Origin: Chloracidobacterium sp.
Lineage (GTDB): Bacteria > Acidobacteriota > Blastocatellia > Chloracidobacteriales > Chloracidobacteriaceae
Assembly: GCA_025057975.1 (NCBI GenBank)
Contig: JANWUV010000001.1
Coordinates: 62,001-126,000 of the forward strand
Direction: 5' to 3'
Length of the DNA: 64,000 nt
Below, in pieces: positions 1 through 64,000 of this stretch. Position 1 is the first letter of the stretch. Each line of letters starts with the position of its first letter. Below the pieces are notes generated by a model that saw nothing but the letters and a program-made list of their open reading frames with translations, had not been told where the DNA came from and did not search any database. Both the position numbers and the translations under genes were made by a program.

Positions 1-104
1 AATTTTCTTAGAAGCTTGGCTTTCTCATAGAGCGTACTTCATTTGAGAACGGCGGCGATAAAAAAGTCGGTCGCATTCCGCCTGCTTGCCAGGACGCTCA
101 TTCC

Positions 105-863
105 ATGCGTGTTTTTGCCCTTGGCGATCCTCACTTGTCCTTTGCCAGACCGAAGCCGATGCACATCTTCGGCGAACACTGGCGCGACCATGCCGCTAAG
201 ATCGAGCAGGCGTGGGCACGCATCGGGACGCCGGACGATGTACTCATTCTGGCCGGCGACCTTTCGTGGGCAATGCGGCTGGAAGACGCCCGTCCCGACC
301 TTGATTGGATCGCCCGCTTGCCCGGACGCAAACTCATCATTCGCGGCAACCATGACTTCTGGTGGCAGTCGCTCGCCAAGGTGCGGGCGGCGGCGGATGC
401 TTCCATCACGCCGCTCCAAGCTAGTTGCGTCATCATCGGGCGGATCGCCTTCGTTGGGACGCGCGGCTGGCAGTGTCCGGGCGACGAACCGAGTACAGAC
501 GTGCTGGAACGACAGGAAGCCGCCCTGCGCCGCGAGAAGCCGCGTCGTGAGTACACTGCGCAGGATCGAAAAATCTACGAACGCGAGGTGGGACGGCTGC
601 GGCTAGGGCTGGAGGCGGCGCGCCGGCAACGCACGGCGTTTGACCGGCTGGTGGTCATTCTCCACTATCCCCCGATGAACGCCCGGCATGAGCCAAGCGG
701 CTTCACGCAGTTGCTGGCGGAATACGAGGCCGACTGGTGCGTGTACGGTCATTTGCACGGCGAAGCCATTGCCACGGCGTTTAACGGCCGACTTGGGCGC
801 ACGCGCTTCCAACTGGTCAGCGCGGACAGCCTCGACTTCACGCCCTTCCAGCTTGAGCTATAA
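105..863 (+). CDS. Metallophosphoesterase (calcineurin-like)
   Basis: A 252-residue protein with the classic dinuclear-metal phosphoesterase blocks in order: GDPHLS near the N-terminus, GDLSW near residue 50, GNHDFWW near residue 80, and a C-terminal GHLHG. These residues bind two divalent metals and hydrolyse phosphomono- or diesters. The length and the WW after GNHDF fit the YkuE-like cytoplasmic group; there is no signal peptide. The substrate cannot be read from the sequence. It lies 21 bases before an MFS transporter gene on the same strand, so the two may be cotranscribed. The start at ATG 105 places the first metal motif directly at the N-terminus, as usual for the family. Confidence 0.88.
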   Translation: MRVFALGDPHLSFARPKPMHIFGEHWRDHAAKIEQAWARIGTPDDVLILAGDLSWAMRLEDARPDLDWIARLPGRKLIIRGNHDFWWQSLAKVRAAADASITPLQASCVIIGRIAFVGTRGWQCPGDEPSTDVLERQEAALRREKPRREYTAQDRKIYEREVGRLRLGLEAARRQRTAFDRLVVILHYPPMNARHEPSGFTQLLAEYEADWCVYGHLHGEAIATAFNGRLGRTRFQLVSADSLDFTPFQLEL

Positions 864-884
864 CGGCTTGCACCGACTTGACCT

Positions 885-2057
885 ATGACGACGCGCCGTC
901 CCATTTCACGCCCGATTCTACTGCTGGGAGTCGTCAGTTTGTTGACCGACATGGCGAGCGAAATGCTCTATCCCATCGCACCGCTGTATCTGACGGGAAC
1001 GCTGGGGGCGTCGCTTGTTTTGGTCGGGTCTCTGGAGGGTGTCGCCGAGGGCATGGGCGGTTTTCTGAAAGGTTACTTCGGCGCATTGTCCGACCGGTTG
1101 GGGACGCGCGCGCCGTTTGTTCGCGCCGGTTACACGCTGTCGGCGCTGTCAAAGCCGCTGCCGGGCCTCTGGCCGGCCGCCGGGGCGGTGGTCTTGGGAC
1201 GGCTCGCCGACCGCCTTGGCAAGGGCTTGCGGAGCGCGCCGCGCGACGCCCTACTGGCGGGTTACGCGCCAGTCGGCGCGCAAGGGCGCGTCTTTGGCTT
1301 CCACCGCGCGATGGACACCGCTGGAGCGGTGTTAGGTCCGGCGGCGGCGTTGGCGTTTCTTGCGCTGCGGCCAGGCGACTATCGGACGTTGTTCCTGCTG
1401 GCTTTTTTTCCGGGCGTCTTGGCGGCGCTTTGCGTGTGGCGGGTGACGGACACGCCGTTTCAGCCTGCGCCGACGCGCCGCTTTGCGCCGTTTGCGGTTT
1501 TTGCCTACTGGCGACGTTCATCGCCGGCGTACCGCCACCTTGTCGTCGCCCTGACGCTGTTTGGGCTGGTCAACAGCAGCGATGTATTTTTGATTCTCAA
1601 GGCGCGGCAAGTCGGCTTTTCCGACGCCGCCGCCGTCGGCGGCTACGTCCTGTACAACGCTGTCTATGCGTTGGCGGCCTATCCAGCTGGCGACTTAGCC
1701 GACCGGCTAGGTAAGCAGCGGGTGCTGATATGGGGATTGGGACTTTACGCCGCCGTCTATGTTGGTTTCGCGCTGCTGACCCAGGCCTGGCAAGCCTGGG
1801 CCTGCTTTGCCGTCTATGGGTTGTACGCCGCCGCAACGGAAGGCGTCGGTAAGGCGTGGATTGCCGACCTGACGCCGCCTGAAGAACGTGGCGCGGCCAT
1901 TGGGCTGCAGACGATGTTAGCGAGTTTCAGCGTTATCGCGGCGAGTACGGCGGCGGGCTTGCTCTGGGAAAAGGTTCATCCGTCTGCGCCGTTCTGGGTT
2001 GCCGCCGCCGGAGCAGGATTGTCTCTGCTTTGGTTGCGCGCCGCGCCGCGCATATGA
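885..2057 (+). CDS. MFS transporter
   Basis: A 390-residue polytopic membrane protein with about twelve hydrophobic segments. It has an MFS loop 2-3 region (GALSDRLG, about residues 65-72) and a matching DLADRLGKQRV in the second half, the internal repeat expected of the superfamily. GKGLRSAPRDALLA after the fourth segment is typical of a bacterial MFS subgroup often annotated as drug or sugar exporters. The substrate is not identifiable. The gene starts shortly after the phosphoesterase and ends about 95 bases before the VWA-domain gene. Confidence 0.85.
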   Translation: MTTRRPISRPILLLGVVSLLTDMASEMLYPIAPLYLTGTLGASLVLVGSLEGVAEGMGGFLKGYFGALSDRLGTRAPFVRAGYTLSALSKPLPGLWPAAGAVVLGRLADRLGKGLRSAPRDALLAGYAPVGAQGRVFGFHRAMDTAGAVLGPAAALAFLALRPGDYRTLFLLAFFPGVLAALCVWRVTDTPFQPAPTRRFAPFAVFAYWRRSSPAYRHLVVALTLFGLVNSSDVFLILKARQVGFSDAAAVGGYVLYNAVYALAAYPAGDLADRLGKQRVLIWGLGLYAAVYVGFALLTQAWQAWACFAVYGLYAAATEGVGKAWIADLTPPEERGAAIGLQTMLASFSVIAASTAAGLLWEKVHPSAPFWVAAAGAGLSLLWLRAAPRI

Positions 2058-2151
2058 GCGCCTGTTCCAGTCTCGCTTGTCGTCGCGGGCTGACTGTGAC
2101 AAAACGCCGCCGAGGTGTTTGTCGCGGCATAGGCAACGCTAGGAGCTGGGT

Positions 2152-3441
2152 ATGAGACAAACCCAAGTGAAGTCAGCACTTGGAGGTGACGACGTGAACT
2201 GGATACGGGTTTTCGGTCGCAGCACCGGTCGTTTTCCGGTCATCATTTTTTGCGCGATTTTTTGCGCGCTGGCGGTTGGATCACCGGCCGTTGCCCCGCT
2301 CCCCACAGCGCTGGCGCAGTCAGGCGCGACGCGCAAAACATCGCCGCCGCCCAACGACAAGCCGAACCGGACACTCCCAGACGAAAAACCATCCACCAAG
2401 CCCGGCGACGCCCCCCAAGGCGGCCAAGACCCAGACCGTCCTATGGGGACGCCGCGCCGCCGCCCGCCCACGAAAGAACCAACGACTGACGACGACGGCA
2501 ACGTCATCGTTCTCACAACAAACGTCGTCAACTTGGAAGTCGTCGTCTGTGACAAAAAAACCGGTCGCATTTTCACCGATTTGAAGCCGTCCAACTTCAC
2601 CATTCTCGAAGACGGTGTCAAACAGGACATCACCAACTTTCAGACCGGCGACAGCTCCATCACGTTGGTCATGGTGCTGGAATACAGCCGCGTCATCGGC
2701 CCGTTGGTTTTTGAAGTGCTTGAACCGGCGGCGCAGTTCATTGAACGGTTCGTCCGCCCAAACGATTACATTTCGATTGTGCCTTTCGACATTCGCCCCA
2801 AGGTCCTGACTGACTTCACCAACGACCCGGCGGTGCTGCGGTCAAGCATCGCGCTGCTATACCGAAACTTTCCGGCGTTTACCGAAAGCAATCTCTTTGA
2901 CGCGCTCAAATTCGTCATCAAGGGCGGCAAACTTGACGGCGAGGACTACACCGGACTGGAGGAAGTGCAGGGGCGGACGGCGATTTTACTTATCGCGCTG
3001 GGGATTGACACCTTCAGCCGCATCAACTACGACCAAGCACGCAAAATCGTCGAGAACGCTGGCGTGCCCATCTACTGCATTGGCATCGGTAATCTGTTTT
3101 ACAAGCTCAATGACCCGCTGCTGTCCCCGGAAGCCAATCTCACATTTCTTCAAGCGTTCAACACGCTGCGCACCTTCGCCGAAAGCTCCGGCGGACGCTA
3201 CTTCCCGGTGACATTTGTCGGCGAACTGCCCACCACCCTGCGCTCGATAGATGCGCTGCTGCGCAGCCAGTATAGCATCGGCTATGAACCGACCAATCCA
3301 CGCCGGGAGGGCAAGCGCCGGAAGATTGAGGTGCTGGTAGACATTGACGGCGACGGCAAACCGGACAACAAGCGGTTGGAGCTTCAGTACCGCCGGAGCT
3401 ATGTCGAGCCGGGAGGCGGTGATGGCAAGCGCAAGAAGTAA
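2152..3441 (+). CDS. VWFA-related acidobacterial-type secreted protein
   Basis: A 429-residue secreted or membrane-anchored protein: a hydrophobic segment at about residues 28-55, a proline/charge-rich linker (60-115), then an N-terminal beta domain with FTILEDGVKQDI and a von Willebrand A fold. The order 'NVVNLEVVV...DLKPSNFTILEDG' before a VWA fold is the hallmark of the acidobacterial VWFA-related family (TIGR03436-like). The metal site is degenerate: where DxSxS is expected the sequence reads EYSRV (E177, S179, V181). Two starts are possible: ATG 2152 with AGGAG at 2141, or GTG 2194 with GGAGG at 2182. The second would give a cleaner signal peptide. The next gene starts inside its 3' end, suggesting cotranslation. 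Confidence 0.85.
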   Translation: MRQTQVKSALGGDDVNWIRVFGRSTGRFPVIIFCAIFCALAVGSPAVAPLPTALAQSGATRKTSPPPNDKPNRTLPDEKPSTKPGDAPQGGQDPDRPMGTPRRRPPTKEPTTDDDGNVIVLTTNVVNLEVVVCDKKTGRIFTDLKPSNFTILEDGVKQDITNFQTGDSSITLVMVLEYSRVIGPLVFEVLEPAAQFIERFVRPNDYISIVPFDIRPKVLTDFTNDPAVLRSSIALLYRNFPAFTESNLFDALKFVIKGGKLDGEDYTGLEEVQGRTAILLIALGIDTFSRINYDQARKIVENAGVPIYCIGIGNLFYKLNDPLLSPEANLTFLQAFNTLRTFAESSGGRYFPVTFVGELPTTLRSIDALLRSQYSIGYEPTNPRREGKRRKIEVLVDIDGDGKPDNKRLELQYRRSYVEPGGGDGKRKK

Positions 3442-4108
3442 CCCGTCGCGCCTCGCACGGCGACGGTTTCTGGGTTGGTTCCTGCTTGCCGGGGGCGGAT
3501 TATTAGGCGTACCAGTCGTCCGACCGGTTTCGGGATGCGCTGCCGGCGCAAGCGTGGACGCCCGCGCCGTTTTCGCTGGTGTGCTCCGGCGGTACGGACG
3601 CCTAACGGCGCTGACGGCGGATTTCACGCAGATTCATCAGGGCCGCCAAACCCTCCGCGAGCAAGGCAAACTGGCGCTTCGGCGCAATGGACGTATGCGG
3701 TGGGACTACGCCGCGCCCAACGTCAAGCAGTTCATCTGCGACGGCAAGCAAACCTACTTTTACAGCGCCGCCCGTGGGCGATACGTGGTTGAGCCGGTAC
3801 GCGCCAGCCGCGACCCTCGGACGCCGTTTTTGTTCCTGCTGGGTGACCAGCGCGCGGCGCGGCTGTTCAGTCAGGTGGAGCTGGCGGCTGAGCCGCCGGT
3901 TCGAGCCGGCTACGTGGTACTGCGCCTGACGCCGCGCGAACGCCTTGAAACGGTCACGGCGGTGTTGGCAGAGTGCCACCCGACGACCTTCGAGTTGGCG
4001 CGCATTTCGCTGTTGAGCGCTTCCGGTGGCCGCGATGATTTTCTGTTCTCGAACATCGTTGAAAACCCATCGCTGCCGGAAAAGCTTTTCGAGTTCACGC
4101 TGCCCTGA
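3422..4108 (+). CDS. LolA-like outer-membrane lipoprotein carrier
   Basis: A 228-residue exported protein. The ATG at 3422 is preferred because it begins just before a twin-arginine-like signal (RRRFLGWFLLAGGG) and overlaps the VWA gene by 20 bases; a longer frame to 3344 would lie wholly inside that gene. The mature part has the LolA pattern: LTALTADFTQ, then GKLALRRNGRMRWDY and FICDGKQTYFY, forming the half-barrel that carries lipoproteins or hydrophobic molecules across the periplasm. True LolA works with LolB or LolCDE, none of which is nearby, so a paralogous carrier function is possible. Confidence 0.75.
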   Translation: MASARSNPSRLARRRFLGWFLLAGGGLLGVPVVRPVSGCAAGASVDARAVFAGVLRRYGRLTALTADFTQIHQGRQTLREQGKLALRRNGRMRWDYAAPNVKQFICDGKQTYFYSAARGRYVVEPVRASRDPRTPFLFLLGDQRAARLFSQVELAAEPPVRAGYVVLRLTPRERLETVTAVLAECHPTTFELARISLLSASGGRDDFLFSNIVENPSLPEKLFEFTLP

Positions 4109-4275
4109 GCTGCTGTGTCAACATAACGGAGGTCACGTGCGCCCCGATGAAGGTCGCCACTGCCCCTGCCTGTTAGCGATCAAAAGGACACGGCGACTTG
4201 GCGCGGGCCGGCACAAGCAGACATAGCAAGCTGACGCAGATTGAGAGCACACTTAGCGTATAGCCCTGTTCATTG

Positions 4276-4300
4276 GGGACGGCGGAGACGACGCCGTCCC
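4276..4300. terminator. Terminator-like hairpin
   Basis: Perfect 9-bp stem GGGACGGCG / CGCCGTCCC with a 7-base loop, followed by TTCCCC. The tail is not a clean T run, so a Rho-independent function is only probable. Confidence 0.45.
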
Positions 4301-4402
4301 TTCCCCACTCAGCCTGACACGGTGACCCGCACGCCGATTGCGAGTGGGACCGGATTCCGCTACAACCTAGCCGTTTCGTCAACGACTCACAGGGATTCGG
4401 TA

Positions 4403-4425
4403 GAAAGGCCCGCCGACGGCCTTTC
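4403..4425 (+). promoter_or_regulatory. 5' leader hairpin before the aminotransferase
   Basis: Perfect 8-bp stem GAAAGGCC / GGCCTTTC with a 7-base loop, ending 6 bases before the ribosome binding site GAGGAAAGG (4432-4440). Its position could affect translation initiation or mRNA stability. It might equally be a chance structure. Confidence 0.35.
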
Positions 4426-4446
4426 CGCGCCGAGGAAAGGCTTTGT

Positions 4447-5649
4447 ATGACCAGTCCTGCGCCGTTTCGTCCCGCCGAACGGACGAAGAACTACAACTAT
4501 GCGATTCGCAATATCGTCGCGGCCGCCAAAGCCGTCGAAGCCGAAGGGCGGCCGGTGCTATACCTGAACATTGGCGATCCAGTGCTTTACGGCTTCCAAC
4601 CGCCAGCTGCCCTGACGGAAGCCTTGGCGCGCGCCGCCCGCGACGGCCACAACGGCTACGCGCCGTCGGTCGGGACACTCGCGGCGCGTGAAGCCGTCGT
4701 CCGTGACGCCGAAGCGCGCGGCGTGTACCTGTCGCCGGATGATGTTGTGATCAGTTCCGGCGCGTCTGAAGCGGCGGACATGCTGCTCAGCGCGCTGCTG
4801 GAGCCGGGCGACGATGTACTGACACCTTGCCCGACCTATCCGCTCTATACGGCGATCATCGCCAAGCTGGGCGCGCGTGAAAACTACTACCGGCTTGATC
4901 CGGCGCAGGGCTGGACGCCCGACCCGGACGAAATCCGCGCCAAGATCACACCCCGAACGCGCGCCATCGTCATCATCAACCCAAACAATCCCTGCGGCTC
5001 GGTCTATGACGCCCGGCTGCTGTTGGAACTCCTCACCATTGCCGAAGAACACCGGCTTGTCGTCATTGCGGACGAGGTTTACTACCGGTTGACCTATGGG
5101 CCGCCGCCGCCGCCAATGGCGCAGCTGGCCGCCGGGATGGATGTGCCGGTCGTTACGCTGGAAAGTCTCTCAAAGTCACACCTTGTCCCCGGCTGGCGAG
5201 TCGGCTGGATGACCTACACGAATACACAACGGTTCGGCGATGTCATCGCCGCCGTCCGCAAAATCGCCGAGGCGCGCATTTGCAGCCCGCTGCCGACCCA
5301 GCAGGCGTTGCCGGCGGCGCTCGCCGACCAATCTCACCTGCCAGGGCTGGTTGAGGAAATGAAGCTCCGGGCCGCGATCACCGTTGAAGCGCTCAACGCC
5401 ATCCCCGGCTTGAACTGCGTGGCGCCACAGGCGGCCTTCTACGCTATGGGACAGGTTGAGGACCTCAAGGGACAGACAGACGAAGCGTTTGTTCTGGCGC
5501 TTTTACGTGCGACGGGCGTACTGTTTGTCCACGGCTCCGGCTTCGGCCTCGACCCCTATGCTGGTTACTTCCGCATTGTCTTCTTGCCGCCGCCGGACAC
5601 GCTGCGCGATGTCTATGCGCGTCTGGCGACTTATGTTCGGCAACGCTGA
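4447..5649 (+). CDS. Class I/II PLP-dependent aminotransferase (AlaA-like)
   Basis: A 400-residue fold-type I aminotransferase. Visible landmarks are LYLNIGDPV near the N-terminus, SSGASEAADM for phosphate binding, NPNNPCGSV with the substrate-binding Asn, IADEVYYRL with the PLP-pairing Asp, and the Schiff-base lysine in SLSKSHLVPGWRVGW. The spacing resembles the AlaA/YfdZ-like group that transfers amino groups between glutamate and pyruvate or related acids, but the exact substrate is inferred. ATG 4447 has a strong ribosome binding site (GAGGAAAGG, spacing 6). Confidence 0.88.
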   Translation: MTSPAPFRPAERTKNYNYAIRNIVAAAKAVEAEGRPVLYLNIGDPVLYGFQPPAALTEALARAARDGHNGYAPSVGTLAAREAVVRDAEARGVYLSPDDVVISSGASEAADMLLSALLEPGDDVLTPCPTYPLYTAIIAKLGARENYYRLDPAQGWTPDPDEIRAKITPRTRAIVIINPNNPCGSVYDARLLLELLTIAEEHRLVVIADEVYYRLTYGPPPPPMAQLAAGMDVPVVTLESLSKSHLVPGWRVGWMTYTNTQRFGDVIAAVRKIAEARICSPLPTQQALPAALADQSHLPGLVEEMKLRAAITVEALNAIPGLNCVAPQAAFYAMGQVEDLKGQTDEAFVLALLRATGVLFVHGSGFGLDPYAGYFRIVFLPPPDTLRDVYARLATYVRQR

Positions 5650-5754
5650 GGCAGCGTGTATAGTTAGGCGCGACAACAAAAACGATTCAAAACTTGCGCT
5701 GTTCGTCCCGTCACGACAACAGGCGGCGGACAGTGTTGGAAAGCGGGCGCGGTT

Positions 5755-7572
5755 ATGCGGGAGTTTCTGAAGTACGTCTTTGCCAGCCTGACTGGTACCG
5801 TTATCTTTTTCGGTATTCTGCTGGGCGGCGTTCTCTTGTTGCTGGCCTCGATTGTGTCCCTGTCAGGCGGGCGGGGAGTCGAGCCTGACGTACGCGACAA
5901 AACCATCCTCGTCTTTGACCTCTCAACAACAATTTCCGATGTTGCGCCCAGCGAAGATGGGCGCAACATCGATGTGCAGCGCTTTTTGCGCGGCGGCAGC
6001 GGGCGGATTCTCCCCCTGAGCACCGCCCTGGACTGCCTCGACAAAGCCGCCGCCGACAAGCGGATTGTCGGGCTTTACCTGCACGGGAACCTGCAAAGCG
6101 AAGGTTACGGCTCCGGTTTCGCCGCGCTGCGTGAAATCCGTGAGGCGTTGCTGCGCTTCAAGGCCGCCGGAAAGCCTATCTATGCCTACAATGAGACCTA
6201 TAGTGAACGGGACTACTACTTGGCGTCCGTAGCGGACAAGATTTTCCTCAATCCCTTCGGCTCAATAGAAATGAACGGTCTCGCCTCGGAAGTGATGTTC
6301 CTGGGCGAGGCGCTCAAGAAGTACGGCGTAGGTGTTCAGGTCACGCGGGTCGGCAAATACAAATCGGCCGTCGAGCCGCTGATCCTCGACAAGATGAGTC
6401 CTGAAAGCCGTGAGCAGACCCAGAAGCTGCTGGACGATGTATGGAGCGAGTTTGTCGCCAGCGTCGCCCCGACCCGCCAACTGACGCCCGACGACCTGCA
6501 ACGGCTGGCGAACGAAAAAGCCATCCTGACCGGAGAAGACGCCGTAGCGGCCAAGTTGGCGGATCAGACCGCCTACTTTGATCAAGTGCTGACCGAACTG
6601 CGTAAGGTGACGGAAGTTGGGCAGGACGCCCCGTTTCGGCAAGTGAACCTGACAAGTTATGCGCGGGTGTCGCGTCGCTCGCTGGGCTTGGAACGCACCT
6701 CCCGCAATATCATCGCCGTCGTTTACGCCGAAGGCGAGATTGTGGATGGACAGGGCAACGACGGGCAAATCGGCGGCGACCGGCTCGCCAAAGAACTGCG
6801 CAAGTTGCGCCAAGACCGGGCCATCAAAGCCATCGTGCTGCGCGTCAATAGCCCCGGCGGCAGCGCCTTGGCTTCCGAAGTGATTCGGCGCGAACTGGCC
6901 GAAACGCGCGCCGCTGGCAAACCCGTCATCATCTCGATGGGCAGTGTCGCGGCGTCCGGCGGTTACTGGATTTCAACCGCCAGCGACAAAATCTTTGCTG
7001 CGCCTAACACGATTACCGGCTCGATCGGCGTCTTCGGCATCCTGCCGAACATCCAAAAGCTGGCCGCCGACTACGGCGTGACGTGGGACACAACCAAAAC
7101 CAACCGCTACGCTGATTTGGGAACGATTACGCGCCCCAAGACTGAGGAAGAACTCAAGCTCATCCAAGCCAACGTCGATCGGATTTACGATGAATTCCTG
7201 ACGCGCGTGGCCGAGGCCCGCAAGCTCTCGAAGGAAGCCGTGCAAGAGATCGCTCAGGGGCGTGTGTGGTCAGGCGCGGAAGCCAAGCGGCTGGGGCTGG
7301 TAGATGAATTTGGCGGTTTGGAAGCGGCTATCCGGGCGGCGGCTGAGGCGGCTAAGTTGGGCGCGGATTGGAAGATTGCAGAGTACCCCAAGCGCCGCAA
7401 CTTGGCAGAACAGCTTGCCAAGCTCCTGGCGGATGAGGAGCCTGACCGGTTGGCGCAAGGGCCGCTCCAGCGTGAATTAGAGCGGATCTGGACTGAGGCG
7501 GCAGCGCTGGCCGCGCTCAATGACCCGCTGGGCGTCTACGCCCGGCTGCCCTTCACACTCCGCTTCAACTAA
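5755..7572 (+). CDS. sppA: Signal peptide peptidase SppA, 67-kDa type
   Basis: A 605-residue protein with one N-terminal membrane segment (about residues 8-38) and two tandem S49 domains, the long enterobacterial-type layout. The catalytic lysine is in the N-terminal half (RVGKYKSAVEP, near residue 205). The nucleophilic serine is in the C-terminal half (GSVAASGGYW, near residue 400), preceded by VNSPGGSALASE. It cuts leftover signal peptides in the membrane. It stands alone between the aminotransferase and a response regulator gene. Confidence 0.92.
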   Translation: MREFLKYVFASLTGTVIFFGILLGGVLLLLASIVSLSGGRGVEPDVRDKTILVFDLSTTISDVAPSEDGRNIDVQRFLRGGSGRILPLSTALDCLDKAAADKRIVGLYLHGNLQSEGYGSGFAALREIREALLRFKAAGKPIYAYNETYSERDYYLASVADKIFLNPFGSIEMNGLASEVMFLGEALKKYGVGVQVTRVGKYKSAVEPLILDKMSPESREQTQKLLDDVWSEFVASVAPTRQLTPDDLQRLANEKAILTGEDAVAAKLADQTAYFDQVLTELRKVTEVGQDAPFRQVNLTSYARVSRRSLGLERTSRNIIAVVYAEGEIVDGQGNDGQIGGDRLAKELRKLRQDRAIKAIVLRVNSPGGSALASEVIRRELAETRAAGKPVIISMGSVAASGGYWISTASDKIFAAPNTITGSIGVFGILPNIQKLAADYGVTWDTTKTNRYADLGTITRPKTEEELKLIQANVDRIYDEFLTRVAEARKLSKEAVQEIAQGRVWSGAEAKRLGLVDEFGGLEAAIRAAAEAAKLGADWKIAEYPKRRNLAEQLAKLLADEEPDRLAQGPLQRELERIWTEAAALAALNDPLGVYARLPFTLRFN

Positions 7573-7663
7573 AGGCCTGCGCAACAAGCGGCCCCGTCCG
7601 GCGCGCGCGGAACGCCGATGTATGTTTCTCACTGAGCCCTAATCTTACTGAGCCCTAAAAGCC

Positions 7664-8815
7664 ATGGATGACGCCCGCATTCGAAACGCCAAGATTCTTG
7701 TGGTTGACGATCTCGAACTAAACATCAAACTGCTGGAGAATCTCTTGGCGGAGGCTGGGTATCGGAACGTTTACAGCACCACCGATTCCCGTCAAGTCGC
7801 GCGACTCTACCGAGAACTGTCACCTGACTTGGTGCTGCTCGACCTCCACATGCCGCACCGCGACGGCTTCCAAGTCATGGAAGACCTGCGCGAAATCGAG
7901 CGGGATTCCTACATTCCGGTACTGGTTCTAACCGGGCTTCCTGACCACGCGACACGACTGCGGGCGCTGGAAGCCGGTGCGCGTGATTTCCTAAGCAAGC
8001 CTTTCGAGCACGTCGAAGCGCTGACGCGCATCCGCAACATGATTGAGGTGCGGCTATTGCACAACGATGTCCGCGAACAAAACCGACGGCTTGAAGAAAA
8101 GGTCCGCGAGCGAACCCAGCAGCTTCGGGAGACCCAGTTGGAAATCGTCCGTCGGTTGGGGCGGGCGGCGGAATACCGTGACAACGTGACTGGCATGCAC
8201 GTCATTCGGATGAGCCACTACTGCGCCGAACTGGCCCGGGCCATCGGTTGGGACGAAGAAGCCTGTGAAATGCTGCTGCATGCCAGCCCAATGCACGACA
8301 TTGGGAAAATCGGTATTCCTGACCGAATTCTCCTCAAGGAAGGCCAGCTCACGCCCGAAGAGTGGGAAGTCATGAAATCCCATGCCACCATCGGAGCGGA
8401 GTTGCTGAGCGGCTCCAACTCGCCGTTGATGCAAATGGCGATGGAAATCGCCCTCTCACATCACGAGAAATGGGACGGCTCCGGTTATCCGCGCGGCCTC
8501 AAGGGCGAAGACATCCCGATTGTCGGACGGATTGTGGCGCTGTGTGACGTGTTTGACGCCCTGACGACCGAACGCCCTTACAAACAAGCTTGGCCTGTTG
8601 AGGATGTCATCGCTGAACTAGAGCGTCAGAGCGGAAAGCACTTTGATCCCTACCTAGTCGAAACGTTCAAGAAGATTCTCCCCAAGATTCTACAAATCCG
8701 TGAACGCTACACGGAAAAGGCGGCGACCGCCGCCGCCAAACACAGCGGTAGCCGCCAGCCGTTAGCGCCGGACGAAAAGTACCACCTGCCGCCCTATTTC
8801 CAACCGCAAACGTGA
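7664..8815 (+). CDS. Response regulator with HD-GYP domain
   Basis: A 383-residue two-domain protein. An N-terminal receiver domain (about residues 9-125) has the acidic pocket (VVDDLE), the phospho-acceptor Asp in LVLLDLHMP and the Lys in FLSKPFE. After a coiled-coil linker rich in Glu, Arg and Gln (about 130-165) comes an HD-GYP domain with HASPMHDIGKIGIPD and HHEKWDGSGYPRGL. HD-GYP proteins hydrolyse cyclic di-GMP; the intact HD and GYP motifs suggest it is active. No histidine kinase is adjacent, so the input signal is unknown. Confidence 0.92.
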   Translation: MDDARIRNAKILVVDDLELNIKLLENLLAEAGYRNVYSTTDSRQVARLYRELSPDLVLLDLHMPHRDGFQVMEDLREIERDSYIPVLVLTGLPDHATRLRALEAGARDFLSKPFEHVEALTRIRNMIEVRLLHNDVREQNRRLEEKVRERTQQLRETQLEIVRRLGRAAEYRDNVTGMHVIRMSHYCAELARAIGWDEEACEMLLHASPMHDIGKIGIPDRILLKEGQLTPEEWEVMKSHATIGAELLSGSNSPLMQMAMEIALSHHEKWDGSGYPRGLKGEDIPIVGRIVALCDVFDALTTERPYKQAWPVEDVIAELERQSGKHFDPYLVETFKKILPKILQIRERYTEKAATAAAKHSGSRQPLAPDEKYHLPPYFQPQT

Positions 8816-9002
8816 GTTCCGGCAGGGACGGGCGCGACGCCTACGCCTGACGCACTGACCAATCACGTTGGTGCAGTCGCCGATTTGCTCCCGGGCTGCA
8901 AGACGCGCCGCTCCCGCCCCCTGTGGTAGAGTCACGGGCGTCAGTTGGTTTGAAAAACTTGACGAGTTTTGACACTTGCCTGGCTGAGGGAACCCAAACG
9001 TC

Positions 9003-9749
9003 ATGTCCGGTCACAGTAAATGGCACACCATCAAGCACAAGAAAAGCGCGCTGGACGCCAAACGCGGCAAGATTACAACGCGGTTGGTTAAGGAGCTGAC
9101 GGTGGCGGCGCGGGTTGGCGGCGGCGATCCGGCCGGCAATCCGCGTTTGCGCAAGGCCATCGCCGACGCCAAAGCCGAGAACATTCCGAACGACACGATT
9201 GAGCGGGCCATCAAACGTGGGACCGGCGAAATCGAAGGCGCTACATACGAAGAAATCATCTACGAAGGTTATGGCCCCGCCGGTGTCGCCATCTTGATTG
9301 AGGCGGCGACCGACAACCGCAATCGTACGGTCAGCGAGCTCCGGCATTTGTTTGCTAAAAACGGCGGCAACTTAGGCGAAACCGGCAGCGTCAGTTGGCT
9401 CTTTGAGCCTAAAGGCGTCATCACGGTTGAGAAGAGCGTCAAATCGGAGGAAGAACTGTTCGAGATCGCTGTTGGGGCTGGTGCGGAAGACATGCGCGAT
9501 CTGGACGAATACTGGGAAATTCAAACCCAACCGGAAGCCTTCGACGCGGTTTTGGCGGCGCTGAAGGCGGCAAACATTCCTACTGTTTCCGCCGACCTAA
9601 CGCGCGTCCCCAAAACCTACGTCAGGCTTGAAGGTAAGGATGCGCAACAGATGCTCAAGCTGTACGAAGCCCTCGACGATCATGACGACGTACAGAAAAT
9701 CTTGACCAACTTCGAGATAGATGACGCCGAGTTCGACCGACTGAAGTAG
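9003..9749 (+). CDS. YebC/PmpR family regulator or translation factor
   Basis: A 248-residue protein opening with SGHSKWHTIKHKK, the signature of the family, followed by GGGDPAGNPRLRKAI and the acidic YEGYGPAGVAILIEA block. Family members have been described as DNA-binding regulators and, more recently, as factors helping ribosomes through difficult sequences. It leads a tight three-gene set: the hydrolase starts 8 bases after its stop and rsmI 5 bases after that. Confidence 0.93.
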   Translation: MSGHSKWHTIKHKKSALDAKRGKITTRLVKELTVAARVGGGDPAGNPRLRKAIADAKAENIPNDTIERAIKRGTGEIEGATYEEIIYEGYGPAGVAILIEAATDNRNRTVSELRHLFAKNGGNLGETGSVSWLFEPKGVITVEKSVKSEEELFEIAVGAGAEDMRDLDEYWEIQTQPEAFDAVLAALKAANIPTVSADLTRVPKTYVRLEGKDAQQMLKLYEALDDHDDVQKILTNFEIDDAEFDRLK

Positions 9750-9757
9750 CGCGCAGT

Positions 9758-10621
9758 ATGTCATCTCTAGCCGAGCCGCCTGTGCATGCGCCGACTTCCG
9801 TCTGGTTGTGGCGCGGTCAGCGCATTCACTACGCCCGGCGTGGGGACGGCGACCCGGTGCTGCTCATTCACGGCCTCAATGCGGCGGCGTCCGCCTACGA
9901 AATGCGCAAAGTCTTTCTGGGGCTGGAAGACGCTTTTGATGTCGTCGCCCCGGACTTACCTGGTTTCGGGGCTTCGGAGCGGCGGCGGATGGACTACACA
10001 GCCGCCCTGTACGTTGACTTCATCCTCGATTTTTGCCGCGAACGGATCGGTACGGCCTGCCATGTCATCGCAAGTTCGCTGGGCGCGGCGTACGTCATTC
10101 GTGCGGCAAGTCTTGCGCCGGAGCTGTTTCGGAAGTTGATCCTGATTGCGCCGACCGGGATTCGCGCGCTGGCGGATGAGCGCCCGACGCGCTGGCGGCG
10201 GCTGGCGCGCAGTATTCTGTTTTCGCCGGTTGGGACGCTGGTGTTCGGGCTGCTCAGGACGCGCGCCGCCATCCGGTACTTCATGACGACGCAGGGGTTT
10301 CACAATCCGCGCAACTTTTCACGCGAATACGAGGATTATCTTTACCGGACGATGCGAGCGAAAAACGCTAAGTACGCGCCCATCGCCTTTTTGACCGGCA
10401 TGGCGAACTGTAATGTCAGCCTGCTCTTTGGGCGTTTGACCATGCCGGTGCAACTGGTTTGGGGGAAAGACGCGCGCACCACCCCGGCGCGACAGGCGGA
10501 GGATTTTTTAGCGCGGAAGCCGGATGCGCAGCTGACGCTCTTTGACGCCTGCGCCCTGCTGCCACATGACGAACACGCCGACCAATTCAACCGACTGGCG
10601 AAGCGTTTCTTGCGCGAGTAA
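9758..10621 (+). CDS. Alpha/beta hydrolase
   Basis: A 287-residue alpha/beta-hydrolase. The oxyanion region is LLIHGLNAAASAYEM, the nucleophile elbow is ASSLG (Ser in an A-S-S-L-G variant of GxSxG), and the likely catalytic His is in LPHDEHADQFN near the C-terminus. The substrate cannot be told; similar proteins are esterases or lipases. It sits between yebC and rsmI with very short gaps, so it is probably translated from the same mRNA. Confidence 0.85.
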   Translation: MSSLAEPPVHAPTSVWLWRGQRIHYARRGDGDPVLLIHGLNAAASAYEMRKVFLGLEDAFDVVAPDLPGFGASERRRMDYTAALYVDFILDFCRERIGTACHVIASSLGAAYVIRAASLAPELFRKLILIAPTGIRALADERPTRWRRLARSILFSPVGTLVFGLLRTRAAIRYFMTTQGFHNPRNFSREYEDYLYRTMRAKNAKYAPIAFLTGMANCNVSLLFGRLTMPVQLVWGKDARTTPARQAEDFLARKPDAQLTLFDACALLPHDEHADQFNRLAKRFLRE

Positions 10622-10626
10622 CGGCA

Positions 10627-11481
10627 ATGCCGCTCTACCTCGTCCCAACGCCGATTGGTAATCTGGAGGACATCACCTACCGCGCCGTGCGGGTTTTGCG
10701 TGAAGCCGACCTCATCGCTTGCGAGGACACACGCCGCACGCGCCAGTTATTGGCGCACTACAGCGTTTCAACGCCGTTGGTGAGCTACCACGAACACAAT
10801 GAGCGCGCCCGAACGCGCGAGTTGCTGGAGCGCCTGCGCCGGGGCGAAACAGTGGCGCTCGTCAGCGACGCCGGGACGCCGGTGGTTTCTGATCCGGGTG
10901 CTTATCTAGTGCAAGCGGCGATTGCCGAGAATATAGCGGTCATCGCCCTCCCTGGCGCTTGTGCGGCCGTCACAGCGCTGAGCGCGGCAGGCCTGCCAAC
11001 GGACGGCTTTCGTTTCGTCGGCTTTCTTCCTCCCAAAGCCAATGCGCGGCGCACGGCGCTGGCCGAACTGGCGGACGAGCCGGTGACGCTGGTGTTTTAC
11101 GAGGCCCCGCATCGGCTGCCAGCGTTCCTGCACGACGCCTACGCGCTGTTGGGCGACCGGCCGGCTGTTGTAGCGCGTGAACTGACCAAACTGCACGAAA
11201 CCTACGTGCGCGGTACGCTAGCGTCTCTAAGGGATCACTTTGAGACGGAAACGCCGCGCGGGGAAATCGTTGTGCTGATCGCTGGGAAAACCACCGCCGC
11301 GCCGCTGCCGCCGGACGACGCCACGCTTGTGGCCGAGATCGCCCGTCGGATGGACGAGGAAGGGCTAAGCGCCACGGAAGCGATCAAGCAGACGGCGCAA
11401 CACTACGGCCTGCCGCGCCGCCGGGTGTACGAGCAATGGCTGCGCCGCGCCGCCATATCGGTTGCCAATGAAGGGCCGTAA
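10627..11481 (+). CDS. rsmI: 16S rRNA (cytidine1402-2'-O)-methyltransferase RsmI
   Basis: A 284-residue tetrapyrrole-methylase-fold enzyme. It starts with LYLVPTPIGNLEDITYRA and contains ACEDTRRTRQLL and SDAGTPVVSDPG, the RsmI fingerprint. The C-terminal section includes GLPRRRVYEQWLR. It methylates the ribose of C1402 in the decoding centre of 16S rRNA using S-adenosylmethionine. It is the third gene of the yebC-hydrolase-rsmI set. Confidence 0.95.
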   Translation: MPLYLVPTPIGNLEDITYRAVRVLREADLIACEDTRRTRQLLAHYSVSTPLVSYHEHNERARTRELLERLRRGETVALVSDAGTPVVSDPGAYLVQAAIAENIAVIALPGACAAVTALSAAGLPTDGFRFVGFLPPKANARRTALAELADEPVTLVFYEAPHRLPAFLHDAYALLGDRPAVVARELTKLHETYVRGTLASLRDHFETETPRGEIVVLIAGKTTAAPLPPDDATLVAEIARRMDEEGLSATEAIKQTAQHYGLPRRRVYEQWLRRAAISVANEGP

Positions 11482-11565
11482 CTGCTATGCGTTGTTTACG
11501 CCGACAATTCGGTTGTGTAAGTCTGACTTCCCCCCTATGGCGTTTGTGCGGGGTTGTTTTGTCCC

Positions 11566-12633
11566 ATGGACTACGCGATTGACGACGTTCGCATTCAAGC
11601 TTTTGAGCCGATTCCAACCCCCAACGAACTTCGGAAAGAACTGCCTATCACGCCCAAGGGCGCCGCAACGGTCTATTACACACGGGAGGCTATCAAGCGG
11701 ATTTTACGCCGCGAGGACGACCGGCTGCTGGTCGTCGTCGGCCCGTGCTCAATTCACGACCCACAGGCGGCGCTGGAGTATGCGGAGCGACTGCGTCCGC
11801 TTTGTGAGACGTACGCTGACGACCTTGTGCTGACGATGCGGGTGTACTTTGAAAAACCCCGGACGACCATTGGCTGGAAGGGACTGGTCAACGATCCTGA
11901 CCTCAATGGAACGTTCAATGTGCAGCGCGGTTTACGTCTGGCGCGGCAACTGTTGGTGACGTTGTCCGAAATGGGCGTGCCGGCCGGTAGTGAGTTTGTG
12001 GATTTGATTTCGCCGCAGTACACGGCGGAGTTGGTCAGTTGGGGTGCGATCGGCGCGCGGACGACGGAAAGCCAATCGCACCGTGAGCTGGCTTCGGGCT
12101 TGTCCTGCCCAGTAGGTTTCAAAAACGGAACCGGTGGAACGATTCAGATTGCTGTGGACGCTGTTCGCTCGGCGCGTGAGCCGCACGCTTTTCTGTCGCA
12201 CACGAAAGAGGGCCGTTCGGCGCTATTTCGCACGACCGGCAACCCTGACTGCCACATCATCCTGCGCGGCGGCCGGACGCCGAATTACGACCCGCACCAC
12301 GTCGCCGAAGCGGTGCGTTTGATGGAAAACGCCGGGCTGCCGGCGCGCATTATGATTGATTGTAGTCACGCCAACTCAGGCAAGGATTACCGGCGGCAGC
12401 CTATCGTCTGCCGCAGCGTCATGGCGCAGGTCGCTGAGGGTAATCGCGCCATCATTGGCACGATGCTGGAAAGTCACCTGGTTGAGGGCAGACAGAACTA
12501 CGTCCCCGGACAGCCGCTGGTGTACGGACAGAGCATTACGGACGCCTGTATTGGTTGGGAGGAAACGACGAAACTACTGGAAGAACTGGCGCAAGCGGTT
12601 CGCGCCCGCCGCCGTACCCCGGCGCGCGCCTGA
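11566..12633 (+). CDS. aroG: 3-deoxy-7-phosphoheptulonate synthase (DAHP synthase, class I)
   Basis: A 355-residue class I DAHP synthase, which joins phosphoenolpyruvate and erythrose 4-phosphate in the first step of the shikimate pathway. Motifs: VVVGPCSIHDP, YFEKPRTTIGWKG, the NGTGGTIQIAVDA region and MIDCSHANSGKDYRRQ. The length matches the AroF/AroG/AroH enzymes of E. coli, which are feedback-inhibited by aromatic amino acids; which of these it resembles in regulation cannot be seen. ATG 11566 is chosen over a TTG four codons earlier. Confidence 0.93.
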   Translation: MDYAIDDVRIQAFEPIPTPNELRKELPITPKGAATVYYTREAIKRILRREDDRLLVVVGPCSIHDPQAALEYAERLRPLCETYADDLVLTMRVYFEKPRTTIGWKGLVNDPDLNGTFNVQRGLRLARQLLVTLSEMGVPAGSEFVDLISPQYTAELVSWGAIGARTTESQSHRELASGLSCPVGFKNGTGGTIQIAVDAVRSAREPHAFLSHTKEGRSALFRTTGNPDCHIILRGGRTPNYDPHHVAEAVRLMENAGLPARIMIDCSHANSGKDYRRQPIVCRSVMAQVAEGNRAIIGTMLESHLVEGRQNYVPGQPLVYGQSITDACIGWEETTKLLEELAQAVRARRRTPARA

Positions 12634-12672
12634 CGGTTGACACCGGGGTGATAGCGGGTCGGTTGTTGGCTT

Positions 12673-13047
12673 TTACTCTTTCGGAAGCAACGAGCCAATT
12701 GTGCCAAAAACGGTGTCGGCAACGCCTTGAATAGTTCTCTCCACGGCTTTGTCGAGTCCGAGTCGCGCCACTTGGTCGGAAATCAGCTCTGTGCCTTCAA
12801 GGATGCCAAAGGGCCAGAGCATAAACAGCGCGACAAAGGGTGTCGCCAAAATGGTGACGCCGATCCGAACCAAGTCGTTGCTGCCAAACAGCGTCCCTTC
12901 AAGGAAGCGATACGTTTCCTTGCCGGAGCGGTAAATGCCCAGCAGCGGCGTCACCGGCAGCATCGTCATCGGATAAACATAGCCGGTGATCATTAGGTTG
13001 ATGAAGCCACGTTCGGTGACGGGGGGAAGGGCAGTGGTTTCGCTCAT
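12673..13047 (-). CDS. Small membrane protein of unknown function
   Basis: A 124-residue protein with two likely membrane segments (about residues 15-32 and 52-76) and an amphipathic C-terminus ending in GSLLPKE. I do not recognise the family. The start at 13047 (MSETTALP) is preferred over an upstream in-frame codon at 13101, whose extension is Arg-rich and looks non-coding. It converges with the DAHP synthase gene, with only 39 bases between the stops. The next rightward gene begins about 250 bases away on the opposite strand. Confidence 0.7.
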   Translation of the reverse strand: MSETTALPPVTERGFINLMITGYVYPMTMLPVTPLLGIYRSGKETYRFLEGTLFGSNDLVRIGVTILATPFVALFMLWPFGILEGTELISDQVARLGLDKAVERTIQGVADTVFGTIGSLLPKE

Positions 13048-13301
13048 AACAGCTGCGTACCTCGCACAGGAAACTGGCCATCGCCTCTGCCAGCGCCGCA
13101 ATGAGAACCGGCGCAGCCATGGCGGCGAGCCGGATGCGATTTTGGGTTGTGTCGGGGACGCCGTTTGAAACGATAATCGTCAGGGCATGGTGCCCCTAGC
13201 GTACTCAATCCACGCCACGGCGCACAATGAAAATCTTGTCGCGGTTGAATTCACCGCGTCTTTTCTCGATGTTTTCCGACCTGTGAGGAGACTGCACCCT
13301 T

Positions 13302-13796
13302 ATGACCGAGACCCTTCAGACGACCGATATGGAAGCCATCGGGGCGGCGCTGGGACGTATTTCCAGTGGCATTTTTATTCTGACCACCGGCGCGGGCGCA
13401 AAGGCCACCGGTATGCTGGCGTCGTTCATCAAACAGGTGAGCTTCCATCCTCCGATGGTGATGGCGGCCATTCGGCAGGGACGCCCCATTCTGACCCGTC
13501 TGCGAGAAAGCGGCGCGTTCGCCGTCAATGTCTGCCATAAGCAGAACGGTAAACTGGTCGCGCACTTCGCTAAGGGGTTCGCTTTAGATGAGCCGGCGTT
13601 TGAGGGCATTGCGCATGAGCCGGCTGTGACTGGCGTACCGGTCATCCCGGAGGCGCTGGCGTATCTCGATTGCGTCCTGCGGCAGGAAGTCACCGCCGGC
13701 GACCATATTCTGTTTTTAGGGGAGGTCGTCGCCGGCAAGGTGACCAGCGAGGGCGAGCCAATGATTAGGATTCGGAAAAACGGCTTTGACTACTAA
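13302..13796 (+). CDS. Flavin reductase-like, FMN-binding split-barrel protein
   Basis: A 164-residue single-domain protein of the flavin reductase family. Typical features are the N-terminal GRISSGIFILTTG, then GMLASFIKQVSFHPPMVM, SGAFAVNVC and HILFLGEVV. Such proteins bind FMN and reduce it with NAD(P)H or serve as partners of monooxygenases and diflavin proteins; no partner gene is adjacent. A GAGGAG ribosome binding site lies upstream of ATG 13302. The following gene begins 35 bases downstream with its own strong site. Confidence 0.85.
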   Translation: MTETLQTTDMEAIGAALGRISSGIFILTTGAGAKATGMLASFIKQVSFHPPMVMAAIRQGRPILTRLRESGAFAVNVCHKQNGKLVAHFAKGFALDEPAFEGIAHEPAVTGVPVIPEALAYLDCVLRQEVTAGDHILFLGEVVAGKVTSEGEPMIRIRKNGFDY

Positions 13797-13831
13797 GCGC
13801 CGGCTGAGGGCGCGAAAAGGAGAGCATCACC

Positions 13832-15121
13832 GTGCCGCCGCGCCGCTACAGCGACCCGGTTCACGGCATCATCACTTTGGAGCGCGAATCGTCGGGGGAC
13901 GCTTTGTTGATGGCGCTCATTGACGCGCCGGAGATGCAGCGCCTGCGCCGGATTCGCCAGCTAGGGTTGGCCTGCGTCGCTTTTCAAGGTGCGGAACACA
14001 GTCGCTTCGCCCATAGCTTGGGCGTGATGCACACGATGACGCTGGCGCTTGACGCCCTGCAACGGAGCGGCGTCGCGTTGGACGCGGAAACCCGCCTCCA
14101 GGCCCGGGCGGCGGCGCTGCTACACGACCTCGGTCACGGCCCATTTTCGCACGTGATGGAGAAAGTGCTCCATCAGCGTCACGAAGACTGGACGACGCGC
14201 ATTTTGTGTGCGCCGGAGACAGCGGTTCACGCCATTCTGGTCGCTTACGACCCAGCGTTGCCGGAAAAACTCGCCGCGCTGATGGCGGGCAAGTTTCAGC
14301 CGCGATTCATTGCGCAGCTAGTTTCATCGCAGCTTGATTGCGACCGATTTGACTACCTGCTGCGCGATAGTTTGATGACCGGCGTCAGTTACGGCCGCTA
14401 TGACCTGCCGTGGATTCTGAACGCCCTCGCGGTGGACGGCGACGGCCGGCTCATTGTCCGCGCACGCGGCGTCCTTGCCGTCGAGGAATATCTGTTTGCC
14501 CGTTATCACATGTTCCGGCGGGTGTATTTCCACCATGCGCTGCGCGCCGCTGAAAACATGTTGGTGGCGATGTTTCGACGGGCTGTGACGTTGGCGGCGG
14601 CTGGGGCGCTGGTTTTTCGTCTGCCGGACTCTGCAATGGACAAACTCCTGACGATGCGCCCGTTGACGCCGCTGGAATACCTGAGCCTTGACGACGCCGA
14701 TGTCCTGTTCCACATCAAGCAGTGGCGACATGACCCCGATCCGACGTTGTCCGATCTGGCGCAGCGATTCCTCAATCGGCGACTCTTCAAATCACTTGAC
14801 GTTTCAGACTTTGCACCCGACCGGTTGGACGACCTCCGCACGGCGCTTGCCGAGGCGCTACACGCACGTGGACTTGACCCGGAGAGTTACTTGCTAGAAG
14901 ACGACGCGCAGGATGTACCGTACTTTGGCCCCTACACGCCGGACGCCCCCGACCGCCGGATCATCGTGGAAGACGGACGGACACAGCCGTGCCTGCGTGA
15001 GATTTCTGAAGTTTCCAGCGCCGTCGCTGGTCTGCGCCCTTATCGTTTGCGTCGGCTGTGTTTCCCAGAGGAGGCGCGCGCCGTCGCCGACCGAGTGCTG
15101 CGCCAGACGGCAGCGGAATGA
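13832..15121 (+). CDS. HD-domain phosphohydrolase (SAMHD1/dGTPase-like)
   Basis: A 429-residue metal-dependent HD phosphohydrolase. The metal ligands appear in HSRFAHSLGVMH and LLHDLGHGPFSHVMEKV, followed by SSQLDCDRFDYLLRDS, the block conserved in the SAMHD1/YwfO group. Relatives cleave deoxynucleoside triphosphates, although many bacterial members have no tested substrate. The start is GTG 13832, supported by AAAAGGAG nine bases upstream. The protein is soluble. Confidence 0.9.
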   Translation: MPPRRYSDPVHGIITLERESSGDALLMALIDAPEMQRLRRIRQLGLACVAFQGAEHSRFAHSLGVMHTMTLALDALQRSGVALDAETRLQARAAALLHDLGHGPFSHVMEKVLHQRHEDWTTRILCAPETAVHAILVAYDPALPEKLAALMAGKFQPRFIAQLVSSQLDCDRFDYLLRDSLMTGVSYGRYDLPWILNALAVDGDGRLIVRARGVLAVEEYLFARYHMFRRVYFHHALRAAENMLVAMFRRAVTLAAAGALVFRLPDSAMDKLLTMRPLTPLEYLSLDDADVLFHIKQWRHDPDPTLSDLAQRFLNRRLFKSLDVSDFAPDRLDDLRTALAEALHARGLDPESYLLEDDAQDVPYFGPYTPDAPDRRIIVEDGRTQPCLREISEVSSAVAGLRPYRLRRLCFPEEARAVADRVLRQTAAE

Positions 15122-15240
15122 CCGGGCGGTTACAGAGATTCGACATTCCTGCAACGTCACGGTAGAGTTTTGGCATAGGCCTGGTCGCCAACCAAACCGA
15201 ACATACGCTTTACGACGACTGTCTGAAAGGAGCGCGCGCT

Positions 15241-15759
15241 GTGTGCCGTGCCGTATATCCGGGGTCGTTCGACCCTATCACCAACGGACATCTCGACATC
15301 ATTCGTCGGGGCTGTACGCTCTTTGATCACATCACCGTCGGCGTTCTCAACAATGAGCAGAAAAATCCACTGTTCACCGTCGCAGAACGCATTGAAATGA
15401 TCAAGCAGGTCACCGCGCCGCTGGCCGAGGCCACCGGCACGTGCATCGAAGTGGATAGCTTTGACGGCCTGCTTGTGGATTTTGCCAAACGCAAGCGAGC
15501 GAACTGCATCGTGCGTGGATTGCGCGCCGTCTCGGATTATGAGTACGAACTGCAAATGGCGCAGATGAACCGCCATATGCAGCCTGACATTGAGACGGTC
15601 TTTCTGATGTCGGCGGACACCTACAGCTTTGTCAGCTCACGGCTGATCAAGGAAATTTTCTTTCTGGGACGGTCAGTCGGACAGTTTGTGCCGCCGATTG
15701 TTGAGGCGCGGCTCAGAGCTAAGGTTCAGCACAAAGCAGCTGACTCAGAGCGTACGTGA
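15241..15759 (+). CDS. coaD: Phosphopantetheine adenylyltransferase CoaD
   Basis: A 172-residue nucleotidyltransferase making dephospho-CoA from 4'-phosphopantetheine and ATP. It opens with AVYPGSFDPITNGHLDII, holding the T/SxGH nucleotide-binding motif. Further landmarks are RGLRAVSDYEYELQMAQMN and the C-terminal SFVSSRLIKEI. Length matches the family. The start is GTG 15241 with AAAGGAG at 15226-15232. Confidence 0.96.
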   Translation: MCRAVYPGSFDPITNGHLDIIRRGCTLFDHITVGVLNNEQKNPLFTVAERIEMIKQVTAPLAEATGTCIEVDSFDGLLVDFAKRKRANCIVRGLRAVSDYEYELQMAQMNRHMQPDIETVFLMSADTYSFVSSRLIKEIFFLGRSVGQFVPPIVEARLRAKVQHKAADSERT

Positions 15760-15903
15760 AGAACCGCCGCCAGCCTTTCAGCTTGCGCGCCGACTTCCGC
15801 GCACTCAGGCTAGGGGAAGAATAACCACTAGTAACTCTTGACAATAAGCTCTGGCGATCGGTTCGCTGCGTTCAGGCGTCAGCTTGAGTTCACCGGCTCG
15901 AAC

Positions 15904-15939
15904 ACGTGACTTGCGCCACAATTGCGGCGCAAGTCACGT
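15904..15939. repeat. Perfect 14-bp inverted repeat
   Basis: The arms ACGTGACTTGCGCC (15904-15917) and GGCGCAAGTCACGT (15926-15939) are exactly complementary with an 8-base loop. It lies 145 bases past the coaD stop. No T run follows, so it is either a factor-assisted terminator or mRNA-end stabiliser, or a protein-binding site. Confidence 0.6.
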
Positions 15940-15972
15940 AGGTTGCGTGACGTACTTCGTCATGTGCTTCTC

Positions 15973-16167
15973 ATGTGCGTTTACTCCGCACCGGCTACAA
16001 CGGAGACCGGGGGAAGTCGCCATTGGTTCTTGCTCCTATCAGTCGCTGTTATTACGGCGGTGGTTTACATCCACGGGAACGCCTATCCGCTTGGTGGAGT
16101 CATCCAGACAACGGCTTTGACCGAAACGCGCAGCCAACGTCGCGCTGGGAAGCTGCAACCGTCCTGA
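15973..16167 (+). CDS. Possible small single-pass membrane protein
   Basis: A 64-residue frame from ATG 15973 with one clear hydrophobic segment (WFLLLSVAVITAVVYI, about residues 22-37) and a polar tail. I do not recognise it and there is no strong ribosome binding site. It is listed because the composition is balanced and the surrounding 700 bases are otherwise empty. It could be a remnant or a chance frame. Confidence 0.25.
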   Translation: MCVYSAPATTETGGSRHWFLLLSVAVITAVVYIHGNAYPLGGVIQTTALTETRSQRRAGKLQPS

Positions 16168-16398
16168 CTTCAGACCGCCCACCCAACCAGCGGGCGTCCC
16201 CAGCGTTCAGCCAGTCGTTGTCGCCGCGCCTGTCATTGTGGCGAAATCAAAGGTGATTTCCCTCCTCGCTCCTTGTCGAGCTTGTTGTGATAAGCGTCAG
16301 GCGGGGAACACAGGGTTTTGGGGCGCTGTGCATCAATGCAGGGGCTAGACTGTGGGGCGGCAGCCGACTTCGGCGGTGCAGATTGTCACGGCGGGGGC

Positions 16399-16421
16399 GC
16401 AGGCGTATAGTGGACGCCTGC
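16399..16421. promoter_or_regulatory. Inverted repeat upstream of the MerC-like gene
   Basis: Perfect 8-bp arms GCAGGCGT / ACGCCTGC separated by 7 bases, about 37 bases before the start. It could be an operator or a leader hairpin; nothing else supports either reading. Confidence 0.35.
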
Positions 16422-16457
16422 AAACAATAATTTTCTTTGCTAGGGCGGAACTTGCCA

Positions 16458-16883
16458 GTGCCCGACACGTCAGTGCCCCAAACCGCCAGCCAAGCGTCCT
16501 GGTTGGAGCGTCTTAACTGGATCGCCGCCGCCGCCTCACTCATTTGCGCCATCCATTGCTTGGCGACGCCAGTTCTCATCGGCATCCTTCCGCTGCTTGG
16601 GTTGGGTTTGCTAACCGAACCGTGGTTGGAGTGGTCGCTGATCGGCTTTACCGGGACGGTTGGATTCCTGACACTGTGGCCAAGCTATCATCACCGGCAT
16701 CGTCGGTGGCAACCACTGGCTCTGTTTGGGGTTGGTTTGGCTCTTATTCTCACCGCTAAGTTAGTTGCGGATGAAGGCTCATCGCTTGAAGCCTCCGGCA
16801 TGGTTGCCGGCGCGTTGTTCGTCGCCGGTGCGAACTTGACCAACCACCGGCTGGTTCACACCTGCCCAACCTGCCGCCACTGA
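16458..16883 (+). CDS. MerC-domain membrane protein
   Basis: A 141-residue protein with four hydrophobic segments. The first carries CAIHCLATP, the cysteine-containing signature of MerC-type proteins, and the C-terminus ends with a second cysteine pair in HTCPTCRH. MerC proteins move or bind mercury or other soft metals, but no mer operon genes are nearby, so a general metal or redox role is equally likely. GTG 16458 is chosen because AGGGCGGA lies 8 bases upstream; an upstream TTG has no such site. Confidence 0.75.
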   Translation: MPDTSVPQTASQASWLERLNWIAAAASLICAIHCLATPVLIGILPLLGLGLLTEPWLEWSLIGFTGTVGFLTLWPSYHHRHRRWQPLALFGVGLALILTAKLVADEGSSLEASGMVAGALFVAGANLTNHRLVHTCPTCRH

Positions 16884-16905
16884 CCTACGCCTCCCTCACG
16901 TTTGT

Positions 16906-16938
16906 CCGCCGCCCCGATTGTTGGTTGGGGGGCGGTTT
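16906..16938 (+). terminator. Probable terminator after the MerC-like gene
   Basis: A stem of CCGCC and CCCC (one bulged G) pairs with GGGG and GGCGG at 16927-16935 across an 11-base loop, followed by TTT. It sits 23 bases after the stop codon. Confidence 0.55.
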
Positions 16939-17055
16939 CCACTTTAGACTTGAAAAACGGCGCGTGACAGACCACAAAAGAAGCTTTCTGCACCGTCGTC
17001 TGGCGGCGCGGCGCGCGCCTGACGCGCTCACTTTTTCCGAAAGGAGATTCGTTTC

Positions 17056-19179
17056 GTGCAGCCCCAGCCTGTTCTGCACCAGACGTACGCCGGTCTAGAG
17101 CCGGCGGACTTGATGGCGATGTACCGCACGATGGTGCTGTCGCGCCGTCTTGACGACAAGGAAATCCAGCTCAAGGGACAAAATAAGGTTTTTTTCCAAA
17201 TCAGCGGCGCCGGCCACGAAGCTGTTCTCGTTGCGGCTGGGCGCGTCCTACGTCCCGCCTATGACTGGTTTTATGCCTACTACCGCGACCGCGCCCTCTG
17301 TCTCGAACTCGGTATGACGCCGCGCGAGATGTTGCTGGCGGCGGTGGGGGCGGCGGACGACCCTAACTCCGGTGGCCGCCAAATGCCCTCCCACTGGGGA
17401 CACAAAGCGCTCAATATCGTCTCCAAATCAAGTTGCACTGGCACGCAGTTTCTGCAAGCTGTTGGCTTCGCCGAGGCAATGTACCGACAAGCGCGTTTGA
17501 ATCTCGACCCTGCTGTTCTCGGTCGTCAGTTTCCGCCAGACGCCGTTGTGTACTGCTCGGCCGGCGAAGGCGCGACCAGCGAAGGTGAGTTTTTCGAGTC
17601 GCTCAATACGGCCTGCAATCTCAAACTGCCGGTCGTTTACCTGATTGAGGACAACGGCTATGCAATTTCCGTCCCAGTCGAGGTGCAGACGGCTGGCGGA
17701 AGTATTTCGCGTCTGGTACGTGGCTACCCTAATCTCCTTGTGCTGGAAGTAGACGGTACGGATTTGCTGGCCAGCTACCAAACAATGCAGATGGCGGTAG
17801 CCTATGTCCGCGAACGACGCGGGCCGGCGCTTGTTCATGCTCATGTCATCCGTCTCTACTCGCATTCGCTTTCTGATGATGAACGGCTCTACCGCACTCT
17901 GGAGGAACGCGAAAGCGACGCGCGGCGTGACCCGCTGGTGACATTCGCCGACTTTCTCCTGCGTGAGGGCATCGCTACGCAGGAGGAGTTAGCGGCGTTG
18001 CGCGCTGACGTAGAACGTGAAGTTAACGCCGCCGCCGATGAAGCCCTGTCCAGTCCGCAGCCGGCGCCGGAAACAGCGACCCTCTACGTCTATTCGCCAG
18101 ATGTAGACCCGACTTCGCCCGCCTTCGATAGCCCGCGAACGCACCATGAGGGCGCACCGGCTACTATGGTGGATTTGCTCAACGCCTGTCTGCGCGACGA
18201 AATGGCCCGCGATCCACGCATTCTGGTGTTTGGCGAAGATGTCGCTGACGCCAGCCGCGAGGAAAATCTCAAGGAAGTCAAGGGCAAAGGCGGCGTTTTC
18301 AAAGTTACGCACAACCTCCAACGGCTGTACGGCGGCGACCGCGTTTACAACTCACCGCTTGCCGAAGCCAACATCATCGGCCGCGCCATTGGATTGGCGA
18401 CGGCTGGCTTCAAGCCGGTGGTGGAGATTCAGTTTTTTGACTACATCTGGCCCGCCTACATGCAGCTGCGCAACGAGCTGGCCTTGCTACGATGGCGTTC
18501 CAACGGCGCATTCAAGTGTCCGGTCGTCGTGCGCGTCCCCATCGGCGGCTACCTCAAAGGCGGCGCGATTTATCACAGTCAATCAGGTGAAGCGCTCTTT
18601 ACGCATATTCCGGGGTTGCGCGTCGTTTTCCCCTCGACAGCCGAAGACGCCAATGGTCTGCTGCGAACCGCTATCCGCGCCGACGACCCGGTGATTTTTC
18701 TCGAACACAAACACCTGTACCGACAGGCCTACAACAAAGGCGTCTATCCGGGTCCCGACTACATGATTCCCTTTGGCAAGGCCAAAGTCGTCCGAGAGGG
18801 TGACGACTTGACGGTGATTACCTATGGCGCGCTGGTTCAGCAGGCGCTTGTCGCTGCCAAGGAGGTCGAGCGGGACTACGATGTGTCGGTTGAGGTCATT
18901 GATTTACGCACGCTGTCGCCCTACGACTGGGGCGCGATTGTAGCGTCGGTCAAGAAAACCAACCGGGTCATCGTCGCGCACGAAGAGCCGTTGTCGTGGG
19001 GCTACGGCGCGGAAATCGCTGCCCGCATCGGCGAGGAACTCTTCGATTATCTCGACGCGCCAGTGCGGCGCATTGGCGCACTAGATACGTTTGTCGCTTA
19101 CGCCCCGCAGGTTGAGGATTATATCCTGCCGCAGATTTCCGACTTGGTTGGCGCGATGGCGGCGCTGGCTGAGTACTGA
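17056..19179 (+). CDS. 2-oxoacid dehydrogenase E1, fused alpha and beta subunits
   Basis: A 707-residue thiamine-diphosphate enzyme joining both E1 chains. The alpha half (about 1-330) has the TPP motif from [11 protein letters not shown] (about 169-179) to EDNGYAIS (198-205). The beta half (about 365-707) begins [15 protein letters not shown], with [28 protein letters not shown] and the C-terminal [12 protein letters not shown]. It decarboxylates a 2-oxoacid (pyruvate or branched-chain) and passes the acyl group to an E2 lipoyl enzyme; E2 and E3 genes are not here. The start is GTG 17056 with AAGGAGATT upstream. hisA follows after 9 bases. Confidence 0.92.
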
Positions 19180-19188
19180 GTCGCCGCG

Positions 19189-19917
19189 ATGTTTGAGGTC
19201 ATTCCGGCGATTGATCTCCGGCAGGGTAAGTGCGTCCGGCTGCAGCAGGGCGACAAAGACAGCGCCACGGTCTACGCCGCTGACCCGCTTGCCGTCGCCC
19301 AACGGTGGCGCGACGAAGGCGCTCGGCGGCTGCATGTTGTCAACCTCGACGGCGCGTTTGACGACGACGACACGGATAATCTTCAGGCAACAGCGCGCAT
19401 CGTCCGTGGCGTAGATATTCCCATCCAGTTTGGCGGCGGCATTCGTAGTTTTGCGACGGCTGCACGGCTGTTTGAGCTGGGCGTCCACCGCATCGTCCTG
19501 GGTACCGTCGCCGTCGAACAACCAGCGCTGGTCGCCGAACTCATTACGCGCTTCGGCGCGGAAGCCATCGTGGTCGGCGTTGACGCTAAGCAGGGACGAG
19601 TGGCTACCCACGGCTGGCAAGTCGCCGGCGAGTGTACGCCGCTAGAGCTCGCGCAACGGGTGCAGGCGCTAGGCGTGACGCGCATCGTCTATACCGACAT
19701 CACCCGCGACGGCATGCTCGTTGGGGGCAATGTAGCTGCAACAGCGGAACTGGCGCGGGCGACCGGGCTACGTGTCATCGCGTCGGGCGGCGTCGCCACA
19801 CTTGCCGACCTTCAGGCATTGGCCGCCACAGGCGTCGTTGAAGGGTGTATTGTCGGTAAGGCGCTCTATGAAGGGCGCTTTTCGCTCCGCGCCGCCTTGC
19901 AGAGGCTTTTTGGCTAG
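19189..19917 (+). CDS. hisA: Phosphoribosylformimino-5-aminoimidazole carboxamide ribotide isomerase HisA
   Basis: A 242-residue TIM-barrel isomerase of histidine synthesis. It starts EVIPAIDLRQGKCVRL with the catalytic Asp in strand 1, has GGGIRS in the first phosphate-binding half, GVDAKQGRVATHGW, then YTDITRDGML with the second catalytic Asp, and ASGGVATLADL in the second phosphate site. The other his genes are absent, so it is scattered rather than in a his operon. It begins 9 bases after the E1 gene and is probably cotranscribed. Confidence 0.95.
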   Translation: MFEVIPAIDLRQGKCVRLQQGDKDSATVYAADPLAVAQRWRDEGARRLHVVNLDGAFDDDDTDNLQATARIVRGVDIPIQFGGGIRSFATAARLFELGVHRIVLGTVAVEQPALVAELITRFGAEAIVVGVDAKQGRVATHGWQVAGECTPLELAQRVQALGVTRIVYTDITRDGMLVGGNVAATAELARATGLRVIASGGVATLADLQALAATGVVEGCIVGKALYEGRFSLRAALQRLFG

Positions 19918-19927
19918 GTTTTAGAAA

Positions 19928-19945
19928 AATAAAAACGTTTTTATT
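19928..19945. promoter_or_regulatory. Perfect 18-bp palindrome overlapping a -35 element
   Basis: AATAAAAACGTTTTTATT reads the same on both strands and runs into TTGACA (19944-19949). It lies 38 bases before the start of the SufR-like gene, the position expected of an autoregulatory operator. Binding by that protein is inferred. Confidence 0.5.
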
Positions 19946-19972
19946 GACAAAAATCCCCACGGCGTGCATGCT
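19944..19972 (+). promoter_or_regulatory. Candidate promoter of the SufR-like/Mrp pair
   Basis: A consensus -35 TTGACA at 19944-19949 and a weak -10 CATGCT at 19967-19972, spacing 17. The start codon at 19983 is about ten bases further, so the leader would be very short. Confidence 0.45.
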
Positions 19973-19982
19973 TTGGCAGGGT

Positions 19983-20648
19983 ATGACGACCTTTGCGGCA
20001 CTACTCAAGGAACATCGCCACGACATCGTACGCCTCCTCAAGCAACACGGTGAAATGACGAGCGAGGCGCTGGCGGCGGCGCTTGGACTGACCCGCGTCA
20101 GCACGCGGCGTCATTTGGAAATCCTTGAGCGACAAGGTTACGTAACCTACCGCACGGTGGCGCGGGGACGCGGTCGTCCGAGTTACCACTACTCGTTGAC
20201 GGCGCGGGCGGCGGAACTGTTTCCGCGCAGCTATGACACGCTGGCCTGTGAACTCCTGCAAATGACCCGCGAGTGCTTTGGGGAGGAAGGCGTTCTACGA
20301 GTGATTAGCGCACGGGCGGCGCAAGTGCTGCGGCACTTGGCGCCGCACCTCACGCCGCTCGATTTTCCAGCGCGTGTGGCAAAACTCGCAGAGTTCCTCA
20401 TCGAGCGTGGCTATCTTGCTGAGTATGAAGCTCTCCCCGACGGCTCGTTCCGACTCATCGAGCGCAACTGCCCTACGATCAATGTCGCCAAGGCGTTTTC
20501 CGAGTTGTGCGCGCAGGAAAGGCAACTTTACGAGAACCTGCTGGGCGGCAAAGTCGTTCGTGAGCAATGGATGGCCAACGGCGACAGCGCATGCGGCTAC
20601 CGAATCTTTCCACCGTCCGCAGCCGCTTCTTCGGGGGAGGCATCGTGA
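19983..20648 (+). CDS. SufR-like winged-helix regulator with cysteine cluster
   Basis: A 221-residue transcription factor. An N-terminal winged helix (about 10-75) contains MTSEALAAALGLTRVSTRRHLEIL and the wing RGRGRPSYHY. The C-terminal half has the CX12C pair of SufR proteins (C163 and C176) and a further C204 in SACGYRI, suited to holding an Fe-S cluster. SufR controls Fe-S assembly genes. The stop (TGA 20646-20648) overlaps the start of the Mrp-type gene, itself linked to Fe-S metabolism. ATG 19983 is preferred over a TTG at 19944, which lies inside the -35 element. Confidence 0.82.
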   Translation: MTTFAALLKEHRHDIVRLLKQHGEMTSEALAAALGLTRVSTRRHLEILERQGYVTYRTVARGRGRPSYHYSLTARAAELFPRSYDTLACELLQMTRECFGEEGVLRVISARAAQVLRHLAPHLTPLDFPARVAKLAEFLIERGYLAEYEALPDGSFRLIERNCPTINVAKAFSELCAQERQLYENLLGGKVVREQWMANGDSACGYRIFPPSAAASSGEAS

Positions 20649-21727
20649 TGCGCATTCTGGAACAGCAAGTACTGGACGCTCTCCGCGCCGTTGAGGACCC
20701 GGACCTCCACCGGGATGTCGTCTCACTCGGCATGATTCGAGATGTCGAGATTCGGGACGGCAACGTAGCTTTTCGCTTCGTGCTGACGACGCCGGCGTGT
20801 CCGGTCAAGGAGCAACTCGAACATCAGGCGCGGGCGGTCGTCGCAGCGATTCCCGGCGTCAAGCAGGTGACGGTCAAGATGGAAGCGCAAGTACCGCAGG
20901 GACGCGGCGTCCCCGAAAAAGCCGGTATTCCCGGCGTCAAAAACATCATCGCCGTCAGCTCTGGTAAAGGCGGCGTTGGTAAGTCCACGGTCGCCGTTAA
21001 TTTGGCGGTCGCCCTTGCACAAACTGGTGCGCGCGTCGGGCTGCTGGACACGGATGTATATGGCCCGAATGTGCCCATCATGATGGGCGTTGTGGAAGAG
21101 CCGCGCGTCCGGGGCAACAAAATCATCCCGCGCGAAGCGCACGGCGTGAAGTTTATGTCTATCGGCCTGATTAACCGGGGCGACAAGCCAGTGATTATGC
21201 GTGGGCCGATGTTGCACGGCGTCGTTCAGCAGTTCCTGCGGGATGTTGAGTGGGGTGAACTGGATTACCTCATCGTGGATATGCCGCCGGGTACGGGTGA
21301 CGTACAACTGTCGCTGGCGCAGCTTGTGCCAGTCTCTGGCGCGGTGCTGGTGACAACGCCGCAGGAAGTGGCGCTCGCCGACGTACGCAAGGCGTTCAAC
21401 ATGTTCAAGCAGGTCGGCGTCCCGATCTTCGGGATTGTTGAAAATATGAGTTACTTCTCACATCCAAACATCCCTGAACCGATTTACATTTTCGGCAAGG
21501 GCGGGGGCGCAAACATGGCCGAACAGTTCGGAACAGTTTTTCTCGGAGAGATTCCCTTGAGCATTGAAATCCGGGAAGGCGGCGACAACGGCGTGCCGGT
21601 CGTCGTCGGACACCCCCAGAGCACGCAAGCCAAAGCCTTTCAGTCCATCGCCGAACGACTCGCCGCCCAAGTATCCGTGGCGGCGATGGCGGCCCCGGAA
21701 CTTCCTGAACTGAACATTGGAGGGTAA
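20648..21727 (+). CDS. Mrp/NBP35-type P-loop ATPase with N-terminal MIP18 domain
   Basis: A 359-residue protein: an N-terminal MIP18-like (DUF59) domain (about 1-85) with TTPACPVKEQ, then a deviant Walker A SSGKGGVGKS (104-113), LLDTDVYGPN (132-141) and DMPPGTGDVQ (211-220). Mrp/ApbC proteins carry Fe-S clusters. The CxxC that many members use to bridge a cluster is replaced here by NMSYFSHPNIPEPIY (about 266-280), without cysteine, as I recall for cyanobacterial-type members. The ATG overlaps the upstream stop by one base after GGGGGAGG, so translation is coupled to the SufR-like gene; GTG 20645 is an alternative start. Confidence 0.9.
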   Translation: MRILEQQVLDALRAVEDPDLHRDVVSLGMIRDVEIRDGNVAFRFVLTTPACPVKEQLEHQARAVVAAIPGVKQVTVKMEAQVPQGRGVPEKAGIPGVKNIIAVSSGKGGVGKSTVAVNLAVALAQTGARVGLLDTDVYGPNVPIMMGVVEEPRVRGNKIIPREAHGVKFMSIGLINRGDKPVIMRGPMLHGVVQQFLRDVEWGELDYLIVDMPPGTGDVQLSLAQLVPVSGAVLVTTPQEVALADVRKAFNMFKQVGVPIFGIVENMSYFSHPNIPEPIYIFGKGGGANMAEQFGTVFLGEIPLSIEIREGGDNGVPVVVGHPQSTQAKAFQSIAERLAAQVSVAAMAAPELPELNIGG

Positions 21728-21731
21728 AACA

Positions 21732-21965
21732 GTGGAAGTGAAAACCATGGGACAGGTTGTTATTTGCGAAGAAAACCGTTTTTCCACCTTTGTCAAGAGT
21801 AAAAAGTCCGAAGGCTACCGAGACTTGGAACGCTGGCAACGGTGGTTCGCCGAACGGGGGATTCCATCCGTCATCGCCAGTACGCCAAGCGGCTACGCTC
21901 TCTACCGGAATGGGTTGATTCAGGTGGACATCCACGACGACAGACCGGCGCGAGCCGCCGCTTGA
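21732..21965 (+). CDS. Small conserved-looking protein, function unknown
   Basis: A 77-residue soluble protein, rich in charged residues, with VVICEENRFSTFVKSKK and DLERWQRWFAERGIPSV; the second half could form a helix plus strand unit. I do not recognise the family. GTG 21732 is favoured because GGAGGG sits 7 bases upstream, across the stop of the Mrp-type gene. With a 4-base gap it is almost certainly the third gene of the SufR-like/Mrp operon, which ends at the large palindrome downstream. Confidence 0.65.
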   Translation: MEVKTMGQVVICEENRFSTFVKSKKSEGYRDLERWQRWFAERGIPSVIASTPSGYALYRNGLIQVDIHDDRPARAAA

Positions 21966-22012
21966 GACACAGCGTCAGGGGAGCAACACACAAGTTCCTC
22001 TGAGAGGGGGAA

Positions 22013-22044
22013 GAAGCCTCCCTCCCAATTGGGAGGGAGGCTTC
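22013..22044. terminator. Perfect 32-base palindrome, terminator-like
   Basis: Arms of 14 bases (GAAGCCTCCCTCCC / GGGAGGGAGGCTTC) flank a central AATT, so the whole 32 bases are self-complementary. It lies 48 bases after the operon end. It should form a very stable hairpin, though the following bases (CGATTC) give no U run. Confidence 0.5.
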
Positions 22045-22228
22045 CGATTCACAGCGCGTTGTGATCGAGGCGGGTTGACGGATTTCGTCTCGTGGAGGGA
22101 AACGAAATTACCTAGGTCGCTTAAGCGCCCAAGCCCTGCCGTCACAGGGCATGTGAACTAACCAAGTTATACACCCGTCGGTCCCCGCTGGCAACAGGTT
22201 TTCACCTTTTTGCGCCGGTCGCTTCTGT

Positions 22229-22987
22229 ATGCCGCGTCCCCTAATCTTCGGACACCGAGGCGCGGCAGGAACGGCGCCGGAAAACACCCACGCGGCCTTT
22301 AGGCACGCTTTCGCTGTCGGAGCCGACGGCGTCGAACTGGATGTGCGGTGTTGCGCGTCGGGCGAGTTGGTGGTCATCCACGACGCTACTATTCATCGCA
22401 CCTCCAACGGCGCAGGCTACGTTGGTCAGCTTTCGCTCAAGGCTTTGCGTACGTTTGACTTTGGCGGATGGCACAGTTCGCAGTTCAGCGGCGAACCTAT
22501 CCCGACGCTGGAGGAAGTATTCGCACAGCTTCCGGCGGATAGACTCGTCAACGTCGAAATCAAAAACGACGGCTTCCACAGCCATGGCGAAGAAGCGGCG
22601 GTGGTGCAGCTTGTCGCCCGCTTCGGCCTACGCGAGCGCTGTTTGATTTCCTCGTTTAACCCACTTGTGCTGTGGCGGCTTCAGCAAGCCGACTCCCGCA
22701 TTGCGCTGGCCTACCTTTACCGGCCAGAGTCGCCTTGGTACTTGCGCCGCCTACCCATCACTCGCCTGCTGCAACTCAAAGCCATCCATCCTCATCACAC
22801 GCTGGTGACAGCAGCGAAGGTCGCCGCCGCCCATCGGCGCGGGTTGCAAGTCAATACTTGGACGGTCAACGAAGCAAGCGACTTTGAGCGAGTTCTCGCG
22901 TGTGGCGTAGACGGGATCATGACAGATTACCCAGAACGTCTCCTTGCCTGGTTGGACGCATGGCCGTATCGGGTCACGGCAACGTGA
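22229..22987 (+). CDS. Glycerophosphodiester phosphodiesterase
   Basis: A 252-residue TIM-barrel enzyme. It begins with FGHRGAAGTAPENTHAAF (the HR and E metal ligands), then GVELDVR and VIHDATIHRTSNGAG with the catalytic His and Asp, later NVEIKND. It releases glycerol 3-phosphate from glycerophosphodiesters during phospholipid turnover. No signal peptide is seen, so it is probably cytoplasmic. Its last 14 bases overlap the end of the convergent htrA-like gene. Confidence 0.92.
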   Translation: MPRPLIFGHRGAAGTAPENTHAAFRHAFAVGADGVELDVRCCASGELVVIHDATIHRTSNGAGYVGQLSLKALRTFDFGGWHSSQFSGEPIPTLEEVFAQLPADRLVNVEIKNDGFHSHGEEAAVVQLVARFGLRERCLISSFNPLVLWRLQQADSRIALAYLYRPESPWYLRRLPITRLLQLKAIHPHHTLVTAAKVAAAHRRGLQVNTWTVNEASDFERVLACGVDGIMTDYPERLLAWLDAWPYRVTAT

Positions 22988-24434
22988 ACGAAAAGAAGTT
23001 GGTGACGGCGCGACGTTCGCCTTGCGGCGTGCGTCCTAACGGACGGCTTACGGCTAGCACCAAGTCGTCGCCGGGACGCAAATCCGCCAACGCCGTGAGA
23101 AAATCCTCCGCTGTACGGACAGGACGGCGGTTGACAGCTGTGATGAGCATGCCCTCTTGCAAACCGCTCTCGGCCGCAAGGCTGACCGGGCTGACTTCTG
23201 TAATGAGCGCCCCGGCTTGCCCGCTGTAGAGGTCCTTTACGCCGAACTGCATCAGCTTCAGCGGCGAAGCGTCGGCGACATTCAAACCCAGTCGGCGGAG
23301 CATGGTTTCCGGTTCGTCGGGCGGTGCGTCGCTAGACGGGCCGCCGCGCCGCTCAAAGCGCGGGCGTGTTGTCCGCACTGGCGGCGAGAGGCGTTCTTCG
23401 GTGCGCAGGGTCACGACAGCTGGTTTCCCGTTGCGGAAGTAGCGCACTTCAACAGTAGTGTCGCCGGGCGTCGCCGCCAGCTCGCGGATCAGGTCGCGAT
23501 CACTGCCGATCCGCCGACCGGCGTATTCGACCACGACATCGCCGCTGCGCAAGCCAGCGGTATAAGCTGCCCCGCCTTCCTCAACGTGCTGAATGAGCGC
23601 GCCTTGGTCATCCGGCAGACCATAAACCCGTGCATACTGTGGCGTCACGCGATCAATGTAGACGCCCAGCAGACTGCGCGAGACCTGGCCGCGTTCGATA
23701 AGTTGCCGGGTCACGTCGCGGACGGTGGACGAAGGCAAAGCGAATCCGATGCCGCTGTAGCCACCGTCCCGTGAGGCGATTTGCGTATTGACGCCGATGA
23801 CCTCACCAGCCAAGTTGAGCAGCGGGCCGCCGGAATTCCCAAAGTTGATGGCGGCGTCGGTTTGCAGAAACTGCTGCAGCGTGTTGCGCCGGTCGGTCAC
23901 GCGATCCTTGGCGCTAATGATGCCAGTCGTCACGGTTTGATCCAATCCGAACGGACTCCCAATCGCCACTACCCATTCCCCAACCCGTAGGGCGTCGGAG
24001 TCGCCGAAGGTAAGCGGCTGAATATCGGCGCGTCCAATGAGCTTGAGCACCGCCAGATCGGTTTCAGGGTCGCCGGCGACAAACCGCGCTGGAAGTTGCC
24101 TGCCGTCCGCTAACCGAACCGTTAGTCGGGCGGCGTTCTGGACGACATGCAGATTGGTGACAATATGCCCCTCGCGGTCAATGATAAACCCAGAACCGGT
24201 TGCGCCGCCCAGGCCGCGCGCCAAGCTCGGACCCGCCGCACGAATGTTGACGACTGCTGGGCGAGCCATCTGCGCCACCCGACTGAAAGCCAAGCTTAGC
24301 GCATCAGCGGTTGGTGCAGGCGCAGCTTGAGAAACCGTCCGCCCGTGCCGTCCCACCAGGACGCCCGCGCCAAGGGCGCACATCAGCGCCAAACCAAGCA
24401 TGGCCGGTCGGAGATACCGTGGTTTGGCCGTCAT
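22974..24434 (-). CDS. HtrA/DegP-type serine protease with two PDZ domains
   Basis: A 486-residue periplasmic protease. An N-terminal signal or anchor segment (about residues 10-30) precedes a trypsin-like domain with all three catalytic residues: His in IVTNLHVVQNA, Asp in ETDLAVLKL and Ser in NFGNSGGPLLN. Two PDZ domains follow (about 270-365 and 390-480), the DegP layout. It degrades or refolds damaged envelope proteins. ATG 24434 has AAGGAGGT upstream. Compare the inactive relative at 38432-39880. Confidence 0.92.
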   Translation of the reverse strand: MTAKPRYLRPAMLGLALMCALGAGVLVGRHGRTVSQAAPAPTADALSLAFSRVAQMARPAVVNIRAAGPSLARGLGGATGSGFIIDREGHIVTNLHVVQNAARLTVRLADGRQLPARFVAGDPETDLAVLKLIGRADIQPLTFGDSDALRVGEWVVAIGSPFGLDQTVTTGIISAKDRVTDRRNTLQQFLQTDAAINFGNSGGPLLNLAGEVIGVNTQIASRDGGYSGIGFALPSSTVRDVTRQLIERGQVSRSLLGVYIDRVTPQYARVYGLPDDQGALIQHVEEGGAAYTAGLRSGDVVVEYAGRRIGSDRDLIRELAATPGDTTVEVRYFRNGKPAVVTLRTEERLSPPVRTTRPRFERRGGPSSDAPPDEPETMLRRLGLNVADASPLKLMQFGVKDLYSGQAGALITEVSPVSLAAESGLQEGMLITAVNRRPVRTAEDFLTALADLRPGDDLVLAVSRPLGRTPQGERRAVTNFFSFTLP

Positions 24435-24584
24435 CGCCGGACCTCCTTCAAACGCCGCACCCGGAGCCGCCGTTTCTTACCCGCTCAGCATGACGGCCGA
24501 CGGGTGACTGAAAGCCCACAACTCTAGGAACCCTCCGAGAACGCCCCTAGCTGCACCAACGACAGACGAGCCACCATTTGGCGG

Positions 24585-25853
24585 TCACATCACTGCCGGG
24601 TCAAAGAGATCATCGCCGGTGGTCTCGTGGTAAGCGGCTTCGCCATGCGCGTGTCGGTCAATACCTTCGCGCTCTTGGGTTGGAGAAAGCCGCAGCGGGA
24701 TCACCAACCCCACAAGCTTTAGCAGAACGAACGTCATCACGAGCGTGTAAGCCAACGTCGCTGCGACGGCCATTGCCTGCGTGAGCAAGAGTTTTGGATT
24801 GCCGGCAAGCAAGCCGTTTGCGCCCGCTTCATTGAGCGACTGTTGGGCGAACACGCCGGTCAGCAGTGCGCCGCACATACCGCCGACGCCGTGACAGGCG
24901 AAGACATCTAGTGTGTCATCCAAGCTCAAGCGGCTGCGCCACTGAATCGCAGCATAGCACGCGGCTGCGGTTAGTCCGCCAATCGCCATAGCGGCTAGCG
25001 GTGAGACAAAACCGGCCGCCGGCGTCACACCAACCAACCCCACCACCACCGCCGTTGCCGCGCCTACGGCAGTGGCCTTGCCAGTGCGAAATGTCTCAAT
25101 CCCCAACCACACTAAAACCGCCGCCGCCGCGCCAGCGTGGGTGGTGACAAGAGCAAGACCGGCTAGACCACCCGCCGTCAACGCCGAACCGGCATTGAAC
25201 CCAAACCATCCGAACCACAGCAGCCCGGCACCCAAAAGCACGAACGGTACATTGTGCGGGCGCAGCGGTGCCCGCTTGACATCAGTGCGCGCCCCAACTA
25301 GTGCGGCGGCGACCAAGGCCGCCGCGCCAGCTGTGATGTGCACGACCGTACCGCCAGCGAAGTCAAGCGCCCCGGCTGACCGAATCCACCCGCCAAGGCC
25401 CCAGACCCAGTGGGCAACTGGGGCATAGACGCCGATACACCATACCGCCACAAACAGCAGGTAGGCCCGAAAGTCCATGCGCCCGACGACGGCACCAGCA
25501 ATAAGCGCCGGCGTGATGGCGGCGAACATCCCCTGAAACGCCGCAAAAGCCAAATGCGGTACCGTTCCGGCGTAGTCCGTCTGGGGTGCGCCGCCGACGC
25601 CCTGAAAGCCGGCCCAGGCCGTGCCGCCGAGGATTGCTCCGCCGGGCGAGAACGCCAGCGAGTAGCCGATTAAAACCCACATCAGCGTCGCCACGCAGAG
25701 CGCGCCAAAGGTCATCATTAGGGTGTTGAGCACATGCCGCCGGCTGACCAATCCGCCGTAAAAAAACGCCAGTCCCGGCGTCATCAGGAAAACCAAGGCG
25801 GCGGAGACCAGAAGCCAAGCAGTATCGCCGGACGAAACACCAGTGTCGTTCAT
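24585..25853 (-). CDS. amtB: Ammonium transporter AmtB
   Basis: A 422-residue channel-type ammonium transporter with about eleven membrane segments. The family signature is visible in ALDFAGGTVVHITAGAAAL, whose His is the first of the pore twin histidines, and the second lies in DVFACHGVGGMCGALLTG. The C-terminal tail (LSPTQEREGIDRHAHGEA) is the part that PII proteins contact in relatives. Its start overlaps the PII stop by four bases, the usual glnK-amtB coupling. No signal peptide is evident. Confidence 0.95.
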   Translation of the reverse strand: MNDTGVSSGDTAWLLVSAALVFLMTPGLAFFYGGLVSRRHVLNTLMMTFGALCVATLMWVLIGYSLAFSPGGAILGGTAWAGFQGVGGAPQTDYAGTVPHLAFAAFQGMFAAITPALIAGAVVGRMDFRAYLLFVAVWCIGVYAPVAHWVWGLGGWIRSAGALDFAGGTVVHITAGAAALVAAALVGARTDVKRAPLRPHNVPFVLLGAGLLWFGWFGFNAGSALTAGGLAGLALVTTHAGAAAAVLVWLGIETFRTGKATAVGAATAVVVGLVGVTPAAGFVSPLAAMAIGGLTAAACYAAIQWRSRLSLDDTLDVFACHGVGGMCGALLTGVFAQQSLNEAGANGLLAGNPKLLLTQAMAVAATLAYTLVMTFVLLKLVGLVIPLRLSPTQEREGIDRHAHGEAAYHETTGDDLFDPAVM

Positions 25854-26275
25854 ACGGGCTTGTTACCAACGTCGGTGGGGGTTGTCGCCGATGCTTCTTG
25901 CAATGCGCGTGCCTGTACCTCATCGGCCGTCAGCGGCGTCAAAGCAGCTTCATTTTCCTCACCGGTGCGGATGCGAATGACACGCTCCAGCGGCTGGACG
26001 AAAATCTTCCCATCCCCGACTGCGCCCGTCCTGGCTGCCGTCAGGATGGCGGTGATAGCCGGTTCCACAAACGGCTCAGAAACCGCCATGCGCACTTCCA
26101 CCTTCTCGGTAAACTCAACCACAATCCGTTGGCCGCGGACGTACTCAATAATCTCCGGCTCACCGCCGTGTCCGCGCACACCGCTGACGGAAAGACCCGT
26201 CACGCCGACGCGAAAAAGCGCATTTTTGACCTCAGCCAGCCGTTCCGGCCGGATGATCGCCGTGATGAGCTTCAT
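25850..26275 (-). CDS. PII family nitrogen regulatory protein with altered T-loop
   Basis: A 141-residue PII protein, longer than the usual 112 by a polar C-terminal tail. The core is clear: MKLITAIIRPERL, GVTGLSVSGVRG, ARTGAVGDGKIFV and RVIRIRTGE. Aligned without gaps to E. coli GlnB, the T-loop differs: Tyr51 is Ile, residue 49 is Gln, Gln39 is Glu, Lys40 is Pro and Gly41 is Glu. So the uridylylation site and part of the 2-oxoglutarate site are missing. Coupling to amtB points to ammonium-channel control. The start lies within the end of the upstream small gene (44-base overlap). Confidence 0.9.
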   Translation of the reverse strand: MKLITAIIRPERLAEVKNALFRVGVTGLSVSGVRGHGGEPEIIEYVRGQRIVVEFTEKVEVRMAVSEPFVEPAITAILTAARTGAVGDGKIFVQPLERVIRIRTGEENEAALTPLTADEVQARALQEASATTPTDVGNKPV

Positions 26276-26612
26276 ACCGTTCTTCGCTTTCTTGCCGTCT
26301 CACCCACTCCGCCGGCGTGTCTACTTCGACCGGCGGCGCGGCTGACGCTTCTGGTTGAGCGCCGCCGTTGAGGACGGCGCGGCGTGCAGGATACACCTCT
26401 TCGGCCAAATAACGGGCGTACGCCTCAAATTCGTCGAAGTCCCCGCCTTGGGCTACGATATACACGTCGTCGCCGACGACTTCAAACAGATAACTTTCAC
26501 CACACGAGGCAATGTAGCGATACTCCACCCGATCGTCATCTGTTTGCGTGATATACCGTGAGCCAAGGATCATGTTAAGTTTGCCGAGATACGTAGGCTC
26601 CAGTTTAACCAT
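26232..26612 (-). CDS. Unknown small acidic protein overlapping PII
   Basis: A 126-residue soluble protein, acidic, with a mixed N-terminal domain (about 1-85; RVEYRYIASCGESYLFEVVGD) and a disordered Pro/Ala/Glu tail. I do not recognise it. Its last 44 bases overlap the start of PII in another frame, so it is probably the first gene of the PII-amtB transcript. The large ATPase ends 70 bases upstream on the same strand. A role in nitrogen control is only suggested by position. Confidence 0.7.
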   Translation of the reverse strand: MVKLEPTYLGKLNMILGSRYITQTDDDRVEYRYIASCGESYLFEVVGDDVYIVAQGGDFDEFEAYARYLAEEVYPARRAVLNGGAQPEASAAPPVEVDTPAEWVRRQESEERYEAHHGDHPAGTAG

Positions 26613-26682
26613 AGCTACTGCGCTTCGGTGAGGTTCGGCCTCAATGCAAGGAGTGACGCCAACAGCGCATTATAACGGCGCA

Positions 26683-29600
26683 TTATTCCGTTAGAATCTC
26701 ATTCAAAACGCGGATGGTGTCATCATCGAGAAGCGGCATTTCGTCATTCCCAACCAAGGCGGCGATTTTGCGAATGGTTTCCTGCGACACCTGCTGTCGC
26801 CGACGTTTGAGCCGCTCCCGAATCTCCTCGCGTTGACTGCGCAGAATCTCACGGTGAATCTCTAGACCACGCCGCACCAACTTGAGCGCTCGTTCCTCCG
26901 CCTGCCTCAACCGGCTGGCTTCTTCCGGCGCAAAACCGCAGCGACATTTGGGCTGGGTCAGCAGAATTTCTTCAACCGGTTCGTTGCATACCATCTGGTA
27001 CAGGTTGGAGATTTCGTTGATGGCGTCCACGAGGAAGTCTTGGCGGCTGATGCTGAGCTGCGTGAGCATTTCTAGGTTCTGCCACTCCGAGCTTGAAACC
27101 AGCCGGGTGCAGAGCGGCTCAATGACATTGGCCTGGGTCGCGCCAGCGTGTAGCAGGCAGTAAAACTCCGCGTAAACGGGCTGAAACGCTCCAAAGGTGA
27201 GGTCCACCTGCTTGCGGTTGTTTGGATAAAACAGCTGCCAAGGTGGCGCGCCCCGCAGCTTGAAGGTGGCGCGAATGCGCTCGGCCGTAGGGTTGTTGGT
27301 GGGGAAGCTCTCATTGAGGTAACGCAGCTTAGCTTCACAACTGGCCTGGGCCTGACTGTAGCTGTAAACGGCTTCAAGGATGGCGCGGTCGCGCCACAGC
27401 GCATCGAAATCACTGTCGAACAGGAAGCTGATTTCCTCCATTTCTTCAGTGATGGAGCGCCGCATCAAGGCGTGCCGAATGTGCGCCGCAACGCGGTCGA
27501 ACCGTCGAACAACCTGAATCGCTTCCCAGATTTCCGTCTCTTCCTGTGGGGCTTTCGACAGCGTTTCCAAGGCTTTGGACAGATCACGCTGCCGCCACGC
27601 TTGGTAGTACGCGCCAAGTTCCGAGAGCGCACGGTCAACGTCTTCGGGAATGCACATCTCAACGCGCTGGCGGTCTGGCGCCACCAGATGCCCAATCCAG
27701 AGCGCCGCATCCAGCGAGAGCGCCTCAGGCATGCCTTCCGGTGAGACCGGCGAGGTGAGCGGCAACAACCACTCCCACATCTGCCACGGCGCTGGCCGGC
27801 TGGGCAGCGGAACATCACTAACCGTGCCGTTTCGAAAGACAAACCGCCCCTCTGAAAGATACTTCCGGCGAAACAGCGCTGCGCCGGCTTGCAGGGCTTC
27901 GTCAACAATACGCCTTGCGACTTCATCCGTCGGCAGCCCGCCGCCCAGAATCGTTGGGTCGGACAAACACACCAAACGCTTGAGCGCCCAGACATCATCG
28001 GTGTCGAGCGCGCCCGGCAGCCAGTGGACGCCTAAGTCATCAGCTCGCAAAGCCTCCAGATCGAAATCGGCTTGACCGGCGCGGCGTGGAAAGTGGACGC
28101 GCATCTGGTAATCGTTGCTCCGATGGGACTGAGCCGGCTCCCAGATAATCCCCAGCGCATCTTGGCGGATAACATGCCAGAGGCTGGCGCACTGAAGACT
28201 CCACAACTTATCGCCCTGTTGGGCAAAACCGACTGGAAAGTCTTCAAACAGGAGGCTTCCAGAGGCCAGCAGGGCAAGGTTGATGCGCGGATCATTGTCC
28301 GACAGCGCCCTGGCATGAGCCGTCACAAGGCTGTCGAGAGCTTCGCCGGGGTGGAGTGGAAAGCGGTATTCACGATTTTCAGGGTCGTCGCCAGTGACGA
28401 TGACGTTCTTCGCCAGCGCCTTGATTTGCTGAAGCAAGGCCGCCGACAACTTGTAGGTCGGCTTCTGGCCATACAGGTCATAAAACAAGATACCGTTGGT
28501 CAGGTCGGCCACCGTCGCTGGAATGCCGGCCAGCGAGTGCATGAGAATCGCCTTGAGCAGCATGCGCGTATGCAAACGCTGCCCTTGGCTGATGCGTGGA
28601 ATAACCGCCTCCACCGCTTGATCGTAGTTCTCAAAGGCATGGGCTAGCGACGGCGTACTCCGCAGCATCGGCTCAAGCACGTCAAACATTTCGTCCACAG
28701 TGAAGAGGCTTTCCGCCGGCCGGTTCCGAATCCGCTCCGCCGCCTTCAATGCGAAGGCTGGAAAGGAAAAACCACTCAGGTAGCGCCGCAGCCGAACACC
28801 AATGTCCCATGCCATCGGATGGAGCGGGTACAGGTTGATGAGCCGCTGTTCATCCAGCTGAAGCTTAGGCAACTTGTGTTGTAGTTGTTCCCGCACTTGG
28901 GTGACGGCGTGCCGCTGCCGGGCGTTTTTGGTCAGCAAGTGCGCGCCAATAAGCGCTGGAATGGCGTTTTCACCGAGGTATTCAATGACATACCTGCCAA
29001 GCAACGCGCTTACCTGTTCCGCCGACAGCCGCCGTCCGCGGGCGCTGTCGAGTAGAGTGTCCGTCGCCGACACATAGACGCACAACGGCGCTTGCTGTGA
29101 GACACGGCTCAGGAGTTCAAGCGTCCCCACCACAACGCCTGCCGTCCGAGGCGTTCGCTCATAGAGCAGGTCGTCAAGACCGTCAATCACGATGACCACC
29201 CCATCAGTCGGCGGCAACGACCGACAGGCAGTAAGCAGGTCGTCCACCATCGGCGTCACACCATCCGGCGGCGGCGTGGAAGTCGTCAGCATGTAGCTCA
29301 GGAAGCGCGCCAAGTAGTCCAGCGGGGCAAGCGTAGTGTCCGACCGGCTGACTTGCCCACTGTAAAAACTGACGATATGCCAACGCCGTGACCCAAGCTG
29401 GGCATGAATCTCCTGCAACCGCTGTGAAACCTGACCAAGCGGTTTGCCTGCAAACTGCGCCAGCGCATGCACCAACCGTAACAGAAACGATTTGCCGCTA
29501 CCCGGCGGCCCAACCAGCAATGACGCCCGATGACCGGCGGGTGTCGGTATGATCAACCGTTCGCTCAGACGCTGAAGAACATCGCCGAACTCATACGTCA

Positions 29601-29700
29601 GCAATGCCCGCTGGAGCAGGTCACGCTCCCACCCAGGCGTAGAGAAATCCACTGGCGTGAACTCAGCGACATTGAGGCAGTCTCGAATTTTTGAAGCCAT
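26683..29700 (-). CDS. Large orphan P-loop ATPase (BrxC/PglY/DUF6079-like)
   Basis: A 1005-residue ATPase. Residues 1-60 are a short N-terminal region (IRDCLNVAEFTPVDF), followed by Walker A GPPGSGKS (64-71), Walker B VVIVIDGLDD (168-177) and a sensor-like VYVSATDTL. The long middle and C-terminal helical regions resemble the STAND-like ATPases of BREX and phage-defence systems (BrxC, PglY, DUF6079), an assignment made from architecture only. Near residues 918-921 is KCRC, perhaps part of a zinc site, then a long charged coiled coil. No methylase, PglZ-type phosphatase or nuclease gene is nearby. Base use matches its neighbours. Confidence 0.6.
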   Translation of the reverse strand: MASKIRDCLNVAEFTPVDFSTPGWERDLLQRALLTYEFGDVLQRLSERLIIPTPAGHRASLLVGPPGSGKSFLLRLVHALAQFAGKPLGQVSQRLQEIHAQLGSRRWHIVSFYSGQVSRSDTTLAPLDYLARFLSYMLTTSTPPPDGVTPMVDDLLTACRSLPPTDGVVIVIDGLDDLLYERTPRTAGVVVGTLELLSRVSQQAPLCVYVSATDTLLDSARGRRLSAEQVSALLGRYVIEYLGENAIPALIGAHLLTKNARQRHAVTQVREQLQHKLPKLQLDEQRLINLYPLHPMAWDIGVRLRRYLSGFSFPAFALKAAERIRNRPAESLFTVDEMFDVLEPMLRSTPSLAHAFENYDQAVEAVIPRISQGQRLHTRMLLKAILMHSLAGIPATVADLTNGILFYDLYGQKPTYKLSAALLQQIKALAKNVIVTGDDPENREYRFPLHPGEALDSLVTAHARALSDNDPRINLALLASGSLLFEDFPVGFAQQGDKLWSLQCASLWHVIRQDALGIIWEPAQSHRSNDYQMRVHFPRRAGQADFDLEALRADDLGVHWLPGALDTDDVWALKRLVCLSDPTILGGGLPTDEVARRIVDEALQAGAALFRRKYLSEGRFVFRNGTVSDVPLPSRPAPWQMWEWLLPLTSPVSPEGMPEALSLDAALWIGHLVAPDRQRVEMCIPEDVDRALSELGAYYQAWRQRDLSKALETLSKAPQEETEIWEAIQVVRRFDRVAAHIRHALMRRSITEEMEEISFLFDSDFDALWRDRAILEAVYSYSQAQASCEAKLRYLNESFPTNNPTAERIRATFKLRGAPPWQLFYPNNRKQVDLTFGAFQPVYAEFYCLLHAGATQANVIEPLCTRLVSSSEWQNLEMLTQLSISRQDFLVDAINEISNLYQMVCNEPVEEILLTQPKCRCGFAPEEASRLRQAEERALKLVRRGLEIHREILRSQREEIRERLKRRRQQVSQETIRKIAALVGNDEMPLLDDDTIRVLNEILTE

Positions 29701-29889
29701 AGGTCAAAGCTGGCAACGCCGTCAGACAGCACACGGCGTCCTCAACGCCAAGATGCGCAACTAGTTTTCCGAGCAAACGTCAGGCATCGGGTTTGAGATG
29801 TTATGGGCACCGTGTCTAGTGTTTACGCCCATCATACTCGCCCCACAGGCGGGACGCCATGCTTCACGAGGGGTTTCTCAATCCTAGGT

Positions 29890-30903
29890 TTAGCTCCGTG
29901 AGCGGGCGCGGTTGGTGGGCTGTCGCGCCGGATTCAGTTTCCCAGATGAAGAACGGGCGCGCACCGCCGTCACCAAGCGTAGGTAGGCCGCCGCCGCTCG
30001 ATACCGCACGGCGTCTTTGGGGTCTTGAAAGAGCGGCACAAGGTCACGTCGCGCCACTGTCTGTTCACTCATCGCCAGCGCATGAACGGCGGCGGCGCGA
30101 ACCGTCCAATCTTCATCTGTCAACGCCTCGCGCAGCATGGCGACGGTTTCGGCGTCCTTGACAGGCGGTAGAACGGCGATGGCCTGCGCACGGCCTGAGA
30201 GGTTAGCGTCCGCCAGCAGCCCTGCCAACGAGGAAAGTCCCATGCCAAGGCCCGGCACGGGCATAAACCCGATCCCATACCGAAAAGCCAGCCGGAAAAA
30301 GCCGCCGGGCGTTTTCATCGAACGAAACAACGCGCGGCGCTGACTTGAAAAATACCCTGATTTGGCTCGCCGCTCGCCGGCCACGATGTCGAGGAGGGCC
30401 TGTTTTCCGTCCGCATTCCCGTGCGCATAGAGCGCTTTGGCAGCAGCGAAGGCGACTTCCGGCGTCTCACTGTTCAGGGCCTTTCTGAGCAATGGCACGG
30501 CGCGCGGGTCGCGCAAGCCAGCGAGCGTAGCGCAGGCGGCAACCTGAACGTGCATGTCCTTATCAGCGATAGCGGTTTCCAGCAGCGGGAAGGGATCGTT
30601 CTCAACGCGGGTCAAGCTCAACGCTATGACAACTTCGCGCCGTCGGTCGGCGTTTCGCTCGGTCAACCCCTGCGCCAAGATGATCCGCGCCGCTTCAAGA
30701 GCAGCCCCGCGTTCCTCCGGCGTTTCTTCCTTCGCCGGTTGCGGAGAGCCGACCGCTGTACCACTTGCTACTGTACCACCCGCTACGCCAGTGGCGACGC
30801 TGAGCGGCGACTGCGCGTTTGCCGTTACGGCTAGCAAGCCACTCAGCAGCAGCACGCTGCTTTGTCGCCGGACGGAACTTTCTGACTTGCTCCGCAGAGA
30901 CAT
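29890..30903 (-). CDS. Secreted HEAT-repeat protein
   Basis: A 337-residue exported protein: a signal peptide ending near ANAQS (about residue 31), a Gly/Ala-rich linker, then helical repeats of HEAT type, for example DKDMHVQVAACATLAGLRD and TDEDWTVRAAAVHALAM, each about 31 residues long. A glycine-rich amphipathic stretch (GIGFMPVPGLGMGLSSLAG) interrupts the repeats and may touch a membrane. The C-terminus is basic. HEAT repeats bind other proteins; the partner is unknown. The start at 30903 gives the best signal peptide. Confidence 0.78.
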   Translation of the reverse strand: MSLRSKSESSVRRQSSVLLLSGLLAVTANAQSPLSVATGVAGGTVASGTAVGSPQPAKEETPEERGAALEAARIILAQGLTERNADRRREVVIALSLTRVENDPFPLLETAIADKDMHVQVAACATLAGLRDPRAVPLLRKALNSETPEVAFAAAKALYAHGNADGKQALLDIVAGERRAKSGYFSSQRRALFRSMKTPGGFFRLAFRYGIGFMPVPGLGMGLSSLAGLLADANLSGRAQAIAVLPPVKDAETVAMLREALTDEDWTVRAAAVHALAMSEQTVARRDLVPLFQDPKDAVRYRAAAAYLRLVTAVRARSSSGKLNPARQPTNRARSRS

Positions 30904-31129
30904 TTTTTTCACGCCAAGTCGAGTCAAAAACAGCAGCCGGACGGCGGCTGCGTCCACCACCGCCTTGTCGAAAGCCTGTCCCTCAGAGATTGCTCTACAG
31001 CGTCATGGAGCCGGAAGCCACTCCATTTCTACGGAACGGCGGCTTAGGCATCGCTACCGGCAGAACGCCATCGTCATCTTTCAAAGATCTTTACAACTCA
31101 AGGCGACGACGTTCCCTGTCGGGAAGCGA

Positions 31130-32581
31130 CTACAGCGCTAACACGCGCTCCAACATTCGACCCGCCCGGAACATCCGGCTTTCCTCAAAGGCAGGAGCGA
31201 TGATCTGGAGGCCGATCGGTAGCCCTTCGACGCTCTTTCCGCAGGGCAAACTCATACCGGGTACGCCGGCCAGGTTGAGCGTTACGGTGTAGATGTCCGA
31301 CAGATACATCTGCAGGGGGTCGCCCGTCTTCTCACCCAGTTTGAAAGCAGGCGTCGGCGTGGTGGGCGTCACGATGACCTCGCATTGTTCAAATGCGCGG
31401 TCGAAATCACGCCGCAAAAGCGTCCGCACCTTCTGCGCTTTCAGGTAATAGGCGTCGTAGTAGCCCGACGACAGGGCATATGTGCCTAGCAAGATGCGCC
31501 GCTTGACTTCGGGGCCGAAGCCCTGCTCGCGGCTTAGGGCGTACAGATCGTGAACCGTCGTCACATCCGGCGCGCGGTAGCCGTACCGCACACCGTCAAA
31601 GCGCGCCAGGTTAGCGCTGGCCTCGGCCATAGCGATGATGTAGTAGTCAGCGATGGCATAGTCGAGGTGTGGCAGCGACACTTCAACGAGCCTCGCGCCA
31701 AGCCGCTCATAGGCTTTGAGCGCCGTCCGAACGGCGGCTTCCACTTCAGCGTCCAGTCCGGCACCGAAGGCTTCCTGCGCTACCCCGATGCGCCAACCAC
31801 GCAGGTCGGCGTCGCCGTCGTCAGAAAGCTCTGCTAGGTAGTCCGGGACCGGATGCAGCGAACTGGTGGCGTCGTGTTCGTCGTAGCCGGCCATGACGCC
31901 GAGCATGCGCGCCGCATCGCGGACGGTGCGCGTCATCGGGCCGATTTGGTCAAGTGACGAACCAAACGCGACCAATCCGTAACGCGATACGCGGCCGTAA
32001 GTCGGCTTGACGCCGACAATTCCGCAAAAGGCGGCCGGCTGCCGAATCGAGCCGCCGGTGTCGCTGCCGGTGGCCGCCAGACATAGCCCGGCCGCTACCG
32101 CCGCCGCGCTGCCGCCGCTCGAGCCACCAGGTACGCGGGTTGGGTCGAGCGGATGCCGTACGGGGCCGAACGCCGAGTTTTCATTTGACGACCCCATGGC
32201 GAACTCATCCAGATTCGCCTTGCCGACAATGACCGCACCGGCGGCTTCCAGTCGCGCCACGGCCGTCGCCGTGTAGGTCGCCGTATAGTTCGCCAGCATT
32301 CGGGAGGCGCAGGTCGTCCGCGTTCCGGCCAGACACTGGTTGTCCTTGACGACGATGGGCACACCCTCCAACGGCCGCAGCGGCTCGCCGGCGGCGATTC
32401 GCGCATCGGTCATCGCCGCCTGTTCCAGCGCCCGGTCGGGCAGCGTGGACAATAGCGCGTTGAGGTCGGGGTTGCGCTGTTCAATGGCCGCCAGCGCCGC
32501 CCGACAGACTTCGGTCGCCGAACAGTCGCGCGCCCGCAACGCCGCATGCAGGCGGTCAATGTCAAAATCAAGTAGATTCAC
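31130..32581 (-). CDS. gatA: Asp/Glu-tRNA amidotransferase subunit A (GatA)
   Basis: A 483-residue amidase-signature enzyme. The catalytic Ser-cisSer-Lys set is visible as PIVVKDN (Lys), [16 protein letters not shown] (cis-Ser) and [14 protein letters not shown] (nucleophile). GatA supplies ammonia from glutamine to convert Glu-tRNAGln or Asp-tRNAAsn. GatB and GatC are not adjacent. The GTG at 32581 ([10 protein letters not shown]) is favoured because the longer frame would start with TTG at 32623 inside a perfect inverted repeat. The gene diverges from hutH. Confidence 0.92.
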
Positions 32582-32611
32582 CACGGTTACGCTAAAAAAC
32601 GGTATGGTGTC

Positions 32612-32633
32612 GCCGACGACCAAGGTCGTCGGC
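32612..32633. repeat. Perfect inverted repeat 1, gatA-hutH spacer
   Basis: Arms GCCGACGACC and GGTCGTCGGC with a 2-base centre, in the divergent promoter region. It shares the 7-mer GGTCGTC with the next repeat. Confidence 0.6.
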
Positions 32634-32659
32634 CACGGCGACGGTAACTGGTCGCCTAC

Positions 32660-32682
32660 GCGGTCGTCAATTTGACGACCGC
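32660..32682. repeat. Perfect inverted repeat 2, gatA-hutH spacer
   Basis: Arms GCGGTCGTCAA and TTGACGACCGC around a single central base, 26 bases after repeat 1. The two repeats together offer four GGTCGTC half-sites, a layout expected for cooperative regulator binding. Confidence 0.6.
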
Positions 32683-32735
32683 CGTGATGAACCGGCGGTG
32701 CCGGTTTTCAGGCTTTCCAAACGGAGCAGCCCCCC

Positions 32736-34247
32736 ATGCAACTCAGTGGACAGAACTTAACCCTGCAAAACGTCGTGGACGTAGCGCGCCGTACCTCAGT
32801 ACAGGTGGAGATTGCGCCGGAGGCGCTTGCCCGCATGGCCGAAGCCCGCGCGGTTGTTGCGTCCATTGTGGCGCAGGGGCGCATCGTATACGGCGTCAAT
32901 ACGGGCTTCGGCAAGCTTTCTTCCGTCACCATCCCGCCGACGGCGTTGGCCGAGCTTCAGGTCAACTTGGTGCGTTCACATGCTTGCGGCGTTGGTCGTC
33001 CGCTTTCTGAAGCCGAAACGCGTGCGATGATGCTGCTGCGGGCGAATGTTTTGGCGCGTGGATTTTCCGGGGTGCGTCCAGTCGTTGTGGAGCGGCTGGT
33101 CGGCTTGCTCAACGCAGGCGTGCACCCAGTCATCCCAGAGAAAGGATCGGTCGGGGCCAGCGGCGATCTGGCCCCGTTGGCCCATCTGGCTCTTGTACTT
33201 ATCGGGGAAGGCGAAGCCTTCTTTCGCGGCGAGCGGCTTCCCGGACACGTGGCACTGGCGCGGGCCGGTTTGGAGCCGCTGACGCTTGAAGCCAAGGAAG
33301 GGCTAGCGCTGCTCAATGGAACGCAGGCGATGTGCGCTGTCGGCGGGCTGGCGCTGGCGCGGTTGCTCGAACTAGCCGAACTAGCCGATGTCGCTGGGGC
33401 GCTGTCGCTTGACGCGCTACATGGTACGGCCGCGGCCTTCGACGCACGCATCCACGCCGCGCGGCCTCACAGCGGACAGATCGCCGTCGCTGCTCATTTG
33501 CGCGACTTGCTCGCCGGCAGCGAGATTCTAGCCTCGCACCGGGATTGCCCGCGCGTACAGGACGCCTACAGTCTGCGGTGTATGCCGCAGGTTCACGGCG
33601 CGGTGCGCGATGTCCTTGAATTTGCACGGCGGACGCTTGAAACCGAGTTCAACAGCGCCACCGACAACCCCCTCGTCTTTACGGACACCGGCGACGTGCT
33701 TTCCGGCGGCAACTTTCACGGTGCGCCCGTTGCGTTGGCGCTGGACGCCTGCGCCATAGCTGCCGCAACGTTAGGTGGCATCGCCGAGCGCCGCATTGAG
33801 CGCCTGCTCAACCCTGATTTGTCGGGGTTGCCGGCGTTTCTGGCGCGTCAGCCGGGTACGCAGTCGGGGCTGATGATGGCGCAAGTGACGGCGGCGGCGC
33901 TGTGTAATGAAAATATGGGACTGGCGCACCCCGCCTCGGTCGGATCCTTGCCGACGGGTGCGGCCAAGGAAGATTTTGTCTCCATGGGGATGACGGCGGC
34001 GCTCAAGCTCCGCACCGTCGCCGAAAACGTCGCTGACATTTTGGCGATTGAGTTACTGGCGGCGACGCAGGCGCTCCCGTTTTTGCGCCCGCGCCGAACC
34101 AGCCCACGGCTGCAACGAGTCGAGGAGGTTCTACTCGCCATCGTCCCGCCGCTGGAAGGCGACACGCCGCTGACGCCGTACATCGCCGCCATTCGAGAGC
34201 GGCTCAGCGAAGTTTTAGCCGCAGCAAACGCCACCCCGACACCGTAA
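32736..34247 (+). CDS. hutH: Histidine ammonia-lyase HutH
   Basis: A 503-residue lyase that removes ammonia from histidine to give urocanate. The self-forming MIO cofactor comes from the ASG in GSVGASGDLAPLAHLAL, and the active-site GVNTGFGKLSS block is near residue 55. The DNPLVF and SVGSLPTGAAKEDFVSMG motifs complete the family pattern. Other hut genes are not in the window. An upstream double inverted repeat lies in the promoter region shared with gatA. Confidence 0.96.
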   Translation: MQLSGQNLTLQNVVDVARRTSVQVEIAPEALARMAEARAVVASIVAQGRIVYGVNTGFGKLSSVTIPPTALAELQVNLVRSHACGVGRPLSEAETRAMMLLRANVLARGFSGVRPVVVERLVGLLNAGVHPVIPEKGSVGASGDLAPLAHLALVLIGEGEAFFRGERLPGHVALARAGLEPLTLEAKEGLALLNGTQAMCAVGGLALARLLELAELADVAGALSLDALHGTAAAFDARIHAARPHSGQIAVAAHLRDLLAGSEILASHRDCPRVQDAYSLRCMPQVHGAVRDVLEFARRTLETEFNSATDNPLVFTDTGDVLSGGNFHGAPVALALDACAIAAATLGGIAERRIERLLNPDLSGLPAFLARQPGTQSGLMMAQVTAAALCNENMGLAHPASVGSLPTGAAKEDFVSMGMTAALKLRTVAENVADILAIELLAATQALPFLRPRRTSPRLQRVEEVLLAIVPPLEGDTPLTPYIAAIRERLSEVLAAANATPTP

Positions 34248-34279
34248 CTGTGAAGTGGACTTTCCGCACACGGCGGTGT

Positions 34280-35338
34280 TTACGGGGCGATGTCGCGCGC
34301 AATGGATAAAACGTCGCGTAACATGGCAGCGGCCGTCCCCACTGGGCCGTCCTCCATGCTGAACGCGGTTGTCCGCCCGAAGATGTCGCTCTGATAGACA
34401 ATGCCGGCTTCCTGCATGCCAAGTCGCGCCAGCGGATGGTCGGCTGGAACGGCCGTCGGACGGACGCTTAGGGCGTAGCGGCCATCCGGGCCGCGTTCCG
34501 CCTTGGCCAGCAGAATCAAGCCGCCGCCGTTGCGCCGCGCCTGCCGGATGTCGTCGGGGGTGACGCGAGTGATGCCCTCTACGGCGATGTCGGTCAGGCG
34601 GGTCGGTTGGCGCAGGACAGCGTTAGCCAGAATGAGCAGCTTGTTAGCGGCGTCCCAGCCTTCAACGTCCAGCGTTGGGTCCGGCTCGGCGATTCCAATA
34701 CGCTGCGCTTCCGCCAGCGCCTCGGCGTAGGTTTTCCCTTCGCCCATCAGTGTCAGCATGACCTGTGTGGTGCCATTGAGAACGGCTTCGATGGAGCGAA
34801 TCTCCCCGCCGGCTAGGTCACGCCACCCGATGTTAACGCTTGGAAGCGCGCCGGCGACTGCACCGCTGAAACGCAGCCGCGGCCGCTGCGGATCGCCGGA
34901 CCAGTCGCTCAGTCGGGCCAGTTCATCGAAGGCGACTACCAGGGCTCCCTTGCTGGCCATCACAACGTGCAGCCCCCGTTGCAGCGCCGTACGGACCAGA
35001 TCGAGGCCCGGCTGTCCGGTGTGAATGTCCGTCGGCGTGGCTTCAAGGAGGAGATCGGCTACAAGTTCCCGAACCGCTGCCGCCATCTCCATGGACTGAA
35101 TGTTGCCGCCGGCCAGCGCCGTCACGCCGCGCCGTGCGCGCTTGCAGGCGACGATGGCGGCTGTGTCCAGCCCGTGTTCGGAGGCGATACAGCCGGAGGA
35201 ATCGGCGACAGCGACAAACTCAAGCGCCACACCGTAGCGTTTACGCAGCAGCGCCGTGCGCGCTGGAAGAATCTCTAGGAATGTGCGACCGATGTTGCCC
35301 AAACCGGTCAAGATGCAACGTAGCGTGCGTGTTTCCAT
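34280..35338 (-). CDS. Homoserine dehydrogenase, short form
   Basis: A 352-residue oxidoreductase of the threonine/methionine branch. The Rossmann motif is CILTGLGNIGRTFLE, the catalytic region has VMASKGALV, and the substrate domain carries FSGAVAGALPSVN, NGTTQVMLT and GWDAANKLLILAN. It lacks the C-terminal ACT domain of feedback-inhibited long forms. The SKGAL variant resembles shorter, often archaeal-type enzymes. It converges with hutH, with 32 bases between the stops. Confidence 0.92.
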   Translation of the reverse strand: METRTLRCILTGLGNIGRTFLEILPARTALLRKRYGVALEFVAVADSSGCIASEHGLDTAAIVACKRARRGVTALAGGNIQSMEMAAAVRELVADLLLEATPTDIHTGQPGLDLVRTALQRGLHVVMASKGALVVAFDELARLSDWSGDPQRPRLRFSGAVAGALPSVNIGWRDLAGGEIRSIEAVLNGTTQVMLTLMGEGKTYAEALAEAQRIGIAEPDPTLDVEGWDAANKLLILANAVLRQPTRLTDIAVEGITRVTPDDIRQARRNGGGLILLAKAERGPDGRYALSVRPTAVPADHPLARLGMQEAGIVYQSDIFGRTTAFSMEDGPVGTAAAMLRDVLSIARDIAP

Positions 35339-35374
35339 CGAAATGCACCCTGTAGGTCACAGCGACGGCTGTGA

Positions 35375-35404
35375 TTGACGTTTAGCGCGCCGGTTTGCTA
35401 GCTT
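35375..35404 (+). promoter_or_regulatory. Candidate promoter of tRNA-Val
   Basis: -35 TTGACG at 35375-35380 and -10 TAGCTT at 35399-35404 (18-base spacer), 34 bases before the tRNA. Confidence 0.4.
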
Positions 35405-35438
35405 CTCTGCTCACCGTTGCTCCTTTGGCGAGGCAAAT

Positions 35439-35515
<77 letters not shown>

Positions 35516-35527
35516 CTTTCCCACTGT

Positions 35528-36814
35528 CTACGCTTCCCCGGCTTCCTTGCGCCAAGCAGCCGCCGCGCCGTAGGTCACCGCCGAACGAGTTGGCCGTTCC
35601 TGCCACTGTTCGTAGTAAAGTACCCGTCCCTCGGTCGGCCCGAACGCCGCCAGCGCATCGAGGTACGCCATCAGCGGCGGAAAACCGCAAACGCGCCGCG
35701 CGTCGCCGTCGCGCGCAATGTGGTCAAGAACGGCCTGACTGTCCCCGGCGGCGACGTGCTCAAGTAACTCGGCGTCGGCGCGTTCCAACGTTTGGGCTTG
35801 GGTTCGTGCGTCAAAGTCGTCGCCGAACTTTGGGCCGACGTGCGCCAAGTCGCCGCCGACCAGCAGCACCGTCCGATAGGGCGTCTCTGTTAGCGTTGTG
35901 CACAGGGCTTGAATAAACATTTCATAGTCGGCGCGCGCCTGCTCACGTTCGGCTTGATCCGTGGCGTAGAGTCCATGGAACGACGTACACAGAATTGGCG
36001 TCATCCGCACCGGCCGCGCGCTGCCAGAGGGCGCGTCAAAAAGATGCCGCAGGAACACGGCCTGAAACTCAATCGAGTGTTCCCGCCGGTGCGCCGTGTC
36101 GTCGGCGCTGATGGAAAAGCCGAGCCGCGCTTCCAGCCGGTCGAGGAAGTCACGGTCGCAGGGGAGCAGCCCTAGTGGCGTGTCGTAGTCCTTCCGCGAC
36201 GCGATGAACAGCCCCTCGCCCCCATAATGGGACGTGCCAAGGACGACAAAATTGATCGGTTCGTCGGAAGGAACGGTTTCCGCCAATTGCTGAATGAGGC
36301 GATACGCCGGAGCGTAGGCGCGTTCCCCCACTCGCAAGTCAATGTGCGGCGCTACCACACCAACCAACCGCTCAATCGGCGGATGTCCCGCCGGCGCAGC
36401 GGGCGCATGCGCCAGAATGGTTTCCAACCGTTCACGGAGGGCGCTCGGCTCAGATGGGTAGCTCGCACCGGCATGAACCGCCGGACGCACGGTCGCTGCC
36501 CGAAACGCCGCCAGATGTTCGGCGGCGAAGGCGGCAAAGCGTGGGCTGTCCAACAGCAACCATTCATCAAGTTTTTCGATAATGGTGCGAATGTCACGGG
36601 CGGACCACCGCCCGCCGAAGCGCTGCGCCAAGATGTCCGGCAGTTCTGCGAGCGTCGCTCGCCCATCACAGGCAAGCAGCAGCGGTGCCAGATGGAGATC
36701 CAACGCGCAGCCTTCAATGAACCCCTGCGGGTCGTGGAGCAGCATCAGCCCTGCCTCCCTGTCAACGAAAAGTTGAAGGGGGCGTAGGCGCGGCCGGTCG
36801 AGCAAGCCAAACAT
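35528..36814 (-). CDS. MEMO-family protein with N-terminal PqqD-like domain
   Basis: A 428-residue protein. Residues 1-90 form a small winged-helix-like domain (LLACDGRATLAELPDIL) of the kind fused to MEMO proteins in some bacteria. From about residue 110 the MEMO fold begins: HAGASYPSEPSALRERL, VAPHIDLRVGERAYA, FVVLGTSHYGG, RREHSIEFQAVFL and LLVGGDLAHVGPKFGDDF, with the conserved His residues. These belong to the 'AmmeMemoRadiSam' protein B family, whose exact reaction is not established. The AMMECR1-like and radical-SAM partners are not in the window. It ends 12 bases from the tRNA. Confidence 0.85.
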   Translation of the reverse strand: MFGLLDRPRLRPLQLFVDREAGLMLLHDPQGFIEGCALDLHLAPLLLACDGRATLAELPDILAQRFGGRWSARDIRTIIEKLDEWLLLDSPRFAAFAAEHLAAFRAATVRPAVHAGASYPSEPSALRERLETILAHAPAAPAGHPPIERLVGVVAPHIDLRVGERAYAPAYRLIQQLAETVPSDEPINFVVLGTSHYGGEGLFIASRKDYDTPLGLLPCDRDFLDRLEARLGFSISADDTAHRREHSIEFQAVFLRHLFDAPSGSARPVRMTPILCTSFHGLYATDQAEREQARADYEMFIQALCTTLTETPYRTVLLVGGDLAHVGPKFGDDFDARTQAQTLERADAELLEHVAAGDSQAVLDHIARDGDARRVCGFPPLMAYLDALAAFGPTEGRVLYYEQWQERPTRSAVTYGAAAAWRKEAGEA

Positions 36815-36950
36815 GGTGTCTCCTCATCTCAAGTGGTTTGCATGGTCGCCAGGGAGTAGCGCACGCACTGTAGCACTTGTGTTTGCCCCGTGAACACGGT
36901 ATGCCATAGACAAACTGCCGGTCATGGGCGGCGAAAATGGCTGGATTTTT

Positions 36951-36977
36951 GGAACTTTCAACATAGTTGCACGTGAA
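36951..36977 (+). promoter_or_regulatory. Candidate ECF-type promoter
   Basis: GGAACTT at 36951-36957, identical to the sigma-E-type -35 consensus, with CGTGAA at 36972-36977 in the -10 position (16 bases after GGAAC). It would drive the sigma factor gene about 85 bases downstream, suggesting autoregulation. Confidence 0.35.
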
Positions 36978-37063
36978 CCTTTGTCAAACTGCGCCATCGC
37001 ACGTTGCCTTACTAGGCGGGCGACTTTGTGCGTTGAGATTGTGAGTTGAGGAATAAACGCCGA

Positions 37064-37711
37064 ATGTCCCATCCGATAAGCAGCGCCCTAACCTATCCTC
37101 TTCACACCGAGGTGCGGCGGGTCGTGACGGTTGACGCCGCCGGCGACCACGAACTGATCGCAGCGGTTCAGGCCGGAGACGAGCAGGCGTTTCAGGAACT
37201 CGTACGGCGCTACCGCAACCCAATTACGAACTTTCTCTTTCGGATGCTCGACGACTACGACCGCGCCGTAGAGTTGGCGCAGGAGACGTTCTTGCGCGTT
37301 TATGCCAATGCAGCGCGCTACCGAGCGACGTTTCATTTTTCCACCTACATTTACCGGATTGCGACCAATCTGGCGATCAGCGAACTACGGCAGCGCCGCC
37401 GGCGCAAACTTGTATCGCTGTTTACGCCGTGGTCGTGTCAACAAGACGACGAGGAAGAGTCACCGCTAGATATACCCGACGAGCGCCCGCTCCAAGACGC
37501 CGATCTGATTGAACGTGAGCGGCGGGCCGCCGTGGCGCGCGCGATTCAAACGCTGCCGGAAAAGTACCGTGCGGCGTTGGTGCTGCGTGACGTGGAAGGC
37601 CTGAGCTACGAGGAAATCGCCGGTGTCCTGAAGATTTCCGAGGGAACGGTGAAATCGCGCATCAATCGCGCTCGTGGGTTGTTACGCGACAAGCTGCGCG
37701 CCTACCTGTAG
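37064..37711 (+). CDS. ECF-family RNA polymerase sigma factor
   Basis: A 215-residue sigma-70 family protein lacking regions 1 and 3. Region 2 is DEQAFQELVRRYRNPITNFLFRML to AQETFLRVYANA with the STYIYRIATNLAISELRQR -10 contact helix. Region 4 is TLPEKYRAALVLRDVEGLSYEEIAGVL and GTVKSRINRARGLLRDKL. It belongs to the RpoE/SigW-like group. ATG 37064 is preferred over TTG 37046 because GAGGAAT lies nine bases upstream. It heads a three-gene operon with an anti-sigma factor and a PDZ pseudoprotease, so envelope stress is the likely input. Confidence 0.93.
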   Translation: MSHPISSALTYPLHTEVRRVVTVDAAGDHELIAAVQAGDEQAFQELVRRYRNPITNFLFRMLDDYDRAVELAQETFLRVYANAARYRATFHFSTYIYRIATNLAISELRQRRRRKLVSLFTPWSCQQDDEEESPLDIPDERPLQDADLIERERRAAVARAIQTLPEKYRAALVLRDVEGLSYEEIAGVLKISEGTVKSRINRARGLLRDKLRAYL

Positions 37712-37739
37712 CGTTGCGCTGTCCGTAGGAGAGACCATT

Positions 37740-38417
37740 ATGGCGAACTGCCACATCATCCGTCGTCAACTGGAAGCTGTTGAATATGACACGGACGCCT
37801 TGCCGCCGAACGCCGCTGACCATTTGACACAGTGCATAGACTGCCGAACCTTTGCCTCTCAGATGCAAGGTCTGCGGGCGTTGCTTGCGGATCAACCACG
37901 GGTGGCGCCGCCGGCGACCTTTGACGCTGAGATTCGGCTTCGTCTAAGCCGCGAGGCGCACCGCTTCCAAGACCCATGGCTGGCTTGGATACCAACGCCG
38001 GTGTTGGCGTCCATTGCGGCGGCTGTCGTTGTCGCGAGCGCCTTGGCCGTACGCTCCTCTATGCCATTGGCGCTCCAGACGCCGGCACCAACGATCACTG
38101 AAGCGCTGACCAAGCCCACCCTCCCTGACCAAACCTTGGCGACAACCCTTCGCGCCCAACTTGGTGCGACTACGCCGACAGCGCGCCCGGTGCTCCCCCC
38201 ACGCGCCTTGCCAGCGGCAACGCGCTTGGGTCGCGCTGCTTCGGCGTCATTTCATCCATCGCCGCCGGCCGAGACCGCCGGCATGGTGGTTTTGTGGCGC
38301 GGACGGTCAGGTGAGCGCATTGTCCGCTTGCCCAAGGTTATCTACGGCGTGCAGCCCGTCGTTGAGCGCCGCGCCGCCTCTTCCAACGGTGAAGCGTCCG
38401 ACGATTCCGTGTTTTAG
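37740..38417 (+). CDS. Membrane anti-sigma factor with zinc-finger-like N-terminus
   Basis: A 225-residue protein starting MANCHIIRRQLEAVEY. The N-terminal half has the anti-sigma zinc-binding order, with a histidine followed by QCIDC (CxxC), then one membrane segment (about residues 92-110) and a Pro/Ala/Thr-rich periplasmic part. The topology fits an anti-sigma factor that holds the upstream sigma at the membrane. It begins 28 bases after the sigma gene, behind a TAGGAGAG ribosome binding site, and ends 14 bases before the PDZ gene. Confidence 0.82.
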   Translation: MANCHIIRRQLEAVEYDTDALPPNAADHLTQCIDCRTFASQMQGLRALLADQPRVAPPATFDAEIRLRLSREAHRFQDPWLAWIPTPVLASIAAAVVVASALAVRSSMPLALQTPAPTITEALTKPTLPDQTLATTLRAQLGATTPTARPVLPPRALPAATRLGRAASASFHPSPPAETAGMVVLWRGRSGERIVRLPKVIYGVQPVVERRAASSNGEASDDSVF

Positions 38418-38431
38418 GTGACCTGTCCGCT

Positions 38432-39880
38432 ATGTCATATCGCGCGTGCGCGTTAGCTGCCGGTTGTCTGGTCGGCAGCGTGCTGTTCTTCGCTGTCGGA
38501 CAGTCCCAAGTTGTGGAACGGCTGCGGAGTAACCCGCCAGCGCGCAAAGCCGATCCGACTGGCGTGGGACAGTGGTTGGTGACGGTAACCCACCACGTCA
38601 CTATGGGTGAACTCACGGCAGTGATGGAAGATGCTGCGACGGCGGCGGTGCTTGATGGCGCGTGCGCTCCGACCGACATTGTGCTCACCAACGTCACGAC
38701 CGGCGTCGTAGTGGACGCTGAAGGACACGTTCTCACGCAGCTGGCCAATCTCCCGCCGGGTCATAAAAACCCGACCATCGTAGTGCAAACCCATGATCGG
38801 CAGACATTCCGCGCTCGGTTTATTGGTCGGGACGGCGCAACAGGAATGTGTGTGCTTCACGTACCGGGGCTGCCGGTCGCACCGCCGCCGGTGGCGTCTA
38901 TTGCACCGCCGAAACCCAAGTTCTCAGTTCGGGAGACGCGCACGCCGGGCAAGCCGCCGACAGTTCGCATCATGCTGCCGATGTTCCGGCCGACGACCGC
39001 CTCTACCCTGCATAGTCGTCCTGAGGAATTGCCGCCCTTGGTCTGGGACGAGATTGTGACCGACTGGGAGACGGAGCTGTTGCTTGCGCCGCCAGCAGAG
39101 GCCAACTGTGGCGTGGCGGTTGACGAGCGTAATCGTCTCGTGGCGATTGTCCAACCGAAAGACCGGCGACTGCGCGTTCTGCCAATGGAGGATGTCCGGC
39201 GGGTCACGCAACGGATTATCGCGGCTGGGCAAAGCGTTCCGCATGGTTGGCTGGGGATTGAAGGTAAAACCCTCACCACTTTCCCAGCCGACGAGCGCGC
39301 CCGATTGAGTGTGCAGTCTGCCTATGGCGTCGTGGTCACAGCGGTCGTGCCGGGTAGCCCGGCCGAGGAAGCTGGGTTGACGCCGGGGGATGTTATCCTC
39401 AAGGCCGATGGCCGTCCCTTGGAGTCCCGCCGGGAGTTGAACGAGGTCGTGGTCGGTCATGCGGCCGGTGACGTTCTGGAATTAGTCGTGGAACGCGCCG
39501 GAAAGCCTCGGACATGCCGCGTCACGCTTGGTTCGCCGGAAGAAGCGCCGACGCTGAAGCCGCCGCCGGCGGAACACCTGGCGATTGGGTTGATCACATC
39601 CGATATGACGCCGCAACTTGCCGCCTTCTTTGGAGCGGCGGGCGGTTTGCTTGTCACTCACGTTGTCCCCGATAGTCCGGCCGCCGTCGCCGGTTTTCGC
39701 TCCGGCGACGTGATTACAGCCGTTGATGGACAGCCTGTCCATTCCAGTGAAGACTTGTCGGCGGCCCTGTTGCGGAGCATGAGCCGGGACGGTGAAACGT
39801 CGGTGACATTGGATATCATCCGTGAGCGGCAAGCGCAGCGGCTCGTGGTGTCGCTTCCGGCTCCGACGCCGAGGTGGTGA
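38432..39880 (+). CDS. HtrA-like PDZ protein with inactive protease domain
   Basis: A 482-residue exported protein: signal or anchor segment (about 5-24), a trypsin-like remnant (about 60-260) and two PDZ domains (about 271-368 and 382-476; GVVVTAVVPGSPAEEAGLTPGD and LLVTHVVPDSPAAVAG). The protease core is recognisable from GVVVDAEGHVLTQLANL, but the catalytic His is missing, the Asp site reads GATGMCVLHV, and the GNSGGP loop is replaced by APPAEANCGVAV (about 219-230). It can bind peptides but probably not cut them. The third gene of the sigma/anti-sigma operon, it may sense envelope stress. Its end overlaps lpxC by 65 bases. Confidence 0.8.
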   Translation: MSYRACALAAGCLVGSVLFFAVGQSQVVERLRSNPPARKADPTGVGQWLVTVTHHVTMGELTAVMEDAATAAVLDGACAPTDIVLTNVTTGVVVDAEGHVLTQLANLPPGHKNPTIVVQTHDRQTFRARFIGRDGATGMCVLHVPGLPVAPPPVASIAPPKPKFSVRETRTPGKPPTVRIMLPMFRPTTASTLHSRPEELPPLVWDEIVTDWETELLLAPPAEANCGVAVDERNRLVAIVQPKDRRLRVLPMEDVRRVTQRIIAAGQSVPHGWLGIEGKTLTTFPADERARLSVQSAYGVVVTAVVPGSPAEEAGLTPGDVILKADGRPLESRRELNEVVVGHAAGDVLELVVERAGKPRTCRVTLGSPEEAPTLKPPPAEHLAIGLITSDMTPQLAAFFGAAGGLLVTHVVPDSPAAVAGFRSGDVITAVDGQPVHSSEDLSAALLRSMSRDGETSVTLDIIRERQAQRLVVSLPAPTPRW

Positions 39881-40736
39881 CAACCTCGCCGTTGACCGTC
39901 CAAGCGGCGGCTTCTCGCACCAGCCGCCTGATAAGCGCCGCGTGCAAGCCGTGACCGGAACGCTCGGCGATAATCCGCCCCTGAAACGCCATTCCCAAAA
40001 GGGCGAGGTCGCCGATGATGTCAAGCGCTTTATGGCGCGCGAACTCATTGGGGAACCGCAGCGGCTCCGGGCTGAGGATGGTTGTGTCGTCCAGCACAAT
40101 GGCGTTCTCTAGCGTCGCGCCGCGGACAAGGCCACTATTGCGGAGCGCTTCGGCTTCAGCCAGAAAACCAAAGGTACGGGCCGGGGCGATGTCGCGGCGA
40201 TAGTTTTCGGGCGTGATGGCGACGGCGAAAGTTTGCCGTCCAATGCAGGGATGGGCGAACTCAATCGTGCTCTCAATGAAAAAACCGTCGCTCGGCTCAA
40301 CGGCGATGCGACGGTTGCCTTCAACGACTTCGATACGCCGCTCGATGCGCAACGTCCGCCGGGGACGATCCAAAGTCAGCGTCCCGGCTTCCATAACGGC
40401 GGTGACGAATGGACGCGCGCTCCCATCCAGAATCGGCACCTCACAATTGGTCAGGTCGAGGATAGCGTTGTCTATGCCGCAGCCGTACAGCGCCGAAAGA
40501 ACATGCTCCACGGTTGAGACCATGACGCCTGCCCGCATAAGCGTCGTCGCGTAGCTAACATGCGCAACGTGGCAGGGCGCGGCAGGGACTTCAAAGCCGT
40601 TTAAGTCCACCCGCCGAAATACATAACCGGTATCCGGCGGGGCCGGGCAAAGCGTCAGTTCCACTTCCTGTCCGGTGTGCAGGCCGACGCCGCGAACCGA
40701 AACGGCGCGGCGCAAGGTTGTTTGGTAAGTTGTCAT
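39816..40736 (-). CDS. lpxC: UDP-3-O-acyl-N-acetylglucosamine deacetylase LpxC
   Basis: A 306-residue zinc deacetylase, the first committed step of lipid A synthesis. Zinc ligands are the His of VSTVEHVLSALYG and the HKALDIIGD motif (His and Asp). The catalytic His is in SGHGLHAALIRRL. VGLHTGQEV marks the N-terminus. It shows that the cell makes lipid A. Its 3' end overlaps the convergent PDZ gene. Length matches the family. Confidence 0.95.
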   Translation of the reverse strand: MTTYQTTLRRAVSVRGVGLHTGQEVELTLCPAPPDTGYVFRRVDLNGFEVPAAPCHVAHVSYATTLMRAGVMVSTVEHVLSALYGCGIDNAILDLTNCEVPILDGSARPFVTAVMEAGTLTLDRPRRTLRIERRIEVVEGNRRIAVEPSDGFFIESTIEFAHPCIGRQTFAVAITPENYRRDIAPARTFGFLAEAEALRNSGLVRGATLENAIVLDDTTILSPEPLRFPNEFARHKALDIIGDLALLGMAFQGRIIAERSGHGLHAALIRRLVREAAAWTVNGEVVTTSASEPEATPRAAALAAHG

Positions 40737-41230
40737 GCCGATAGTTCGCTACCCTAAGGGGTGTCGCCACCGCCGGTCATCGGCGGCCCAAGTTAGGGCA
40801 GGCAGCTTGCGTGCCATTTCGAGCTTGGCGCTGGAGAAACACCAAAATCCCTACCAATCAAAAGCTTGCCCCACACCGACGCGCCCTGCCTAACACCGCC
40901 GAATGGCCCATCTGTGGTTGGTTGTTCACAGGTTCGCCGCGTGATGTGGACGATTGTCCACATGCGGCGCGGAGGCTGGGGTCTCCACGAGGCAATGGCG
41001 CACGACGTTTTCAGCGTGGGTATTCCCTTGTGCGCTGTCTCTAGGGAATCCAGCTTTGGTTTTCCGGGAGACTACCTGTGGCGTGCGCTTGGCGGTCGGC
41101 CTCCGCCACCTTAGCACGCACCGCGCGTTACGCCCCTGGGTGGGGATGACTTTGCACCACCCACGTTGCGAACCGTTTGGTCTGAAGCTAAAGCGGGCGT
41201 CAATGCGACGCCCAAGCGAAAAAAGTTGTA
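40737..41230. other. Intergenic region with cruciform-like repeat
   Basis: No supportable gene in about 490 bases. The main feature is the inverted repeat at 40935-40969. Frames in this stretch have unlike composition and no ribosome binding site. Confidence 0.6.
40935..40969. repeat. Bulged 14-bp inverted repeat
   Basis: ATGTGGAC (40944-40951) pairs with GTCCACAT (40956-40963) around GATT, and the stem continues as CGCCGC / GCGGCG beyond a 3-base bulge. Confidence 0.5.
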
Positions 41231-41887
41231 CTAACCGCGATGGCCGTTCGGCAGGGCGTGCCAATTGCCGTGCCAGTCAAACCACTCCAAGGCGGCGAAA
41301 CGTTTTTTGTAGTCGTAGTGGGAGGCTTCGTGGTAGGCGTAGCCCGGATAGTAAAACTCGTCGCCGCGTTCACGTGAGTACTCAATCTCAATCAGCATCG
41401 TCAAAATGCCAAGGCTGCGCTTGGCGTATTCGGGATCAAACACGCCGTAGACGCTGGAGGTCGCTCGCTTGCCAATGTCCAGAAAACTTTTGGCAACAAG
41501 CCGTTCTCCGTCGTACACCGCAATCTCCTCGTTCCGGCACGGAACGGACGCCGGTTGCTCGGAAAGAAAAGTATAGAGCGAATCCGGCACGTTGTCGGTA
41601 AAGCGTTGCTTGTGAAGCTCAAAAAGCCGGTGGGTGTCCTCATCAAGGATGGTTGGTCGGATGACCACACGCAAATCACGGTTGCGGCGGCGGACGCGAC
41701 GTTGGCTTTCAGAGAGATAGAAATCGGCCAGTCTGATCCGAAGCGGTAGGACATGGCGTACGCCCTCGCGCGTCACGTTGATCCAGTAGCGATAGAAATA
41801 TGTCCCAAAGTGGCGCCAACCATTCGCCCACAGCACATCCAACTGCGCCGGGGATACGCGGTCAGCTTCAAAGTACTGTCCGTGCGA
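41231..41887 (-). CDS. Bpt/Ate1-like aminoacyl-tRNA-protein transferase homologue
   Basis: A 218-residue GNAT-fold protein. GWRHFGTYFYRYW, LPLRIRLADFYLSESQRRVRRRNRDLRV and the later YGVFDPEYAKRSLGILTMLIEIEYSRERG match bacterial leucyl- or arginyl-transferases (Bpt/Ate1) that add residues to protein N-termini for degradation. The N-terminal cysteine region of those enzymes (a cysteine motif before YLPG, then CxxC) is absent: the corresponding stretch reads NVTREGVRHVLPL. It may have another acceptor or be a diverged GNAT. The start at 41887 (MSHGQYFEADRV) is taken as the natural N-terminus. Confidence 0.72.
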   Translation of the reverse strand, partial: SHGQYFEADRVSPAQLDVLWANGWRHFGTYFYRYWINVTREGVRHVLPLRIRLADFYLSESQRRVRRRNRDLRVVIRPTILDEDTHRLFELHKQRFTDNVPDSLYTFLSEQPASVPCRNEEIAVYDGERLVAKSFLDIGKRATSSVYGVFDPEYAKRSLGILTMLIEIEYSRERGDEFYYPGYAYHEASHYDYKKRFAALEWFDWHGNWHALPNGHRG

Positions 41888-41946
41888 CATCGTTCCCAAA
41901 GACTAGGCGGAACACAGCCTCAGCGTCGCCGCACGGCGGCGTCCAG

Positions 41947-42732
41947 CTACTTGCGTTTGAAGACGCGCTTGATGTCGGGCGTAAACTCGTTGATGAGGTT
42001 GGTGACAAAGTTGAAGCTAAGAGCAAGGTTGCCAAGCCGGACGCCGTCGCCGCGAACGGTGTAACGACTGGGATACCACGCAATCTGAGCAAAAGCACCG
42101 CCGTAATCCGCGACAATATTCGCAATCGCCGGGCGAATTTTGCCTTCGTCGTTGTACGTGACAAACACAAACGCCAACGCATGAGCTGTCCGCTTGAGAA
42201 CGCCTTTTTTAGCGCTACGGACATAACGCGGTTCATGCTTGAGAAGCGCCGCCAGTCCCGATTGGATGCTGTTAGTGACAACGTTGTTGGCGAACTCCGA
42301 AGCAAAACGCCGTCCATAGCCTTTGACGCCGCCGCCCCATTCCGGGGGCGAGTCGCCGAGGTGCGCTCCGACGGCTGGGCCGAACGCGCCGAAGACAGCC
42401 GCCGGGCTCCAGTACGTCGCCCGCAGATAGTATATCCACCGTTCGCGTCCAGTCAGCGGCTGGTAGTCATCCTCAGAAACCGTGCCTTTCCCGGAGGCAA
42501 AGTTGACGCCGGTACGAACCCTTTCATCCGGTTGGTCGGCGGCGTTGCTCAACGTTTGGTCGGCGACTGGCGGCGCTCCACCATCTTGTATAGTCTCGGT
42601 CAGGCGCGGCGCCACATCCATATTGCGAATCGGAATGCACTGTCCGGCGGCGTTACCGCCAAGGTAGAAAAACAGCCCTAACCCAAGCAACCAACCAGTG
42701 ACGCGCCGGTTGCAGTATGCAAAGCAAGTCAT
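41947..42732 (-). CDS. Secreted protein of unknown function (acidobacterial-type)
   Basis: A 261-residue exported protein with an N-terminal hydrophobic signal (WLLGLGLFFYLGGNAAG, about 13-29). The mature part contains YYLRATYWSPAAVFGAFGPA, GYGRRFASEFANNVV and HEPRYVRSAKKG, a pattern I associate with uncharacterised acidobacterial envelope proteins. A frame on the opposite strand across the same bases is considered a shadow because this one has a signal peptide and balanced composition. Function is unknown. Confidence 0.72.
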   Translation of the reverse strand: MTCFAYCNRRVTGWLLGLGLFFYLGGNAAGQCIPIRNMDVAPRLTETIQDGGAPPVADQTLSNAADQPDERVRTGVNFASGKGTVSEDDYQPLTGRERWIYYLRATYWSPAAVFGAFGPAVGAHLGDSPPEWGGGVKGYGRRFASEFANNVVTNSIQSGLAALLKHEPRYVRSAKKGVLKRTAHALAFVFVTYNDEGKIRPAIANIVADYGGAFAQIAWYPSRYTVRGDGVRLGNLALSFNFVTNLINEFTPDIKRVFKRK

Positions 42733-42937
42733 AGATGAAGGCCCATGGCGCAAAATCCCTAGGGGGGCGAGGTCGGCATTGTGCCGGAGCGAATGTGAGG
42801 ATACAAACCGGCATGAAGCCTAGCTGTACCTTAACCAACGTCCCGTTGAACCGCGCGCATCCGAGCATTGGCGCGGTCAAAGCCGAATCATGCCGTTGTT
42901 TCAAATCTCACAAACTGGACTCAAACGGTTGTGGCTT

Positions 42938-43834
42938 ATGACGGAGTACTCAACGACAAAGTGGAGCCGGCGGCGGCTAGTCGTTGCTGGTTGTCTGCTG
43001 GCGGCGTGGCCGGGGGGATTGTGGTGGACGAGCGAATCAGGCGCGGCGCAACAACGCCCGCGTATTGTCGTCTCGCCGGTGGAGACGGCGACCAACGGCA
43101 GCGGCGTCAAGGCTGCCCCGGCACGCCATCGGTTTATCGTCGGCGAGCGGCTGACCTACAGTGTACGGGTCAGCGCGCCAAGCGTTGGCCTGCGGGATGC
43201 GCCGGTGGCGCGGTTTTCAACGGAGGTCGCCGAACAAGGCGTGTTTTACGGGCGGGAAGGCTTACGATTGGTCGTCCGGGCAGAGACCACTGGCTTTGTC
43301 AAAGCGACATTGTTTGACCTTGACGACCGCTTTGTGACCTACCTTGACCCAACAACGCGCCTGCCCTATCGGGCGGAGGCGGATATCCGAGAAGGCGCGC
43401 GCATTGAACGCACTGTCACGGTTTTCGATCAGGCGAAGCGTCTGGCGCGCATTAATGATGAGCGTATCGTCAAACTCAAAGGCGACGCCTACGATTTGGC
43501 CGGATTGCTGTGGGCGACGCGCAATCTGGATTTTACGGGACCGGCGACGGTCACGATGCTCGCCGTCAACGACCGGAACGGCCAAGTGATCACTGTTGAG
43601 ATTGAGCGAGTTGGACGCGAGACGCTGGATATCGCCGGCCGCACCGTACCAACCGTCAAGCTGGCGCTGCGCCCGCTGGACGCCGCCGGCAAGCCGTCGG
43701 ATGAGCGCAAAATCCGGCTCTGGATCACTGACGACACCGACCGGTACGCTGTGCGGATCAGCGGCGGCAATGAACTTGGGGAGTTCTGCGCCGAGTTGAC
43801 CCGTTTCCCGTCCCGTGCCGCAGAGCCGGAATGA
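42938..43834 (+). CDS. DUF3108-like secreted protein
   Basis: A 298-residue exported protein. Signal segment LVVAGCLLAAWPGGLWW (about 14-30), then a beta-rich domain: FIVGERLTYSVRVSAPSVG, GFVKATLFDLDDRFVTYLD, LPYRAEADIREGARIERTVTVFD and DLAGLLWATRNLDF, the order found in DUF3108 proteins of the Gram-negative envelope. Such proteins are linked to outer-membrane or polysaccharide homeostasis, but no activity is established. The start at 42938 is chosen because residues before it are not signal-like. Confidence 0.75.
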   Translation: MTEYSTTKWSRRRLVVAGCLLAAWPGGLWWTSESGAAQQRPRIVVSPVETATNGSGVKAAPARHRFIVGERLTYSVRVSAPSVGLRDAPVARFSTEVAEQGVFYGREGLRLVVRAETTGFVKATLFDLDDRFVTYLDPTTRLPYRAEADIREGARIERTVTVFDQAKRLARINDERIVKLKGDAYDLAGLLWATRNLDFTGPATVTMLAVNDRNGQVITVEIERVGRETLDIAGRTVPTVKLALRPLDAAGKPSDERKIRLWITDDTDRYAVRISGGNELGEFCAELTRFPSRAAEPE

Positions 43835-43979
43835 GCGGCCTCGATGGAGATCCGCCGATGAATCTCCTATATCCCACATTCCATGCCGGCGCATTCTGAC
43901 GCACGGAAATCTTAGGTCACGTCCAATGTTCTTCCCTATGGTTGGTACTCGTCTGAGTCGTGTAAGCCGCTCAGCTTGA

Positions 43980-44000
43980 AGCGCTTTTCACAGAAGCGCT
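43980..44000. terminator. Hairpin
   Basis: AGCGCTT / AAGCGCT, 7-bp stem and 7-base loop, about 145 bases after the DUF3108-like gene. No U run follows. Confidence 0.35.
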
Positions 44001-44031
44001 GCTCCACGACTGCTTGAGACGAAACTTGGGA

Positions 44032-44053
44032 GATCACCCGCTTTCGGGTGATC
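44032..44053. terminator. Perfect hairpin
   Basis: GATCACCCG / CGGGTGATC, 9-bp stem with tetraloop CTTT. The stem is strong but no U run follows, so terminator function is uncertain. Confidence 0.45.
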
Positions 44054-44414
44054 AGGGGCGTCACGGTAGGTAAGTCATCGGCGTATACGTTAGACGCGCC
44101 GCCTGCCAATCTGTTGTGACGGCGCTACGCCCACCGAAGCAGGCGCTGAAAGTGCGCATAAATTTGCGTCGTTTTATCCTGCCTGACGCTGTCCCCGCAG
44201 CGCGGCCAAGAATACGCCTTTCAGCCGTCTCCGGCCCTGCCTTACGCCGTAGCGTAACAACGCCACGCACGATGGTGACCACTTCTGTTCGGCTGTCTTC
44301 GCGCGCTATACCGCCCCGTAGTGGATTCGCCGCCGCTTGTGTTGTTCACCGTGCTGTTTCAGACTGCGCCAACGTCACCAACCCAGCACTGAAGCGGTTT
44401 CTGTTGGATAGGCC

Positions 44415-45047
44415 ATGGCACACATCCTCTTGGTTGAAGACGAAACCGACCTAAGTGATGTCATTGTTGACGCATTGAAAGCAGAAGGCCATACGACCGT
44501 GGCGGTGTCCGACGGCATTGAAGCTATGGTGCAGCTCAAAGCTGGCGTTAGAGAGGGGCAGCCTTTTGCCCTCATCATTTGTGACATCAAGTTGCCTGGT
44601 CTGTCCGGATTGTCAGTGTGCGACCTTGTTCGGCTCGATCCACATCTGGCTCACATACCGTTTCTCTTCCTCAGCGGCTTGGGCGACACCGAACAGCGGT
44701 TGGACGGCCTTGCGCGCGGAGCCGACGACTACCTTGCTAAGCCTTTTCTGCTCAATGAACTCATCGAGCGGGTCACTTGGCTTCTCAACCGCCCGGCGAC
44801 TCGCCAAGCCGACACCGTAAGCGCCCCGAACCCCCTAGAACAACGAACCTTTGACGACCTGCTCCGAGACATCGTTCACAACACTCGTAACGGTACACTG
44901 CATTTCCTGCTCGACGACGGATCGCGGGGACAGATCGCCTTTCGGGAAGGCAAGGCGGTCATCGTGGTCGGCGACGGCGCGGCGTCACCCGAAGACCAGT
45001 TGCACCGTCTGTTTGCCGGACAGGTCAAACTGTTTCACTTCGCGTAG
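44415..45047 (+). CDS. Response regulator with DUF4388-like output
   Basis: A 210-residue protein. The receiver domain (about 1-125) has LVEDETD, the phospho-acceptor Asp in LIICDIKLPG and the Lys in YLAKPF. The C-terminal 75 residues (FDDLLRDIVHNTRNGTLHFLL to GQIAFREGKAVIVV) resemble the small DUF4388/PatA domain rather than a DNA-binding domain, so output is probably by protein contact. No kinase is adjacent. Its end overlaps the convergent rlmH gene by 13 bases. Confidence 0.85.
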   Translation: MAHILLVEDETDLSDVIVDALKAEGHTTVAVSDGIEAMVQLKAGVREGQPFALIICDIKLPGLSGLSVCDLVRLDPHLAHIPFLFLSGLGDTEQRLDGLARGADDYLAKPFLLNELIERVTWLLNRPATRQADTVSAPNPLEQRTFDDLLRDIVHNTRNGTLHFLLDDGSRGQIAFREGKAVIVVGDGAASPEDQLHRLFAGQVKLFHFA

Positions 45048-45505
45048 GGCAGGTTGGCTAAGCGAGCCAGCGCGCGATAGACCTGCTCAGCCGCCAATAC
45101 GCGCGCCATTTCATGGGTGAACGTCAACCGCGACAGCGACCAGCGCCACGCCGCCCGCCCCTGCACTTCCGCCGTCACGCCCCAGTGTCCGCCAATCACG
45201 AAGTACAGGTCGCGGACGCCCGTCTCGCGCCACCGCTGGAGTTTTTTGGCAAACGCCTCCGATGAGACGACTTCGCCTGCAACATCCAGCAACACAACCA
45301 GGGCCCCGGCCGGCAGCGCCGCCAGAATGTTCTTCGCTTCGCGGGCGCGCGCTTGCTCTGGATCGGCGGCGATGGAAGCTTCGGCTTCGCGCACCACTTT
45401 GGTCGTACAGGGCAGAAAGCGGCGGATACGTTCGCCGTAATCCCGCGCCAACGCCTCCCAGTGCGGTGACTTCGTTTTGCCAACGACGAGAAACGTGATG
45501 TGCAT
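45035..45505 (-). CDS. rlmH: 23S rRNA (pseudouridine1915-N3)-methyltransferase RlmH
   Basis: A 156-residue SPOUT methylase, the usual length. It starts MHITFLVVGKTKSPHW, has LVVLLDVAGEVVSSEAFA and the knot motif LYFVIGGHWGV, and ends with LSRLTFTHEMARVLAAEQVYRA. It methylates pseudouridine 1915 in helix 69 of 23S rRNA. The usual final FG after GG is changed to HW, a modest variation. Confidence 0.93.
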   Translation of the reverse strand: MHITFLVVGKTKSPHWEALARDYGERIRRFLPCTTKVVREAEASIAADPEQARAREAKNILAALPAGALVVLLDVAGEVVSSEAFAKKLQRWRETGVRDLYFVIGGHWGVTAEVQGRAAWRWSLSRLTFTHEMARVLAAEQVYRALARLANLPYAK

Positions 45506-45552
45506 GCAGACCCAACTTTCCGGTCGGCTAGACGCCGCCGGTCGGAGATAGG

Positions 45553-46632
45553 ATGCCAGCGATGCCTCGGCCGCCGTTTTCCGTCAGCGTCGTCATTCCA
45601 ACCTACGAAGGTAAAGAACTGCTGGCGCGTTTTCTGCCGTCGGTTGTCACGGCGCTCCGCGCCTACACAGCCGCCGCCAGCGCACCCGTGGAAATCATCG
45701 TTGTGGACGACGGCAGCCGGGACGGCACAGTGGACTGGCTCGCAGCGCAGGCATTTGACTTTACGCGCGTCCTAGGGCAGCCAGTTAACAGAGGTTTTGC
45801 GCCGACCTGCAACATCGGTTTCGCCGAGGCACGCTACGATTTGATTTGGTTGCTCAACAACGATGTTGAAGCAACCCCGGACGCGCTGCTTCCACTGACC
45901 AGGCACTTTACGACACCGACAGTATTTGCCGTCACGTCCCGCGCGCAGCGTCTCAATGACGACGCCCTTGACGGCGCTGGCCGGTTGGGACGCTGCGTTC
46001 GGGGCTACTGGAAGGTTTTTGAAGGGTATGATGTGCTGCCCAGTCAGACGCCGCCCGACGCCGTTTTGCCGACGCTGACCGCCGCCGGGGGCTACAGCCT
46101 TTTCGATGCGGCCAAACTTCGTGAACTTGGCGGTTTTGATGAGCTGCTGGCGCCGTTTTACTGGGAAGACGTGGAACTGTGCTACCGCGCTTGGAAGCGC
46201 GGCTGGGAAGTACGCTACGAGCCGCGCAGCGTGGTGTTTCATCAGTCAAGCGCCACCATTAAGTCGCGCTTTGCGACGCGCACGGTAGAGGTCGCAGCGA
46301 TGCGCAATCGTTTGCTGATGCACTGGATTCATCTCCACGACGGACGCTGGTGGACGGCGCACATGCTGATGACGGCGTTGCTGTGGCTAGCCGACGGTGT
46401 TACTCAGCGCGGCTTCCGCGAAGCCTTCGCGCAGGCGTGGGCTGTTCGGGGTGAAGCGTGGCGGCGACGAGCACGGGAAAAAGCTAACTGTCGGCGGACC
46501 GACCGTGACATTGCAGCGATCTTTGAAGCCGTGCGTCGGCGGCCCTACGTGCGAACATTCCGCGACCCTCACGAAGAGGCTCTGTTTCGCGCCATGCGGG
46601 AGCGCGACTTGCGCGGAAGTGATCAAACTTAG
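45553..46632 (+). CDS. Glycosyltransferase family 2
   Basis: A 359-residue GT-A fold enzyme. SVSVVIPTYEG, EIIVVDDGSRDGTVDWL, and LIWLLNNDVEATPDAL (the DxD-like metal site) are clear, followed by GGFDELLAPFYWEDVELCYRAW with the ED catalytic motif of rhamnosyl-type GT2 enzymes. There is no clear membrane segment. It probably adds a sugar to a polysaccharide or lipid; neighbours do not reveal which. The stop overlaps the SufR-like gene on the other strand by 4 bases. Confidence 0.9.
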   Translation: MPAMPRPPFSVSVVIPTYEGKELLARFLPSVVTALRAYTAAASAPVEIIVVDDGSRDGTVDWLAAQAFDFTRVLGQPVNRGFAPTCNIGFAEARYDLIWLLNNDVEATPDALLPLTRHFTTPTVFAVTSRAQRLNDDALDGAGRLGRCVRGYWKVFEGYDVLPSQTPPDAVLPTLTAAGGYSLFDAAKLRELGGFDELLAPFYWEDVELCYRAWKRGWEVRYEPRSVVFHQSSATIKSRFATRTVEVAAMRNRLLMHWIHLHDGRWWTAHMLMTALLWLADGVTQRGFREAFAQAWAVRGEAWRRRAREKANCRRTDRDIAAIFEAVRRRPYVRTFRDPHEEALFRAMRERDLRGSDQT

Positions 46633-47288
46633 GCGGAAGCGGCTGGCCGTTGCCGAATAATGAATCGGCAGCAGGACGCTCCTTCCGAGAGGGCGCACTG
46701 GCGCGTCACCTCCGCATCGAGCGATTCAGACGCAATAACGCAGTCGCCGTTGCAGATTTCTGGGAAGTCGCGTGCAATCAGGAGCACCGGACAATGGTGC
46801 ATCACGACTACATACTCATCCGGAGCCCCGTTTTCGACCCGGACAAGGTAGCCCATTTCCTCGAACGCCCGCGCGAACTCTTCAACCCGCTTTTTGAGCG
46901 ACTTGCCGCGCAAACGCGGTTTGATCTTGGCTGTAATGGTGTCGGCACGGCCCTGCAAAATCGAGTTGACGACTTCGCGGCCGAACCGATGCTCAATTTG
47001 CTGGAGAATCTCAACGCTCAGTACGTCGTAAGCCTGCGGGAACAGTTCGTCGGCGCGTTCAGTCAGGCGGTAGAGATGGACAGGGCGGCCCCGCTCACGC
47101 CGCTGGACGGTGGACTCAATCAGCCCGTCGCGTTCAAGCGCGTCAAGGTAGCGTCGGACATTGACGCCCGACGTAGCCAGCTCCGTCGCCAACTCTTCAA
47201 CGCTGAGGGGCGCGCGCGTTTTTAGTAGAAAAACAATTTTTTCGCGCGTATCTTTCCCGCTGATGGGGTTAACCTTCAGGGCGGCCAT
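46629..47288 (-). CDS. Second SufR-like regulator with cysteine cluster
   Basis: A 219-residue winged-helix regulator. APLSVEELATELATSGVNVRRYLDAL forms the recognition unit and RRERGRPVHLYRL the wing. The C-terminal half repeats the CX12C pair of SufR (C166 and C179) and adds C183, C198, C206 and C207. It is a paralogue of the protein at 19983-20648. Its gene diverges from the homogentisate dioxygenase gene across about 100 bases, so it may control that gene and itself. The start at 47288 is the second of two close codons. Confidence 0.78.
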   Translation of the reverse strand: MAALKVNPISGKDTREKIVFLLKTRAPLSVEELATELATSGVNVRRYLDALERDGLIESTVQRRERGRPVHLYRLTERADELFPQAYDVLSVEILQQIEHRFGREVVNSILQGRADTITAKIKPRLRGKSLKKRVEEFARAFEEMGYLVRVENGAPDEYVVVMHHCPVLLIARDFPEICNGDCVIASESLDAEVTRQCALSEGASCCRFIIRQRPAASA

Positions 47289-47390
47289 GGCAGCATTGTG
47301 CCACAACTATGCCGCCGGAAGAAACCCGACCAGCCCAACGCGCAGCGAGGTTACCGCATCCGTCGGACGAAGATACCGGGAGCAATGCTA

Positions 47391-48488
47391 ATGTATCAAA
47401 CCAAAGGTCTTATTACTAAGCAAGCGCATGTTGACATCCCAGCCGGCACGTATGAGGAGCAGCATGGGCGCGAAGGCTTTTTCGGCCCTGTTTCCCATCT
47501 TTACCATCGCCGCCCCCCGACTGGTTGGACGCGCATCGAAGGCGAATGTCGTCCGCAGGCGTTTTACGCCGACCGAGCCGAAACTGCCGACAGTCGGCCG
47601 ACTGTGCTGCTGGAGAATACAGATGTCAAGCTTGGCGTCGCCCGGCGTCGCGGCGCAACACCCTACTTTGAACGCAATGCAGATGGCGACGAGCTGTGGT
47701 TTACGCACCGCGGTAGCGGTGTGCTTGAAACCGACTACGGGCAGTTACACTTTGGCGTCGGCGACTATCTTGTGATTCCGCGCGGGACAACCTACCGCTT
47801 CGCCTGCGCTGATGAGTGTTTTTTTCTCGTCATTCAGAGTGTAGGGACGCGCTTGCGTCAGCCGGAGCGGGGCCTGCTGGGGCAATACTCGCTCTACGAC
47901 GCCACGGCGATTCGGACGCCTGAACTGCTGCCGGTCTCCGCGACTGCCTCAGAGTATACTGCCTCAGAGTATGAGGTTCAGGTTTGGCGGGAAGGGCGGC
48001 TTACACGCCTTTTCTACCCGTTCCATCCCTTAGATGTCGCCGGCTGGAAAGGCGAGCTTTATCCGTGGGCGCTCAACATTGGCGATTTCTGTCCGGTGAT
48101 GAGTCATCGGGCACATTTGCCGCCGAGTGTCCATGTCACATTGGTCGGCGAGGGATTTGTAGTGTGTTCCTTTGTCCCACGTCCGTTGGAGGAGACGCCC
48201 GGCGCGCAGCGCGTACCGTTTTACCACCGTAACATTGACTACGACGAAGTGCTTTTCTACCACGCGGGCGACTTTTTCAGCCGGGATAACATCACCCCCG
48301 GTATGCTGACGCTGCATCCGCATGGCGTCCACCACGGGCCGCATCCAAAGGCCATCGAAAAAAGCTGGGCTCCTGGTAAGACGCATACGGATGAGTACGC
48401 CGTCATGTTGGACGCGCGCCGTCCGCTCCACGTCACGGACGCGGCGCGCGCCGTCGAGTGGAAGGAATACCATCTGTCATGGCGGTAG
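47391..48488 (+). CDS. hmgA: Homogentisate 1,2-dioxygenase
   Basis: A 365-residue cupin dioxygenase opening the ring of homogentisate in tyrosine breakdown. The metal and ring-binding region reads FYHRNIDYDEVLFYHAGDFF and LHPHGVHHGPHPKA, followed by TDEYAVMLDARRPL, all typical of the family. A perfect 15-base tandem duplication (47943-47972) repeats TASEY. Two near starts exist (47385 and 47391); GGGAG at 47378 fits the second best. Other tyrosine-degradation genes are not adjacent. Confidence 0.9.
   Translation: MYQTKGLITKQAHVDIPAGTYEEQHGREGFFGPVSHLYHRRPPTGWTRIEGECRPQAFYADRAETADSRPTVLLENTDVKLGVARRRGATPYFERNADGDELWFTHRGSGVLETDYGQLHFGVGDYLVIPRGTTYRFACADECFFLVIQSVGTRLRQPERGLLGQYSLYDATAIRTPELLPVSATASEYTASEYEVQVWREGRLTRLFYPFHPLDVAGWKGELYPWALNIGDFCPVMSHRAHLPPSVHVTLVGEGFVVCSFVPRPLEETPGAQRVPFYHRNIDYDEVLFYHAGDFFSRDNITPGMLTLHPHGVHHGPHPKAIEKSWAPGKTHTDEYAVMLDARRPLHVTDAARAVEWKEYHLSWR
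47943..47972 (+). repeat. In-frame 15-base tandem duplication in hmgA
   Basis: ACTGCCTCAGAGTAT occurs twice, perfectly and in frame, giving TASEYTASEY in a region between domains. Confidence 0.9.
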
Positions 48489-48591
48489 CCTCGGTGGCGG
48501 TTGGGGTCACGAAAATGTTACACCCCCGGCGTAAGGTGGATGCACTGCTACGCCTACATTATCCAGCTTGCATTGAAAGGAACGTCGCATT

Positions 48592-49629
48592 GTGAGTTCG
48601 CCCTCTTCTTCAGCGGATTACGGCATTGACGCCATCCGCGAAACACTTGAACGCTTGTATCCGGGCGCTGAGCCGATTCATTTCGGCACGATTATGCGCT
48701 ACAGCGTAGGCGGTCCTGACCCGCTTGACGGCATTTCGTTCTACGAGCGCGAGACGCCGATTCCGCATTGGCACTGCATTTCCTTCGGGATGAGCGAGCT
48801 GTACGCTAAGACACCCGGCAGTGCCCCGGACATTAGCGGTTGGGGGTTTGAGTTTACATTTCGGCTAGCGCGCGCCGCCGAAGACAAAAACGTACCAACG
48901 TGGGTCATCCCCTTCCTGAACAACCTCGCCCGGTACGTTTTCAACTCCGGCAATCCGTTTCGCCCCGGCCATCACATGGATTTGCGCGGGCCGCTCACCC
49001 CGGAAGCGCCGCAGACGTTGCTTTCAGCTGTCGCTTTCATAGATGATCCAGAGTTAGCTCCCATCGAGACGCCGAACGGTCGTTTGCATTTCCTCCAGAT
49101 TGTTGGGTTGACAAAAGACGAGCTACAGGCGGCCAAGCGGTGGAACACGCGCGGCATCCTGAAGTTGTTAGAAGAAAGTTGCCCGCTGTGGATTACCGAC
49201 GTGGAGCGGGCCTCGATCACGGACCGGGCGGATGTTGCGGCGCGCATCCGCGACGGCATTGCGGCGGAGGGGTCGTCATTGCAGGGTGAATATGTGGAAG
49301 TGGCGCGATGGCGACCAGTGGATCCGCCGCGCTCCGGCGTGGAGATTGAACTTGATGCTGATGGGTTGGCGGACTTCGCCGAGCTGTTTCCGGCGCGGCT
49401 CAAGTTTGACCGGGAGTTTCTCATCTGGGGTGCAAAACAGACGATTGTGTTCCGTCCGTCCGCCACAGCTGGCTTTCAGGACGCTGGCAGCGGCGTCTTG
49501 GTGCTAGACATCACGCCGGAACTGGTTGACCAACTGGCGCAGGCGCTTAAGCCGCTGCCAGGGACGCACCGTTTTAACATCGGCGGTGAGGTCGTCGTGA
49601 CGGTTGTACCCACGCAGGATGTCGGGTGA
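48592..49629 (+). CDS. Suppressor-of-fused (SUFU) domain protein
   Basis: A 345-residue cytoplasmic protein. GPDPLDGISFYERETPIPHWHCISFGMSELYAK and WGFEFTFRLAR are the bacterial SUFU domain fingerprint (about residues 40-200). A second half (DPPRSGVEIELDADGLADFAELFPARLKF onward) forms another alpha/beta unit. SUFU domains are often immunity parts of toxin systems, but no toxin is adjacent here, so its task is unknown. The start is GTG 48592 with AAAGGA upstream. Its last 11 bases overlap murI, so the two are cotranscribed. Confidence 0.82.
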   Translation: MSSPSSSADYGIDAIRETLERLYPGAEPIHFGTIMRYSVGGPDPLDGISFYERETPIPHWHCISFGMSELYAKTPGSAPDISGWGFEFTFRLARAAEDKNVPTWVIPFLNNLARYVFNSGNPFRPGHHMDLRGPLTPEAPQTLLSAVAFIDDPELAPIETPNGRLHFLQIVGLTKDELQAAKRWNTRGILKLLEESCPLWITDVERASITDRADVAARIRDGIAAEGSSLQGEYVEVARWRPVDPPRSGVEIELDADGLADFAELFPARLKFDREFLIWGAKQTIVFRPSATAGFQDAGSGVLVLDITPELVDQLAQALKPLPGTHRFNIGGEVVVTVVPTQDVG

Positions 49630-50431
49630 CGCGCGCCCGATTGGGATTTTTGACTCCGGCGTGGGCGGGTTAACGGTGTACCGCGCTCTGCGCGCCCGCC
49701 TGCCGCAGGAGTCGTTTGTCTATCTGGGCGATACGGCGCGGATTCCCTATGGGACGCGCTCACCGGAGACGGTCCGCCGGTACGCCCATGAAGACGCCGC
49801 CTTTTTGCTCCGCTGCGGCGTCAAGCTCATCGTCATTGCCTGCAATACGGCGTCGTCGCTGGCGCTGGATTCATTACAAAACGAATGTCCCGTGCCGGTC
49901 GTCGGTGTCATTGAACCGGGGGCGCGCGAGGCGGCGGCTGCGACGCGCAATGGCCGGGTAGGCGTTATCGGGACGGAGGCGACCATCGCTAGCGCCGCCT
50001 ATCCACGCGCCATTCGAGCCATTGCACCCACCGTCCAAGTGGTGGCTCAGAGTTGCCCGTTGTTTGTTCCGCTCGTTGAGGAAGGTTGGGCGACGCATCC
50101 AGTGACGGCGACGGTGGCGGATGAATACCTTGCGCCACTGCGGCGAGCGGCGGTGGATACGCTGGTGCTTGGTTGTACGCACTACCCGCTTTTAACGAAA
50201 GCCATCCGACAGGCTGTAGGCGAAAGCGTGACGTTAGTGGATTCAGGGGCCTGCGCCGCGCGGGAAGTCGCCGCCGTCCTTGAAAGGCGATCGGCTTGCG
50301 CGCCGCCTGACGCCCGGCCGTTCACGCGATTTTGCGTCACCGACGCAAGCGAGCGTTTTCGCCGCGTTGCCGCACTGTGCTTGGGCGAACCGGTGACGCG
50401 GCTTGAAACGGTGCGGGTTGAGTTCGCGTGA
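49619..50431 (+). CDS. murI: Glutamate racemase MurI
   Basis: A 270-residue cofactor-free racemase making D-glutamate for peptidoglycan. GIFDSGVGGLTVYRAL holds the catalytic-side Asp, IACNTASSLALDSLQ the first catalytic Cys and LVLGCTHYPLL the second. VYLGDTARIPYGTRS is also family-specific. ATG 49619 lies inside the end of the SUFU gene. Length is normal. Confidence 0.95.
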   Translation: MSGDARPIGIFDSGVGGLTVYRALRARLPQESFVYLGDTARIPYGTRSPETVRRYAHEDAAFLLRCGVKLIVIACNTASSLALDSLQNECPVPVVGVIEPGAREAAAATRNGRVGVIGTEATIASAAYPRAIRAIAPTVQVVAQSCPLFVPLVEEGWATHPVTATVADEYLAPLRRAAVDTLVLGCTHYPLLTKAIRQAVGESVTLVDSGACAAREVAAVLERRSACAPPDARPFTRFCVTDASERFRRVAALCLGEPVTRLETVRVEFA

Positions 50432-50621
50432 CGAACAGCTGCGCCGCAGCGTGGCGGCCGACGCAACTTCGATTGAGGATGTTCCTGACGAAAAAATGTC
50501 CCCTCACAACGGGCGGCGTCCCCACTCGCCTGAGTGCAAAGCGCCGGAGGAGCTAGAAGTCGCATCCCCAGGAACGCTCCCCTTCACGTCAGCGCAGCAC
50601 ATAGCCTCTAGGCAAGGCGCA

Positions 50622-51596
50622 CTATTTGAGTGACTTCCGAACGATGTAGTCCACCAGCGTGTAGGGATCAAGTTCGCGGTTTTGGATGCGTTGTAGAGCG
50701 TCCTCTAGTTGACCGTCGCGGAGTTCGCGCTGCCAGATGTAATGCAGGATGCGGTCGCGGATGAGTTCAAGGATGCGCCGTTCGAGAACGCGCCGGCGGC
50801 GCTGGTCTCGGACGTCGGGGTGTTCAGCCACAAAGGCAAGATAACGCTCAACAGCTGTCGCTAAGTCTTCCAGACCAACCGGTGGCGTCGCTGTAGCGAC
50901 TGTGCGGACGATCGGCGGTTGCCAACCGTCAGGGCGGACGGCGAGTTCGAGCAGGGCTTCGAGTTCCATCTGGGTGCGCTCAACGCCGTCCCGGTCGGCT
51001 TTGTTGATGACGAAGACATCGCCGATTTCCATAATGCCAGCTTTGATGGACTGAATGTCGTCGCCCATCCCCGGCACGACAACAACCACCGTCACGTCGG
51101 CGGCTTTGACGATGTCCACTTCATCCTGCCCAACGCCGACGGTTTCAACAATCACCACGTCATAGCCAGCGGCGTCGAGCAGCAGAACCGCCTCGGTCGT
51201 GGCGCGCGCCAGTCCGCCCAAGTTGCCGCGCGTCGCCATGCTACGGATGAAAACATTGGGGTGGGTCGCCAGCTTAGGCATACGGATGCGGTCGCCCAGA
51301 ATGGCGCCGCCTGAAAACGGACTCGACGGGTCAACGGCGATGACGCCGACGCGCTGACGGCGGGCGACATAAACCTGCGCCAGCTTATCGGTCAGCGAGC
51401 TTTTGCCGGCGCCGGGGGCGCCGGTCAGGCCGATGACTTTTGCGCGGCCAGTATGCGGAAACAGGCTTTTGAGAAGCTCGGTCGCTTCCGGTGCGTCGTT
51501 TTCAAGCAACGAAATGCCCCGTGCGATGGCACGCGGTTGTCCAGCCCGAATGCCTTGGATGAGGTTTGCAGCAAAAGAGTCGTTGGTGGTGGCCAT
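50622..51596 (-). CDS. meaB: Methylmalonyl-CoA mutase-associated GTPase MeaB
   Basis: A 324-residue G3E GTPase that protects and loads methylmalonyl-CoA mutase with cobalamin. Walker A GLTGAPGAGKSSLTDKL, switch region VIAVDPSSPFSGGAILGDR, VETVGVGQDEVDI and the base-specificity NKAD motif are all present. The mutase itself is not in the window. It is followed 22 bases on by the end of the TPR membrane protein gene, both on the same strand. Confidence 0.95.
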   Translation of the reverse strand: MATTNDSFAANLIQGIRAGQPRAIARGISLLENDAPEATELLKSLFPHTGRAKVIGLTGAPGAGKSSLTDKLAQVYVARRQRVGVIAVDPSSPFSGGAILGDRIRMPKLATHPNVFIRSMATRGNLGGLARATTEAVLLLDAAGYDVVIVETVGVGQDEVDIVKAADVTVVVVVPGMGDDIQSIKAGIMEIGDVFVINKADRDGVERTQMELEALLELAVRPDGWQPPIVRTVATATPPVGLEDLATAVERYLAFVAEHPDVRDQRRRRVLERRILELIRDRILHYIWQRELRDGQLEDALQRIQNRELDPYTLVDYIVRKSLK

Positions 51597-51618
51597 GCAG
51601 GTGCAGTGAGAAGCCGTC

Positions 51619-53553
51619 CTAAGGGCGAGTGGAAGTTGGGCGATGCGCGTCCAGTTGCGTCAGTTTGCGTTCCGCTTCGCGGCGCGTCATCGCATCCGAA
51701 CTGAGATCGAGGACTTTACGGTAACAAAGCCGCGCTTGCCCAACATTTCCCGCCTCCGCCTGCAGGTCGCCCAGCGCCGCCCACCAGACGGCTTCATCCG
51801 GTTTGCTTTGCAAGGCTAGGGTGTAGTGCTGGATTGCATCAGCCGTGCGTCCCTGCCGCCGCCGGATGACGGCCATTTGGGCGTGCAACTTGGCGTCGCC
51901 GGGCGAAAGTGTCAGCGCGGCTTCAAACTGGGCGGCGGCTTCGTCGAGTCGTCCGCTTTCAAACAGCAGCACGCCGTACAGTTCCCGGTACGGCATCCAG
52001 GTCGCATCACGCCGAACGGCTTCGTGCGCCAGCGCCAGCGCCGATTCACGCTGACCAAGCGCAAAATAGGCCTTCGCCCGAACAGCGCACACTTCGGCAA
52101 GCGGTAAAATTGCGTACGCGCGTTCAAACGCCGCCGCCGCTTCAGCAGGGCGGCCGGCGTTGAGCAACTCCGTCCCGTAGGCATGCCACAGCCAGACGCT
52201 CTGCTGATTGCCGGTCGCCAGCGAGCGCGCCAGCGCCGTCCGGGTGTCACGGTAAAAAGGAACTTCCTGCCGGGTTCGCCAAGCTGCGCCGCCAATCAGC
52301 AATCCCATAACTCCCGCCAGCAACCAGCGTAACGCAGCGCGCGGCGCAGCCTCCCAAGCAGCGCGAAACCCAGCCGCAACCGCCAGACAGTAGCCGATGC
52401 TGGGCAAGTACATCACACGCTCGGCGAAGACAAAGCCAAGCGGTCGGATGAAATGTGAAAACGCGGCTGCGCCGGTTAGAAGAAACGCCAGCCCAACCCA
52501 GGCTGGAGACTGGAAGCGGTAAGCCGTCCAGAGCAGCGCCCCAGTGCCTGTCAGTCCTGCGAGCGCGCCCCACAAGCGACTGTCGCGCCAATCAGTCACG
52601 ACGGGGATGCTATTGAAGGAATAGTCCACTTGCAGCGGGAATGGCCACAGGTGCATGGCGACGTACTTCATCAGCAGCACGACGCCGGTCGCCCAGCGTT
52701 CCGCCGGACTCGCGTAGGACAGTGGATTCATTGGGAAGTCAATCGGGGCGAGAGGTACGCCGAGCCGAACCGACCGGTGCAGTCCCCAAAACAAGAGCGT
52801 AGCAACGCCACAGGCGACGCCGACGCGCCAGACAGTTGCAACCCAAGCGCGCAGCTTGAGCCGACCGATACCGTGAGCGTTCGCCCACGTCGTCAGCATC
52901 CAGAGCGGAAAAAAGAGAACGGCGGACTCCTTGGCCAGCCAACCACTCAAGAGACACAGTCCGGCAGTACCGGCGGCAAGCCATGCCCCCCATCCTAGGT
53001 ACGGCGGCCGAGAACCAAGCGGGGTCAAGGCAAGAACCAAGGCGCTTAGCACGCCCAGCGCCGCAAGCATCTCCGCACGGCCGACAATCATGGCGACAGC
53101 CTCAATGTGCAGTGGATGCACGACGAAGCACAGCCCGGTCAGTCCGGCGACGAGAACGTCCCGAAGCCAAACGTACACTGCGAGCAGAACCAGCCAAGCG
53201 ACGAGGATGTGTAAAGCGATGTTGACCAAATGTTGCCACCGGACGTCACCGCTCGACAGACGTGCCACGAGCGCATAAGAAGCAATCGCCAGCGGGCGGT
53301 AGTGGAAGTTTCTGTTCTCCCGTTCCGCTGCTTGAACGTCCTGCCAGTAGTGCTTTTTGAAAATGAGTCGTAGATTGGCGGTCGCCGCTGCATTGGGGTT
53401 GTTTTGCACAATCCCTACATCGTCAATCACATAACCGTGGCTGAGCGTTTGTCCGAAGCTCATCCACCCAAGCAGACCAATGAGCAAACCCCACGCGAGC
53501 AGTGTCCGGGAAGGCGCGTGCGCGGCGGAGACGGGCGCTTCACATCGCGTCAT
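51619..53553 (-). CDS. Membrane TPR protein (TMTC/DUF1736-like)
   Basis: A 644-residue protein with about ten N-terminal membrane segments (about 20-430) containing GYVIDDVGIVQNNP and FVFAERVMYLPSIGYCLA, then TPR helices (about 465-630; YRELYGVLLFESGRLDEAAAQFEAAL). The layout matches TMTC-like proteins, which in animals are O-mannosyltransferases; a bacterial lipid-linked sugar transfer is plausible but inferred. ATG 53553 is chosen because it follows the tsaD stop by one base (TGAtATG). An upstream codon would lie inside tsaD. Confidence 0.82.
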   Translation of the reverse strand: MTRCEAPVSAAHAPSRTLLAWGLLIGLLGWMSFGQTLSHGYVIDDVGIVQNNPNAAATANLRLIFKKHYWQDVQAAERENRNFHYRPLAIASYALVARLSSGDVRWQHLVNIALHILVAWLVLLAVYVWLRDVLVAGLTGLCFVVHPLHIEAVAMIVGRAEMLAALGVLSALVLALTPLGSRPPYLGWGAWLAAGTAGLCLLSGWLAKESAVLFFPLWMLTTWANAHGIGRLKLRAWVATVWRVGVACGVATLLFWGLHRSVRLGVPLAPIDFPMNPLSYASPAERWATGVVLLMKYVAMHLWPFPLQVDYSFNSIPVVTDWRDSRLWGALAGLTGTGALLWTAYRFQSPAWVGLAFLLTGAAAFSHFIRPLGFVFAERVMYLPSIGYCLAVAAGFRAAWEAAPRAALRWLLAGVMGLLIGGAAWRTRQEVPFYRDTRTALARSLATGNQQSVWLWHAYGTELLNAGRPAEAAAAFERAYAILPLAEVCAVRAKAYFALGQRESALALAHEAVRRDATWMPYRELYGVLLFESGRLDEAAAQFEAALTLSPGDAKLHAQMAVIRRRQGRTADAIQHYTLALQSKPDEAVWWAALGDLQAEAGNVGQARLCYRKVLDLSSDAMTRREAERKLTQLDAHRPTSTRP

Positions 53554-53554
53554 A

Positions 53555-54643
53555 TCAAGCCCGTTCAGCAGGCAAACGCCCGGCAGGAGAGCAACCAAGT
53601 CGCATGGACGGCATCGGCTCCAGCGACCAGTCGTGGCGCTCACCCCGCATCAGGCGCGCATAACCGACGGCGGCGATCATCGCAGCGTTGTCGGTGGTGT
53701 ATTTCGGATGCGGGACGCGAATCTCAACACCTTGCCTCTGCGAGAGTTCCTGCAAAGCGCGTCGGAGCGCCGAGTTGCACACCACGCCGCCGCCGGTGAC
53801 GACCAGACGCGGGCGGTAGGCTTCGATAGCCCGCTCCAAGACGCTGATAAGCGTATCAACTACGGCCTGCTGAAAACTCGCCGCCAAGTTGCGGATTGCC
53901 TCCGACGCTTGAGACAACACCTCGTCCCGGCTGAGGCCTTCCGGCAGCGGCGTAACCTGTCGCTCGCGGATGTAGCGTAGGACGGCGGTCTTCAGACCAC
54001 TGAACGAAAAATCATACGGCGCTTCTGGGATGAACGGCGGGCGGTACACTAAGGGCGCACGTTCAGGCCGTCCAGTCTGCGCCAGTTGGTCAAGGATGGG
54101 TCCGCCGGGATAGCCCAAACCAAGGCGGCGAGCGGTTTTGTCGTAGGCCTCGCCGGCGGCGTCGTCGCGGGTGTGCCCAAGCCGTTCGTAAGTCAGGGGG
54201 GCAGGGATGTGAAAAAGGTCGGTGTGCCCGCCTGAAACAATTAGCGCCAGCGCCGGATACTCCCAGTCGCCATACTCGAACACCGTTGAAAACACGTGAC
54301 CTTCAATGTGATGCACCCCGATGAAAGGTGCATTCAACGTCAGCGCCAGCGCCTTGGCGTACGACAGCCCGACCAGCAATGCTCCAACCAGGCCGGGGCC
54401 ATAGGTGACAGCGACACCCTCGATGTCGCGGAAGCCGTTGGGGAGAACGGCGACGGCGCGCGCAGCGACATCGGCAATGGCTTCCAGGTGTTGCCGCGAG
54501 GCGATTTCCGGCACGACGCCACCGTATGCTTGATGCGCCGCGACTTGCGAAGCAATCACATTCGACAACACCTGCCGCCCATCCACTACGACCGCCGCCG
54601 CCGTTTCATCGCAGGAAGTTTCAATCCCCAACACCACACGCAT
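53555..54643 (-). CDS. tsaD: tRNA N6-threonylcarbamoyladenosine synthase subunit TsaD
   Basis: A 362-residue Kae1/TsaD protein. VVLGIETSCDETAAAVV starts the ASKHA fold, with the metal HxxxH in GVHHIEGHVF, YGPGLVGALLVG, SGGHTDLF and VTGGGVVCNSALR. It makes the t6A37 modification needed for ANN codons. ATG 54643 gives the standard N-terminus. Translation of the TMTC-like gene probably continues from its stop. Confidence 0.95.
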   Translation of the reverse strand: MRVVLGIETSCDETAAAVVVDGRQVLSNVIASQVAAHQAYGGVVPEIASRQHLEAIADVAARAVAVLPNGFRDIEGVAVTYGPGLVGALLVGLSYAKALALTLNAPFIGVHHIEGHVFSTVFEYGDWEYPALALIVSGGHTDLFHIPAPLTYERLGHTRDDAAGEAYDKTARRLGLGYPGGPILDQLAQTGRPERAPLVYRPPFIPEAPYDFSFSGLKTAVLRYIRERQVTPLPEGLSRDEVLSQASEAIRNLAASFQQAVVDTLISVLERAIEAYRPRLVVTGGGVVCNSALRRALQELSQRQGVEIRVPHPKYTTDNAAMIAAVGYARLMRGERHDWSLEPMPSMRLGCSPAGRLPAERA

Positions 54644-54751
54644 ACCAGCGGACGATACTAGGAATCGCAACGGCGGTACAAGGCGACGAACTTCCCATCG
54701 TCATGCTAGGGTGACGCTACCTTGACTTGCCGCCGGGTGCGTCCGCTGGCT

Positions 54752-54780
54752 TTGCGTCGGCGCACCGGCCTACCTATGAT
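54752..54780 (+). promoter_or_regulatory. Candidate promoter of the bacilliredoxin gene
   Basis: -35 TTGCGT (54752-54757) and -10 TATGAT (54775-54780), spacer 17, 28 bases before the start codon. Confidence 0.45.
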
Positions 54781-54807
54781 TCTTTTCTCTCTGGAGGACG
54801 ACCCCCA

Positions 54808-55263
54808 ATGATGTTGTACGGATACGACATGGAACGCGCGCTCCAGGCGATGCGGGCGGAGTTGACTGACCACGGCGTCAAAGAACTGCGGACGCCGGAA
54901 GAAGTGGACGCTGTGTTGGGCAAGAAAGCGGGAACAGTGTTGGTCGTCGTCAACTCGGTGTGCGGCTGTGCGGCCGGCGCGGCGCGGCCGGGCGTCGTTG
55001 AGGCGCTGAAGACGAGCCCGGTGCTGCCGGATCACGTCACGACCGTTTTCGCTGGGCAGGACAAAGAAGCTACGGCGCGCGCCCGTGAATACTTCAAAGG
55101 CTTCGCCCCATCGTCGCCTTCTGTTTGGCTGCTCAAGGACGGCGAGGTGGTCTTCAAGCTGGAACGCTATCAGATTGAGCATCGCACGGCAGCGGATATT
55201 GCTGCTGACATCCGCGCCGCGCTGCAAAAACACTGTGCGCAGGCCGGCGCGGCGACAGCCTAA
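54808..55263 (+). CDS. BrxA/BrxB-family bacilliredoxin
   Basis: A 151-residue thioredoxin-fold protein. NSVCGCAAGAARPG contains the CGC motif that de-bacillithiolates proteins in Firmicutes, and the length matches the DUF1094 family. In this lineage the low-molecular-weight thiol is unknown, so its substrate may be another mixed disulfide. ATG 54808 is chosen over an upstream codon because GGAGG lies about ten bases before it and the upstream extension is not protein-like. Confidence 0.88.
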   Translation: MMLYGYDMERALQAMRAELTDHGVKELRTPEEVDAVLGKKAGTVLVVVNSVCGCAAGAARPGVVEALKTSPVLPDHVTTVFAGQDKEATARAREYFKGFAPSSPSVWLLKDGEVVFKLERYQIEHRTAADIAADIRAALQKHCAQAGAATA

Positions 55264-55307
55264 TGCCGCCGCTGGTTCTCAAGTGACGTTGACCCATTGA
55301 TAAACCT

Positions 55308-56630
55308 ATGAGTCACTTCCCGGCGCCCGACTTGGTTGCGCCTGCAACTGAAGAAGACGCTGACGCTTCGGCGTCGGCGTCGCGCTACGCTTGGTACATT
55401 TTGCTCATTCTGACCTTGGTGCAGGTGGTCAACTACATTGACCGCCAGATCATCCCCCCGCTGCTCAAGCCCATTCAGGACGAACTCAACCTGAGCAATA
55501 CCGCCGTCGGCTTTCTGGGGACGGCGTTTATGCTGGTGCACTCGTTGGCGGCGGTACCGTTGGGCGTCCTCGCTGACCGCTTCGCCCGCCGCAAAATCAT
55601 CGCCGCCGGCGTTGGCTTCTGGAGTCTGGCGACGGCGGCGGCTGGTTTTGCGACTTCCTACAGTCATCTGTTGCTGGCACGTGGCGCGGTTGGCGTCGGC
55701 GAAGCCGCTTACGCTCCGGCGGCAACCTCGCTGCTGAGCGACATGTTCCCAGCGCGGATGTGGGCAAAAGTCATCAGCATTTTCAACCTTGGATTGGTTG
55801 TCGGTGCCGCGCTGGGGTTGGTGCTGGGCGGCGTGCTCAGTGAGAAAATCGGCTGGCGCGCTTGTTTTCTGGTCGTCGGTTTGCCGGGTCTGGCGCTCAC
55901 CGTGATCGTTTGGTTGTTTCGTGAACCATCCCGCAGCCATACATTGACGCCGCTCCACTGGGCCGATATGGCGCAGTTGCTGCACATCAGGTCGTTGTGG
56001 CTGGTCATCGCCGGAGCCGCTAGCGTCACATTCGCCGCTGGGGCGCTCGTTCACTTTCTGCCGAAGTTAGTCACGGAAATTTACGGCGTTGATTCGTCCA
56101 AAGCGGCGATTCGATTGACACCTATCGTCGTCGCTGCGTTTTTCGGCGTCATCACGGGGGGCGTCGTCGCTGACTGGCTTCAGCAACGATTCGCCGCCGG
56201 ACGCGCCCTCACGATGGCCGGCGCGTTTCTGCTCGGCGCGCCGTTCCTTTACTGGGGACTGTATGCGCCGACCTTGAATCAGTTTATTCTCGCCGGTTTC
56301 ATTGCCACTTTTTTTATGAGCTTCTACCACGGGCCGGTTGCAGCCATCGTGACTGATCTTGTGCCTTCGTCTCTGCGGTCGGCGGCGATTGGCTTCTACA
56401 TGTTCGCCATTCATATCTTGGGAGATATGCCATCGCCGGTCATTGTGGGCTTTTTGTCAGATGTTATGGCCGGCGAGAGCGCGCCGCCGTCCGTCATGAC
56501 CGAAGCGCTGCGGCAGGCGATGCTGCTCTGTGTGGTGACGACGGCGCTCGGCGGTTTGATTTTCGCCGTTGTGTCGCCAATTTTGCGCCGACGCACATCG
56601 GCGGCGACAACGCCGGTGGGCGCGGCATGA
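55308..56630 (+). CDS. MFS transporter (Spinster-like)
   Basis: A 440-residue transporter with twelve hydrophobic segments. VNYIDRQIIPPLLKPIQDEL and the loop VPLGVLADRFARRKI with RGAVGVGEAAYAPAATS are strongly like the Spinster/Spns branch of the MFS, whose animal members carry sphingosine 1-phosphate or lysophospholipids. Bacterial substrates are not known. It starts 44 bases after the bacilliredoxin gene. Confidence 0.88.
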   Translation: MSHFPAPDLVAPATEEDADASASASRYAWYILLILTLVQVVNYIDRQIIPPLLKPIQDELNLSNTAVGFLGTAFMLVHSLAAVPLGVLADRFARRKIIAAGVGFWSLATAAAGFATSYSHLLLARGAVGVGEAAYAPAATSLLSDMFPARMWAKVISIFNLGLVVGAALGLVLGGVLSEKIGWRACFLVVGLPGLALTVIVWLFREPSRSHTLTPLHWADMAQLLHIRSLWLVIAGAASVTFAAGALVHFLPKLVTEIYGVDSSKAAIRLTPIVVAAFFGVITGGVVADWLQQRFAAGRALTMAGAFLLGAPFLYWGLYAPTLNQFILAGFIATFFMSFYHGPVAAIVTDLVPSSLRSAAIGFYMFAIHILGDMPSPVIVGFLSDVMAGESAPPSVMTEALRQAMLLCVVTTALGGLIFAVVSPILRRRTSAATTPVGAA

Positions 56631-57045
56631 CGCCGCCGCACATTGTTTCCACCCCTACTTGGTCGGCGGCGGCTTGCAGCAACAACAGCGAGTTGCTAAC
56701 TTCCCTACCTAAGCTCAACTTGAGCAGCAAGACGTAGAAGGGAAATCGAGAGCGCCGTTCGCATAACGGCGCGATTTCACTGCGTCTTGAAAACGAATGA
56801 GCAGTGAGCAAGATAGCCGCTCTTCGCCGATTGCTTAAAGCTTATGGAGACCACTGTAAACCAGTTCGTCGTGGTAACGGAAAAGCAAATCCGCTTTGCT
56901 CGAACATTGAGGTGACACGCGCCCGGTAAAGTATTTTCCGTGAAAACGCATTTCGTTCGCTCGGCTGAACGCGAACGTCCCGCCGGGACGGCACATCGCC
57001 GGTTTTCTTGCGAGCTAGGATATGGTCGAGGAGGTTTAGCGGCTT
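56631..57045. other. Intergenic region before the GWxTD gene
   Basis: No supportable gene in about 415 bases. It contains a strong hairpin (56752-56772) and CGTCCC-GCC-GGGACG at 56976-56990, then GAGGAGG before ATG 57046. Confidence 0.55.
56752..56772. terminator. Perfect hairpin after the MFS gene
   Basis: GCGCCGTT / AACGGCGC, an 8-bp stem with a 5-base loop, followed by GATTTC. Possible terminator. Confidence 0.4.
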
Positions 57046-58704
57046 ATGTTCATCGCAAAGATGTGCTGCCTTTGCCGCGTGGGTTTGGCGGTCGGCCTTG
57101 GATTGGCGACGGCGCTGACGCCGTTGGCGACGTACGCGCAGGATGACGCTCCCGCCAAGAAAAAAAAGCAGCGCAAGATTGAACTCGACAAAATCTATGA
57201 GCGGTGGGTCAATGAAGACGTGGATTACATCATCACGCCTGAAGAACGCGCCGCCTTCAAGAAGCTCCAGACCGATGAGGAGCGCGAGGAGTTCATCGAA
57301 CAGTTCTGGCTGCGCCGCGATCCCGATCCAGATACGCCGGAAAACGAGTACCGCGAGGAATACTACCGGCGCATCGCCTATGCGAACGAGAAGTTCACAT
57401 CTGGCATTCCCGGTTGGAAAACCGACCGTGGACGCATTTACATCACTTGGGGGCCGCCAGACAGCATTGAATCCCGTCCGGCGGGCGGTCCCTACGAACG
57501 TCCCATCTATGAAGGCGGCGGGACGACTTCGACCTACCCGTTTGAGATTTGGTTTTACCGCTACTTGGAGGGTGTCGGGTCGGGCATTGAAATCGAGTTC
57601 GTAGACCCGACCGGCAGCGGCGAGTATCGCATCGCCCGCAACGCTGACGAAAAAGACGCCCTGCTGTTTGTACCGAACGCCGGCCTGACGCTTGCTGAGC
57701 AGCTTGGTCTGGCCTCCAAAGTGGATCGCCCCTTCTTCAGCCCCGGCAACCGGAACGGCAACAACCCCCTATATCCGATGCGGACGCAAGACCTGCCGTT
57801 TGAACGGTTGGCGATTCTCACCAATCTGCAGCGCGCCCCAAGCGTGCGCTATCGGCAGCTCGCCGAAAAAGTGGACCAGCAGGTTGAGTTTGATGTGCTG
57901 CCGTTCGAGGTGCGAACCGACTTCCTGCGCGCCGGCGAGTCGGCCATCGTGACGACCTTCACCCTAATGTTCAACAACAGCGATCTGGGCTTCAAGGACG
58001 AAGGCGGCATTCAGAAGGCGCAGCTCAACATTTACGCGCGCGTTTCGGCGCTGACCGGCAAGCGGGTCGGGATCTTCGAGGAAGCGCCCATCATCACCTA
58101 CCAGCAGTCGCAGTTTGAGGTGGGGCGCAAGCTCAACTCGGTTTACCAAAAGAGCCTGATTTTGCCGCCGGGCAACTACAAGATTGATTTCGTCGTCCGC
58201 GATGTGACGAGTGGCCACACGGGCATCGTTCGGCAGGGTTTTGAAGTGCCGCGCTATTCGCCGGAAGCCCTCTCGACCAGTTCACTCATTTTGGCCGATC
58301 TCATTGAGCCGGTGACGCGCGTTTCCGGCAGTCAGTTCATCATCGGCGCCAACAAAGTTCGGCCGAGCGTGACGCAGCGGTTTAAGCAAAACCAGAACCT
58401 AGGCGTCTATATACAGGTTTACAACGTCCAGATTGACCAAGCTTCACTGCGTCCGGCGATTGAAGCCGAATATGTCATCACCAACACCAAGACCGGCCAA
58501 GTCGTACGGCGCATCCGCGAGGACGGTAAAAACGGCATTTCCGACCTGAGCGGCTATGGGCAACAGATCGTTTTAGGGCGACTCATTCCGTTGACGGACA
58601 TCGAACCCGGAAGTTACGAGGTGACAGTGGTCATTACGGATAAGGTGGCGCGGAAAACGCTGACGCCCAAGACGTACTTCACTGTTGAGGCAGTGAAGTC
58701 ATAA
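57046..58704 (+). CDS. GWxTD-domain secreted protein
   Basis: A 552-residue exported protein. A signal peptide (about 1-28, ending near YAQDD) precedes [17 protein letters not shown], a conserved lead-in, and the GWxTD domain (about 40-190; [19 protein letters not shown]). The second half is beta-rich and repeats an immunoglobulin-like pattern. GWxTD proteins are common in Acidobacteriota and relatives and have no established activity. RBS GAGGAGG supports ATG 57046. The TamB-like gene follows after 144 bases. Confidence 0.88.
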
Positions 58705-58741
58705 CGAACGCCTCCTTGGAAAGTGTTGCGCCGATTTTTTG

Positions 58742-58763
58742 GGGACGGCCGCAGAGTCGTCCC
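58742..58763. terminator. Weak hairpin after the GWxTD gene
   Basis: GGGACG / CGTCCC, a 6-bp stem with a 10-base loop, preceded by a T run. The sequence resembles the hairpin at 4276-4300. Confidence 0.3.
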
Positions 58764-58848
58764 TCCCAAACCGAGGCGCTCCACACTGTTCGCCGTCTTT
58801 TGGTGAGTCGGCGAAAAGCACGGGCGAAAACCGCGCCGGTCATCACGA

Positions 58849-61800
58849 ATGGCTCGACGTGAACAGACGCTCCGTTTGGTGGGTTTAGGACTGGCGCTGG
58901 CGGTCGTCGGCGGGCTGACAGCGCTGACGGTTTGGGTGACGCGCGGCGGTCTTGACGACTGGGCGCGGCGCACCCTTATCACCGAACTTGAACGCCAAAC
59001 CGACATTCGTGCCGACATCGGCGAGTTGCATGTTCACCTGTTCTCAATGTCAGTTGAAGCGGTCCGCATCGCCTGCTTCCTACCCGGCGACGCCGAGCCG
59101 TTTCTGACGGCTGACCGCCTGACGGCGGAAATCGCTGTTGAAAGTCTGTGGCGACAACGATTTACGCTGCGTCATACCGCCCTTGAGCGCCCCAAGCTCA
59201 CCTTGGTGTTTGATGAGCGCGGTTTCAATCTATCCCGGATTCGGATGCCGCGCCGAAAGCGAACGCTCCCACAGGAACCGGACGAACCGCTGATGGATGA
59301 AACGTTCCACGGCGGGCGAGTCGTCATCCGGGACGGCAAAGTGCGCATCGGTGCGGCGACGTATGGCGTACGGGGGCAGGTCGCCGACGTTGGGGTGTTC
59401 GGCTACACCGGCGACGGACGCACCCTACAGGTGACGGCCGGCTTTGACCAAGGCGGCGTGGAAGTCACCAACGCCAAAGGTGAAACCCGCTCTCTGCGCG
59501 ATGCACGGGTGCGTCTGACCGCCAAGGTCAAAAAAGACGCCGCCGACATCACGTCGCTGGTTGTGACGACGCCGTTGGGCGAACTGACGGCCGCTGGGGA
59601 AGTTCGCTGGCCTGACAAACAGGTACGCTACGCTGGGAACGCTTATCTTACGCTCGACTTGACGCAAACCAGCCAAAGCTTGCTTGGAGGGTTGCCGCTT
59701 GCCGGGCGCGTCCAGATGCCGGCCCGCTTCAGCGGCGATACGGAGCACTTTACCCTTGAGGGCAATCTCGAACCGCTCGCCGGACGGTTCTTCGGCGTCG
59801 CCGCGACAGGGCTAAGCGCCGACTACCGACTTGAGGCGCCGTTTGACGGCTTTCCCTCCCGCGCCGAGGCGGATGTCAAAGCCGGGCGGATCGTCTTTGG
59901 AGGCTATGCGCTCGATGGCTTCAGTGCGCACGTCGCCGTCTCACCGGAGTTTGTGGATGTCACCGACCTCACGGCGCGGACACTCGGCGGCCGGCTGCGC
60001 GGACGGACGCGCCTTGCCTATCCGACCGGTACGCGCGACCGCTCGACCGCCAAGCTCACGGCGGAAGGGCTGGATGTTGCCCAGCTTGTCCATTTGGCGC
60101 GCCTCCCGTCCCGTGGGCTGACTGGACGCGGCAGTGTGCAGGCTGACCTGAGTTGGCCGGGCCTCGACGCAGCACAGGTCGGCGGACAGGTGCAGGTGCG
60201 ATTCACTGGACAAGCACCGTCGGCCGAAGATACGCCGCAGGATGACTTGCCGCTCTCGACCGAGGCGCGGGGAACCCTAACGCCGGGCGTCATAACGATT
60301 GAAGCGCTGGTCGCCCGCATCGGTACTGGCACGCTGACAGCCTCCGGGCGCTACCGGTGGCGGACGCGCGAGGTGGACGCCCGGCTCGATTACCACACGC
60401 CTGAATTGTACGAGGTGCAAACCCTGGCCCGGCGTCTGGGGTTCAAGATTCCGGCCCTAACGACCCAAACAGCCGACGCCAAACTGGAACTGCGAGGGGC
60501 TGGAGACATCACAGCCACAGTGACGGGCAGGCCGTCAGCGCTTGCCGCCGCCGGAACGGCAAGCGTCAGTGAGATTCGTGTCAACAACCAGTGCATCGGA
60601 CGCGCCGCTGTCCAGTTTGAAGCTTCACCGACGAGGTTGGCCGTGATGGAAGCGTCGCTGATTCAGCCCGATGGCGGATGCTTGGTTGCGGCTTTTGACG
60701 GCGGCTGGACGGACGACCGGCCAACACAGGTCAAATGCAACGCCTACGAACTCAAGTTGGCCTCGCTTGGAGCCATTGCCTGCTCCATTCCAGCGACAAA
60801 GGCGCTTGGCGAACAACTGATGGCATGGGGCGGACGCGCCGACGGTGATTTTCATCTAACCGGCTTGCCCACACTGCGGACGCTACAGGCCGGCCTGGCA
60901 ATCCGTGACTGGACAAAAGCCATTGAACGGGTTCGAGGCAACGGGACGCTGGCGCTCACCATGGTCAAAACACCGCTCGGCGATCTCAAACGCGGTGAAG
61001 CGCGAGTGTCGTTTCAAGATGACGGGTTGGCGCTGGAGGGTTTTGAAGCGCGCTTTCCATCCGGCGTCGTCACTGGACAGGGGAGCTATCATCCGGCGGA
61101 CGGCGCGTACAGCGTCGCACTGCGTTCGGACGGCCTTGACGCCCTAACGCTGGCTCGCGCGTTCGGACAGCCGGACTTACCGTTGGCGGGCGTCGTCAGG
61201 CTGGAGGCGACTTCCGCCTCGACCATCAACCGCGTCCTGTCCAACCACCTTGATTTCAAACTCAGGTTGGACAGCGACAAGCTGACCATTGGCGGCGATG
61301 AGTTCAAGGACGTATGCCTTGCCGCCGCCAGTGACGCCGCCGGTGAAAAAGCGACGCTGACGCTGACGGCGCGGTACCGCGACTATCCCTACCGCGCTGA
61401 TGCAACCGTCACATACCTCAGCCCGGACGGCGAACCGGCGTTTCTTGTTGAAAGCCAATTCGACTTTGACCGGACGCCGCTCACGCCGGTGTTGGCGATT
61501 TTCGACATCGGGCCGCAGAACCTGGGCGGCGAAATCACTGGACGATTGCGGTTGTCCGGGCCGCTCTACGTGGTGGATCCGGTCACGGACACAGGGGGCT
61601 TCACGACCAGTCAACTGACGCTGACCGGCGACTTTTCGGCGCTGCGTCTGGTGATCCCCTTGGGCGAGCTGGGGGCGACGGTTGACAACTACGTTGTGGT
61701 CAACGACGGGCCGCTTCAGTTCTTGCTCAGCGATCGGGCACTGGATTTTACACAGTTTCGTCTCAAGGACGAAAAGGGCGACACGACGGCGTTTACGCTA

Positions 61801-63123
61801 GGGGGACGCCTGGGACTGTCCGGTGGACGCGACGTGGTGACGGCGGAGGGCCGGATTGACCTGAAACTCCTGCGGGCGTTTTCTAAACGTGTCACCTCGC
61901 GCGGGTTGCTGACCATCAAAGCTAAGATCGCCGGCAGCCTGTTGAATCCGCGTCTGGCCGGCTACGCCGACATTGACGACTTCGGCCTGCGCATCACGGA
62001 ATTGCCGGTGGCGCTTGAAAACGGCGGCGGCCGCATCTTGTTCAACGCCAACCGCGCCCAAATTGAGGCGCTGACGGCCGACGCGGGCGGTGGAAAGATC
62101 GAAGTCACAGGCGGTGCGATCTTTGAACGGCTGACCGATGTTCGGTGGCGCTTTGGCCTTCGCGCCGAAAACATTCGTGTGAAATACCCCCGTGATATTC
62201 GGTCGCTGGCGGATGGTGATCTGGTGTTGCAGGGGAATCGGTCGTTGCAGGTGTTGAGCGGTGTGGTGCGCATCAAGCGCGCCGAGTACACGACCAACAC
62301 CGATCTGGCGACGTTGGTGCAAACGCAGTTCATTGGGTTGGGCGGCATCGGCGCTTCGCTGCAGACGCGCGGCAAGCGCCGGACCTTTACGACGCTTGAC
62401 GTGCGTGTTGAAGCGCCGGATACGCTGTTCATTCGGAACAACATTGCGGATGTTGTCGGGTCGGCGTCGTTGCGTCTGAGCGGCTCGCTGGACGACCCCG
62501 ACGTTTCCGGGCGCATTCTCATCACGCGCGGGCAATTGGAGTTTCGCAACGACCGCTTTGAAGTAACACGCGGGGTGGTGTCCATTCCCGAAGGGCCGAC
62601 CGGCGGGACGTTTTACGACATTCAGGCTGAAGCGACCATCCAGGGTTACCGCATCATCGTCGGGCTGACTGGCACGGCCGACAACTTCAACCCGGTTTTG
62701 CGCTCCGAACCCAACCTGCCGCAGTCGAGCATCCTGTCCTTGTTGGCGACCGGGCGGTTGCCGCCGCCGAACATTGCCAATACGCCGACCGCCGCCCAGC
62801 AGGCGAATGTGAGCGCCGCGACGACGCTACTTTCCGAGCTTTTGACGGAGCGTATTGAAGAGCAGACCGGACGACTGTTCGGCATCAATCGGTTTCAGAT
62901 TGATCCCTTACTTGTTGGGCGCGGCGGCGACCCGACGGCGCGGTTGACTGTCGGGCGGCGCATTACCAAAGACCTGAGTGTGACCTTTTCAACTAATCTG
63001 GCGACGGCCGAGGAGCAAATCATTCTGATTGAGTATCGCCTGCGCAACAACCTCTCGATTATCGGTTTGCGCGACCAACGCGGAAACTTCGGCTTCGACG
63101 TGCGGATCACAAAGCGGTTTTAG
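58849..63123 (+). CDS. TamB-type inner-membrane translocation protein
   Basis: A 1424-residue protein with one N-terminal membrane helix (about 9-32) and a long periplasmic beta-helical body. The C-terminal DUF490/TamB domain (about 1000-1424) contains SGSLDDPDVSGRILITRGQLEFRN and ends with NLSIIGLRDQRGNFGFDVRITKRF, the usual family tail with terminal Phe. TamB-like proteins bridge the periplasm and move lipids or help outer-membrane assembly. TamA/BamA-type partners are not nearby. Its length is close to E. coli TamB (about 1260) plus extra repeats. Confidence 0.9.
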   Translation: MARREQTLRLVGLGLALAVVGGLTALTVWVTRGGLDDWARRTLITELERQTDIRADIGELHVHLFSMSVEAVRIACFLPGDAEPFLTADRLTAEIAVESLWRQRFTLRHTALERPKLTLVFDERGFNLSRIRMPRRKRTLPQEPDEPLMDETFHGGRVVIRDGKVRIGAATYGVRGQVADVGVFGYTGDGRTLQVTAGFDQGGVEVTNAKGETRSLRDARVRLTAKVKKDAADITSLVVTTPLGELTAAGEVRWPDKQVRYAGNAYLTLDLTQTSQSLLGGLPLAGRVQMPARFSGDTEHFTLEGNLEPLAGRFFGVAATGLSADYRLEAPFDGFPSRAEADVKAGRIVFGGYALDGFSAHVAVSPEFVDVTDLTARTLGGRLRGRTRLAYPTGTRDRSTAKLTAEGLDVAQLVHLARLPSRGLTGRGSVQADLSWPGLDAAQVGGQVQVRFTGQAPSAEDTPQDDLPLSTEARGTLTPGVITIEALVARIGTGTLTASGRYRWRTREVDARLDYHTPELYEVQTLARRLGFKIPALTTQTADAKLELRGAGDITATVTGRPSALAAAGTASVSEIRVNNQCIGRAAVQFEASPTRLAVMEASLIQPDGGCLVAAFDGGWTDDRPTQVKCNAYELKLASLGAIACSIPATKALGEQLMAWGGRADGDFHLTGLPTLRTLQAGLAIRDWTKAIERVRGNGTLALTMVKTPLGDLKRGEARVSFQDDGLALEGFEARFPSGVVTGQGSYHPADGAYSVALRSDGLDALTLARAFGQPDLPLAGVVRLEATSASTINRVLSNHLDFKLRLDSDKLTIGGDEFKDVCLAAASDAAGEKATLTLTARYRDYPYRADATVTYLSPDGEPAFLVESQFDFDRTPLTPVLAIFDIGPQNLGGEITGRLRLSGPLYVVDPVTDTGGFTTSQLTLTGDFSALRLVIPLGELGATVDNYVVVNDGPLQFLLSDRALDFTQFRLKDEKGDTTAFTLGGRLGLSGGRDVVTAEGRIDLKLLRAFSKRVTSRGLLTIKAKIAGSLLNPRLAGYADIDDFGLRITELPVALENGGGRILFNANRAQIEALTADAGGGKIEVTGGAIFERLTDVRWRFGLRAENIRVKYPRDIRSLADGDLVLQGNRSLQVLSGVVRIKRAEYTTNTDLATLVQTQFIGLGGIGASLQTRGKRRTFTTLDVRVEAPDTLFIRNNIADVVGSASLRLSGSLDDPDVSGRILITRGQLEFRNDRFEVTRGVVSIPEGPTGGTFYDIQAEATIQGYRIIVGLTGTADNFNPVLRSEPNLPQSSILSLLATGRLPPPNIANTPTAAQQANVSAATTLLSELLTERIEEQTGRLFGINRFQIDPLLVGRGGDPTARLTVGRRITKDLSVTFSTNLATAEEQIILIEYRLRNNLSIIGLRDQRGNFGFDVRITKRF

Positions 63124-63298
63124 GGCGTTCGACGGCAAACATGGTGACGCAGATGCTCCAGCGACAGCGCCTTTCAAGCCTGTGCGTGGCGAAAGAGCAC
63201 TTTCCTCGTCCAAGCAGGAGGGTGCTGTGCCGTCGCTCAGCCACTGGTTGTCGCTGACCTAGCGCCAACGTGTGCTAACACCACCGCACTTTCCGCGT

Positions 63299-64000
63299 TC
63301 AGACTTGTTCTGGGAAGGCGTGCTTTGGGTAGCGACGAGCAAGCTGCGGACGTAGCTCACGGTACGTCCGCTTCCAAAAACTTTCCAAGTCGGTCGTCAC
63401 CTGCACCGGCCGCTGGTTCGGCGCAAGCAGATGCAGCGTCAGGGGTACGCGCCCGTCAGCAATGCGCGGCGTGGTCTTCAAGCCGAAAAAGTCCTGAATC
63501 GGCGCAGCGATATAGGGCGGGCTGCCGTCAGGCGGATACATAATGCGGACGCGCCGTCGTCCCAGTTGCAATGTCTCTGGCGCAAGCCGCTCCAGCGCCG
63601 CACGCTGCGGCGGCGTCAGTGTCGCCAACAACGCCGCTGTCACATCACTGGTGCGCGCCGCTCGGCGCACCTCGTCAAGCGTCGCGCACCCAACGCAGAG
63701 TCGTTCAACAGCGGCCCACACGGCAGCGTCGTCGCAAGTCGGCAACTCGACCTCCGGCGCGTATTTGGCGGCGAACGCCAGCCGCGCACGGAGCTGTTCA
63801 ACGGCTTCCACATCGGCGTACGCGCGCCAACCGTCGGCGCGTAGCCGGGCGACCAGCACTCGCGCAGCGGCTTCCGAGTCCACCGTCGGCAGGGCGCGCT
63901 CCTCCATCACTACCCCGTCGTAGAGCAACCGCCGCAGCCGGACGACGCGACCATCCGCGCGGAGTTCATGCGTATCCGTTTCCTCAATGTCGTCCAGAAA
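63299..64000 (-). CDS. hrpB: ATP-dependent helicase HrpB, C-terminal part (runs off the window)
   Basis: The coding frame is open to the right edge, so only the last 234 residues are present and the 5' end lies outside. The C-terminal HrpB signature is clear: PDGSPPYIAAPIQDFFGLKTTPRI and RVPLTLHLLAPNQRPVQVTTDLESFW, ending LARRYPKHAFPEQV. HrpB is a DEAH-type helicase whose cell role in bacteria is uncertain. The helicase domain itself is not seen here. It converges with the TamB-like gene 175 bases away. Confidence 0.92.
   Translation of the reverse strand, partial: FLDDIEETDTHELRADGRVVRLRRLLYDGVVMEERALPTVDSEAAARVLVARLRADGWRAYADVEAVEQLRARLAFAAKYAPEVELPTCDDAAVWAAVERLCVGCATLDEVRRAARTSDVTAALLATLTPPQRAALERLAPETLQLGRRRVRIMYPPDGSPPYIAAPIQDFFGLKTTPRIADGRVPLTLHLLAPNQRPVQVTTDLESFWKRTYRELRPQLARRYPKHAFPEQV

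Follow-up and report, generated by a model that had tools for sequence, protein, structure and literature searches.

Identity of P1 and its surroundings

BrxC is the scaffold of BREX, and a gene for a BrxC-like ATPase standing beside genes for PII and an ammonium transporter raises the question of whether such a protein serves defence, nitrogen control or some other process of the cell. The gene lies in a window of 64,000 nucleotides from Chloracidobacterium sp. (contig JANWUV010000001.1, positions 62,001 to 126,000), in which an open reading frame on the minus strand (26683..29700) encodes a P-loop protein of 1005 amino acids, here named P1. A preliminary description had called it an orphan BrxC/PglY/DUF6079-like protein, and profile searches bore out the similarity: P1 matches Pfam DUF6079 (PF19557) with E 2.9e-15 and 55.3 bits, above the curated cut-off of 23, the strongest stretch being residues 47-300 and the C-terminal stretch (profile positions 951-1190) giving 21.3 bits by itself, and the PADLOC BrxC model matches it with E 1.9e-9. 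P1 and its closest relatives are referred to as short-type orphans. P1 retains an N-terminal P-loop domain, in which Walker A reads GPPGSGKS (residues 64-71; 29488..29511, minus strand), and a core motif of the YPLHP type. Between predicted helices in its C-terminal part stand three cysteines (C905...C919-x-C921-G-F; 26932..26988, minus strand), possibly a zinc hook. The AF2 model of P1, built on an alignment of four rows (the window protein and L034-L036), was unusable at pLDDT 38, and the two predicted helices flanking the cysteines come from this low-confidence model only. Sequence searches of the PDB returned generic P-loops and noise with P1 and with query A1, no match at 0.01 with query A2, and weak matches to two BrxC chains with query A3.

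The orphan status also stood. As the preliminary description had held, no methylase, PglZ or nuclease was found among the nine other genes scanned with Pfam, PADLOC and NCBIfam (22229-35338). A profile search detected PglZ in none of the seven genomes of the genus, while in the positive control it was found in all five methylase-linked (BREX-type) acidobacterial genomes with DUF6079. No PglX stands beside P1, and the matches of two PglX profiles in the genus genomes were partial and did not exceed 58 bits. Elsewhere, G007 carries both PglZ and PglX away from P1, PglZ being on other contigs, and sub-cut-off PglZ matches occur on other contigs in G056 and G027, among the 26 first rows. By Pfam, none of the 20 neighbours at 10 loci of P1 relatives is a defence gene. 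Upstream of P1, on the same strand, lies a gene for a HEAT-repeat protein (29890..30960, minus strand), which precedes P1 in five of the seven genus genomes. The window's HEAT gene has a generic PADLOC HEAT-repeat match (3.2e-11), and its HtrA-type gene a generic match to RT-Protease_XI (1.7e-16); we read both as shared domains. The portions available of PMC12839542, PMC13326643 and PMC8245765 hold no description of orphan DUF6079 proteins, and literature searches returned nothing for BrxC with Acidobacteria or for Chloracidobacterium with PII and ammonium transporter.

Distribution and probable vertical inheritance of the short type

Relatives of P1 are present in all seven genus genomes and in all three other genomes of the family; in the class sample outside the family, only G017 reaches E <= 1e-40. 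Across the phylum, 50 of 247 genomes have a DUF6079 match, and part of these were inspected. In a tree of 31 rows the short clade has support 99/99 and stands apart from the BREX rows, and the P1 tree agrees with the kinship of the genomes; this tree was built without y_G190, z_G261 and eco57_G110 (the first cut in a wrong frame, the last two being long branches), and when these three are included the short clade is not united. The complete short-type rows (n=11) measure 1001-1016 amino acids, and the architecture is the same throughout the clade. Aligned with hhalign, 11 short rows match 11 Blastocatellia long orphan rows nearly end to end (E 2.3e-97), as they do four BREX-linked plus three f23/G104 rows (E 4e-46).

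Catalytic motifs and length compared with BrxC

In Acinetobacter BrxC the Walker-B glutamate is E269 and the arginine fingers are K326/R330 (PMC13326643); the sensor-2 arginine of BrxC is R430. We take the PDB chains 9zn5 and 9zll to be this Acinetobacter protein, because the molecule name is BrxC-BrxB and the D-Q Walker B fits E269Q. The motifs were compared in an alignment of 32 rows (12 short, 11 long, three f23/G104, four brex, G110 and y_G224), with y_G190 and z_G261 left out of the counts. Walker A GK[ST] is kept in all 12 short-type rows. Walker B (VVIVIDGLDD, residues 168-177; 29170..29199, minus strand) retains its aspartate in all 12, and in all 12 the following glutamate is missing, the pair reading D-[G/S/A/C/D/N]. 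An arginine at the R330 position is found in one of these rows, that of P1 itself (R236), and P1 has no basic residue opposite K326, both as read from a distant alignment. When short-type and long orphan relatives are combined, the glutamate is missing in 41 of 42 and the finger arginine in 38 of 39. BREX-linked rows, in contrast, keep both residues (5/5), as does the Acinetobacter chain, 9zn5 being counted with them for the D-E Walker B.

The motif split tracks clades and not strictly the absence of BREX partners. The y-type proteins (G224, G190, G176, G062 and G172), whose context was assigned neither to BREX nor to the orphans, keep glutamate and arginine in 5/5, and PglZ was not found in G224, the sole y-type genome searched. 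Sixteen further long or f23-type proteins, from genomes giving no PglZ match, include one with D-E (the long paralogue of G006) and none with the finger arginine among 13 readable; the G261 protein has D-E without the finger arginine. The three-cysteine motif is found also in 4/4 brex-group rows (short_G008, cut by a contig end, is missing from the cysteine count). For the sensor-2 stretch around R430, two alignments of P1 relatives with BrxC differ.

Canonical BrxC has 1200-1300 amino acids and a second wHTH, according to the available part of PMC12839542. P1 is about 185 residues shorter, chiefly opposite canonical residues 672-880, and the last ~50 residues are absent too; from published domain limits, we infer that the missing segment is mostly where the second wHTH would stand. 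The first wHTH and the alpha+beta domain of BrxC were aligned to the short type by profile, the fold model of P1 having pLDDT 38.

P2, PII and AmtB downstream of P1

The preliminary description had noted that a small protein and PII/AmtB follow on the same strand after about 70 bases, and this is confirmed. The small protein, P2 (26232..26612, minus strand; 126 amino acids), is a candidate partner of P1, with residues ~1-75 conserved and a variable tail. Pfam, PADLOC and NCBIfam give no match for it up to E 0.1, and Foldseek found no match under E 0.5 for its structure model (pLDDT 67.5). A similarity to the methane monooxygenase inhibitory subunit was also considered; this best VIA match (Z 7.4, 64 residues, 2.2 Å) is within the stated background of the tool, and therefore no fold is claimed for P2. 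The genes of the PII family protein (25850..26275, 84 bits) and the AmtB ammonium transporter (24585..25853, 381 bits), both on the minus strand, are neighbours of P1-P2 in six of the seven genus genomes. The 70-bp gap between P1 and P2 (26613..26682, minus strand) contains no terminator-like site listed by the terminator scan; the four genes are probably one transcript. A promoter scan found 2 against 1.5 expected. In each of the seven genus genomes P2 is next to P1, at a distance of 27-70 bp, which is more than chance.

Possible roles of P1

The same-strand P1-P2-PII-AmtB cluster, present in 6/7 genus genomes and kept in G003, where the upstream genes differ, would suit a recruitment of P1, with P2, to nitrogen control, in which it would read the PII/2-oxoglutarate/ATP state and control AmtB or transcription; the short P1-P2 gaps and the lack of a listed terminator-like site between them also favour this. 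However, the survey of gene neighbourhoods, which upheld the pairing of P1 with P2, did not extend the link to PII-AmtB beyond the genus: G009 (99% complete) has P1 and P2, apart, and no PII, in G007 P1 and P2 are apart with PII-AmtB on a different contig from both, and in G008 PII-AmtB is likewise on a different contig from P1 and from P2. Within the genus, G004 (99% complete) keeps P1-P2 and lacks AmtB and an adjacent PII, a loss judged on a draft genome, since the contig ends ~720 bp past P2. The cluster looks like a genus-level arrangement and not a functional dependency, with the place of P1 in it incidental, and the adoption for nitrogen sensing suggested earlier is weakened to an unlikely reading.

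The other suggestion, a defence gene acting alone or with P2, in which P1 would sense invading DNA, is equally improbable. It draws on the homology to BrxC, known from BREX, on the faster evolution of P1 residues 101-200 (dN/dS 0.275) and on the variable tail of P2. Against it, P1 is found in all 10 family genomes with a tree that follows kinship, its median dN/dS in the seven genus genomes is an ordinary 0.094 (between AmtB at 0.064 and hutH at 0.107), BREX partners and neighbouring defence genes are lacking, no effector domain was found, and the Walker-B glutamate is lost. A tblastn search with P1 in plasmid and phage records gave no match, but it retrieved no BREX BrxC either, and viral contigs were scanned with two peptide patterns; such searches are too weak for distant relatives and show the absence of close ones only. 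A gene common to the whole family can still serve defence. The loss of the central stretch and the change in the catalytic motif might suggest that P1 is left over from an old BREX system and is decaying; this is highly improbable, given that the frame is open in 7/7 genus genomes, that the dN/dS shows purifying selection and that the architecture is constant across the short clade.

Because the usual defence partners are absent and the parts for ATP hydrolysis are altered, P1 probably has a household role. We give about an even chance to the explanation that it is an orphan BrxC homologue passed on by vertical inheritance, an ATP-binding switch or scaffold in a non-defence role, which P2 would perhaps share. 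P1 would bind ATP and turn it over slowly or through a different route; for that reason it could act as a switch or scaffold, gated by nucleotide, that holds host DNA or protein partners. R236 at the finger position speaks against altered hydrolysis, and D176-D177, an acidic pair, may yet sustain hydrolysis. Weighing against the preferred explanation are also the y-type proteins and the G006 long paralogue with their retained residues, the separate P1 and P2 genes of G007 and G009, the P1 relatives of G017 without P2, the PglZ and PglX of the G007 genome, and the rapid change of residues 101-200.

More tentatively still, the BrxC family may have branches in Acidobacteriota that are inherited vertically and stand outside defence. 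Lacking for the most part the Walker-B glutamate and the arginine finger, these would serve a core cell process as ATP-binding switches, and Chloracidobacterium would have two of them, one tied to P2. Either BREX would then have taken BrxC from a housekeeping ATPase of this sort, or the branches would be domesticated BREX parts. A relative of BrxC that occurs family-wide, differs in its ATP site and lacks BREX partners would demonstrate a life of the BrxC family outside defence, and P1 offers a natural contrast for testing the role of hydrolysis in BrxC. Since the PADLOC BrxC models match P1 and 6/6 further orphans scanned, automatic annotation of BrxC as defence is unsafe in Acidobacteriota.

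Comparison with known systems

P1 resembles the BrxC/PglY (DUF6079) proteins of BREX, such as Acinetobacter BrxC, in its N-terminal P-loop with Walker A, its YP-x-HP-type motif and its three cysteines, whereas it differs from them in length (1005 versus 1200-1300 amino acids), in the Walker-B glutamate, in the absence of PglX and PglZ partners and, as a family, in the finger arginine, which is not conserved. The long orphan DUF6079 proteins of Acidobacteriota (L048-L056, L113, L115, L116, L124 and L125; 1177-1278 amino acids) are, like P1, chromosomal and, in the 14 rows examined, without Walker-B glutamate and finger arginine; unlike P1, they are full length and form separate tree branches, and the neighbours scanned are other ones, for example LptE together with a DUF512-PDZ gene, or else a penicillin-binding protein. 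Finally, the locus shares with PII-AmtB operons the tandem of PII and AmtB, and differs from them in that P2 and P1 come before, an arrangement that six of the 10 family genomes show, each belonging to this genus.

Gene cluster and profile matches

P1, a short-type orphan DUF6079/BrxC-like P-loop protein of 1005 aa, is encoded at 26683-29700 on the minus strand. Its assignment to the BrxC/PglY/DUF6079-like ATPases in the preliminary description was borne out by profile search, with 55.3 bits for DUF6079 against a cut-off of 23 and a PADLOC BrxC match at E 1.9e-9. The arrangement described there was also recovered: downstream on the same strand lie P2 (a 126-aa protein, 26232-26612), PII (25850-26275) and AmtB (24585-25853), with a gap of 70 bp between P1 and P2 and overlaps of 44 bp (P2/PII) and 4 bp (PII/AmtB). 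The T-loop stretch of this PII, GHGGEPEIIEYVRGQ, is unusual compared with what we take to be the canonical T-loop.

Distribution and evolution of P1 and P2

The named near relatives of P1 belong to Chloracidobacterium sp. CP2_5A, uncultured Chloracidobacterium and an uncultured Blastocatellia bacterium (79-84%, whole protein). Matches at E <= 0.001 were found in 28 of 58 relatives' genomes, own genome counted. Tightening the threshold to E <= 1e-40 left 11 genomes, identical in this set and in a sample of 118 from the class: all seven of the genus, the three remaining ones of the family (G007-G009) and G017. The relatives in these three are 45-59% identical to P1, the G008 copy being truncated by a contig end, and G017 has two P1-type copies (29-32%). 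Most of the weaker matches represent a longer paralogue of about 1160-1290 aa, which the seven genus genomes also carry, G002 as a partial frame. In the own genome this second, long orphan (L048:8753-12475, G000:C18) adjoins LptE and a DUF512-PDZ radical-SAM-like gene. P2 has relatives in the 10 family genomes that carry P1 (E <= 7.2e-16), and no other genome of the 58 gave a match under 0.01.

In a tree of the first 520 residues (31 rows), the short proteins form a clade (99/99) separate from the BREX rows, and the branching within this clade fits kinship labels, which are not an independent species tree. For P1 the median dN/dS over 21 pairs is 0.094, at a median dS of 1.40 that is close to saturation, and the close pair G001-G005 gives 0.081 at dS 0.22; the fastest-evolving part is residues 101-200 (0.275). 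Medians for the other genes are 0.064 (AmtB), 0.053 (PII), 0.072 (gatA), 0.107 (hutH), 0.110 (P2) and 0.076 (long paralogue), with higher values for PII (0.257) and P2 (0.239) in the close pair. No match to P1 occurs in 72,556 plasmid and 50,697 phage records, nor was a relative found in viral contigs scanned with two patterns.

Gene neighbourhoods and the nitrogen link

P1 and P2 are adjacent in 7/7 genus genomes (gaps of 70, 52, 45, 27, 43, 30 and 44 bp), followed by PII and AmtB in six, and preceded in five by gatA and a HEAT gene (29890-30960, minus strand, in the window); a CobW-type gene lies upstream in G003 and a TldD-type gene in G004. This cluster had suggested an ATPase adopted for nitrogen sensing, a reading weakened by G004, which retains P1-P2 with no PII within the approximately 720 bp between P2 and the contig end, no AmtB in the genome search and the other PII copy as the sole one found, and by G009, where P1 and P2 occur on separate contigs, each well away from contig ends, and AmtB but no PII was found. 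Past P2 in G004 (L034:13376-14086) the sole frame is one of 197 aa with no Pfam match, by eye perhaps the remnant of a mobile element. G007 has P1 and P2 on a single contig, separated by 13 kb, and PII-AmtB on a different one. In G008, P1 runs off one short contig (L044:2866-5081) and P2 opens another (L108:40-297), followed by two unknown frames and a histidine kinase instead of PII-AmtB; the P1-P2 adjacency may extend to the genus of G008 as well, with PII-AmtB absent from it. The nitrogen link is a Chloracidobacterium gene cluster, and P1-P2 can persist after its loss.

Outside the genus, molybdenum-hydroxylase genes adjoin P1 in G009 (Pfam) and G007 (same blastp clusters), the latter copy also lying beside triosephosphate isomerase, and of the G017 copies one has a helicase and an ABC ATPase close by, the other SurA- and MreB-type genes. 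As to a solitary defence gene, Pfam identified no defence gene among 20 neighbours scanned at 10 loci of relatives.

The DUF6079 loci of family f23 (L113, L114 and L115) would represent another housekeeping setting. At L114 the gene adjoins a penicillin-binding protein gene, and a 759-aa neighbour at L115 appears similar by eye. A further DUF6079-like group, the y-type (L118, L120 and L121; about 1200-1480 aa, with both Glu and Arg retained), is accompanied by a gene of about 320 aa in divergent orientation, alike by eye among loci, with no PADLOC match in the two scanned out of three.

Comparison with BREX-linked proteins

High-scoring acidobacterial DUF6079 proteins (1650-1920 bits) occur in G116, G121, G165 and G207; in these and in G110 PglX-type methylases are found near the DUF6079 protein, and PglZ is present in all five genomes, on another contig in G121. 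In contrast, PglZ was detected in 0/7 genus genomes, and in none of nine other genomes scanned alongside the five. Within the family, PglZ and long PglX matches turned up in G007 alone, where they lie on different contigs from its orphans.

The short family aligns nearly end to end (hhalign) with the long orphans (E 2.3e-97) and with four BREX-linked plus three f23/G104 proteins (E 4e-46), but is about 185 residues shorter than a BREX-linked protein, mainly opposite residues 672-880 of the latter, and lacks its tail. In Acinetobacter BrxC, ATP is contacted by K78, E269 and R430 plus the partner's K326/R330, and E269Q lowers ATPase activity and favours ATP-bound dimers (PMC13326643). The Walker-B Glu is missing in 12/12 short rows, in 26/26 when long and f23/G104 rows are included and in 41/42 after adding 16 further long/f23 proteins, the exception being the G006 long protein (Walker B D-E). 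Arg at the R330 position occurs in one of the 26 rows, the P1 of this window, and is lacking from all 13 of the added long/f23 proteins that could be read there. Both residues are kept by all five BREX-linked rows and by the Acinetobacter chain. Because 5/5 y-type proteins, assigned to neither BREX nor orphans, also keep both, the Glu/Arg loss is a marker of these branches and by itself no test of defence. A three-cysteine motif is present in all 11 complete short rows, 4/4 brex, 3/3 f23/G104, y_G224 and 7/11 long rows, and missing from the G110 row and the four remaining long rows, all of the genus.

The D-small-h-D-D pattern may resemble that of STAND ATPases. The likeliest mode of action for P1 would be that of an ATP-binding switch or scaffold in a core process. 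P1 is a BrxC homologue that should not be filed as the BrxC of a BREX system: it was tested for partners, length, Walker-B Glu and the conserved finger, and each of these sets it apart.
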